Assembly (NCBI GenBank): GCA_001510335.1
Contig: LFFB01000006.1
Coordinates: 1 to 32,648, forward strand
Direction of reading: 5' to 3'
Length of the DNA: 32,648 nt
Source of the DNA: Actinobacteria bacterium casp-actino2
GTDB taxonomy: Bacteria; Actinomycetota; Acidimicrobiia; Acidimicrobiales; Ilumatobacteraceae
Program-made: the position numbers and the translations under genes
The notes under the pieces: model-generated
The model's input: only the letters and a program-made list of their open reading frames with translations
What the model was told of the DNA's origin: nothing
Database searches by the model: none
Shown: piece by piece, positions 1 to 32,648 of the stretch
How the letters are laid out: every line of letters begins with the position of its first letter
Position numbering within the stretch: the first letter of the stretch is position 1

Positions 1-479
1 AGCTGCGGCAAATCAATTTGGCCAACATTGAGCCAATCTGATCCCATTGTTGAGTCCACTTGAATTTGCACGCCGCCGAAGTCGCCCTGCCATGGATCGT
101 AGGTTTGCCAATAGCACGGGTCATTTTCGTTGATGCCCGTGCAGTTAGTCGGTGGGTGAGGATAAATCTCGAGTCTCATGACCGAAGCCGAACCGTTTAC
201 CGTGATTCCGTTTGATTGCGTAGTACGCCATCCAAATGTGGGCGAACCAGCGGTGCGATCGAAGTTCCAGAGTCGCCCATCGGCGCTCCAGCGAACCATG
301 GTTTCGTAATCGCCGCCACCTGCGCCGTTGTAAATCGCGTCAACGCCGATACTGCCGACAGTTCCGCTGGTGTTGAGAGTGAAATTGATTGTTGTGCTGG
401 TCGCAGCAACAGCAGGTTGGTTTGTCGCAATCAAACTAGAGATCAAGAGACTGAGGGCGAGAACGACGCGGGTTTTCAT
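1..479 (-). CDS. Secreted protein of unknown function, 3' part beyond left edge
   Basis: The reverse strand is open from an ATG at 479 to the edge of the window (159 codons and no stop), so the C-terminus is missing. The first residues (MKTRVVLALSLLISSLIA, then ATNQPAVAA) form a clear Sec signal peptide with a likely AVA-A cleavage site near residue 26. The mature part is rich in Gly, Thr, Asn and Trp, with stretches such as YNGAGGGDYETMVRW and NCTGINENDPCYW, which suggests a beta-rich extracellular domain with a possible disulfide. I do not recognise the family. A sigma70-like promoter lies just upstream (502-531). The upstream methyltransferase is on the same strand, but this promoter suggests separate transcription. 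Confidence 0.75.
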   Translation of the reverse strand, partial: MKTRVVLALSLLISSLIATNQPAVAATSTTINFTLNTSGTVGSIGVDAIYNGAGGGDYETMVRWSADGRLWNFDRTAGSPTFGWRTTQSNGITVNGSASVMRLEIYPHPPTNCTGINENDPCYWQTYDPWQGDFGGVQIQVDSTMGSDWLNVGQIDLPQ

Positions 480-501
480 CACAGTCACATGATCGGCACG
501 A

Positions 502-531
502 ATGGTAGTCCTCTAAAGTTTGCTTTGTTAA
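502..531 (-). promoter_or_regulatory. Candidate sigma70-type promoter of the partial secreted-protein gene
   Basis: On the minus strand TTAACA (531-526) is followed after 18 nt by TACCAT (507-502). This resembles -35/-10 elements and would give a leader of roughly 15-20 nt before the ATG at 479. It sits directly after the methyltransferase stop. This is pattern matching only. Confidence 0.4.
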
Positions 532-538
532 GGAATAA

Positions 539-1195
539 TCATGGTTTGCGGGCGATGACCAACATCTGGCCCGCTAATGGTCGCCACGGAAGACGCAAAT
601 ACAACGGAACCAACTTGTGTCCAGCACTGAGTCGACTCTTCAGGGTCATCGGCAAGAATCGAGATTCAGTACGAACGTGTGCGAACCCATTTTTGACGAC
701 GCATTCGGTGAGTGACTTGTCATCAAAAATCGTGACATGTGTTGGGTCATCAAAGTACGTCTTGGCCGACAAGCGATAGTTGGGCTGAATCAAAATCAAC
801 AGCCCACCTGGTTTTAGAACGCGCATCACTTCGGCTGGACAGCGGGTGATTGATTCGTCGTCTAAGTGCTCAAGGAAGTTGCTCGCGGTCACTGTGGCGA
901 ATTCGTTGTCGGCAAAGCGCGACAGATCAGTGGCATCGCCCACATGTGCCTCGACATTGCTTGGCACAAGTGTTGCCAGGTCGGGATGGATATCAATAGC
1001 CACTCGGCGAGAGGCGTTGACGGCCCCGGTGAGGTCGCCGTAGCCAGCAGCAAGATCAAGCAAGGCGCCTTGTGGATTGATCCACTTTGATAAGTACTTG
1101 GCGACATGACGCCAGACTTCAGCGCAGGCGGCATTCGGCGCCATGCGCGTCGCGAAATATTCGTGACTATCGGGTTGATTGTCGGGTGAAGTCAC
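539..1195 (-). CDS. Class I SAM-dependent methyltransferase
   Basis: This is a 218-residue protein of the Methyltransf_11 type, which transfers a methyl group from S-adenosylmethionine; its substrate cannot be read from the sequence. Motif I is LLDLAAGYGD (residues 45-54), the acidic residue after beta2 is D68 in VAIDIH, GDATDL (86-91) matches the adenine-binding loop, and VLKPGG (126-131) is the typical post-beta5 motif. There is no signal peptide or membrane segment, so it should be cytosolic. The start is GTG at 1195, supported by TAGGCT placed exactly 6 nt upstream, which fits a leaderless transcript. It lies downstream of aceE on the same strand, separated by a 45-bp structured element, so it is probably not in the aceE transcript. 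Confidence 0.85.
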   Translation of the reverse strand: MTSPDNQPDSHEYFATRMAPNAACAEVWRHVAKYLSKWINPQGALLDLAAGYGDLTGAVNASRRVAIDIHPDLATLVPSNVEAHVGDATDLSRFADNEFATVTASNFLEHLDDESITRCPAEVMRVLKPGGLLILIQPNYRLSAKTYFDDPTHVTIFDDKSLTECVVKNGFAHVRTESRFLPMTLKSRLSAGHKLVPLYLRLPWRPLAGQMLVIARKP

Positions 1196-1201
1196 GTTGT
1201 C

Positions 1202-1207
1202 AGCCTA
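1202..1207 (-). promoter_or_regulatory. -10 element of a leaderless promoter for the methyltransferase
   Basis: TAGGCT on the minus strand is followed by 6 nt (GACAAC) and then the GTG start at 1195. The same hexamer and spacing recur before several other operon-leading genes in this window. Confidence 0.55.
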
Positions 1208-1219
1208 GTTGGGTGCGTG

Positions 1220-1267
1220 GTTGGGAAAATTGACCACCGAAAACGGGGTGTTATCGCTCCCAACAGG
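1220..1267 (-). repeat. Copy A of a 45-bp dispersed structured element (possible terminator of aceE)
   Basis: Positions 1223-1267 match 22368-22412 without gaps at 39 of 45 positions. The element ends just before the aceE stop codon at 1269-1271. An outer stem GTTGGG/CCCAAC (1220-1225 with 1259-1264) encloses an inner CCG-AAAA-CGG hairpin. On the minus strand the inner hairpin is followed by a short T run, so it could end aceE transcription, but conservation extends beyond the stem. Confidence 0.6.
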
Positions 1268-1268
1268 T

Positions 1269-4007
1269 TTAGACGATGTACGGGTCGGTGCGGGAAGGGT
1301 CGAGTTCGTAATGAGTAATTGCGGCCTCGACGACGTCGGCTCCCACCGCACCTGATTGCGCCAAACTCGCCAACACCGCAATGACGATGTTGGGCATGTC
1401 CACTTCGAAGTGGGCGCGTAATGCTTCACGCGTGTCGCTGCGACCCATGCCGTCGGTTCCGAGTGCTGTGAATAATCGACCAGGAACAAATCGAGCGATC
1501 TGTTCGGGGACGATCTTCATGAAATCGGTGACGGCCACAATCGGATCGGTTGACCCACCGAGTAATGAGGTCACGCGCGCAACCTTGTCGGGGTGGCTCG
1601 GGTGCAAACGATTATCGCGTTCAACAGCCAATGCATCTTCACGCAAAGCTTTATATGACGTGGCCGACCACAATTCGACGCCGACATTGAAACGAGTCTT
1701 GAGTTCTTCGACTGCAGCAATCGCTGCGCCTTGTGCCGAGCCACTAAACAAAACCGTTGCGTTGTGCTTGATATTGCTATCTGTTGGTGCGGCCTGCCAT
1801 TTGTATAGGCCCGACACGATGTGAGCGTCAGTCACGCCAGCGGGACGTGCTGGCATCACGTAGTTCTCGTTGTACAACGTGAGGTAATAGAAGATGTCTG
1901 GATCAACTTCGCCGTTGGGTCCTTTGGCATCTCCGTACATGCGATTGAGGCCATGCTTGACAATCGCCGCAACTTCGTAAGCAAATGCGGGGTCGTACGA
2001 CTGACATGCGGGCACGGTTGAAGCCAATACCAAACTGTGTCCGTCTTGGTGTTGTAACCCTTCGCCCATCAATGTGGTGCGACCGGCGGTGGCTCCGAGC
2101 AAGAAACCCCGGGTGCGACTGTCGGCCGCTTGCCAAATGAGGTCACCCACTCGTTGGAAACCAAACATTGAATAGAAGGTGTAGAACGGCACCGATGGAA
2201 CGCCGCGAGTTGCATACGAAGTTCCGGCCGCAATGAAACTGCTCATCGCTCCGGCTTCGGTAATTCCTTCTTCAAGAATCTGTCCGTCGGCTGACTCGGT
2301 ATACGACAACAACATGTCGTGGTCAACCGGTTCGTATTTCTGACCCTGCGACGCGTAGATCTTGAGTTCTTTGAACAATGAGTCCATGCCAAAGGTGCGG
2401 GCTTCATCGGGGATGATGGGCACAACACGTGACCCGAACTTTTCGTCGCGCGCCAAGTTGCGTAGCAATCGGGTGAATCCCATTGTGGTGCTGACTGATT
2501 GCTCGCCTGATCCACCATCAAGTTCGCTGAACACTGTGTCAGCAGGTAGTTCGAGTGGACGACGAGCCCGCACGATGCGCTTCGGAATAGAGCCGCCTAA
2601 AGCACGGCGACGTTCAAGCAGATACTGATATTCAACTGAACCTTCGCTTGGACGGAAGTACGGCGGAACATCGCCCTGAAGCGCTGAATCGGGAATCTCG
2701 TCATTGAGATGTAAACGATCACGAAGAGTGCGAATTTGTTCGGCATTCATCTTCTTGATCTGGTGAGTTGCGTTACGGCCTTCAATGTCGGGACCAAGTG
2801 TCCAACCCTTGACGGTCTTACACAGAATTGCTGTGGGTCGTCCGCTGCCAAGATTTTGCGCAGCAGCACGATAAGCCGCATACAACTTGCGATAGTCGTG
2901 ACCGCCACGCGGAAGTGTGCGAAGGTCATCATCGCTTAAGTGCGCAACCATCTGTCGGAGGCGGTCGTCGGGGCCGAAGAAGTTTTCGCGAATGTAGTTG
3001 CCATCTTCGATGGTGTACCGCTGGAATTCGCCGTCCACAGTTGAATTCATCTGATTGAGCAACACGCCATCTTTATCTTGCGCGAGCAAGTTGTCCCACT
3101 TTGAACCCCAAATGACTTTGATGACATTCCATCCAGCACCGCGGAATACTGCTTCAAGTTCTTGAATGATTTTTCCGTTGCCACGAACCGGACCATCAAG
3201 CCGTTGCAAGTTGCAGTTAACAACAAACACCAAGTTGTCAAGGTGTTCACGTGAAGCCAACGATAATGCACCGAGCGTTTCGGGCTCGTCGGTTTCGCCG
3301 TCGCCGAGATACGCCCACACGCGACTGTTGCTCGTGTCATCAAGTTGACGATTCATGAGATAGCGGTTGAAGCGTGCGTGATAAATCGCGCTGATGGGTC
3401 CGAGACCCATGCTGACCGTGGGATGTTCCCAAAAGTCGGGCATCAGTCGTGGGTGCGGATAGCTCGAGAGCCCCTGACCTGGCCGTGCAATTTCGCGACG
3501 GAAGTGATCAAGATCGTTTTCGCTTAAGCGACCTTCAAGAAATGCTCGTGCGTAAATTCCGGGAGCAGCATGGCCCTGAAAATAAATGTGATCGCCAGCG
3601 TTGCCATCATCTTTGCCACGGAAGAAATGGTTGAAACCAATTTCGTAAAGGCTGGCCGAACTGGCAAATGTTGAAAGGTGTCCACCGATTCCCTCGGCGT
3701 GTTTGTTGGCGCGCACCACCATGGCCGCGGCATTCCAACGAATGAATGCGCGAATACGACGTTCGATGTGTTCGTCGCCTGGGAACCATGGTTCTTGTTC
3801 GCGCGGAATGGTGTTCACATACGGAGTTGAAACTGTTGCAGGAAAACTGACCTGACTCTGCTGCGCCTTTTCAAGCAATCGAGATAACAGATAACGCGCC
3901 CGCACTTTTCCATGAACATCAATGACCGAATCAAGAGAGTCAAGCCATTCTTGAGTTTCACCGGGATCGGTATCGGGAAGTTGGTGGACGGAGCCATCAA
4001 AGAGCAT
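1269..4007 (-). CDS. aceE: Pyruvate dehydrogenase E1 component, homodimeric type
   Basis: At 912 residues this is full length for the single-chain E1 that decarboxylates pyruvate with thiamine diphosphate and passes the acetyl group to E2. The N-terminus (LPDTDPGETQEWLDSLDSVI) matches the E1 family, whose start is typically DxDPxETxEW. The ThDP/Mg motif is GDGETDEPE from residue 235, followed by the family stretch NCNLQRLDGPVRGN; HYFRG-like and GRTTLMGEGLQHQDGHS segments are also typical. No E2 or E3 gene is adjacent, as is common in Actinobacteria. The ATG at 4007 gives the expected N-terminus. A 12-bp palindrome lies about 20 bp upstream (4027-4038) and is a candidate operator. The gene diverges from rnhA. 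Confidence 0.97.
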   Translation of the reverse strand: MLFDGSVHQLPDTDPGETQEWLDSLDSVIDVHGKVRARYLLSRLLEKAQQSQVSFPATVSTPYVNTIPREQEPWFPGDEHIERRIRAFIRWNAAAMVVRANKHAEGIGGHLSTFASSASLYEIGFNHFFRGKDDGNAGDHIYFQGHAAPGIYARAFLEGRLSENDLDHFRREIARPGQGLSSYPHPRLMPDFWEHPTVSMGLGPISAIYHARFNRYLMNRQLDDTSNSRVWAYLGDGETDEPETLGALSLASREHLDNLVFVVNCNLQRLDGPVRGNGKIIQELEAVFRGAGWNVIKVIWGSKWDNLLAQDKDGVLLNQMNSTVDGEFQRYTIEDGNYIRENFFGPDDRLRQMVAHLSDDDLRTLPRGGHDYRKLYAAYRAAAQNLGSGRPTAILCKTVKGWTLGPDIEGRNATHQIKKMNAEQIRTLRDRLHLNDEIPDSALQGDVPPYFRPSEGSVEYQYLLERRRALGGSIPKRIVRARRPLELPADTVFSELDGGSGEQSVSTTMGFTRLLRNLARDEKFGSRVVPIIPDEARTFGMDSLFKELKIYASQGQKYEPVDHDMLLSYTESADGQILEEGITEAGAMSSFIAAGTSYATRGVPSVPFYTFYSMFGFQRVGDLIWQAADSRTRGFLLGATAGRTTLMGEGLQHQDGHSLVLASTVPACQSYDPAFAYEVAAIVKHGLNRMYGDAKGPNGEVDPDIFYYLTLYNENYVMPARPAGVTDAHIVSGLYKWQAAPTDSNIKHNATVLFSGSAQGAAIAAVEELKTRFNVGVELWSATSYKALREDALAVERDNRLHPSHPDKVARVTSLLGGSTDPIVAVTDFMKIVPEQIARFVPGRLFTALGTDGMGRSDTREALRAHFEVDMPNIVIAVLASLAQSGAVGADVVEAAITHYELDPSRTDPYIV

Positions 4008-4026
4008 GGGGACAGTCTCGCAGAGT

Positions 4027-4038
4027 TACCAATTGGTA
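4027..4038. promoter_or_regulatory. 12-bp perfect palindrome between aceE and rnhA (candidate operator)
   Basis: TACCAATTGGTA reads identically on both strands and lies 19 bp upstream of the aceE start. Its half-sites, TTGGT and ACCAA, resemble those bound by GntR-family regulators such as PdhR, but here they are in back-to-back order. Function is inferred from position and symmetry only. Confidence 0.35.
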
Positions 4039-4104
4039 GGGGTTCTGCCTGAGATCTGGCGTGTCACGGCAAATCGTGAATGAGTGTGAGAATATGTACG
4101 GCTG

Positions 4105-4590
4105 ATGAGTCACCCAACTGATCCCTCCACAATCGAGCGCGCTTTGGTCGTGTACACCGACGGAGCGTGCAGTGGTAACCCTGGGCCTGGGGGATGGGCT
4201 TGGGCACTTGCTCCGTCGGGTGAACGCACGGGATCGGGCGGCGAACGCAAAACGACAAACCAACGTATGGAACTGACGGCTGCATTTGAAGCTCTCAAGA
4301 CCAATGTGCCGATCGCCAAGGCTGAGATGAAGCGATTGATCATCGTGAGCGACTCGACCTACGTGGTGAACTGTTTTAAAGATCGCTGGTGGGTGAAGTG
4401 GAAAGCCAACGGTTGGCGCAACGCCAAAAAAGAGCCAGTCGCCAATGATGATCTGTGGAAGCCATTCATTGAGTTCTATGAAAGTTTGCCGACGTCTGAA
4501 CGCCCAGACTTTCAATGGGTCAAGGGCCATAGTGGCGACCCGATGAACGACTTGGTTGACCAGATCGCGGTTCAGGCGTGCCCACGTTGA
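4105..4590 (+). CDS. rnhA: Ribonuclease HI
   Basis: This 161-residue enzyme cuts the RNA strand of RNA-DNA hybrids. All four catalytic acidic residues are visible: D19 in YTDGACSGNPGPGG, E56 in QRMELTAA, D83 in VSDSTYV and D152 in NDLVDQIA. H142 in VKGHSGD matches the mobile histidine of the E. coli enzyme. Length and domain match single-domain RNase HI, without the C-terminal acid phosphatase domain of the mycobacterial fusion. The ATG at 4105 has no clear Shine-Dalgarno sequence; TATGTA ends 6 nt upstream, so a leaderless start is possible. RNase HII is also encoded in this window (24198-24881). Confidence 0.95.
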   Translation: MSHPTDPSTIERALVVYTDGACSGNPGPGGWAWALAPSGERTGSGGERKTTNQRMELTAAFEALKTNVPIAKAEMKRLIIVSDSTYVVNCFKDRWWVKWKANGWRNAKKEPVANDDLWKPFIEFYESLPTSERPDFQWVKGHSGDPMNDLVDQIAVQACPR

Positions 4591-4678
4591 CGCAAAAATA
4601 GCCTCTGAACAGGACTTTTATGTCCAGTGACAGGACTTGGTCGGGCATACTCGGTACGGTTTGAGGGCTCGTGACACC

Positions 4679-4705
4679 ATGAAGCGTCTTCGTCCACCCT
4701 CATGA
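4679..4705 (+). CDS. Possible 8-codon leader ORF overlapping the start of the SpoIID gene
   Basis: An ATG at 4679 opens a mini-ORF (MKRLRPPS) whose TGA stop overlaps the ATG at 4702 in an ATGA arrangement. The downstream gene has no Shine-Dalgarno sequence of its own, so translation could be coupled through this leader. TACGGT at 4655-4660 could be the -10 element. This could also be chance, as the ORF is very short. Confidence 0.25.
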   Translation: MKRLRPPS

Positions 4706-7700
4706 AACATTTTCGTACAACCCTCGTTGCCGCCGTGAGCGGAGTTCTGCTGGCCACGGCGTTGTCGTGGCTGGCGCCAAGCGCCCCCGTGCAGGCAGCG
4801 CCCGGTGACCCCGTGCAGGCAGCGCCCGGTGACCCCGATGTGGGGCTCGCCATAGTGATTGAAGGTCAGGGCAATGGACATGGACGAGGTCTCAGCCAGT
4901 ACGGAGCGGTGGGTTGGGCCACGATCTATGGCAAAGACTGGACCTGGATTCTCGATCATTATTACGGCGGGACCTCGATGGGCGCCGTTCCGGCCGGAAC
5001 CCGGATGTCAGTGCGTCTGACCGCTCAAGACGATTTGCAGACTGCAGTGATTGCGGCTGACGGAAATGCCTTTTGGGTTGGCGGGACTCCTGGCTATTTT
5101 ACATCGATGGTCGCCCGTGAAGTTGGAGCGTCGGACGGGCTGTACACCTACCAAGTGTGGGGTAAGACCGGGGCCGCTGAATGTCCGTCTTCAAATGACC
5201 CTTTGGCGAGTCCTTGGGTCCCCCTCGACCCGGTGACGACTGCTGCCGGCTTGCCCTCGGTGACATTCTCGGTAGCAGGCGCCGATGACCCCGCAACTCC
5301 GGCGGCGTCATTGTTAGGTGTGTGTGATGCGGCGGGCGCTGTGCGCCATTACCGCGGAAATATCTTTGCTTCGAACGGAACTGCTGGCGAAAATCGCACG
5401 ATGAACGACGTTGAAATTGAAGCGTATGTTCGCGGTGTGATTCCGCGTGAGTCGCCAGCGTCATGGGCCGATCGTGGAAACGGAACCGGCATCAACGCGC
5501 TCAAGGCTCAAGCAGTCGCGGCACGTTCGTACGGTCTTGCGCAGGGCGGTGATATCGCGAATCGTCGTTATACATATGCAAAAACTTGTGACACGACTAA
5601 TTGCCAGGTGTATGGCGGAGCCGGAACACGAACTTCGGCAACTGCCAACGTCGTGGCGATTGAAGATTGGCGCAGTGATCGCGCGGTCGCTGAAACGGCG
5701 TTAATGATTCGCGTTCGTCCGGCGACACCGTTGGTGCCAGTCTCGACCGAGTTCTCATCATCAAATGGCGATCGCACTGCCGGCGTCAACTTTCCAGCCG
5801 TTGATGATCCGGGCGACAAAATTGATTACAACCCGTACAGCCGTTGGACACGAGTTTTAGATCTTGAGTCATTTGCGGCGCGTTTTGGATTGGCAACGAT
5901 CACGAAAATTGAAACGTCGATTGACCCCGCAGTTTCGGTCGGAACATATGGCGTGACTCCGGCGTGGGCAGTTCGCTTCCGTTTCTATAACGGAACGCAG
6001 TCGGTGTATGTGAGGGCTTCTCAAATTAAATCGGCATACGGCTTACCGTCACCTTCAATTTCGGCGCGCATCGTTAAGCGCGATATGTCAAGCAATGATG
6101 ACTTTGTTTTCATCGGTGACTCAGTTGGAGCGAGTGTTGCCGATAATGCAGGAGCGGGCGAATTGCCAACACTGTTACGCCGAGTTTTCAATTCTGATAG
6201 TTACTACACCGAGCCATATCGCTGCACTGTTGGCAATTGCCCGCCAGCAACTCAAGACGGAGTCACCATTGCTAATGGTCTGACCGGAACTCCCGACTTG
6301 GCGATTGTTGAACTTGGCTACAACGACAACCAATCAACATTGGGCGGCGAAATTGATCAAGTGATGACAGCACTTGTGGCCAAGGGAGTTCGATATGTCG
6401 GTTGGGTGAACATGTCCGAACGCCGAAAAGTGAGTGGAGTCGCAGCGTTTGCAGCCGGAAACCGAGCGTTAAATGCTGCGACCTTACGATGGCCACAACT
6501 ACGCATTCTTGATTGGGATGGTTACACAATGTGCGGCCGCAAAGATCGTTGGTTCTCGGACAGCGTTCATCTCAATTCAACCGGTCAAGCCGAATTTGCT
6601 TTGTGGTTGCGCAATCGGGCCCTCGAACTTGGCACGGGTGCGGTGTCGTCGCCTAAATGTTTTGTCCAAGTTGAACCAGGAGTTGATTTACAAGTGCCAG
6701 TGCTTGGAGTCTCGGGAATCCCGTTGACTGGCGTGACCGCAGTGAGTATGAACTTGACCGCTGTTGGCCCAACTGCCGAGGGGTATGTGACGGTGTGGCC
6801 GTGTGGAAGTACTAAGCCAGAAACGTCAAATGTGAACTTTGTCAAAGACCAAATTGTTCCGAACGCAGTGATTGCACCGGTTGACTTAACGGGCAAGGTA
6901 TGCATTGCATCGACTTCGGCAATTCACATGATCGTTGATGTGAATGGATGGTTTGGTTCGACATCTGGATTGAATGCGGTAACTCCGCTTCGAGTTTTTG
7001 ACACTCGGAGTGGAATCGGAGGAGTGCCAGTCGGAAAAGTTGGCGCTCTTGATGGAAGCGCAACTGCGCTGGAGGTTTCGATATTGTCGGCGATTGGCCA
7101 ATCTGCCAGTGCCGTTACAGCCGTGTCGTTGAATGTGACTGCAACGGGTACGAGCGCATCAGAATATGGTGGTTACGTCACGGCTTTCCCATGTGGCACG
7201 CTCCCTAATGCATCAAACCTCAATTTTGTTTCGAATAAAACTGTTCCCAACGCGGTGATCGTGCCAGTTTCGGCCGCCGGCACAGTTTGTTTCTACGTGT
7301 ACGGGCAAGCTGATTTGATTGCCGATGTGAACGGCTGGTTTGCCGGTGGTTCAGGATTTAACTCTTTGGCTCCGACGCGCGTCTTTGATACACGCTCCGG
7401 ACTAGGGGGAGTGCCGGTTGTCAAAGTTGGCGCGCTTGATGGTTCAGGTGTGCGGCTCAAAGTGCAAGTTGCGGGAACGAACGGGGTTCCGCCTTCGGGT
7501 GCAGCAGCAGTCATGATGAACGTGACTGTTGATGCGACAACGGCGCCGCCAGTTGGTGGTTATGTGACGGCGTATCCATGTGATGCCACCCCGCCGAACT
7601 CATCAAATATCAACTTTGTGAGCGGACAGACGATTGCGAACCTAGTGGTGGCACCGCTGTCGGTGAATGGTGAAGTGTGTTTCTACGTGTATGGCCAAGC

Positions 7701-7818
7701 GCACGTTTTGGCTGACATCACGGGCTGGTTGGCGGCAGGAGGCACGGTGTACACGGCGATGACACCTGTTCGATTCTCAGATACGCGCTCTGCTCTTGGG
7801 CCGATCCCCGGCCGTTAA
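4702..7818 (+). CDS. Secreted SpoIID/LytB-domain protein with SGNH hydrolase-like domain and three C-terminal repeats
   Basis: This is a 1038-residue exported protein. Residues 1-32 form a signal peptide, and the sequence after it (VQAAPGDP) is duplicated by a 24-bp tandem repeat. Residues 54-69 (EGQGNGHGRGLSQYGA) and 237-278, with E250 in VRGVIPRE and LKAQAVAARS at 267-276, are the SpoIID signature; SpoIID-type proteins are lytic transglycosylases of denuded glycan strands. Residues about 468-635 look like an SGNH hydrolase: GDS with S474, GYNDN at 539-543, and D620/H623 in SDSVHLN. From about residue 653 there are three units of about 130 residues, with VFDTRSG at 765 and 894 and FSDTRSA at 1025. 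Each unit ends in D(V/I)NGWF or DITGWL and carries two Cys, likely a disulfide. Such repeats occur in Ilumatobacter-like secreted proteins. It probably acts on the cell wall outside the membrane; its exact substrate is unknown. Confidence 0.85.
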   Translation: MKHFRTTLVAAVSGVLLATALSWLAPSAPVQAAPGDPVQAAPGDPDVGLAIVIEGQGNGHGRGLSQYGAVGWATIYGKDWTWILDHYYGGTSMGAVPAGTRMSVRLTAQDDLQTAVIAADGNAFWVGGTPGYFTSMVAREVGASDGLYTYQVWGKTGAAECPSSNDPLASPWVPLDPVTTAAGLPSVTFSVAGADDPATPAASLLGVCDAAGAVRHYRGNIFASNGTAGENRTMNDVEIEAYVRGVIPRESPASWADRGNGTGINALKAQAVAARSYGLAQGGDIANRRYTYAKTCDTTNCQVYGGAGTRTSATANVVAIEDWRSDRAVAETALMIRVRPATPLVPVSTEFSSSNGDRTAGVNFPAVDDPGDKIDYNPYSRWTRVLDLESFAARFGLATITKIETSIDPAVSVGTYGVTPAWAVRFRFYNGTQSVYVRASQIKSAYGLPSPSISARIVKRDMSSNDDFVFIGDSVGASVADNAGAGELPTLLRRVFNSDSYYTEPYRCTVGNCPPATQDGVTIANGLTGTPDLAIVELGYNDNQSTLGGEIDQVMTALVAKGVRYVGWVNMSERRKVSGVAAFAAGNRALNAATLRWPQLRILDWDGYTMCGRKDRWFSDSVHLNSTGQAEFALWLRNRALELGTGAVSSPKCFVQVEPGVDLQVPVLGVSGIPLTGVTAVSMNLTAVGPTAEGYVTVWPCGSTKPETSNVNFVKDQIVPNAVIAPVDLTGKVCIASTSAIHMIVDVNGWFGSTSGLNAVTPLRVFDTRSGIGGVPVGKVGALDGSATALEVSILSAIGQSASAVTAVSLNVTATGTSASEYGGYVTAFPCGTLPNASNLNFVSNKTVPNAVIVPVSAAGTVCFYVYGQADLIADVNGWFAGGSGFNSLAPTRVFDTRSGLGGVPVVKVGALDGSGVRLKVQVAGTNGVPPSGAAAVMMNVTVDATTAPPVGGYVTAYPCDATPPNSSNINFVSGQTIANLVVAPLSVNGEVCFYVYGQAHVLADITGWLAAGGTVYTAMTPVRFSDTRSALGPIPGR
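4786..4833 (+). repeat. 24-bp tandem duplication at the signal peptide cleavage site
   Basis: Two identical in-frame 24-bp copies (4786-4809 and 4810-4833) encode PVQAAPGD twice, so the protein carries two candidate VQA-A cleavage sites in tandem. The identity of the copies suggests a recent duplication. Confidence 0.9.
6661..7818 (+). repeat. Three coding repeats of about 390 bp in the C-terminal half of the SpoIID protein
   Basis: Protein-level landmarks recur at near-constant spacing: RVFDTRSG at residues 764 and 893, and RFSDTRSA at 1024; a conserved SNxNFV segment; one Cys in WPCG/FPCG/YPCD and one in KVCI/TVCF/EVCF; and a closing D-NGWF/D-TGWL. Periods are 129 and 131 residues. The protein ends just after a fourth unit begins. 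Confidence 0.85.
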
Positions 7819-7844
7819 ATTCTGTGAAATCGGGTCCTCCTGTC

Positions 7845-7850
7845 TAGCCT
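7845..7850 (+). promoter_or_regulatory. -10 element of a leaderless promoter for the SDR gene
   Basis: TAGCCT, then 6 nt (GCAGGT), then the ATG at 7857. There is no usable Shine-Dalgarno sequence, and only 38 bp separate this gene from the preceding stop. Confidence 0.55.
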
Positions 7851-7856
7851 GCAGGT

Positions 7857-8633
7857 ATGGATATCAACGGAGCAAGCGCAATTGTCACTGGTGGGGCGTC
7901 CGGTATCGGAGCTGCCACCGCTCGTCTTCTCGCCGCAAAGGGAGCCAAGGTCGTCATCGCCGACCTGCAGGCCGACAAGGGCGAGGCTTTGGCCAAAGAA
8001 ATTGGCGGAGCCTTCTGCAAGGTCGACGTCACCAAGACTGAAGACATCATGAACGCCGTCGAAATGGCCAAGGACATGGGACCACTGCGCGTGCTCGTGA
8101 ACTCGGCAGGTATCGGTTGGGCACAACGCACCGTTGGTAAAGACGGTTCGTACGATTCGGCCGCCAACCTTGATGCGTACAAGAAGGTCATCGCGATCAA
8201 CTTGGTCGGAACATTTGACTGCATCCGTTTGGCTGCCACTGCAATGAGCACCACCGAGCCCTTGAATGATGGCGAGCGCGGTGCAATCGTGAACATCGCA
8301 TCAGTTGCTGCATTCGATGGTCAGATTGGACAGGCTGCTTACTCATCATCAAAGGGTGGCGTAGTCGGAATGACATTGCCGATTGCTCGTGACTTGGCTG
8401 CAATTGGCGTTCGCGTCAACACAGTTGCTCCTGGCCTCATCAACACACCGATCTACGGTGAAGGCGAGGGCAGCGAGCAGTTCAAAGAGAAGTTGCAGAC
8501 CGGCGTGTTGTTCCCGAACCGTTTGGGTTACGGCACCGAGTTGGCTTCAATGGCCGTCGAGTGCGTGACCAACAGTTACATGAATGCCGAAACCATCCGC
8601 GTGGATGGCGGCATCCGCATGCCACCTAAGTGA
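7857..8633 (+). CDS. Short-chain dehydrogenase, HSD10-like 3-hydroxyacyl-CoA dehydrogenase
   Basis: The 258-residue protein is a classical SDR: NAD-binding TGGASGIG at 11-18, D36 after beta2 indicating NAD(H) preference, NSAG at 82-85, and the catalytic set S149, Y162, K166. The stretch IASVAAFDGQIGQAAYSSSKGGVVGMTLPIARDL, spanning about 147-180, and the ending IRVDGGIRMPP closely follow the HSD17B10 type, which oxidises 3-hydroxyacyl-CoA and 2-methyl-3-hydroxybutyryl-CoA in fatty-acid and isoleucine breakdown. That substrate is inferred from similarity recalled from the family. It is cytosolic. The gene stands alone with its own leaderless-type promoter and ends at a long palindromic terminator shared with the convergent lipoprotein gene. 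Confidence 0.85.
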   Translation: MDINGASAIVTGGASGIGAATARLLAAKGAKVVIADLQADKGEALAKEIGGAFCKVDVTKTEDIMNAVEMAKDMGPLRVLVNSAGIGWAQRTVGKDGSYDSAANLDAYKKVIAINLVGTFDCIRLAATAMSTTEPLNDGERGAIVNIASVAAFDGQIGQAAYSSSKGGVVGMTLPIARDLAAIGVRVNTVAPGLINTPIYGEGEGSEQFKEKLQTGVLFPNRLGYGTELASMAVECVTNSYMNAETIRVDGGIRMPPK

Positions 8634-8643
8634 TTTCGTGAAA

Positions 8644-8686
8644 CTGGTGTGGTTTTATTCGGCATAGCCAAATAAAACGACACCAG
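8644..8686. terminator. Bidirectional terminator (43-nt near-perfect inverted repeat)
   Basis: The arms CTGGTGT/ACACCAG, GTTTTATT/AATAAAAC and GGC/GCC pair with only two mismatches around an ATA loop. The A/T-rich middle of the stem provides U tracts on both strands. It lies between the convergent SDR and pentapeptide genes, which fits termination of both. Confidence 0.75.
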
Positions 8687-8699
8687 AAGCACACGGGGA

Positions 8700-9347
8700 T
8701 TATTCGGGGATGATGGCTCCGGTGATGTTTGCGCCGGTGAGAATTGCACCAGTCATGTTTGCGCCGGTGAGATCAGCGTAGAACAAGTTGGCGTTTGTGA
8801 AGTCCACGTTGGTGAGATCAGCGCCGGTCAACACTGCATCGGCGAACTTGGCCCCAGCAAAGTCTGCGCCGACGAGTGAAGCTCCATCAAGTTGAGCTTT
8901 GCGGAAGTTGGATCCTGCGCCTTTCACGTCAGCCAAATTCGCATTCGACAAAATGGCCACCGAAAAATTGGCGTCGGTCAAGGTTGCGCCACTGATATCT
9001 GCGCCACTCAAGTCGGCAAATGAAAAGCCGGTTTCACTGAGGTCGGCCTGTGAGAGGTTCGCCGAAGTCATTGTTGCGGAACCGAAAAATGACTTTGTTA
9101 AATCTGAACCTGACAAGTTCACTTCGGTCATGTCTTCGCCCTTGAAGTCGATGTCGATAAAGCTACTATTTGACAGATCTTGTCCCGCAAATTCGGTGGG
9201 TGCAGAATCTGCGACGGTATCGCTGGTGACTGATGCCGAGTCGGTTGACGGGGTTGATGATTCTTCTGAGTCATCACCGCCGCAACTTGCCAAGACGAAA
9301 AGTGAGATCAATGCGGTTGTTACTAATTTTTTTGACGTGTTTTTCAT
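8700..9347 (-). CDS. Pentapeptide-repeat lipoprotein
   Basis: A 215-residue protein with a lipoprotein signal peptide: basic start MKNTSKK, hydrophobic core, lipobox LASC with C22 as the lipidated residue. A Ser/Thr/Asp-rich linker follows (about 23-52). From about residue 55 to the end there are tandem pentapeptides of the A(D/N)Lxx type (ADLSGADISGATLTDANF, TGADLTNVDFTNANLFYADLTGANMTGA), which fold into a right-handed quadrilateral beta-helix. Function is unknown; the lipid anchor places it on the outer face of the membrane, unlike the cytosolic gyrase-protecting pentapeptide proteins. It has no close operon partner: argJ ends 95 bp upstream on the same strand and the SDR gene converges from the other side. 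Confidence 0.88.
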   Translation of the reverse strand: MKNTSKKLVTTALISLFVLASCGGDDSEESSTPSTDSASVTSDTVADSAPTEFAGQDLSNSSFIDIDFKGEDMTEVNLSGSDLTKSFFGSATMTSANLSQADLSETGFSFADLSGADISGATLTDANFSVAILSNANLADVKGAGSNFRKAQLDGASLVGADFAGAKFADAVLTGADLTNVDFTNANLFYADLTGANMTGAILTGANITGAIIPE

Positions 9348-9398
9348 AGTTCTGTCAAGTTAGTGAAGAACTAAGTCATGAACACTTGTAAAAAGTGT
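9348..9398 (-). promoter_or_regulatory. Gap between argJ and the lipoprotein gene holding two short inverted repeats
   Basis: AGTTCT/AGAACT (9348-9353 and 9367-9372) abuts the lipoprotein start codon, and ACACTT-N5-AAGTGT occupies 9382-9398. The second could be a weak argJ terminator and the first an operator or 5'UTR hairpin. Neither has a strong T tract or a recognised consensus. Confidence 0.25.
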
Positions 9399-9442
9399 GA
9401 CACTAGTTGCACCGTATCTGACATAACTTGTGGTGAAGATTT

Positions 9443-10600
9443 CTAGGTCGTGTAATCGGCATTAATGCGCACATAGCCGTCGGTGAGGTCGCAGCCCCAC
9501 ACAGTGCTGGTTGCTTGACCAGTTTGTAATGACACATGAATGCGGACATCGTCACCGCGCATGTATTCGCTCAGTTGCTTGAGCCCTGTTTCATTAACGG
9601 CAACTGGATACACCTCTTGATCACCAAAGCGAATAATGACTTTGTCTTGATCAATGTCGGTGTACTGACTGCATTTTCCGACAGCCATGGCAACTCGACC
9701 CCAATTGGGGTCGGCACCGTGAACCGCAGTTTTTACTAACGGTGAATTCACGATTGCTTTAGCGACAGTCTTGGCCTGTTCGCTGTCGCGGGCTTGGTCA
9801 ACGCATACTTCAATGAGCGTTTCGGCACCTTCACCATCACGGGCAACTTGTTTCGTGAGTGAACGGGTGACTTCTTCAAGCGCGATTTCCAATTCAGCCA
9901 GATCGACTGCGCCGGCAGCACCGCTGGCCAACACGATGGCCGTATCTGATGTCGATGTGTCGGTGTCGACCGAAACGCAATTAAATGTGCGATCAATGAC
10001 TCGACGCCAGATCGCATCAAGGGCATCACCTTCAACAGCAGCGTCGGTGAATGCCATGGTGATCAACGTCGCCATGTTCGGTTCAATCATGCCGACGCCT
10101 TTGGCAACACCAACAACTCGAGCCGGGCCAGCACCGATCGTTGCTTCGGCAATTTTGTGCACAGTGTCAGTGGTCATGATGCCGCGGGCGACGGAGTCTG
10201 CATCGTTATTGGGTAACGGAAACGGCAAGGACGCCAATCCAGTGCGAACTTTCTCAATGGGGTACGGGCGGCCGATGACTCCTGTTGAGGCAATGAGTAC
10301 ATCATGTGGGTCGCATCCGAGTTTGGCTGCGACGCCTTGCACTACTTCAAAAGCATTGGCAAGACCTTGTTCGCCCGTTGCAACATTGGCATTTTTGGAA
10401 ATCACCACGACGGCGCGAGCCGAATGACTTGCAATATGCTTGCACGAAACAAAAACACTCGGCCCAGCAAATCGGCTTTGTGTAAAGACGCCGGCTGCCG
10501 CAACAACATTGTCGGCAGCGACAACTGTGAAGTCTTCGCTGGTGTCTTTGATGCCGATATTGGTAACAAAACTGGTGAATCCTTGGGGCAGAGCAGTCAT
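9443..10600 (-). CDS. argJ: Bifunctional ornithine acetyltransferase/N-acetylglutamate synthase
   Basis: A 385-residue ArgJ moves the acetyl group from N-acetylornithine to glutamate in arginine synthesis, and bifunctional members also make N-acetylglutamate from acetyl-CoA. The precursor is self-cleaved before a Thr in the motif KGVGMIEPNMATLI; here the Thr is residue 178, giving alpha and beta chains of normal size. GADPNWGRVAMAVG near the C-terminal third is also characteristic. I chose the ATG at 10600 (MTALPQGF) over an in-frame one at 10645 because an AGGAG Shine-Dalgarno sequence overlaps the dapD stop and lies 5 nt upstream. It is the last gene of lysS-dapD-argJ. No other arginine gene is nearby. 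Confidence 0.95.
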   Translation of the reverse strand: MTALPQGFTSFVTNIGIKDTSEDFTVVAADNVVAAAGVFTQSRFAGPSVFVSCKHIASHSARAVVVISKNANVATGEQGLANAFEVVQGVAAKLGCDPHDVLIASTGVIGRPYPIEKVRTGLASLPFPLPNNDADSVARGIMTTDTVHKIAEATIGAGPARVVGVAKGVGMIEPNMATLITMAFTDAAVEGDALDAIWRRVIDRTFNCVSVDTDTSTSDTAIVLASGAAGAVDLAELEIALEEVTRSLTKQVARDGEGAETLIEVCVDQARDSEQAKTVAKAIVNSPLVKTAVHGADPNWGRVAMAVGKCSQYTDIDQDKVIIRFGDQEVYPVAVNETGLKQLSEYMRGDDVRIHVSLQTGQATSTVWGCDLTDGYVRINADYTT

Positions 10601-10608
10601 CGCAACTC

Positions 10609-11535
10609 CTAGTTTTTGTGGAGAGCGGCGTTGAGGCCACCCCAATTGCCCGAACGTTGTGTTGCTTCAATCGCACCGGTGACGCTGTTGCGACGGAACA
10701 ACAATCCGCTTGCCCCCGACAACGTGCGTCCTTTCACGACCTCGCCATCGGGCAACGTGATGAGCGATCCGCCGGTGACGTACAAGCCTGCTTCAACGAT
10801 GCATTCATCGCCAAGACTGATTCCGATGCCGGCATTTGCGCCGAGCAAGCAACGCTCACCAATACTGACAACTTCTTTCCCACCACCAGAAAGTGTGCCC
10901 ATGATTGAGGCACCGCCACCGATGTCGCTTCCATCACCAACAACCACACCGGCCGAAATTCGTCCTTCAACCATCGACGCACCAAGGGTGCCAGCATTGA
11001 AATTGCAGAAACCTTCATGCATGACAGTGGTGCCGGACGACAAGTAAGCACCGAGTCGCACTCGATTGGCGTCGGCAATGCGCACGCCAGATGGCACAAC
11101 GTAATCGGTCATACGTGGGAACTTGTCGAGGCCGTGAACATTAAGCAAGCGACCACTACGGCGTTCTTCCCAGCGAACTTGATCAATGTTTTCGGGCAAA
11201 ATTGGCCCGATATTGGTCCAGGCGACATTGGTGAGTAGCCCGAATGCGCCGTCGAGGTTGAGTGTGCGGGGCTTGGCCAGACGATGCGAGAGCAAGTGCA
11301 ATCGCAAGTACACATCGATCGCGTTGGTTGGTGCAGAGTCGGTATCAATCAGAATGGTCGCAACCGAAACCCGCACTCCACGCAATGCGTGGTGTTGATC
11401 ATCGGTGGAACGATCGGTGGTCGGTGCAGATTCGCCCCAACCAAGTTCGTGGAACCAAGCATCAAGAACGGTTCCGTCATTGCTCGAGCCATTATCAACT
11501 CGAGTGACCAGTGCGTGACCCCATGCTGCGGGCAT
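10609..11535 (-). CDS. dapD: Tetrahydrodipicolinate N-succinyltransferase, actinobacterial type
   Basis: The 308-residue protein catalyses the succinyl-CoA-dependent step of the diaminopimelate/lysine pathway, supplying the peptidoglycan cross-linking residue. The N-terminal third is the alpha/beta domain of the mycobacterial-type enzyme. The middle and C-terminal part is a left-handed beta-helix with hexapeptide repeats ([46 protein letters not shown]) and the family segment [31 protein letters not shown]. The ATG at 11535 has a strong AAGGAG Shine-Dalgarno sequence 5 nt upstream. It follows lysS by 24 bp and its stop overlaps the argJ ribosome-binding site, so the three are likely co-transcribed. 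Confidence 0.93.
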
Positions 11536-11559
11536 AACTACTCCTTATTGAACGTGCGA

Positions 11560-13113
11560 TTAAAACGCTTCAGGACGAAGCGTGGGGAACAAAATGACTT
11601 CTTTGATTGAAGAGACACCCGAAAGCAACATGGCAACACGATCCATGCCGATTCCGAGACCACCAGTTGGTGGTAAACCGAATTCGAGGGCGCGTAGGTA
11701 ATCTTCGTCAACAGTGCCGCGTTCAGCATCGCCGGCATCTTTGGCGGCTTGCTCTTCTTCAAAACGCATTCGTTGTTCAACTGGGTCGTTGAGTTCGCTA
11801 TAGCCATTGGCGAGTTCGCGAGCGCCGACGAACAGTTCAAAACGTTCAGTGATGAATGGATCGTTGCGATCGGAGCGTGCCAACGGAGAGATCTCAACTG
11901 GATGACCTGTGACAAATGTGGGACGAATGAGCGAAGACTCAGCGGTGAACTCAAAGATCGCTTCGATCATCTTGCCCGAACCCCAACGCTTGTCGTAGCG
12001 CATACCCAATTTGTCGGCGAGTGCACGAAGAGTTTCAACGGGCTGTGATGGATGGGTTTCAACACCAGTCTTTTCGGCGATGAGTTCCATCATGGTGGCA
12101 CGACGCCATGGTTCGGCAAGGTCGACAGTATGGACAATTCCAGCCGGGTCGGCGATACCAACAATGGTTGTGCCGATGGCATCGCGCGCTGCTTGCACAA
12201 TGAGTTCTTCGCAGATAGCCATGACTTCGCTGTAGTCGCCGAAAGCCTGATATAGCTCCATCATGGTGAACTCAGGGTTGTGGCGGGTGCTAATGCCTTC
12301 ATTACGGAAGACACGACCAATTTCGTAGACGCGCTCCATACCACCAACGATGAGTCGCTTGAGGTGAAGTTCGAGTGCGATGCGCAAGTACAACTGCATG
12401 TCGAGTGAATTGTGATGAGTTACGAAGGGTCGAGCATGTGCGCCGCCGGCTTCGACGTGCAAGACCGGTGTCTCAACTTCAATGAAGTCTTTGGCAGCCA
12501 ACGAACGACGAAAACTTGATATCACGGCATGGCGAACTTCAAATACACGACGTGCGTCTTCGTTAACGATGAGATCGGTGTAACGCTGACGGAAACGAGT
12601 GTCGGTATCGGTGAGACCCTTCCACTTGTTGGGAAGTGGACGCACTGCCTTGGACAACAACTCAAGTCGTGAGACCTTGATGGACAATTCACCCTTGCGA
12701 GTAGTCATGACATTGCCGTACACACCGACCCAGTCGCCAAGGTCAAGAGATGCGACATCGGCGAAACCTTCGTCGCCGATCACTGCCTTTGAAACAAACA
12801 ACTGAATATCAGATGAACGATCGCGAACGGTTCCGAAAATCAGTTTGCCCTGTTCGCGCTTGAGCATGATGCGCCCAGCGATGGCCACTTCATTTTCGGT
12901 CTCGGTGCCGGCCTCAAGGTGGCCCCAAGTAGCGCGAATCTCAGCCAGGGTGTGGGTGCGGTCAAAACGGTAGGGGTAGGGGTTGACTCCCTTGGCACGC
13001 ATGTCATCGAGTTGGCCAAGGCGACGGCTCTTTTCGGCCTGAAGTCCGCTTCCCGTCAGTTCGGAGACGTCGAGATCTACGTTTTCGTCGGGGGTATTTG
13101 ACTCTGCACTCAC
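11560..13113 (-). CDS. lysS: Lysyl-tRNA synthetase, class II
   Basis: LysS charges tRNA-Lys. The OB-fold anticodon-binding domain is visible in the N-terminal third (VAIAGRIMLKREQGKLIFGTVRDRSSDIQLFV), followed by the class II core. Motif 2 is FRNEGISTRHNPEFTMMELYQAF and motif 3 is GLGIGMDRVAML, with the C-terminus FPTLRPE typical of the family. I prefer the GTG at 13113 (517 residues, beginning VSAESNTPDENV) to the ATG at 13170: homologues start close to the GTG, and TACCGT (13128-13123) would place the transcript start only 2-3 nt before it. No Shine-Dalgarno sequence supports either. It leads the operon with dapD and argJ and diverges from the lpdA-like gene. Confidence 0.95.
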   Translation of the reverse strand: MSAESNTPDENVDLDVSELTGSGLQAEKSRRLGQLDDMRAKGVNPYPYRFDRTHTLAEIRATWGHLEAGTETENEVAIAGRIMLKREQGKLIFGTVRDRSSDIQLFVSKAVIGDEGFADVASLDLGDWVGVYGNVMTTRKGELSIKVSRLELLSKAVRPLPNKWKGLTDTDTRFRQRYTDLIVNEDARRVFEVRHAVISSFRRSLAAKDFIEVETPVLHVEAGGAHARPFVTHHNSLDMQLYLRIALELHLKRLIVGGMERVYEIGRVFRNEGISTRHNPEFTMMELYQAFGDYSEVMAICEELIVQAARDAIGTTIVGIADPAGIVHTVDLAEPWRRATMMELIAEKTGVETHPSQPVETLRALADKLGMRYDKRWGSGKMIEAIFEFTAESSLIRPTFVTGHPVEISPLARSDRNDPFITERFELFVGARELANGYSELNDPVEQRMRFEEEQAAKDAGDAERGTVDEDYLRALEFGLPPTGGLGIGMDRVAMLLSGVSSIKEVILFPTLRPEAF

Positions 13114-13249
13114 AAGAGTAAGACGGTAGTTGCTAGAGCGCCGTTGCGCTGAGTTCTTTTGCCCGTGCATTGTGAGAAACGATGATTGGTGAGTCGTTGA
13201 CTTGACCGCTGTCTCAGCCGAACCACTCGGTGGGCTCTAACCCGAGGGC

Positions 13250-13255
13250 TAGCCT
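13250..13255 (+). promoter_or_regulatory. -10 element of a leaderless promoter for the lpdA-like gene
   Basis: TAGCCT, 6 nt (GACCAC), then the ATG at 13262. The layout is identical to that before the SDR gene and dnaE2. Confidence 0.55.
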
Positions 13256-13261
13256 GACCAC

Positions 13262-14626
13262 ATGGCAGTACGTTTTCTCATTATTGGTGGCGGTCCCGCC
13301 GGAAATACCGCAGCGACATATGCGGCGCGCTTAGGCGCTGAAGTCATTATGGTCGAGCGAGAAATTGTTGGAGGTGCGGCCCACTTGATGGATTGCATTC
13401 CGTCCAAAACCATGATCGCAACTGGCGGAGCGATGACTTTCGGCCGTAAATCGGCTGGTATGGGCCTCGAAGAGATGCAACCCGAAGTTGACGTAGAGGC
13501 CTTAACTGACCGCATCGAAGACATTAAAGGTCATCTGTCAGATAGCACGACCGAACTATTGGTGAGTCAAGGTGTGCGCATCATCAAAGGAAGTGCCAGT
13601 TTTGCTTCGCCGCACAGTGCGATTGTGACGTCAGCCGATGGCAGCGAAGAAACGATTGAGTTTGATGCGACCATGATTTCAACGGGTTCACGCCCGCGAA
13701 TCCCCGATTGGGTGCAACCCGACGGTGAAAGAATTTTGACGACGCGCGATTGCTATCCGCCCAAGATTTTCCCGACCAATGTATGCATCGTTGGATCAGG
13801 TGTAACCGGCGTTGAGTTTGTGCATATGTTTGAATCGTTCGGGTCCAAGGTTTCGTTGGTTGTGAGCCGTCAACAAGTTCTGCCCGGCAAAGACCCCGAA
13901 GTTGCAGCAGTTCTTGAAGAAGACTTCTTACGACGCGGAGTGCGTTTGTTGAAAGGCGCGCGCGCCGAATCAATTGAGCGCGAAGGCGATGAAGTTGTGA
14001 TCAAATGTGATGACGGTCGTCAGGTTCGGGCGAGCCATGCGGTGCTCACAATTGGTTCAGTCCCTAATAGCGATGGGCTCAATCTTGATTTGGCTGGCGT
14101 TCACATGGATGGTGGCGGCTACGTTCCGATTAACCATCACTGCATCACGAATGTTGAACACATTTATGCGGCTGGTGACGTGAGCGGCAAATTGCCGCTG
14201 TCCTCGGTGGCATCAATGCAAGGTCGTAAAATTGCCGAGCATGTGATGGGATTGCATACTCGTGAACATCGTCATCTTGATTACGACAAAGCGGCATCAG
14301 CGATTTTCACCGAGCCCGAAATCGCCGATGTGGGACTCGCAGAAGCCGAAGCATTTGCGCACGGTCGCAAGATTCGTGTGACTAAGGTGCCGTTCTCGGC
14401 GACGCCCAAAGCATTGATTAACAATGATGCGCGTGGCTTCGTGAAAATCATTTCTGACCCAGCAACTGGTGTCGTGCTTGGTGGATCAATTGTGGGTCGC
14501 CATGCAGCTGAACTCATTAGCGTGATCGCTCTTGCTGTAACGGCCAATTTGAAAGTCTCTGACATCGTTGAAAGTCTTTTAGTCCACCCCGCCTTGGCAG
14601 AAGCCCTGGCCGAAGCAGCAGAATAA
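13262..14626 (+). CDS. lpdA: FAD-dependent pyridine nucleotide-disulphide oxidoreductase family protein, LpdA-like NAD(P)H quinone dehydrogenase
   Basis: A 454-residue two-dinucleotide-binding-domain flavoprotein. FAD binding is shown by GGGPAGNTAA (9-18) and by TNVEHIYAAGDVSG; the NAD(P) site is GSGVTGVEF. In lipoamide dehydrogenase the motif is GGxCxxxxCIPSK; here it is GGAAHLMDCIPSK, so the first redox Cys is Ala40 while Cys45 remains. The C-terminal HPALAE keeps the His and Glu of the usual catalytic pair. Loss of the disulfide matches the actinobacterial LpdA group, described as NAD(P)H:quinone reductases and not lipoamide dehydrogenases. It is therefore unlikely to be the E3 partner of the AceE encoded in this window. 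It starts a short operon with the RDD gene 6 bp downstream. Confidence 0.85.
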   Translation: MAVRFLIIGGGPAGNTAATYAARLGAEVIMVEREIVGGAAHLMDCIPSKTMIATGGAMTFGRKSAGMGLEEMQPEVDVEALTDRIEDIKGHLSDSTTELLVSQGVRIIKGSASFASPHSAIVTSADGSEETIEFDATMISTGSRPRIPDWVQPDGERILTTRDCYPPKIFPTNVCIVGSGVTGVEFVHMFESFGSKVSLVVSRQQVLPGKDPEVAAVLEEDFLRRGVRLLKGARAESIEREGDEVVIKCDDGRQVRASHAVLTIGSVPNSDGLNLDLAGVHMDGGGYVPINHHCITNVEHIYAAGDVSGKLPLSSVASMQGRKIAEHVMGLHTREHRHLDYDKAASAIFTEPEIADVGLAEAEAFAHGRKIRVTKVPFSATPKALINNDARGFVKIISDPATGVVLGGSIVGRHAAELISVIALAVTANLKVSDIVESLLVHPALAEALAEAAE

Positions 14627-14632
14627 ACACAC

Positions 14633-15103
14633 ATGAGCGATTTTGATCCACCCGTACTTGTTGAAACCCCGCAAGCCGACGCTTTAGCAAGTGTCGGGCA
14701 GCGCGCTCTGGCCCAAGTGTTAGATGGACTGATTATCGGAATCCCGTTGTTCGTTCTGACGCTGTCGTTCGGGGGCGATCTGACCGACACGCAGGACGAC
14801 AATCTGTTGTGGCTGACCCTGTTGTGGCTGGGCGTTGGCCTGTTTTACAACACGGCGTTCGTGGCCATTTCGGGTGCCACGCCGGGCAAACGCATCATGA
14901 AGTTGCGCGTGGTGAATCGCACCGACGGCTCACCGGTGAACTGGACCTACGCAGCTGTGCGCGCGCTGATACCCACCGTGGCCGGCGTGGTGCCGGTGAT
15001 CGGGTTCGCTTTGAACATTGCGGTGTATGTACGCGCAGCATTTCACCCGTTGCGTCAAGGTTTGCACGATGCCGCCGCTGGCACCATCGTTGTGAAGCGC
15101 TAA
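14633..15103 (+). CDS. RDD family membrane protein
   Basis: A 156-residue integral membrane protein. The RDD domain starts at about residue 20 (ASVGQRALAQVLDGLIIGIPL, with the R and D of the family motif). Hydrophobic segments lie at about 30-46, 58-80 and 107-131, and the conserved GATPGKRIMKLRVV (81-94) and GLHDAAAGTIVV (143-154) are clear. RDD proteins have been linked to transport or to membrane targeting of partners, but the function of this one is unknown. It follows the lpdA-like gene by 6 bp without a strong ribosome-binding site, so it is likely co-transcribed. Confidence 0.88.
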   Translation: MSDFDPPVLVETPQADALASVGQRALAQVLDGLIIGIPLFVLTLSFGGDLTDTQDDNLLWLTLLWLGVGLFYNTAFVAISGATPGKRIMKLRVVNRTDGSPVNWTYAAVRALIPTVAGVVPVIGFALNIAVYVRAAFHPLRQGLHDAAAGTIVVKR

Positions 15104-15105
15104 AA

Positions 15106-15123
15106 GATCAATAAACGTTGATC
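15106..15123. terminator. Short inverted repeat between the convergent RDD and biotin carboxylase genes
   Basis: GATCAA-TAAACG-TTGATC is a perfect 6-bp stem with a 6-nt loop. Its right arm overlaps the stop codon of the biotin carboxylase gene. There is no strong T tract, so termination is only a possibility. Confidence 0.3.
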
Positions 15124-16897
15124 AGGCAATAACAACGACAACGTCGCCAGAACCGACGGTGTCGCCAGCCTTGACTTTGATCTCGGTGACCTTGCCGGTC
15201 TTCTCAGCCAAAATCTGGTTTTCCATTTTCATGGCTTCAAGTACACACACTGCCTGACCCGATTCGACTTCTTGACCGACTTCAACGAGCACCTTGACGA
15301 TGGTTCCTTGCATCGGCACGGTGACTTGTCCAGAACCAGCACCGCCACCTGCGCCACTGCCGGCAGCGCGCTTGGGCTTTGCGGTCTTAGGTGCACCATT
15401 CGAAATGACAGCAGTCTGTTCGGGAACCCACATCGCAACATCAAAACGCTTGCCGTTGATTTCAACAGTGGTGTTACGACGTACCAGAGGTTCGGCGTCG
15501 TCACCCGACGAAGCCGGAGCAGCATTTTCAATTCCGGAAAGGTCGAGAACCTCTTCAACCCACTTCGTTGAATGCTTCATCGCAGCAAAGTCTGGGTGCT
15601 TCAAAATTGCCAAGTCGGCGGGAATCGTGGTGTGAACACCTTCGACAACCATCTCTTCAAGTGCACGAATGGTGCGGGCAATTGCCGTTGGGCGATCTTT
15701 GCCCCACACGATGAGTTTGCCAACCAAGTTGTCGTAGTACTGGCTGATCTCGTCGCCACTTTCGTAGCCCGAGTCAAAGCGCACACCAAAACCATCGGAG
15801 GGAACAAGCTTGGTGATCTTGCCTGGTGACGGCAAGAACTTTCCGCCAGCAGGGTTTTCGGCGTTGATACGAATTTCAATACCGTGACCATTACGACGAG
15901 CAGTGACTTCTTCTTGAGTCATGGGCAACTTTTCGCCGCCAGCAACTCGTAGCTGCCATTCAACGAGATCGATGCCCGTGATGACTTCTGAAACAGGGTG
16001 TTCAACTTGCAAACGAGTGTTCATTTCCAAGAAGAAGAATTCGCCATCTTGGTAAATGAATTCAACGGTTCCGGCATTGAAATAACCAACGGCGCGAGCA
16101 GCCAGAACTGCGGCCTCACCCATTGCTTCTTCAACACCTTCGCCCATGGCAATGGCGGGAGCTTCTTCAACGAGCTTTTGGTGACGCCGTTGTGCTGAAC
16201 AGTCGCGAGTCGAGACCCAGACGTAGTTGCCGTGCTGGTCGCCGACCAACTGCACTTCAACGTGGCGCGGCCAGGTGAGGTACTTCTCAACATAAATTTC
16301 ATCGCGACCGAAGAATGCTTTTGCTTCACGTTGTGCACTGTCCATTGCTTCTTGAACGGTTTCAGCGTTGTGCACAACTTTCATGCCACGACCGCCACCG
16401 CCGAAGGCAGCCTTAATTGCGATGGGGTAACCAAAGTCGGCACCGAACTTCTTAATTTCATCAGCAGTTGTGACGAATTCGGTGGTGCCCGGAACGATGG
16501 GGCAACCGCCGCGCAACGCAGCTTTACGACTTGAAACTTTGTCACCCATTTCGCGAATTGCATCGCCTGGGGGTCCAATGAAAGCCACACCCATATTGGT
16601 GATGGCATCAGCGAAATCGGCGTTCTCACTGAAGAATCCGTAACCGGGGTGAACTCCGTCGGCGCCGCTTTTGCGAATGGCTTCGAGGATTACCTCGGTG
16701 TTGAGGTAACTCTCGGCTGCGGTTTGGCCACCAAGGGCGTAGGCCTCATCGGCAAGACGCACATGAAGGGCGTTGCGATCGAGTTCGGAATACACCGCCA
16801 CGGTGGCGATTCCCATCTCTCGAGCGGCTCGGATCACGCGTACTGCGATCTCTCCGCGGTTGGCAATCACGATCTTCGTTAGGGGTTTAGTCGACAC
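15122..16897 (-). CDS. Acyl-CoA carboxylase biotin carboxylase/BCCP subunit (alpha chain)
   Basis: A 591-residue fused alpha subunit. It carboxylates biotin with ATP and bicarbonate, and a separate beta subunit, not in this window, passes CO2 to acetyl- or propionyl-CoA. The N-terminal KIVIANRGEIAVRVIRAAREMG, the ATP-grasp loop AFGGGGRGMKVV and the signature FLEMNTRLQVEHPVSE identify the biotin carboxylase. An Ala/Gly linker (AAGSGAGGGAGSG) precedes a biotinyl domain with the acceptor K557 in LEAMKMENQ. Homologues begin near TKPLTKIVIANRG, so the start is GTG at 16897; a longer frame to 17041 would overlap the divergent birA. It faces birA with 19 bp between start codons. Confidence 0.93.
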   Translation of the reverse strand: MSTKPLTKIVIANRGEIAVRVIRAAREMGIATVAVYSELDRNALHVRLADEAYALGGQTAAESYLNTEVILEAIRKSGADGVHPGYGFFSENADFADAITNMGVAFIGPPGDAIREMGDKVSSRKAALRGGCPIVPGTTEFVTTADEIKKFGADFGYPIAIKAAFGGGGRGMKVVHNAETVQEAMDSAQREAKAFFGRDEIYVEKYLTWPRHVEVQLVGDQHGNYVWVSTRDCSAQRRHQKLVEEAPAIAMGEGVEEAMGEAAVLAARAVGYFNAGTVEFIYQDGEFFFLEMNTRLQVEHPVSEVITGIDLVEWQLRVAGGEKLPMTQEEVTARRNGHGIEIRINAENPAGGKFLPSPGKITKLVPSDGFGVRFDSGYESGDEISQYYDNLVGKLIVWGKDRPTAIARTIRALEEMVVEGVHTTIPADLAILKHPDFAAMKHSTKWVEEVLDLSGIENAAPASSGDDAEPLVRRNTTVEINGKRFDVAMWVPEQTAVISNGAPKTAKPKRAAGSGAGGGAGSGQVTVPMQGTIVKVLVEVGQEVESGQAVCVLEAMKMENQILAEKTGKVTEIKVKAGDTVGSGDVVVVIA

Positions 16898-16916
16898 AAG
16901 TGACAATGTTGGTCTG
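16898..16916. promoter_or_regulatory. 19-bp divergent start region of the biotin carboxylase gene and birA
   Basis: Only 19 bp separate the GTG (minus) from the ATG (plus). The near-symmetrical ACAATGT at 16903-16909 gives CATTGT on the minus strand and CAATGT on the plus strand, each 5-7 nt from its start codon. This would fit overlapping -10 elements for two leaderless transcripts, but the hexamers match TANNNT poorly. Confidence 0.35.
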
Positions 16917-17744
16917 ATGGAGACCCCTTTCGCCACCTCAAACGACGAGAACTTGCCCGGAGAGGCAATTTTTGGCGAAAAAATCGGAAAACTTCCGAAA
17001 TCTTGGCAGGTTCGTTGGTTGGCGACGACCGGAAGTACCAACGATGACCTCTTGGCGGCTGGGCGGCTCGGTGCTGATGGTCGGGTGGCTTTGGTGACCG
17101 ACTATCAATCGGCGGGTCGGGGGCGCTTAGACCGAAAGTGGGTGGCTCCTGATGGGGCGAACCTGTTGGTGAGCCTGTTGTTGCGCGACGTGCCGCGATT
17201 TCCTCATGCTCTGACGCACGCGGTGGCGTTGGCTGCAGCGGCAGCGAGCGAAACGGTGGTGAGCGCGGCCGGAGGAAAAGTCAAGGTTGATGTCAAATGG
17301 CCGAATGATTTGTTGGTCGGTGGATGCAAGTTGGCCGGCATCTTGTCGGTCGCCGGACCAATGAAAACAATGATGACCGATGTTGAGTCGTATGTCGTAC
17401 CTGAATTTGTCGTGGTTGGTCTCGGACTCAACGTTGGTTGGGCGCCTGAAGGTGCGGCCTGTTTGCAAGAGTTTGCAGCTGACGCAATTGAACGAGACGC
17501 AGTGTTGAAAGCACTTTTGGTTGCGTTGGATCGACTGCTTGATTTGTCGCCCGCTCAACTTCATGAGCGCTATCGAACCAAATTGTCAACGTTGCGACGG
17601 TCGGTGCGCGTTGAATTGCCGTCAGGTGAATTTGTGGAAGGGCGGGCCCTTGACGTTGAAGCCGACGGGCGACTCGTCGTGCTTGATTCATGCGGAGTGA
17701 CCCAACGACTCGATGTCGGCGACATCGTCCACCTGCGTTCGTAA
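16917..17744 (+). CDS. birA: Biotin--[acetyl-CoA-carboxylase] ligase
   Basis: The 275-residue ligase makes biotinyl-AMP and transfers biotin to the lysine of BCCP domains. The catalytic loop is GRGRLDRKW (68-76), preceded by the substrate motif TGSTNDDL (38-45); KWPNDLL (127-133) and KLAGIL (138-143) are the other family signatures, and a C-terminal SH3-like domain follows (about 225-275). There is no N-terminal helix-turn-helix, so this is a monofunctional group I ligase and not a repressor. I chose the ATG at 16917; an upstream in-frame ATG at 16773 would lie inside the divergent biotin carboxylase gene. Its obvious substrate is the BCCP domain encoded next door. Confidence 0.92.
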   Translation: METPFATSNDENLPGEAIFGEKIGKLPKSWQVRWLATTGSTNDDLLAAGRLGADGRVALVTDYQSAGRGRLDRKWVAPDGANLLVSLLLRDVPRFPHALTHAVALAAAAASETVVSAAGGKVKVDVKWPNDLLVGGCKLAGILSVAGPMKTMMTDVESYVVPEFVVVGLGLNVGWAPEGAACLQEFAADAIERDAVLKALLVALDRLLDLSPAQLHERYRTKLSTLRRSVRVELPSGEFVEGRALDVEADGRLVVLDSCGVTQRLDVGDIVHLRS

Positions 17745-17764
17745 TCAGTTGGCAGGCATGACAA

Positions 17765-17782
17765 GCCTGAGGGGTATCAGGC
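17765..17782 (+). terminator. Hairpin after birA
   Basis: GCCTGA-GGGGTA-TCAGGC is a perfect 6-bp stem with a 6-nt loop, about 20 bp after the birA stop. The following GAATAGTTT is only mildly T-rich. It may end birA transcription, or act as an operator because TAGTTT (17786-17791), a candidate -10 for the next gene, follows directly. Confidence 0.4.
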
Positions 17783-17798
17783 GAATAGTTTCTAAGGC

Positions 17799-18809
17799 AT
17801 GTCTTCGCCGCGCCCTACTGCTCGACGCCGCCGCAAAATCCTTCCACAGATCAACACCCTCACCATCGGTGCGGTGTTCGTAGCACTCACGGCGATCGGT
17901 CTTGTCATCGCGACGAAACAACAAGAATCAAACGTGACACGGGCCGATGAACTCGGCGGGATTCTCAACGACAAAGCCGGGCCGTTTGTGAACTACCTCA
18001 TGGTGGGCAGTGATACCCGCGAAACATCTGACCCCAATAGTCCTGACTATGGCGGAATTGGAAGTACCAATGAGGCTGGTGGTCGACGGTCGGACACAGT
18101 GATGATCATGCACGTCGACAACGCATTAGGTACCGCTTCAATCATGTCGGTGCCCCGCGACTTATGGATCGATATTCCTGGATATGGCAAGGACCGTTTG
18201 AACTCGGCGTATTCATACGGTGCCGATGTATTGGTGAACACAATTCAAGGAAGCCTTGGGATACCGCTCAACCATTACATCGAAGTTGACTTCACCTCGT
18301 TCAAGAACATCGTCAACGCGTTGGGTGGTGTTGATATTTGCTTTGAATATCCGACGCGGGATATCAACACTGGGCTGAATGTCCCTGCTCCGGGCTGTTA
18401 CACACTTGATCAATATCAATCGCTGGCATATGCACGCAGTCGATACTACGAAGTCTTTCGTGATGAGGCATGGGTCATTGACGGACGAGCCGACCTTGGA
18501 CGTATCGAACGCCAGCAGATTTTTTTGCAGGCTGCAATTTCAAAAGCCATTGGGCAAACGACCGCTAACCCGATGCGCACGAGCGATCTCATTAATGCCG
18601 CCGTCAATTCACTGACCGTTGATCCAAATTTGAACTTGATTGACACCGCCGACTACCTCAAGCCACTCGCCTCGGGCGGGGTGCAGCGGTATTCGTTGTC
18701 GGTTGTTCCAGAAATGATTGATGAGAAGGATGTTCTGGTGTTGGGCGCTGCTGCGGGCGCGGTTTTGGCGTATTTCGCTGGAACAACCGGACCTCCGCCC
18801 GTCGGGTGA
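17799..18809 (+). CDS. LytR-CpsA-Psr (LCP) family protein
   Basis: A 336-residue type II membrane protein: a basic N-terminus (RPTARRRRK), one transmembrane helix at about 20-39, and an extracytoplasmic LCP domain. The pyrophosphate-binding and catalytic residues are in RRSDTVMIMHVD (R97, D99) and SVPRDLWIDIPGYGKDRLNSAY (R120, D121, R133), with YARSRY and RIERQQIFLQ further on. LCP enzymes transfer lipid-linked glycopolymers onto peptidoglycan. The adjacent rhamnose genes make this likely to be a wall-polymer ligase. TAGTTT ends 7 nt before the ATG and could be the -10 of a leaderless promoter. Confidence 0.92.
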   Translation: MSSPRPTARRRRKILPQINTLTIGAVFVALTAIGLVIATKQQESNVTRADELGGILNDKAGPFVNYLMVGSDTRETSDPNSPDYGGIGSTNEAGGRRSDTVMIMHVDNALGTASIMSVPRDLWIDIPGYGKDRLNSAYSYGADVLVNTIQGSLGIPLNHYIEVDFTSFKNIVNALGGVDICFEYPTRDINTGLNVPAPGCYTLDQYQSLAYARSRYYEVFRDEAWVIDGRADLGRIERQQIFLQAAISKAIGQTTANPMRTSDLINAAVNSLTVDPNLNLIDTADYLKPLASGGVQRYSLSVVPEMIDEKDVLVLGAAAGAVLAYFAGTTGPPPVG

Positions 18810-18821
18810 TCACTGAAAGCG

Positions 18822-18851
18822 TTGGAGAGTCGCTGTCAGATGGCAGAATAA
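18822..18851 (+). promoter_or_regulatory. Candidate promoter of the rml operon
   Basis: TTGGAG (18822-18827), then 16-17 nt, then CAGAATA (18844-18850), about 47 nt before the rmlA start. A GAGG Shine-Dalgarno-like sequence lies 8-9 nt before the ATG. Unlike the leaderless genes here, this operon would have a leader. Confidence 0.35.
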
Positions 18852-18897
18852 TCACACGGTCGAACCCGACCAGATTGATCCCACGAGGTTTGTTGAC

Positions 18898-19977
18898 ATG
18901 AAAGCCCTCATTTTGGCTGGTGGCGCTGGCACCCGATTGCGACCCATCACCCACACCAGTGCCAAGCAGTTGGTTCCGGTTGCCAACAAGCCAATTTTGT
19001 TTTACGGCATTGAAGCCATGGTCTCGGCCGGTATCACCGAAATCGGTGTGATCGTTGGTGACACCCGAGTCGAAGTGATGGGCGCACTGGGTGACGGAAG
19101 TCAATGGGGCGCCAAGATCACCTTTATTCCTCAAGATGAACCATTGGGTCTTGCGCACTGCGTATTGATCGCAGCCGACTTCTTGGGTGATGACGACTTT
19201 GTGATGTACCTCGGAGACAACTTGCTCGAACAAGATCTCGGAGCTTTTGTACACGCTTTTGAGTCAGCGCGTCTCAGCAGTGAGCCGCCGACTGCGCAGA
19301 TTCTTTTGAAGAAAGTTCCGGATCCACATCGTTTCGGTATTGCCGAACTCGATGCCGCCGGAAATGTGATTCGTTTGGTTGAAAAGCCAGAAAATCCACC
19401 CACCGACCTTGCCCTAGTTGGTGTGTATTTATTTGATCGCACGATCAACGATGCTGTGCGCGCCATTGCGCCGTCGCCACGAGGTGAGCTCGAAATTACT
19501 GACGCGATTCAGTGGTTGGTTGACCAAGGCAAGATCGTTCGCCAAGAATTGCTGACCGGTTGGTGGATCGACACTGGCAAATTGACGCCATTGCTTGAAG
19601 CCAATCGTCTGTTGCTTGAAGTGATTGAGCCGCGAGTTGACGGAGATGTTGATGAAGCATCGTCACTCGATGGACGCGTTGTGATTGAGGAAGGCGCAGT
19701 TATTCGCAACTCAACTCTGCGCGGACCACTGGTGATTGGCAAGGATGCGCGGATCACGGACAGTTTCATCGGACCGTTCACAGCAATTGGTAACGGTTGT
19801 GAAGTGGTGAACAGTGAAGTTGAACACTCGGTCATCATGGAACGTAGTCGCATCATTGACATCACGCGCCTTGAAGACAGTTTGATCGGACGCGAAGCTG
19901 AAGTGATTCGTTCGCAAAAACGTCCACGCGCTTTGCGCTTAATGATTGGCGATCATTGCCAAATTGATACGGAGTAA
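18898..19977 (+). CDS. rmlA: Glucose-1-phosphate thymidylyltransferase, long type
   Basis: The first rhamnose-pathway enzyme joins dTTP and glucose-1-phosphate to give dTDP-glucose. The nucleotide-binding motif is LAGGAGTRLRPITHTSAKQL (6-25, K23 included), with YLGDNLL for metal binding and VEKPENPP for the sugar site. At 359 residues it belongs to the long class: residues from about 245 form a left-handed beta-helix (GRVVIEEGAVIRNSTLRGPLVIGKDARI). Long forms occur in actinobacterial rhamnose and deoxysugar clusters. It heads rmlA-rmlC-rmlB-rmlD. Confidence 0.93.
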   Translation: MKALILAGGAGTRLRPITHTSAKQLVPVANKPILFYGIEAMVSAGITEIGVIVGDTRVEVMGALGDGSQWGAKITFIPQDEPLGLAHCVLIAADFLGDDDFVMYLGDNLLEQDLGAFVHAFESARLSSEPPTAQILLKKVPDPHRFGIAELDAAGNVIRLVEKPENPPTDLALVGVYLFDRTINDAVRAIAPSPRGELEITDAIQWLVDQGKIVRQELLTGWWIDTGKLTPLLEANRLLLEVIEPRVDGDVDEASSLDGRVVIEEGAVIRNSTLRGPLVIGKDARITDSFIGPFTAIGNGCEVVNSEVEHSVIMERSRIIDITRLEDSLIGREAEVIRSQKRPRALRLMIGDHCQIDTE

Positions 19978-19981
19978 ACAC

Positions 19982-20533
19982 ATGCCAAAAGTGACAGCTA
20001 GCGACAAGATTGATGGCGTTTGGATCGTTGAACCAACAATTCACGGTGACCAGCGCGGACTATTCATCGAGACATACCGCCGCGAGTGGTTTCCGAACGG
20101 CCGTGAAATGATTCAGGGCAACCGTTCAAATAAACAAGCCGGTGCGTTAGTTGGATTGCACTATCACATGCATCAATCTGATTATTGGTATACGCCAGTC
20201 GGCACGATTCGCGTGGTTTTACATGACCTGCGCGAAGGTGGTCCCACCGACGGCGCCACGCAGACATTAGAAATTAGTGGTGAAAATCATGTGGGCGTTT
20301 ACATTCCGCCCGGGGTTGCTCACGGATTCTCGGCACTCACCGATGTCGTGATGACGTATCTCGTTGACGGTTATTACAACCCAGCCGACGAACTTGGAGT
20401 CGCCTGGAACGATCCGGTGATTGGCGCCGATTGGGGAGTCGCTGACCCGATCATGAGCGAACGAGACCGTACGAATCCGATGCGTGCCGACTTGCCTGTA
20501 GGACGCCGCCCCTACTGGCCCATGAGGACTTGA
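19982..20533 (+). CDS. rmlC: dTDP-4-dehydrorhamnose 3,5-epimerase
   Basis: A 183-residue cupin-fold epimerase, third in the dTDP-rhamnose route. The catalytic region is LVGLHYHMHQSDYWY (56-70, with H60 as the likely base), and the conserved HGDQRGLFIETY (21-32), VVLHDLREG and VYIPPGVAHGFSAL segments are present. The ATG at 19982 is preferred to one at 19946 because it has GGAG 7 nt upstream and does not overlap rmlA. The stop is 1 nt before the rmlB start. Its GLHYHMHQ differs slightly from the common RGLHYQ motif, so a related 3- or 5-epimerase cannot be excluded, but the operon makes RmlC most likely. Confidence 0.88.
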   Translation: MPKVTASDKIDGVWIVEPTIHGDQRGLFIETYRREWFPNGREMIQGNRSNKQAGALVGLHYHMHQSDYWYTPVGTIRVVLHDLREGGPTDGATQTLEISGENHVGVYIPPGVAHGFSALTDVVMTYLVDGYYNPADELGVAWNDPVIGADWGVADPIMSERDRTNPMRADLPVGRRPYWPMRT

Positions 20534-20534
20534 A

Positions 20535-21500
20535 ATGAAACTGTTTGTAACTGGAGCCGCCGGATTTATTGGTTCAAACTATGTGCGTTGGCTGTTGGCA
20601 AATAGTGACGACACCGTCACTATTTACGACAAGCTCACGTACGCCGGCAACATGGAAAGCATCAATGACCTCATTGATGACAAGCGTTGCAAGTTTGTGC
20701 AAGGCGATATTTGTGATGCCGATGCAGTTCTGGCGGCGATGAAGGGTCACGAAGGTGTCGTGCACTTTGCTGCCGAAAGCCATGTTGATCGCTCCATTGT
20801 TGACCCATACGCGTTTGTGCGCACGAACGCTTATGGAACCAACGTGATGTGCGATGTCGCCCGCCAAGTTGAAGTGCAGCGCTTTTTGCACATTTCAACC
20901 GACGAGGTGTACGGGAGTATCGATGAAGGTTCATTTTCTGAAACCGATATTTTGTGCCCACGTTCGCCGTATTCGGCCTCGAAAGCATCAAGTGATTTGA
21001 TTGCATTGTCCTACGTGACGACCCACGGATTGCCAGTAGTGGTGACTCGTTGCTCAAACAACTTTGGCCCATACCAGTTTCCTGAAAAGTTGATTCCGTT
21101 GTTCACCACTAACTTGCTTGATGGCAAGAAAGTTCCGTTGTACGGCGATGGTGGCAACGTGCGCGACTGGATTCATGTCGAGGACCACAACATTGCTGCT
21201 CATCTAGTGCTGCAAAAAGGCGAAGTTGGTCAGGTGTACAACATCGGTGCGCATAACGAAATCACGAATCGCGACATCACCTATCGCTTGCTCGAGTTGT
21301 GTGGACGTGATGAAAGTTCAATCACGCCAGTTGCCGACCGACTTGGACATGATCGTCGTTACTCGGTGTACATTGACAAGGTGTCAGCGCTCGGTTGGAA
21401 ACTCAGCCGCACGTTTGAAGACTCGCTCGCCGAAACTGTCGAGTGGTATCGCAACAACCGTGCCTGGTGGGAACCGCTTAAAGCCCGCGCTGGTCTGTGA
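20535..21500 (+). CDS. rmlB: dTDP-glucose 4,6-dehydratase
   Basis: A 321-residue extended SDR converting dTDP-glucose to dTDP-4-keto-6-deoxyglucose. NAD binding is shown by TGAAGFIGSN (6-15). The dehydratase-specific T122-D123-E124 in HISTDEVYG and the YxxxK pair (Y146, K150) in SPYSASKASSD are intact, as is RCSNNFGPYQFPEKLIP for substrate binding. A GAGGA Shine-Dalgarno sequence lies 6 nt before the ATG, inside the end of rmlC, so translation is probably coupled. Confidence 0.95.
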   Translation: MKLFVTGAAGFIGSNYVRWLLANSDDTVTIYDKLTYAGNMESINDLIDDKRCKFVQGDICDADAVLAAMKGHEGVVHFAAESHVDRSIVDPYAFVRTNAYGTNVMCDVARQVEVQRFLHISTDEVYGSIDEGSFSETDILCPRSPYSASKASSDLIALSYVTTHGLPVVVTRCSNNFGPYQFPEKLIPLFTTNLLDGKKVPLYGDGGNVRDWIHVEDHNIAAHLVLQKGEVGQVYNIGAHNEITNRDITYRLLELCGRDESSITPVADRLGHDRRYSVYIDKVSALGWKLSRTFEDSLAETVEWYRNNRAWWEPLKARAGL

Positions 21501-21513
21501 TTAACTCGTAATT

Positions 21514-22362
21514 ATGAAAATTCTCGTTACTGGAGCTAATGGTCAACTCGGTCAAGACTTGATGCGAGTGATTACTGCCGCTGGTGACGAAGCAGTCGGA
21601 ATCGATATCGACACCGTTGACATCACCAGTCGTGAGGCCGTTCACGAAGCACTAGCAACGATTTATCCAGACGCAGTCATTAACTGCGCTGCATTCACGG
21701 CGGTTGATGCGTGTGAAGACAATGCCGATACCGCAATGTTGGTCAACGGAACCGCAGTGCGTTGGGTGACCGAGGCCAGTGATGCAGTTGGCGCACACCT
21801 GGTGCATATCAGTACTGACTATGTTTTCGACGGTACAAAAATCGGGCCGTATGTTGAAACCGACACTCCCAATCCGCAAAGTGTGTATGGCCGAACCAAG
21901 TTGGCGGGCGAACACGAGGCACTGGTCAATGGATCGGGTGTTGCAGTCGTTCGAACATCGTGGGTGTGTGGTTTTTATGGCAACAACATGGTCAAGACGG
22001 TGCACAAGTTGGCGAAAGAACGTGATTCGTTGTCGTTTGTGAGCGACCAGATTGGCCATCCCACGTTTACATCTGATCTTGCGCCGTTGTTGCATCGTCT
22101 TGCTGTTGATCGCCGTGACGGAATTTTCCACGGAACGAATCAGGGTGCGGTGAGTTGGTACGAATTCGTAAAAGAGATTGTGCGTCTGATGGGTAAAGAT
22201 CCGGGCATGGTGCATCCGATCACCACTGCCGAGTTGCAGCCGCCGCGTCCGGCGCAACGTCCGGCGAACAGTGTGCTTGATAACAAAGCATTGCGTGATG
22301 CTGGTTACGCGCCAACTCGCGATTTCCGTGAGCCATTGGCCGAATTATTGCGACTTCTCTAA
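21514..22362 (+). CDS. rmlD: dTDP-4-dehydrorhamnose reductase
   Basis: A 282-residue SDR that makes dTDP-L-rhamnose, the last pathway step. It has the N-terminal TGANGQLGQDL (6-16), INCAAFTAVDACE (56-68), STDYVFDG (100-107) and the Y125/K129 pair in SVYGRTKLAGE. It follows rmlB by 13 bp and closes the operon. A compact hairpin and the second copy of the 45-bp element follow the stop. Confidence 0.95.
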   Translation: MKILVTGANGQLGQDLMRVITAAGDEAVGIDIDTVDITSREAVHEALATIYPDAVINCAAFTAVDACEDNADTAMLVNGTAVRWVTEASDAVGAHLVHISTDYVFDGTKIGPYVETDTPNPQSVYGRTKLAGEHEALVNGSGVAVVRTSWVCGFYGNNMVKTVHKLAKERDSLSFVSDQIGHPTFTSDLAPLLHRLAVDRRDGIFHGTNQGAVSWYEFVKEIVRLMGKDPGMVHPITTAELQPPRPAQRPANSVLDNKALRDAGYAPTRDFREPLAELLRLL

Positions 22363-22367
22363 AAGAT

Positions 22368-22412
22368 GGGAAAATAGACCCCCGAAAACGGGGTGTTTGC
22401 GCGCCCAATAGG
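22368..22412. repeat. Copy B of the 45-bp dispersed structured element, with terminator hairpin
   Basis: It matches 1223-1267 without gaps at 39 of 45 positions. It contains the perfect hairpin CCCCG-AAAA-CGGGG (22380-22393) and an outer TGGG/CCCA pairing. It lies between convergent rmlD and the MOSC gene and abuts the MOSC stop codon, as copy A abuts the aceE stop. On the minus strand the hairpin is followed by a TATTTTC tail, so termination of the MOSC gene is likely, and of rmlD possible. Confidence 0.65.
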
Positions 22413-23147
22413 TTAAGGCTCGAAGGTGATGGGGTCGCCGGGGGAGACGTTGCCACGTTCAACCACGGTTGCGTACACACGACAACTTGCGGTCTTGTTT
22501 TCAAGATCGCGGTCGTGGTGAATGCGATTGAAATCTCGATCAACGAACAAATCGGCCAACTGTTTGCAGGGCACGGCATACGACGAAATATCGCATAACA
22601 CCTCACCAATTCGCAGGCGAGTTCCGGGTCGTACGTCGCTCCAGTTGAGTCCACTGACTGTGAGATTCTCACCAGCTGAACCCGGAACAACATGATGTCC
22701 CTCTGAGCGCAACGTTTTCATCACTTCAGCGGACCACAGGGACAGTGCCTGAAAGGGACGACCGTGATGTTTGCGGGTGGCTTGACGATCACCGTCAACG
22801 CCTTTCCAGCCGATGTATGCATGGTCAATGGATTTCTTAGGAACTCCACCTTGTGACGAGTTGAGTTGTACGAGAGTTCCTATTTGTGGTGATGGGATGT
22901 GGCCCAGTGCTCTGAGGGTTGGTGTTGCACCAGAAAGTGCTGCCCACACGGTTGGCAGTACCGACGTGATCTCTGAATCGGTCAATTGGTCAATGGTCGT
23001 ACCTTCAAGAAGTTGATTCACGTACGCCAGCAGATGATCAATGGCTCCGCTGCGTCCCTCGGACATTTGCGCCAATATCTTCGGCGCAGCCAGCAGAGTA
23101 TTTCTGGCATCTTCACGCGTGAATTCATACGGACCAACGATGAACAT
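22413..23147 (-). CDS. MOSC-domain protein with an extra N-terminal domain
   Basis: Of 244 residues, about 90-244 form a MOSC domain (LNSSQGGVPKKSIDHAYIGWKGVDGDRQATRKHHG, 95-129 region; GSAGENLTVSGLNW; VPCKQLADLF with the conserved C194). MOSC domains bind molybdenum-cofactor or sulfur-carrier ligands; stand-alone members such as YiiM act in N-hydroxylated compound reduction. Residues 1-88 form a separate, probably helical domain (FTREDARNTLLAAPKILAQMSEGRSGAIDHLLAYVNQLL) that I do not recognise with certainty. It diverges from selD with only 22 bp between starts. TAGAGT lies 6 nt before its ATG, so it is likely leaderless. Confidence 0.82.
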   Translation of the reverse strand: MFIVGPYEFTREDARNTLLAAPKILAQMSEGRSGAIDHLLAYVNQLLEGTTIDQLTDSEITSVLPTVWAALSGATPTLRALGHIPSPQIGTLVQLNSSQGGVPKKSIDHAYIGWKGVDGDRQATRKHHGRPFQALSLWSAEVMKTLRSEGHHVVPGSAGENLTVSGLNWSDVRPGTRLRIGEVLCDISSYAVPCKQLADLFVDRDFNRIHHDRDLENKTASCRVYATVVERGNVSPGDPITFEP

Positions 23148-23169
23148 CTTGACACTCTAGGCTCGCTCT
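23148..23169. promoter_or_regulatory. Overlapping divergent leaderless promoters for the MOSC gene and selD
   Basis: The 22-bp gap is fully accounted for. On the plus strand TAGGCT (23158-23163) lies 6 nt before the selD ATG. On the minus strand TAGAGT (23159-23154) lies 6 nt before the MOSC ATG. The two hexamers share the base pairs TA at 23158-23159. Confidence 0.6.
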
Positions 23170-24198
23170 ATGGCCGAAATAATGTTTGACGGAAAGCCTT
23201 TGCGATTGACCGAGTGGACCAGTTGTGGCGGTTGCGCCGCCAAGTGGGGCAAAGACTTACTTGCCGGCCTAGTGAACGAACTTCCAGCATCATTTGATCC
23301 GTCACTTTTGATTGGACTTGCTCCCTTTGACGATGCGGCCGTGTACAAAGTCAGCGACGACATCGCGCTGGTGAGTACGACCGACTTTTTCCCGCCGCTT
23401 GTTGATGATCCATCTGACTTTGGGGCGATCGCTGCCGCCAATGCGTGCAGCGATGTGTATGCGATGGGTGGAAAAGTATTAATGGCGGTCAACGTGGCGG
23501 CTTTCCCCGAAAACTTTCCGCGCGAGGCGATCGTCGCGATTTTTGCTGCGGCTTCAGATGTGATGGCGCAAGCTGGCGGATCAGTTGCGGGCGGTCACAC
23601 CATTCGTAACCCTGAACCAATTTTCGGATTGGCGGTTCAAGGCATTGTGCATCCCGATCGCATCTTCACTAAAGGTGGAGCACGCGAAGGTGACGTATTG
23701 CTTCTGTCGAAACCGCTCGGAACCGGTATCGCTCTCGCTGGTAGATCTGATTCTGACAAAGCAACTGCGATCGCTGGAATGCGTCAATTGAATCGTGATG
23801 CGAGTGAACGTTTGCAAGCAAGTGCTGGTGTTCATGCTGTCACCGACGTGACGGGATTTGCGCTTGCTGGTCACGGCTGGGAAATGGCCGAGCGATCTGG
23901 ATGCACGTTTGAAATCGATGCTGCGAAGTTACCCGTATACCCGGGTGTCCTTGAGGCTGCGCAGCGCGGAGTTCGAACTGGGGGAGATGCGCGTAATCGC
24001 ACTGCGGTCGGAACTCGCGTGACATTGGCCGAAGGTGTTGATGCTGCCTACGACATCGTGGTCTTTGACCCGCAGACATCTGGCGGATTGCTTGCGGCGG
24101 TTGAACCTGCAGCAGTTGCTGGTTTAACTGCATCGGGTTCACCATTTGTTGTGATCGGCAACGTTGTCGCTGGAACTCCAGGATTGCGGTTGGTCTGA
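23170..24198 (+). CDS. selD: Selenide, water dikinase (selenophosphate synthetase)
   Basis: A 342-residue SelD makes selenophosphate from selenide and ATP, the selenium donor for selenocysteine, selenouridine and selenium cofactors. The N-terminal catalytic motif is CGGCAAKWG with C22 and K25, spaced as Cys17 and Lys20 in E. coli, so the Cys form is used and no in-frame UGA is needed. Other signatures are LAPFDDAAVYK, STTDFFPPLVDDP, AAANACSDVYAMGG, AGGHTIRNPEPIFGLAVQG, DVTGFALAGHGWEM and FDPQTSGGLL. It probably leads an operon with rnhB, whose ATG overlaps the stop by 1 nt (TGATG). No selA, selB or tRNA-Sec is in the window. Confidence 0.95.
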   Translation: MAEIMFDGKPLRLTEWTSCGGCAAKWGKDLLAGLVNELPASFDPSLLIGLAPFDDAAVYKVSDDIALVSTTDFFPPLVDDPSDFGAIAAANACSDVYAMGGKVLMAVNVAAFPENFPREAIVAIFAAASDVMAQAGGSVAGGHTIRNPEPIFGLAVQGIVHPDRIFTKGGAREGDVLLLSKPLGTGIALAGRSDSDKATAIAGMRQLNRDASERLQASAGVHAVTDVTGFALAGHGWEMAERSGCTFEIDAAKLPVYPGVLEAAQRGVRTGGDARNRTAVGTRVTLAEGVDAAYDIVVFDPQTSGGLLAAVEPAAVAGLTASGSPFVVIGNVVAGTPGLRLV

Positions 24199-24881
24199 TG
24201 GCATCTCGGGTGTCGGCAAAAGTGCCGACTCGCGATTTAGAGCAGTCGCTTCACGATGATGGACATCGCATCATCGTCGGTGTTGACGAGGTGGGTAAGG
24301 GTGCGTGGGCTGGACCACTTGCCGTTGGAATGGCGATTCTTCCATTGACCGGTGATTTCGCAGGAGTGCGCGACTCAAAATCGATCACCGAAAAATCGCG
24401 AGACGCCATGTTCGACACAGTCGCTTCATGGTGCACTTCATGGTCGGTTGGTTATGCGTCGCATGTTGAATGTGATGAATTAGGAATGGCCGATGCACAA
24501 CGCTTAGCAACGCAACGGGCTCTCGCACAACTTTCAGTTGTTCCTGATGCCGCAGTGGTCGATGGCAGTTGGGATTTTGTGACACCACTGATTCCGAAAG
24601 TTGTGATGCAGGTCAAAGGCGATACTTCAGTTCTGTCGATTGCTGCAGCATCGATTTTGGCCAAGGTGACACGTGATCGATTGATGCGAGAACTCGCGAT
24701 TGATTACCCACTGTGGAGCCTTGACACCAATAAGGGGTATCCGTGTCACTGGCATCGCACGGCGTTGCAGGGCTACGGTCCATCGGCAATTCACCGCCGA
24801 AGCTGGGCTTTTATGGACAACTTCGTGCCGTGGTCCGGCACTCCGCGCATCGAGCGCAACGCTTCGCCGACTTTGTTTTAG
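24198..24881 (+). CDS. rnhB: Ribonuclease HII
   Basis: A 227-residue RNase HII, which removes single ribonucleotides and other RNA from DNA. The metal-binding residues are D30 and E31 in GVDEVGKGAWAGPL, D122 in AVVDGSWDF and D160 in SIAAASILAKVTRD. The ending (NKGYPCHWHRTALQGYGPSAIHRRSW) is typical, with one difference: the common GYPTxxH is GYPCHWH. It is translationally coupled to selD, a functionally unrelated gene. Its stop is 3 bp from that of the convergent acyl-CoA dehydrogenase gene. Confidence 0.95.
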   Translation: MASRVSAKVPTRDLEQSLHDDGHRIIVGVDEVGKGAWAGPLAVGMAILPLTGDFAGVRDSKSITEKSRDAMFDTVASWCTSWSVGYASHVECDELGMADAQRLATQRALAQLSVVPDAAVVDGSWDFVTPLIPKVVMQVKGDTSVLSIAAASILAKVTRDRLMRELAIDYPLWSLDTNKGYPCHWHRTALQGYGPSAIHRRSWAFMDNFVPWSGTPRIERNASPTLF

Positions 24882-24884
24882 TCT

Positions 24885-26126
24885 TTACTTCTTGAGGTCT
24901 TTGAAAGCACTCTTGCTGTCGATGCCCGGATCTTTGGGCATACCTAAAACTCGTTCGGCAACGATGTTGCGCATGACTTCGTCAGAGCCACCGGCGATGC
25001 GACCGCCAGGTGTACCAAGAATCAATTGATTCCAGGCATACGTGCCCCATTCGCCACTGTCGGCAATGAGTTTTGGTCCGAGCACCATTGAAACGAAATC
25101 GCCGAGACGCATCATGTTGGCAGTGCCTGCCAGTTTGGCCATGCTCATTTCGGGTCCGGGCATTTGGCCCGACTTGATCTTGTCCATCGCTCGTTGGTTG
25201 TTGTAACCCGCGACTTTGTTGTGAATGATGATCTTGGCGAGTTCATCACGTACGACGGGATCTTTGTCGAGTTCATAAAACTTGACCATCTCGATAACGC
25301 GCGTGAAAAATCCTCCGCCTCCACCACCGGCACCGATTGCGGCACGCTCGTTCATGAGGGTTGTGAGTGCCACATTCCAGCCATTGTTGACATCGCCGAG
25401 TCGATGATCGTCACGAACACGAACTTCGGTGAAGAACACTTCATTGAAACTTGCTCCACCAGTCATCTGGCGCAACGGGCGAATTTCTACACCTGGCGCA
25501 TGCATGTCAACAATGAAGCCAGTGAGTCCTTTGTGCTTGGGCATATCGAAATCGGTACGAGCAATGATTTCGCCGATGTCGCTGTAGTGCGCTCCACTCG
25601 TCCACACTTTTTGACCAGTGATGATCCATTCGTCGCCATCGCGTTCGGCTTTTGTGCTCAAGTTTGCGAGGTCACTACCAGCACCTGGTTCACTGAACAA
25701 CTGACATCCAACGATGTCGCCTCGATACATCTTGTGAACATATAGGTCACGAGCGATATCTGAACCATGGTCAATGATGGTGGGGGCCACCATGCCGAGT
25801 CCGATGGTGAAGCAACTCTGGCTCGGGATTTCGTACTTTGATTCAAGTGCGTCATAAGCCCGTGAGTAGGCAACGGGTAAGCCGCGGCCACCGAATTGTT
25901 TTGGGCCAAAGATGTAACCAAAGCCTGCGTCAAACTTCTTGCGGCGCCACGCGCACGCTTCAGCGACATCGAGCTTTTCTGACTGGCGATCCTTTTCTTC
26001 GAACATCGTGACCTTGTCGGCCCCCTCGCCCCAGACGAATTTCTTTTCAGCCTCTTTGCGTGGGGCATTGGCCTCTAAAAATTCGAGGGCATCAGCCTGG
26101 AATTGCTCGAGAGTGGGTTGAGACAT
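24885..26126 (-). CDS. Acyl-CoA dehydrogenase
   Basis: A 413-residue FAD flavoenzyme of the acyl-CoA dehydrogenase family, which oxidises acyl-CoA thioesters to 2-enoyl-CoA. The flavin-contact motif is CQLFSEPGAGSDLANLSTKAERDGDEWIITGQKVWTSGAHYSDIGEIIART. The C-terminal IAGGSDEVMRNIVAERVLGMPKD is the usual ending of actinobacterial FadE proteins. The substrate cannot be read from the sequence; actinobacteria have many FadE paralogues acting on fatty acids, sterols or branched acyl chains. The ATG at 26126 has an AGGAG Shine-Dalgarno sequence 9 nt upstream, so unlike its neighbours it is translated from a leadered transcript. Confidence 0.92.
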   Translation of the reverse strand: MSQPTLEQFQADALEFLEANAPRKEAEKKFVWGEGADKVTMFEEKDRQSEKLDVAEACAWRRKKFDAGFGYIFGPKQFGGRGLPVAYSRAYDALESKYEIPSQSCFTIGLGMVAPTIIDHGSDIARDLYVHKMYRGDIVGCQLFSEPGAGSDLANLSTKAERDGDEWIITGQKVWTSGAHYSDIGEIIARTDFDMPKHKGLTGFIVDMHAPGVEIRPLRQMTGGASFNEVFFTEVRVRDDHRLGDVNNGWNVALTTLMNERAAIGAGGGGGGFFTRVIEMVKFYELDKDPVVRDELAKIIIHNKVAGYNNQRAMDKIKSGQMPGPEMSMAKLAGTANMMRLGDFVSMVLGPKLIADSGEWGTYAWNQLILGTPGGRIAGGSDEVMRNIVAERVLGMPKDPGIDSKSAFKDLKK

Positions 26127-26202
26127 GTTCTGGTGCTCCTGTGTGACAAGTGAAATGGTTGACGAAAATAGAGACAGTGCTGTGACCGTACCGCCTCCGA
26201 AC

Positions 26203-26208
26203 TAAGGT
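26203..26208 (+). promoter_or_regulatory. -10 element of a leaderless promoter for the Nfu-N-like gene
   Basis: TAAGGT, 6 nt (TGCCAT), then the ATG at 26215. No Shine-Dalgarno sequence is present. Confidence 0.5.
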
Positions 26209-26214
26209 TGCCAT

Positions 26215-26670
26215 ATGGGTCAGCCTGTTGTCGTCGTTGAAAAGCAAAGTCGTCGCCCCGGAGTTGTCTGGTTTGAGGCCAATCGCAGTTTGTCGGGGAT
26301 GGGTCACGAGAGTTTCTTGTCATCCGACACCAATGCGCACGCTGTTTCGTCAATCACCCCGTCGGCTGAATTAGCCCGTCGCCTCTTTTCCACCGGTCGT
26401 GTGACTGGTGTTCACGTGTATCAAAACATGATCACTGTCGATCTCGCAAAGGGTTTTGACTCTGAGGGTTTGCAGGACATTGTGCGCGATTTGTATCAAT
26501 ATTGGAAGCCAGGCATGGTTCCGCCAGCATTTGAAGGCTTGGTGGCCGCTGAAGAAGCGCCGGCCGTAAGTAGTGCGCCTTCTGAAGGTGGAGCAGTGAT
26601 TGACAGCCGTGTGCCAGCCCATCTGATTGAACGCAGCCGAGCGGCTCGCGCCCGGTTAACAGGCCAGTAA
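26215..26670 (+). CDS. Small conserved-type protein with an Nfu N-terminal-like region
   Basis: A 151-residue cytosolic protein. Residues about 20-80 (EANRSLSGMGHESFLSSDTNAHAVSSITPSAELARRLFSTGRVTGVHVYQNMITVDLAKG) resemble the Nfu/NifU N-terminal scaffold domain, with a pLa..LF...V..V...nfItV pattern. The Cys-containing Fe-S domain of true Nfu proteins is absent, and the protein has no Cys at all. The C-terminal third is Ala/Glu/Ser-rich and then basic (LIERSRAARARLTGQ). The family assignment comes from pattern reading and needs a profile search. It has its own leaderless-type promoter. Confidence 0.55.
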   Translation: MGQPVVVVEKQSRRPGVVWFEANRSLSGMGHESFLSSDTNAHAVSSITPSAELARRLFSTGRVTGVHVYQNMITVDLAKGFDSEGLQDIVRDLYQYWKPGMVPPAFEGLVAAEEAPAVSSAPSEGGAVIDSRVPAHLIERSRAARARLTGQ

Positions 26671-26745
26671 CAGGTCGTGAATCAGTCCTGAATAGGGCCA
26701 GAAGTCCTTTTGGTGGGCGACTTATTTGTCATCGCACAATCTCTC

Positions 26746-26763
26746 ATGCACTGGGGGGTGCAT
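26746..26763. promoter_or_regulatory. Inverted repeat beside the -10 of the B12-binding regulator (candidate operator)
   Basis: ATGCAC-TGGGGG-GTGCAT is a perfect 6-bp inverted repeat. It ends 1 bp before the TAGCCT -10 hexamer (26765-26770), where a bound repressor would block RNA polymerase. Autoregulation is inferred from position. Confidence 0.5.
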
Positions 26764-26764
26764 T

Positions 26765-26770
26765 TAGCCT
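26765..26770 (+). promoter_or_regulatory. -10 element of a leaderless promoter for the B12-binding regulator
   Basis: TAGCCT, 6 nt (TTGCCT), then GTG at 26777. This spacing favours the GTG over the in-frame TTG at 26771, which would sit directly against the -10 hexamer. Confidence 0.55.
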
Positions 26771-26776
26771 TTGCCT

Positions 26777-27622
26777 GTGGAGACAAATGTACTGACGCTT
26801 GACGAGGTTAAAGAGGTCCTCGGCGTGAGTTACATGACGGTCTACCGCTACGTGAAGAGCCGCCGTTTAGAGGGTTACCAGGTTGGCGGAGTGTGGCACG
26901 TGTCGCAAGAAGCGCTGCGGCAGTTCCAAGAAGAAAAGAATCAGCCCAAGAAACGCACGTCCACCTCGGGCGATGCGCGTCGCACGACGAACTACGCCGA
27001 AGAACTTGAACGTTGTTTGACCGCCGGAGATTCAAGCGGATCATTAGAGGTGGTCAAGCGAGCCGTTGATGCCGGCGCTGATGTCGAGCGGGTGTACCTC
27101 GAAGTTCTGTCTCCGGCCATGGCGTCAATTGGTGCATCGTGGGCGGCTGGCGAAATTGATATTGCGATTGAGCATCAGGCCAGCGCGATTGTGACTCGTT
27201 TGGTCGGTCAACTGAGTCCACGTCCACGTGGTCGTCGACGTGGCCAGGTGTTGATTGGTGGCCCAACTGGCGAGCGCCACGCATTGGCTTTGGCGATGTT
27301 AGCTGACCTGTTGCGTCTGCAGGGATGGGAAGTACTCGACTTGGGCGGGGATACCCCGGCTGCATCGTTCGTTCATACCGCTAGCAAAATGACCGACTTA
27401 GTGGCCGTGGGCGTGAGTCTGACATCAGTTGAGTCTGAAGCTTCAGCGGCGGCCACCTTGACCTCTTTGCGGGCGGCAATTGGCCCCGATGTGCCGGTGG
27501 TCTTAGGCGGAGGTGCGATTCGGGACGAGAAGCACGCTCGTGACCTGGGGGCCGACCATTTCGCGATGGGCGCTCGGGGTTTCATCGAGTTCCTCGATCA
27601 GCGCAAGAAAAAATCCGCCTGA
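26777..27622 (+). CDS. Cobalamin-binding transcriptional regulator with CarH/LitR-type sensor and excisionase-type HTH
   Basis: A 281-residue protein. Residues 5-52 (LTLDEVKEVLGVSYMTVYRYVKSRRLEGYQVGGVWHVSQEALRQF) form an HTH_17/excisionase-type DNA-binding domain. A basic linker follows (QPKKRTSTSGDARR). Residues about 70-145 match the helical-bundle cap of B12 sensors and contain W122...E132-H133, the Wx9EH motif of adenosylcobalamin photoreceptors of the CarH/LitR class. Residues 155-275 form a B12-binding Rossmann domain; E166-R167-H168 supplies the usual lower-ligand ExH, although the Gly three residues after the His is Ala. Known CarH proteins carry a MerR-type domain and repress carotenoid genes in the dark. 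Target genes here are unknown; the next gene is SOS-controlled imuA, 34 bp downstream. Confidence 0.85.
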   Translation: METNVLTLDEVKEVLGVSYMTVYRYVKSRRLEGYQVGGVWHVSQEALRQFQEEKNQPKKRTSTSGDARRTTNYAEELERCLTAGDSSGSLEVVKRAVDAGADVERVYLEVLSPAMASIGASWAAGEIDIAIEHQASAIVTRLVGQLSPRPRGRRRGQVLIGGPTGERHALALAMLADLLRLQGWEVLDLGGDTPAASFVHTASKMTDLVAVGVSLTSVESEASAAATLTSLRAAIGPDVPVVLGGGAIRDEKHARDLGADHFAMGARGFIEFLDQRKKKSA

Positions 27623-27627
27623 AACTT

Positions 27628-27649
27628 ACGAACACCTGTTCGCTAGAGT
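27628..27649 (+). promoter_or_regulatory. LexA (SOS) box and -10 element of imuA
   Basis: GAAC-ACCT-GTTC (27630-27641) matches the actinobacterial LexA box. TAGAGT (27644-27649), 7 nt before the ATG at 27657, is the likely -10. The string TACGAAC-N4-GTTCGCTAG is identical to that before dnaE2 outside the 4-nt centre. Confidence 0.82.
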
Positions 27650-27656
27650 CGGAGGC

Positions 27657-28433
27657 ATGTCGTCGGTTCGTGTCTCATCTCTCTCACCATCGCTGTCGGG
27701 TCCCCTGTCTGAAATGACGCTGTCTGAAATGACGCTGGCGCGCGAGCGCTTATTGCCTGTTCATCAAACTCTCGCTCCACTTTTTGGGCTGAACGCTGAC
27801 GACCCCACTCCATTGGCATTGACTCGTGGGCACACCGTGGCGTGTGTGGGCTCGGCGGCAATGTCGTGTGCTTTGGCGGTTTTGGTAGCCCCGACCCGAG
27901 CGGGTTCGTGGGCCGGTGTTGTGGGTTTGCCGAGTTGTGGAGTGCAAGCCGCTGCTGATTTAGGTGTTGCACTTGAGCGAACGGTTTTTGTTGCCGACCC
28001 AACGGGGGGTTCGCGAACCTCTGGACAACAAGGCGATGCAGCAGCGGCGTTATCGGCTCTGGTTGACGGAGTTGATGTGCTGTTACTCGGGCAACGCGTT
28101 GTGAGTTCATTATCGACATCGTTATTGCGCCGTTTGCAAACTCGAGTGCAATCGCGCGGCGGTGTTTTGGTTATTGTGAGTGAAGCAAAGTCTTTGGTGA
28201 GTTCATTGTCGGCTGATGTGCGACTTACTGCGACAACTCAACAATGGCAAGGTGTTGATTTGGGTTACGGTCATCTGCAACGACGTCAAGTGTTGTTGCA
28301 ACTTGATGGTCGCCGAAGGGCTCGCACAACTGAACAACAGGTGTGGTTGCCCGATCATCAGGGGCAATTGAGTCCGGTTGAAAAAGCAGCAGAAAACACG
28401 GGCGTGGTTATTCCGTTACGTCACGTTGGTTAA
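27657..28433 (+). CDS. imuA: ImuA-like mutasome protein
   Basis: A 258-residue protein recognised mainly by context and general features: a divergent RecA-like fold lacking a good Walker A motif (LTRGHTVACVGSAAMSCALAVLVAP), a hydrophobic strand DGVDVLLLGQ in the Walker B position, and direct linkage to imuB, 3 bp downstream. In actinobacteria the second mutasome protein (ImuA' or ImuA-type) helps recruit DnaE2 and ImuB for translesion synthesis. A longer frame from 27513 overlaps the preceding gene; the ATG at 27657 is right because the LexA box and -10 lie just upstream. A 15-bp tandem duplication gives LSEMTLSEMTL near the N-terminus. Confidence 0.75.
   Translation: MSSVRVSSLSPSLSGPLSEMTLSEMTLARERLLPVHQTLAPLFGLNADDPTPLALTRGHTVACVGSAAMSCALAVLVAPTRAGSWAGVVGLPSCGVQAAADLGVALERTVFVADPTGGSRTSGQQGDAAAALSALVDGVDVLLLGQRVVSSLSTSLLRRLQTRVQSRGGVLVIVSEAKSLVSSLSADVRLTATTQQWQGVDLGYGHLQRRQVLLQLDGRRRARTTEQQVWLPDHQGQLSPVEKAAENTGVVIPLRHVG
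27705..27734 (+). repeat. 15-bp tandem duplication in imuA
   Basis: Two identical in-frame copies (27705-27719 and 27720-27734) encode LSEMT twice within the N-terminal region of ImuA. Confidence 0.9.
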
Positions 28434-28436
28434 TCG

Positions 28437-30113
28437 ATGGCCGCCATTCAGCCACCGCGTTGCGCGGTTCTGCACACTCCAGCGTGGCCAATTGCTGCAG
28501 CAATCTTGCATGAGCCCGAAACTTTTCACGTCGCGCAACCACTTGCGGTTTTTCACGCACAACGAGTTTTGTCATGTTCACCTTTGGCTTGGCGTGAAGG
28601 AGTTCGTCCCGGGCAGCGACGACGGCAAGCACAAGGTGCATGTCCGCATTTAGTCATCGTCCCGTTTAACGCTGATCGTGATGCGCGTATGTACGAACCG
28701 CTCGTGCAATCGATAGGAACTCTGGTTCCACTGATTGATGTTGAAAATCCAGGGTCATTGTTGTTGGCCACACGCGGGCCATCGCGTTACGTCGGCGGCG
28801 ACGATGCTTTGGCAGTGCGCCTACTTACATTGGCGAGCGAAGGTTTGTCTCATGCCAACCAGGGTCTGAATGTTGATGAGGTCATCGCAGCAGGCGGAGG
28901 TTTGGGCGTTGGTATTGCCGATGGTCGTATCGCTGCAACATTGGTCGCGCGTTCATCATCACGTCGAGGTGAACCAGTAGTTATTCAGCCTGGACACGAA
29001 GCAACTGCAACATTCTTGGCGCCGTATGCGGTGAAAGTTTTAACTGCAGTTGCCGGATGTTCGCCAGACTTAGTTGATCTTTTGGAACGACTTGGTTTGC
29101 GACAACTTGGTGATATCGCACGCTTGTCGGTGACCGATTTAGTCGGACGATTTGGTGCGATTGGTGAAACTCTCCATCGCTTGGCAAGTGGCACTGATGA
29201 CACCCCGCCGTCAACGATTCCGCCGCCACCTGATCTAACAATGTCTCGAGTCTTTGATGATCCGTTGTTGCAACTTGACATGTTGGTCTTTGCGGCCAAA
29301 GCACTCACCGATGAATTAGGTGCCTACTTCCACGAACGTGGACAAGTGTGTACGCGCGTGCAAGTTGAAGCCGAGAGTGAACACGGTGAAAGTTCGCAAC
29401 GCGTGTGGTATCGGGCCGAAGGAATGCGTTCGGCCACATTGCTTGATCGCGTGCGTTGGCAACTTGATGGTTGGATCAACGGCACCGAACCACCAACCGC
29501 TGGTGTCACTTTGTTGCGGGTCACCCCGATTGATATTCGTTCTGATGCGGGCACACAAGTTGGTTTTTGGGGTGGTCGATCAGAAGCCGATGACAATGCA
29601 ACACGGGCGATTACGCGGGTCATTGGTTTGCTAGGACCACAGAGCGTCACAGTTGCGTCGTGGCGGGGTGGACGCGACCCGCGTGAGGTGTACGAGATGG
29701 TGTGTTTCGCTGATATTGGCAGTGCCGATTCTGGAGGTGTCGGGCAGCAACTTGTTTTGCGCCCTGATGATGATGCTGACGCCGCAGAATGGCCTGGTTC
29801 GTTACCTGCACCTGCACCAGCAGTTGTGCATCACGACCCATTACTTGTTGAAGTAACCGATGTCCATGGTCGGGTGGTGGCTGTGAATGGACGCGGACTG
29901 GTGAGTGCTACGCCAACAACTTTGTTGCAACATGGTCAGTCGTATCGCATTGTGGCGTGGGCCGGGCCGTGGCCAGTCGATGAGCGTTGGTGGGATCAAC
30001 GCGCTCGTCGGGCTGCCCGATTCCAGTTGGTCATCGAACAGCCCGACGGGCAGTGTGCGTATCTTGCTGAAGTAGCGGCCGGTCAATGGTGGCTGACCGC
30101 CGAGTATGCCTAA
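28437..30113 (+). CDS. imuB: ImuB, catalytically inactive Y-family polymerase homologue
   Basis: A 558-residue Y-family-like protein that in the ImuA/ImuB/DnaE2 mutasome acts as a hub binding the beta clamp and DnaE2. The polymerase fold is recognisable (GLGVGIADGRIAATLVAR, the helix-hairpin-helix region LLERLGLRQLGDIARLSVTDLVGRFG, and a little-finger part with GGRSEADDNATRAITRVIGLLG). The catalytic acidic residues are missing: the N-terminal position reads VLHTPAWPIAAAI and the SxDE position lacks the acidic pair (ENPGSLLLATRG). This fits ImuB and excludes an active DinB. The C-terminus is long (DVHGRVVAVNGRGLVS...WWLTAEYA), as in ImuB proteins. Its stop directly abuts the convergent response regulator stop. 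Confidence 0.88.
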   Translation: MAAIQPPRCAVLHTPAWPIAAAILHEPETFHVAQPLAVFHAQRVLSCSPLAWREGVRPGQRRRQAQGACPHLVIVPFNADRDARMYEPLVQSIGTLVPLIDVENPGSLLLATRGPSRYVGGDDALAVRLLTLASEGLSHANQGLNVDEVIAAGGGLGVGIADGRIAATLVARSSSRRGEPVVIQPGHEATATFLAPYAVKVLTAVAGCSPDLVDLLERLGLRQLGDIARLSVTDLVGRFGAIGETLHRLASGTDDTPPSTIPPPPDLTMSRVFDDPLLQLDMLVFAAKALTDELGAYFHERGQVCTRVQVEAESEHGESSQRVWYRAEGMRSATLLDRVRWQLDGWINGTEPPTAGVTLLRVTPIDIRSDAGTQVGFWGGRSEADDNATRAITRVIGLLGPQSVTVASWRGGRDPREVYEMVCFADIGSADSGGVGQQLVLRPDDDADAAEWPGSLPAPAPAVVHHDPLLVEVTDVHGRVVAVNGRGLVSATPTTLLQHGQSYRIVAWAGPWPVDERWWDQRARRAARFQLVIEQPDGQCAYLAEVAAGQWWLTAEYA

Positions 30114-30977
30114 TCAGGAATTGCTTGAGGCAGTTTGAGATTCGAGTGAACGTGACGACGCAAGATCATGCTTCGCTAGTTGCAAAAGGTCATCAGCGAG
30201 ACGGAAACCGATGCCACGTACCGTGTGCAAGAAACGTAACTCTGGTGCTCGCTCGGTCAATTTGCGACGCAAGTTTGATAAGTGAACGTCAACAACATGA
30301 GTGTCGCCGACCCAGTGCGGGCCCCAAACACTTTCGAGCAATTCAACACGGCTGCACACTTCAAGTGGGCGCAAACACAATTGTGAGAACAGATCGAACT
30401 CAAGGCGAGTTGCGGCGATGGGGTAGCGGTTGACGCGAATTTCGCGCCGGCCAAGGTCAATATCAAGCGGACCGAAATACAGATTCTTGGGTTGACCATC
30501 ACTGACAATTGCGTGAGCAAACTGACGTGAGCGACGCATCAATGCTTGGCACCGTACGGCAACTTCATCGGGGGAAACTTCGATGGGTAAAGCGTGGTCG
30601 GCGCCATTACGCAGCACGGTGATGCGTTGGTCATCAGAGTTGGCGCCAACAACGATGATGTAGATCTCGGGGCAACGGCGTACCTGAGTCATGAGATTGT
30701 TGGGAAGCGGGTAAGCATCGCGAGCGTCAACCACGATCAGGTCGGGGGCAAATGAGCGAAGCATGACTTCGGCGGCCGTGTGATCGTTGGTTGAGCGCAC
30801 GACATAGCCAATGCGCTGCAGGGCGGCTTCGACCGAACGACGGTCTGAGTTGTGGATCAAAGTCACCAAAGCTCGAGGGGTTGATTCGCCCTCGGGGTGT
30901 TGTTCAACACCGCCGGCCACGGTAGGACGGAGTCGTGATTCGGTTGATCCGGGGAAGTGGGTCTCTATAAGTGTCAT
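30114..30977 (-). CDS. OmpR/PhoB-family response regulator with degenerate receiver
   Basis: A 287-residue regulator with an N-terminal extension of about 34 residues, a receiver domain (about 35-150) and an OmpR-type winged helix (about 165-262: LDIDLGRREIRVNRYPIAATRLEFDLFSQLCLRPLEVCSRVELLESVWG...VDVHLSNLRRKL...HTVRGIGFRL). D84 in LIVVDARD fits the phosphoacceptor. The acidic pair after beta1 is replaced (LIHNSD), the switch Thr/Ser is G111 in VVGAN, and the Lys is lost (ALPIEV). Phosphorylation in the standard way is therefore doubtful. No histidine kinase is adjacent. An inverted repeat (31004-31024) lies upstream. It converges with imuB with no bases between the stop codons. Confidence 0.9.
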   Translation of the reverse strand: MTLIETHFPGSTESRLRPTVAGGVEQHPEGESTPRALVTLIHNSDRRSVEAALQRIGYVVRSTNDHTAAEVMLRSFAPDLIVVDARDAYPLPNNLMTQVRRCPEIYIIVVGANSDDQRITVLRNGADHALPIEVSPDEVAVRCQALMRRSRQFAHAIVSDGQPKNLYFGPLDIDLGRREIRVNRYPIAATRLEFDLFSQLCLRPLEVCSRVELLESVWGPHWVGDTHVVDVHLSNLRRKLTERAPELRFLHTVRGIGFRLADDLLQLAKHDLASSRSLESQTASSNS

Positions 30978-31003
30978 GACAGTTATCGCCTTTATCGGTA
31001 GGG

Positions 31004-31024
31004 AGTGCTCGGAATTTGAGCACT
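31004..31024. promoter_or_regulatory. Inverted repeat upstream of the response regulator (candidate operator)
   Basis: AGTGCTC-GGAATTT-GAGCACT is a perfect 7-bp inverted repeat with a 7-bp spacer, 27 bp upstream of the regulator start. Size and position suit a dimer site for autoregulation. OmpR-type proteins more often bind direct repeats, so another regulator is possible. Confidence 0.4.
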
Positions 31025-31153
31025 ATTTGTTGTCATGGGTAGTGAGTATTTAGAAGACGACACGTTGCACTTTTCTTGAAGGTTTGTTTGTCATGGCCCA
31101 AACTTTCTGATGAGGGTCAGATAATTCGGAGATTCGTCGGTCATTCGGGTTCG

Positions 31154-31183
31154 TTGACCAGTCGTTTGATGGTTGACTAGAGG
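31154..31183 (+). promoter_or_regulatory. Candidate sigma70 promoter of the PLP enzyme gene
   Basis: TTGACC (31154-31159), 18-nt spacer, TAGAGG (31178-31183). The transcript would start near 31190 and carry a short leader before the ATG at 31207. Confidence 0.45.
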
Positions 31184-31206
31184 TGCTTTCAACGCTCGGA
31201 ATCACC

Positions 31207-32388
31207 ATGAACACTTCACCGAATCACGAACCATCAGAACTTCAGCCAGAGACTTTGGCGATTAGTGCGGGTCGCCCCGACGGTCAGATCTCGATGGCTC
31301 CCGTCATGTTTGCGTCGACGACTTACGAGATGAGTTCGCTCGAAGAGGGTCGCAAGATGGCGCACTCAACTAAAGCGGGAAAGTTCTATGGCCGTCATGG
31401 CAACCCCACGGTGCAGGCGTTTGAAAGTGCAGTCGCCGAACTTGAAGGTGCTGAAGCGGCGCGGGCCTATGCGTCAGGTATGGGCGCAATCGCTGGTGTC
31501 ATTCTTGGTTTGTGTTCAAAGGGTGATCACATCGTTGCGCAGAAGCAGTTGTATGGCGGCACGATGCAGTTGCTCGCCGGCGTGTGTCCGCGATTCGGCA
31601 TTGATGTCACATTTGTTGACGGCACGAAGCTCGGTGCATTTGCTGAAGCGGTGATTCCTGGTCGCACGATGATGGTGTTTGCTGAAACGCCAGCGAATCC
31701 GTTGCTTGACATCGTTGATCTTGATGACTTGGGTTCAATCAAAGGCCCAATAACTGTTGTGGATTCGACGTTGTCAACACCACTTGGTTCGCGTCCACTT
31801 GACCACGGTGTCAATTTGGTTTTGCACTCAGCAACTAAGGCGATGGCGGGTCATAACGATGCAACTCTTGGTGTTGTTGCGGGTGAATGTGATCTCATTG
31901 ATGCGTTGTGGGGCTTTGCGGTTTTGCAAGGTGCATGTGCTTCGCCGTTTGATGCATTGAATGGTTTGCGTGGTTTGCGCACACTTGGTCCACGCTTGCG
32001 TCAACAAGGTGCGAACGCTGCTGCGATTGGCAGCGCCCTTGAAGCGCACCCAGCCGTTATTTCAGTACGTCATCCAGGACTTGAATCTCATCCGCAGTTT
32101 GCATTGGCATCGCGTCAGTACCGCATGCATGGCGGCGTGTTGTCATTTGAATTGTCAGGTGGCCTTGAAGCCGGTGCCAAGTTCGTGCGATCGGTGAAGT
32201 TGTGTCATGCCGCAACATCAATGGGTGGTCCCGAGACTCTGGTGACGCATCCGGCTTCAACAACTCATGCCGGAATGACTCTAGAAGAACTTGCCGACAG
32301 CGGGATTACTCCGGGAACAGTGCGGATGAGTTGTGGTCTTGAGCATCCCGATGATCTGATCGCCGACGTTCTGCAGGCGCTCGCCTAA
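31207..32388 (+). CDS. Cys/Met metabolism PLP-dependent enzyme (cystathionine gamma-synthase/lyase type)
   Basis: A fold-type I PLP enzyme of the trans-sulfuration family, 393 residues from the ATG at 31207 (401 if GTG at 31183 is used). Signatures are the phosphate-contact YGRHGNPTVQAFE, ASGMGAIAGVIL, the cofactor ring contact ETPANPLLDIVDL, and the PLP lysine K211 in LHSATKAMAGHND. The C-terminal half (SMGGPETLVTHPASTTHAGMTLEEL...GTVRMSCGLEHPDDLIADV) is standard. Whether it acts as cystathionine gamma-synthase, cystathionine gamma-lyase, methionine gamma-lyase or O-succinylhomoserine sulfhydrylase cannot be settled by eye. I prefer ATG at 31207 because the putative -10 covers the GTG at 31183. 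It lies between imuB and dnaE2 but has no LexA box. Confidence 0.9.
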   Translation: MNTSPNHEPSELQPETLAISAGRPDGQISMAPVMFASTTYEMSSLEEGRKMAHSTKAGKFYGRHGNPTVQAFESAVAELEGAEAARAYASGMGAIAGVILGLCSKGDHIVAQKQLYGGTMQLLAGVCPRFGIDVTFVDGTKLGAFAEAVIPGRTMMVFAETPANPLLDIVDLDDLGSIKGPITVVDSTLSTPLGSRPLDHGVNLVLHSATKAMAGHNDATLGVVAGECDLIDALWGFAVLQGACASPFDALNGLRGLRTLGPRLRQQGANAAAIGSALEAHPAVISVRHPGLESHPQFALASRQYRMHGGVLSFELSGGLEAGAKFVRSVKLCHAATSMGGPETLVTHPASTTHAGMTLEELADSGITPGTVRMSCGLEHPDDLIADVLQALA

Positions 32389-32416
32389 ACACCCGCTCAA
32401 ACATTGCTCTTGGCAT

Positions 32417-32438
32417 ACGAACATATGTTCGCTAGCCT
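32417..32438 (+). promoter_or_regulatory. LexA (SOS) box and -10 element of dnaE2
   Basis: GAAC-ATAT-GTTC (32419-32430) is a perfect palindromic LexA box. It is followed after 2 nt by TAGCCT (32433-32438), 6 nt before the ATG at 32445. LexA bound here would cover the region just upstream of the -10. Confidence 0.85.
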
Positions 32439-32460
32439 GTCGACATGGGGTCGACATGGG
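32439..32460 (+). repeat. 11-bp tandem duplication across the dnaE2 start codon
   Basis: GTCGACATGGG occurs twice in direct succession (32439-32449 and 32450-32460). Each copy carries an ATG, but in different frames; only the first (32445) opens the DnaE2 frame. Confidence 0.9.
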
Positions 32461-32648
32461 GAATGCAGGGACCAACCACTTGGTCTGAACTGGAAGGTCG
32501 TTTATCGGGCCGAAAACCCCAGTCGTCATCGCAATCTTCGTCAGCCCATTCTTCGCCGCCGGTCGTTCGGCTGGCCCGCGACCCGCTAGTTACGCCCGAA
32601 CCTGATCGCACGCCCACTGGTGGCACACCTCGGCCTGTTGTGCCGTAT
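32445..32648 (+). CDS. dnaE2: Error-prone DNA polymerase III alpha subunit DnaE2, 5' end only
   Basis: The frame is open for 68 codons to the window edge, ending inside a codon-complete ...RPVVPY. The start MGSTWGMQGPTTWSELEGRLSGR matches the N-terminal W-G-x-GPxxWxELExxL pattern of actinobacterial DnaE2, which is followed by a disordered Pro/Arg-rich stretch, as here, before the PHP domain. That domain lies beyond the edge, so the call rests on the short N-terminus, the LexA box and linkage to imuA-imuB. DnaE2 is the polymerase of the mutasome, copying past DNA lesions at the cost of mutation. The ATG at 32445 is set by the -10 hexamer 6 nt upstream. Confidence 0.75.
   Translation, partial: MGSTWGMQGPTTWSELEGRLSGRKPQSSSQSSSAHSSPPVVRLARDPLVTPEPDRTPTGGTPRPVVPY

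Follow-up and report, generated by a model that had tools for sequence, protein, structure and literature searches.

A predicted B12-dependent light-sensing regulator beside the SOS mutasome genes imuA'-imuB in Ilumatobacteraceae

The regulator gene and its surroundings

The window analysed here is a whole contig of 32,648 bases from a freshwater-type actinobacterium, whose 1.57-Mb genome is 68% complete. Around the regulator gene, the order is selD, the RNase HII gene, an acyl-CoA dehydrogenase gene (minus strand), a gene for an Nfu_N-like protein, the regulator gene itself, imuA', imuB, an OmpR-type regulator gene (minus strand) and a gene for a Cys/Met enzyme. The features of the central part are as follows.

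26215..26670, plus strand: Nfu_N-like protein, 151 amino acids (Pfam 18.8 bits, under the cut-off of 27)
26734..26749, plus strand: predicted operator/-35 element, a match to GCACRGTYACGCA with a score of 8.6, 43 bases before the start codon
26765..26770, plus strand: predicted -10 element TAGCCT, from column conservation of TANNNT, for a putative leaderless transcript from GTG
26777..27622, plus strand: HTH-cobalamin-binding-domain regulator, a predicted AdoCbl photoreceptor, 281 amino acids (ORF, Pfam, alignment, model)
26789..26938, plus strand: HTH_17 domain, residues 5-54 (Pfam 7.7e-11, above gathering score); a BldC/Xis/MerR-like winged helix according to a model of the domain alone, with weak E-values
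26996..27214, plus strand: B12-binding_2 four-helix bundle, residues 74-146 (Pfam 9.9e-15, above gathering score), with GxxW at 119-122 and E132-H133
27248..27568, plus strand: B12-binding Rossmann domain, residues 158-264 (Pfam 7.4e-12, above gathering score), with GERH at 165-168 and GGDTP at 190-194
27629..27642, plus strand: LexA (SOS) box CGAACACCTGTTCG, in the gap between the regulator gene and imuA'; 58 of 61 loci have it without a mismatch
27657..28433, plus strand: imuA', ATG start, 258 amino acids (NCBIfam ImuA' NF058630, 87.5 bits against a cut-off of 65)
28437..30113, plus strand: imuB, Y-family polymerase homologue, 558 amino acids (IMS domain PF00817 over the Pfam cut-off)

The regulator reading frame is open throughout, from a GTG start to a stop codon ending at 27622, and the protein ends 17 residues past the Pfam B12-binding match. 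Most relatives have a start codon at the aligned place, in a comparison for which a script picked the start codon nearest to that place. In two other genomes, the match to the regulator (G087:C1:28790-29608 and G131:C207:3-812) was reported with an internal stop codon; possible reasons are decay of the gene there and a match that overruns its end.

The genes that follow had been taken for the SOS mutasome, and profile searches bear this out: imuA' is recognized by NCBIfam, in a scan run on the longer ORF 27513-28430, and imuB by Pfam, with no NCBIfam model over its cut-off. We take CGAACACCTGTTCG to be an actinobacterial LexA box. The three mutasome loci in which the box is not exact have a single mismatch, and random stretches of the same loci gave 6% exact matches, some of which are perhaps the same sites. 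The third mutasome gene, dnaE2, is absent from the window; in relatives it lies after the Cys/Met gene (L027, L035, L052) or shortly after imuB (L039).

The original prediction also noted that no carotenoid cluster adjoins the regulator, and we found no carotenoid gene among the 29 window ORFs scanned with Pfam, the remaining ORFs being mostly small or overlapping. An Rfam scan of the window gave no match at gathering score, and hence no known cobalamin riboswitch or other known RNA. Elsewhere in the window, the product of the OmpR-type gene beside imuB (30114-30977, minus strand), which is retained in the block within the genus, reached 20.7 for its receiver domain against a Pfam cut-off of 30.2, and positions 18898-22359 hold a dTDP-rhamnose-type run by Pfam (nucleotidyltransferase, 3,5-epimerase, dehydratase and RmlD). 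The window genome encodes a MetH-like protein with pterin-binding and B12 domains, and its contig C10 carries a cobalamin adenosyltransferase family match, present in seven of the eight genomes searched. A photolyase domain was detected in nine of 11 genomes and was not found in the incomplete window genome.

Light signature and fold of the regulator

The regulator had been read as a CarH-type B12 light-sensing unit fused to an HTH_17/excisionase-type domain, and both the Pfam matches and the light signature support this reading. W122 and E132-H133 are present, exactly nine residues separate W from E, and the B12-binding domain has its ExH (E166-x-H168). The claim that Wx9EH defines the class went too far, as this motif is not sufficient alone: the published signature of light-responsive cobalamin domains, validated by others, consists of the four elements GxxW, EH, GxxH and GxxxP (PMC11796333). 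All four are present in the regulator, as G119-x2-W122, E132-H133, G165-x2-H168 and G190-x3-P194. In an alignment of 90 relatives, residues W122, E132, H133, H168, G190 and P194 do not vary in any of the 61 mutasome-linked rows, and therefore the W122/EH pattern is not a product of chance. The full signature was found in 58 of the 61 mutasome rows, in all seven rows with Nfu only and in 21 of 22 other rows. This alignment left out the window's own gene (L001), the MetH-like gene (L002), identical sequences and the cut gene in L052, and L054 gave no hit at the threshold used. The B12 motif of CarH and class I LitR proteins has been given as D/ExHx2(G/P)...SxT/V...GG (PMC9304148). By eye, E166-x-H168, S214-x-T216 and G244-G245 are present, and Ala171 occupies the G/P place of the window regulator; across the 61 mutasome rows this place is Pro in 26, Ala in 21, Val in 11, Gly in two and Ser in one.

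An AlphaFold2 model of the regulator, made with 15 sequences, has a mean pLDDT of 84.8 and a disordered linker at residues 56-70. In phmmer searches against known structures the best matches were the photocobilin 8j2w (2.3e-19), CtMerR (8jbs, 9.5e-18) and TtCarH (5c8d, 2.2e-11). Foldseek on the model ranked 8j2w first (5.5e-16), followed by 8jbs (7.9e-15) and full-length TtCarH (5c8e, 4.2e-14), and VIA-align over approximately 200 residues gave Z scores of 25.7 for 8j2w, 22.2 for CtMerR and 21.2 for CarH. Structure prediction and profile searches of both domains, the check proposed with the original prediction, place the B12 unit nearest to photocobilins, CtMerR and CarH and assign the DNA-binding domain to HTH_17. 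However, the B12 fragment of methionine synthase, 1bmt, aligns with the model at Z 22.6, above the score of CarH. Because 1bmt fits about as well as CarH, the fold alone is no proof of light sensing, and it is the signature that sorts the candidates.

This likeness raises the question of whether the regulator is a corrinoid shuttle protein of a methyltransferase system that has been mistaken for a photoreceptor. Weak NCBIfam matches to MtgC, MtbC and MtaC, together with the good alignment of methionine synthase and corrinoid-protein domains, speak for such a protein. Against it, every corrinoid model scored far below its cut-off (MtgC models 64.9 against 370 and 39.5 against 310; others 30.5-47 against 215-450), an HTH domain is present, and no corrinoid methyltransferase was found among the neighbouring ORFs scanned. 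We regard a shuttle protein as very improbable. Membership of a non-photoreceptor B12 family, the outcome named beforehand as contrary to photoreception, is rejected on the same scores, with no NCBIfam corrinoid model above its cut-off.

The DNA-binding domain had been described as resembling HTH_17/excisionase rather than the MerR winged helix of CarH. At the level of families the contrast stands: Pfam assigns only HTH_17 to this domain, with no MerR family matching anywhere in the regulator up to E 0.1. It probably does not extend to the fold, since the domain modelled alone from a single sequence (pLDDT 82.6) is a winged helix. Its Foldseek neighbours include BldC, Xis, RacA, MtaN and SoxR, with TM scores of 0.6-0.7 and weak E-values (best 0.014), and phmmer with the domain alone returned nothing useful (best E 0.11). 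According to the model, the domain resembles winged helices of the MerR superfamily, and among these the BldC/Xis type, and is probably not a different fold from that of CarH. A clearly different, non-MerR DNA-binding fold was also considered and found no support in the single-sequence model of the domain.

One position sets the regulator apart from CarH. In TtCarH, H132, the residue after W131, is the upper cobalt ligand of the light state (PMC10442372), and its equivalent in the window regulator is A123. The residue after the tryptophan is A in 32 of the 61 mutasome rows, E in 14, S in eight, H in three and another residue in four, and it is His in 12 of 22 other rows. Because Ala replaces the CarH histidine, the light-state chemistry of the regulator probably differs from that of CarH. 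A stronger consequence would be that the regulator binds AdoCbl and is photolysed yet stays undissociated in light, as a natural H132A-like variant whose DNA-bound form is stabilised. Most TtCarH H132A protein does remain tetrameric after light, with an earlier contrary report cited in the same article (PMC10442372), and A, E or S occupies the place in 54 of the 61 mutasome rows. On the other hand, CtMerR has Arg at the H132 place and nevertheless monomerises in light, while SasPcob has Gln and AbDPcob has Tyr (PMC11796333). Compared with these proteins, the upper light-state histidine is not common to every B12 photoreceptor. We consider a regulator locked on DNA improbable, and light may release it.

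Linkage to the mutasome and the promoter motif

The conservation of the locus was surveyed in 121 genomes of the family, all at least 80% complete except for the window's own. Using a line of 160 bits, chosen after seeing the data, to divide orthologues from lower-scoring homologues, we counted 73 orthologues above the line, 62 of which have imuB downstream on the same strand at a distance of 677-2263 bases. By contrast, imuB was not within 5 kb of any of the 17 lower-scoring homologues (E up to 1e-14). The 11 exceptions comprise one genome without an imuB match and 10 with imuB elsewhere; six of these 10 belong to genus g10, in which the regulator remains with Nfu, and in two the contig ends at the regulator. 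In a tree made by a quick method, and with some long branches, the mutasome and Nfu-only rows form one group of 68 rows (SH-aLRT 89), and 17 of the 22 other rows form a separate group (SH-aLRT 100). Three records titled Bifidobacterium breve (L023, L024 and L026) encode proteins 78-94% identical to the regulator, and their organism names look wrong.

The light sensor might have nothing to do with the mutasome and simply hitch-hike in a stable Nfu-imuA'-imuB block, regulating itself and perhaps scattered genes. Several observations are in keeping with such a passenger. Nfu adjoins the regulator, upstream, in 69 of the 70 genomes that have both, a tighter association than that of imuB (62 of 72). 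Moreover, Nfu and imuB lie within 6 kb of each other in 28 genomes that have no regulator orthologue, at 0.64-0.94 kb in 24 of them, compared with 58 genomes that have the regulator. The LexA box also stays without the regulator, being exact in 12 of 20 such loci. The 28 genomes indicate that the block is stable by itself and that the regulator is an element inserted into it or lost from it. Furthermore, a called gene on the opposite strand stands between the regulator and imuA' in seven of the 61 mutasome rows (L017, L019, L038, L075, L079, L084 and L085), in two genera, and would stop read-through in those rows; the gap exceeds 250 bases in three further rows.

Other observations argue against a mere passenger. 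Neighbours do drift off: the RNase HII gene, which the window has about 1.9 kb upstream of the regulator, stays within 10 kb of it in only 30 of 69 genomes, and in 20 of 58 when the genus is set aside, although contig ends lower these counts and RNase HII is farther from the regulator than imuA' is. Outside the family, L040 has Nfu split from the regulator by two called genes, yet imuA'-imuB still follow the regulator. An independent, hitch-hiking sensor is quite possible in our view, if somewhat short of an even chance. Control of the mutasome is rated well below photoreception, because the block is stable without the regulator and because opposite-strand genes or wide gaps intervene at some loci. 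The suggested link between light sensing and DNA damage thus gains in one respect, as it recurs across the whole family rather than at one accidental neighbour, and is weakened in another, as the block also stands without the regulator.

Beyond the family, none of 20 further loci of the order showed the mutasome linkage, and L040 was the only one among the loci fetched with the regulator beside imuA'-imuB. Homologues as such are spread across the phylum, with matches at 1e-25 or better in 31 of 296 sampled genomes, the family's own included. Two observations concern the Nfu gene. The 151-residue Nfu_N-like protein is often encoded upstream of imuA'-imuB (within 6 kb in 86 family genomes, whether or not the regulator is present) and may belong with the mutasome. 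In one genus (L149, L163, L083 and L088), short GCCGCACGAAG-AAGGCT-like repeats fill the intergenic space beside it.

Upstream of the regulator gene, in 30 of 52 non-redundant mutasome-type promoters, the best match to the motif GCACRGTYACGCA lies 43-45 bases ahead of the start codon and 18 bases ahead of a TANNNT positioned as for a leaderless transcript. The log-likelihood of the motif was 150, against 50-59 for three shuffles, which kept base content only, as did those of the scoring and self-match tests below. At a score of at least 7, a threshold chosen after seeing the data, the motif was present in 30 of 58 mutasome promoters (the other 28 scoring below 7), three of seven Nfu-only loci, none of 22 other loci and 14 of 1160 shuffles. 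It was also absent at this score from all 17 scorable loci, of 20, that have the block without the regulator. The matrix was trained on mutasome loci and these contrasts lean towards them; the shared position is less open to this objection.

When mutasome promoters were matched against themselves, a lag of 10 bp was the strongest (z 3.9), followed by 12 (z 2.6). In 17 rhodopsin-type promoters of homologues, lags of 20 and 10 stood out (z 9.3 and 5.4), with TTAG-like units repeating. No 10-bp periodicity was seen in five loci outside the rhodopsin-type clade (L043-L046 and L096; best lag 4, z 1.8). In the window species, the second half of the repeat in the predicted operator is degenerate.

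A search of 12 genomes, selected in the main for having a strong site, gave 18 exact matches to GCACRRTCACGCA, 10 before the regulator gene and eight within coding sequence, compared with none in the reversed control. Of the eight away from the regulator promoter, seven are inside called genes and one is inside imuB by coordinates. Allowing one mismatch in three genomes gave 19 matches against 11 in the reversed control, and 11 such matches in 15 newly fetched loci lay inside called genes and four outside, with no convincing target. Since the strong sites lie before the regulator's own gene and the others within genes, autoregulation is the one role to which they point, and no further target is indicated. 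Alternatively, the motif may be a promoter element instead of an operator. General scans of positions 26100-28500 did not exceed shuffles: one sigma-70 promoter was predicted against a shuffle mean of 0.8, and three terminators against 2.9 in shuffles, none of which fell in the 34 bp that separate the regulator gene from imuA'.

Proposed function and relation to known systems

The neighbours of the other homologues are the best indirect evidence that this receptor family senses light. Nine of the 22 other loci (L049, L098, L099, L100, L102, L103, L107, L108 and L109) have a divergent neighbour from a single gene cluster, which is Bac_rhodopsin in L100 (Pfam 2.7e-39), the only member tested by Pfam. 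Retinal-synthesis (BCD) and lycopene-cyclase genes lie near some of the loci, and the sister-clade B12/HTH protein is a candidate light regulator of rhodopsin. In L100 (6286-8027) and eight further sister-clade loci, TTAG-like repeats with a 10-bp period lie upstream of the B12/HTH regulator gene. A DPRP photolyase-like gene adjoins the homologue in L047 and another DPRP gene is near the B12/HTH gene in L135; a divergent FAD oxidoreductase gene lies beside the homologue in L048 and L101. Clusters of FAD-oxidoreductase, DUF1365 and CMAS genes are found in L043 and L045, and in L141 and L142 from other families. The L043/L045 cluster resembles the LitR-linked region of Pseudomonas, which holds genes for a photolyase, an FAD oxidoreductase, a short-chain dehydrogenase and UfaM (PMC9758184). 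The remaining loci have unrelated or unidentified neighbours, e.g. kelch-repeat, glycosyltransferase, primase, FMN dehydrogenase and 2-hydroxyacid dehydrogenase genes. In L136 (4231-6885), which belongs to another family, genes for an Fpg-type DNA glycosylase and ferrochelatase come after the B12/HTH gene, again a damage and photosensitiser theme. RNA-seq of other freshwater actinobacteria has revealed light-dependent photolyase and rhodopsin transcripts (PMC8591293); the words CarH, cobalamin and SOS are absent from that article.

These neighbours also bear on whether the regulator senses cobalamin status rather than light, with AdoCbl as an ordinary ligand that reports B12 supply. The MetH-like protein and the adenosyltransferase match in the window genome fit a sensor of supply, and A123 removes the CarH light-state ligand. 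However, the full light signature is retained in 58 of the 61 mutasome rows, the identified neighbours elsewhere are rhodopsin, photolyase-like and photo-oxidative genes with no B12 gene among them, and the window has no Rfam match that would indicate a known cobalamin riboswitch. A cobalamin-supply sensor is accordingly an unlikely reading.

On balance, we favour the view that the regulator is an AdoCbl-dependent autorepressor released by light, with possible read-through into imuA'-imuB. AdoCbl binding, the light response, the direction of regulation, autorepression and read-through are all steps that we infer from the features described above. In the dark, AdoCbl would sit between the four-helix bundle and the Rossmann domain, with H168 as the lower ligand and W122, E132 and H133 at the upper face, and would keep the regulator oligomeric. 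Its BldC-like winged helices would then lie head-to-tail on the 10-bp direct repeat at the -35 position and so repress the regulator's own leaderless promoter. On illumination the Co-C bond would break and the oligomer would loosen, freeing the promoter so that the regulator is transcribed. With imuA' directly after, across 34 bp that hold no terminator-like site, some transcripts could run on into imuA'-imuB. Such read-through would provide a light-dependent basal supply of the mutasome, added to the output of the LexA-controlled promoter, and DNA damage would act separately through the LexA box.

The widest form of this proposal is that inducible mutagenesis is coupled to a B12 photoreceptor, so that daylight lifts basal ImuA'-ImuB-DnaE2 before or alongside the LexA response, while a sister lineage controls rhodopsin and retinal synthesis. 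We hold this to be doubtful, with perhaps a minor chance of being correct. If it were true, one receptor family would set both light-energy capture and the daytime mutation rate. Were the mutasome-linked branch to act on the mutagenic polymerase system, the supply of mutations in sunlit members of the family would be tied to the day itself, in addition to any effect of damage. Carotenoid genes are the main known targets of B12 photoreceptors, and the sister branch offers a candidate regulator for the rhodopsin genes of aquatic actinobacteria. Both the mutasome and the rhodopsin ideas are easy to test, given the compact layout with two promoters and the existence of natural genomes without the regulator. 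By title or abstract opening, no B12 photoreceptor joined to mutasome or microbial rhodopsin genes appeared among the matches listed from open-licence PMC articles. As far as these searches show, the candidate operators, the sister branch linked to rhodopsin and the association with the SOS mutasome across the family are new.

The window shares imuA', imuB and the LexA box with the known ImuA'-ImuB-DnaE2 mutasome, dnaE2 being further along in relatives, and the abstract openings among the matches listed mention no upstream B12-domain regulator for that system. The CarH and class I LitR proteins of Thermus thermophilus, Bacillus megaterium and Myxococcus differ from the regulator in several ways. 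The regulator carries HTH_17 and not a MerR Pfam family, and it scores 70.9 bits with the NCBIfam TransRegCarH model, against a cut-off of 400. CarH is linked to carotenoid genes, whereas none was found among the window ORFs scanned. CarH operators are tandem 11-bp direct repeats, nnnnTnnACAn, overlapping the -35 element (PMC9304148); the repeat predicted for the regulator, from the strongest lag and the motif GCACRGTYACGCA, is 10 bp and apparently has another sequence.

For the DNA-binding domain, the nearest solved structure is Streptomyces BldC (6ama, E 0.014, TM 0.63-0.72), which binds short direct repeats head-to-tail, of 9 bp with an AT-rich core (PMC5859096). BldC is a stand-alone winged helix without a sensor, whereas the similar domain of the regulator is fused to one and its repeats are predicted only. 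For the B12 unit, the best matches in sequence and structure are the photocobilins SasPcob and AbDPcob (PMC10979010), which unlike the regulator carry a biliverdin-binding domain after this unit (PMC11796333). CtMerR of Chloracidobacterium is approximately 27% identical to the regulator over the B12 unit in the Foldseek alignment. HTH-cobalamin photoreceptors are a known architecture (PMC11796333), and CtMerR and the HTH-CBD proteins mined with SignatureFinder in that work have all four signature elements, as does the regulator. CtMerR further resembles the regulator in having a DNA-binding domain that departs from that of CarH and in lacking an equivalent of H132 (PMC11796333).
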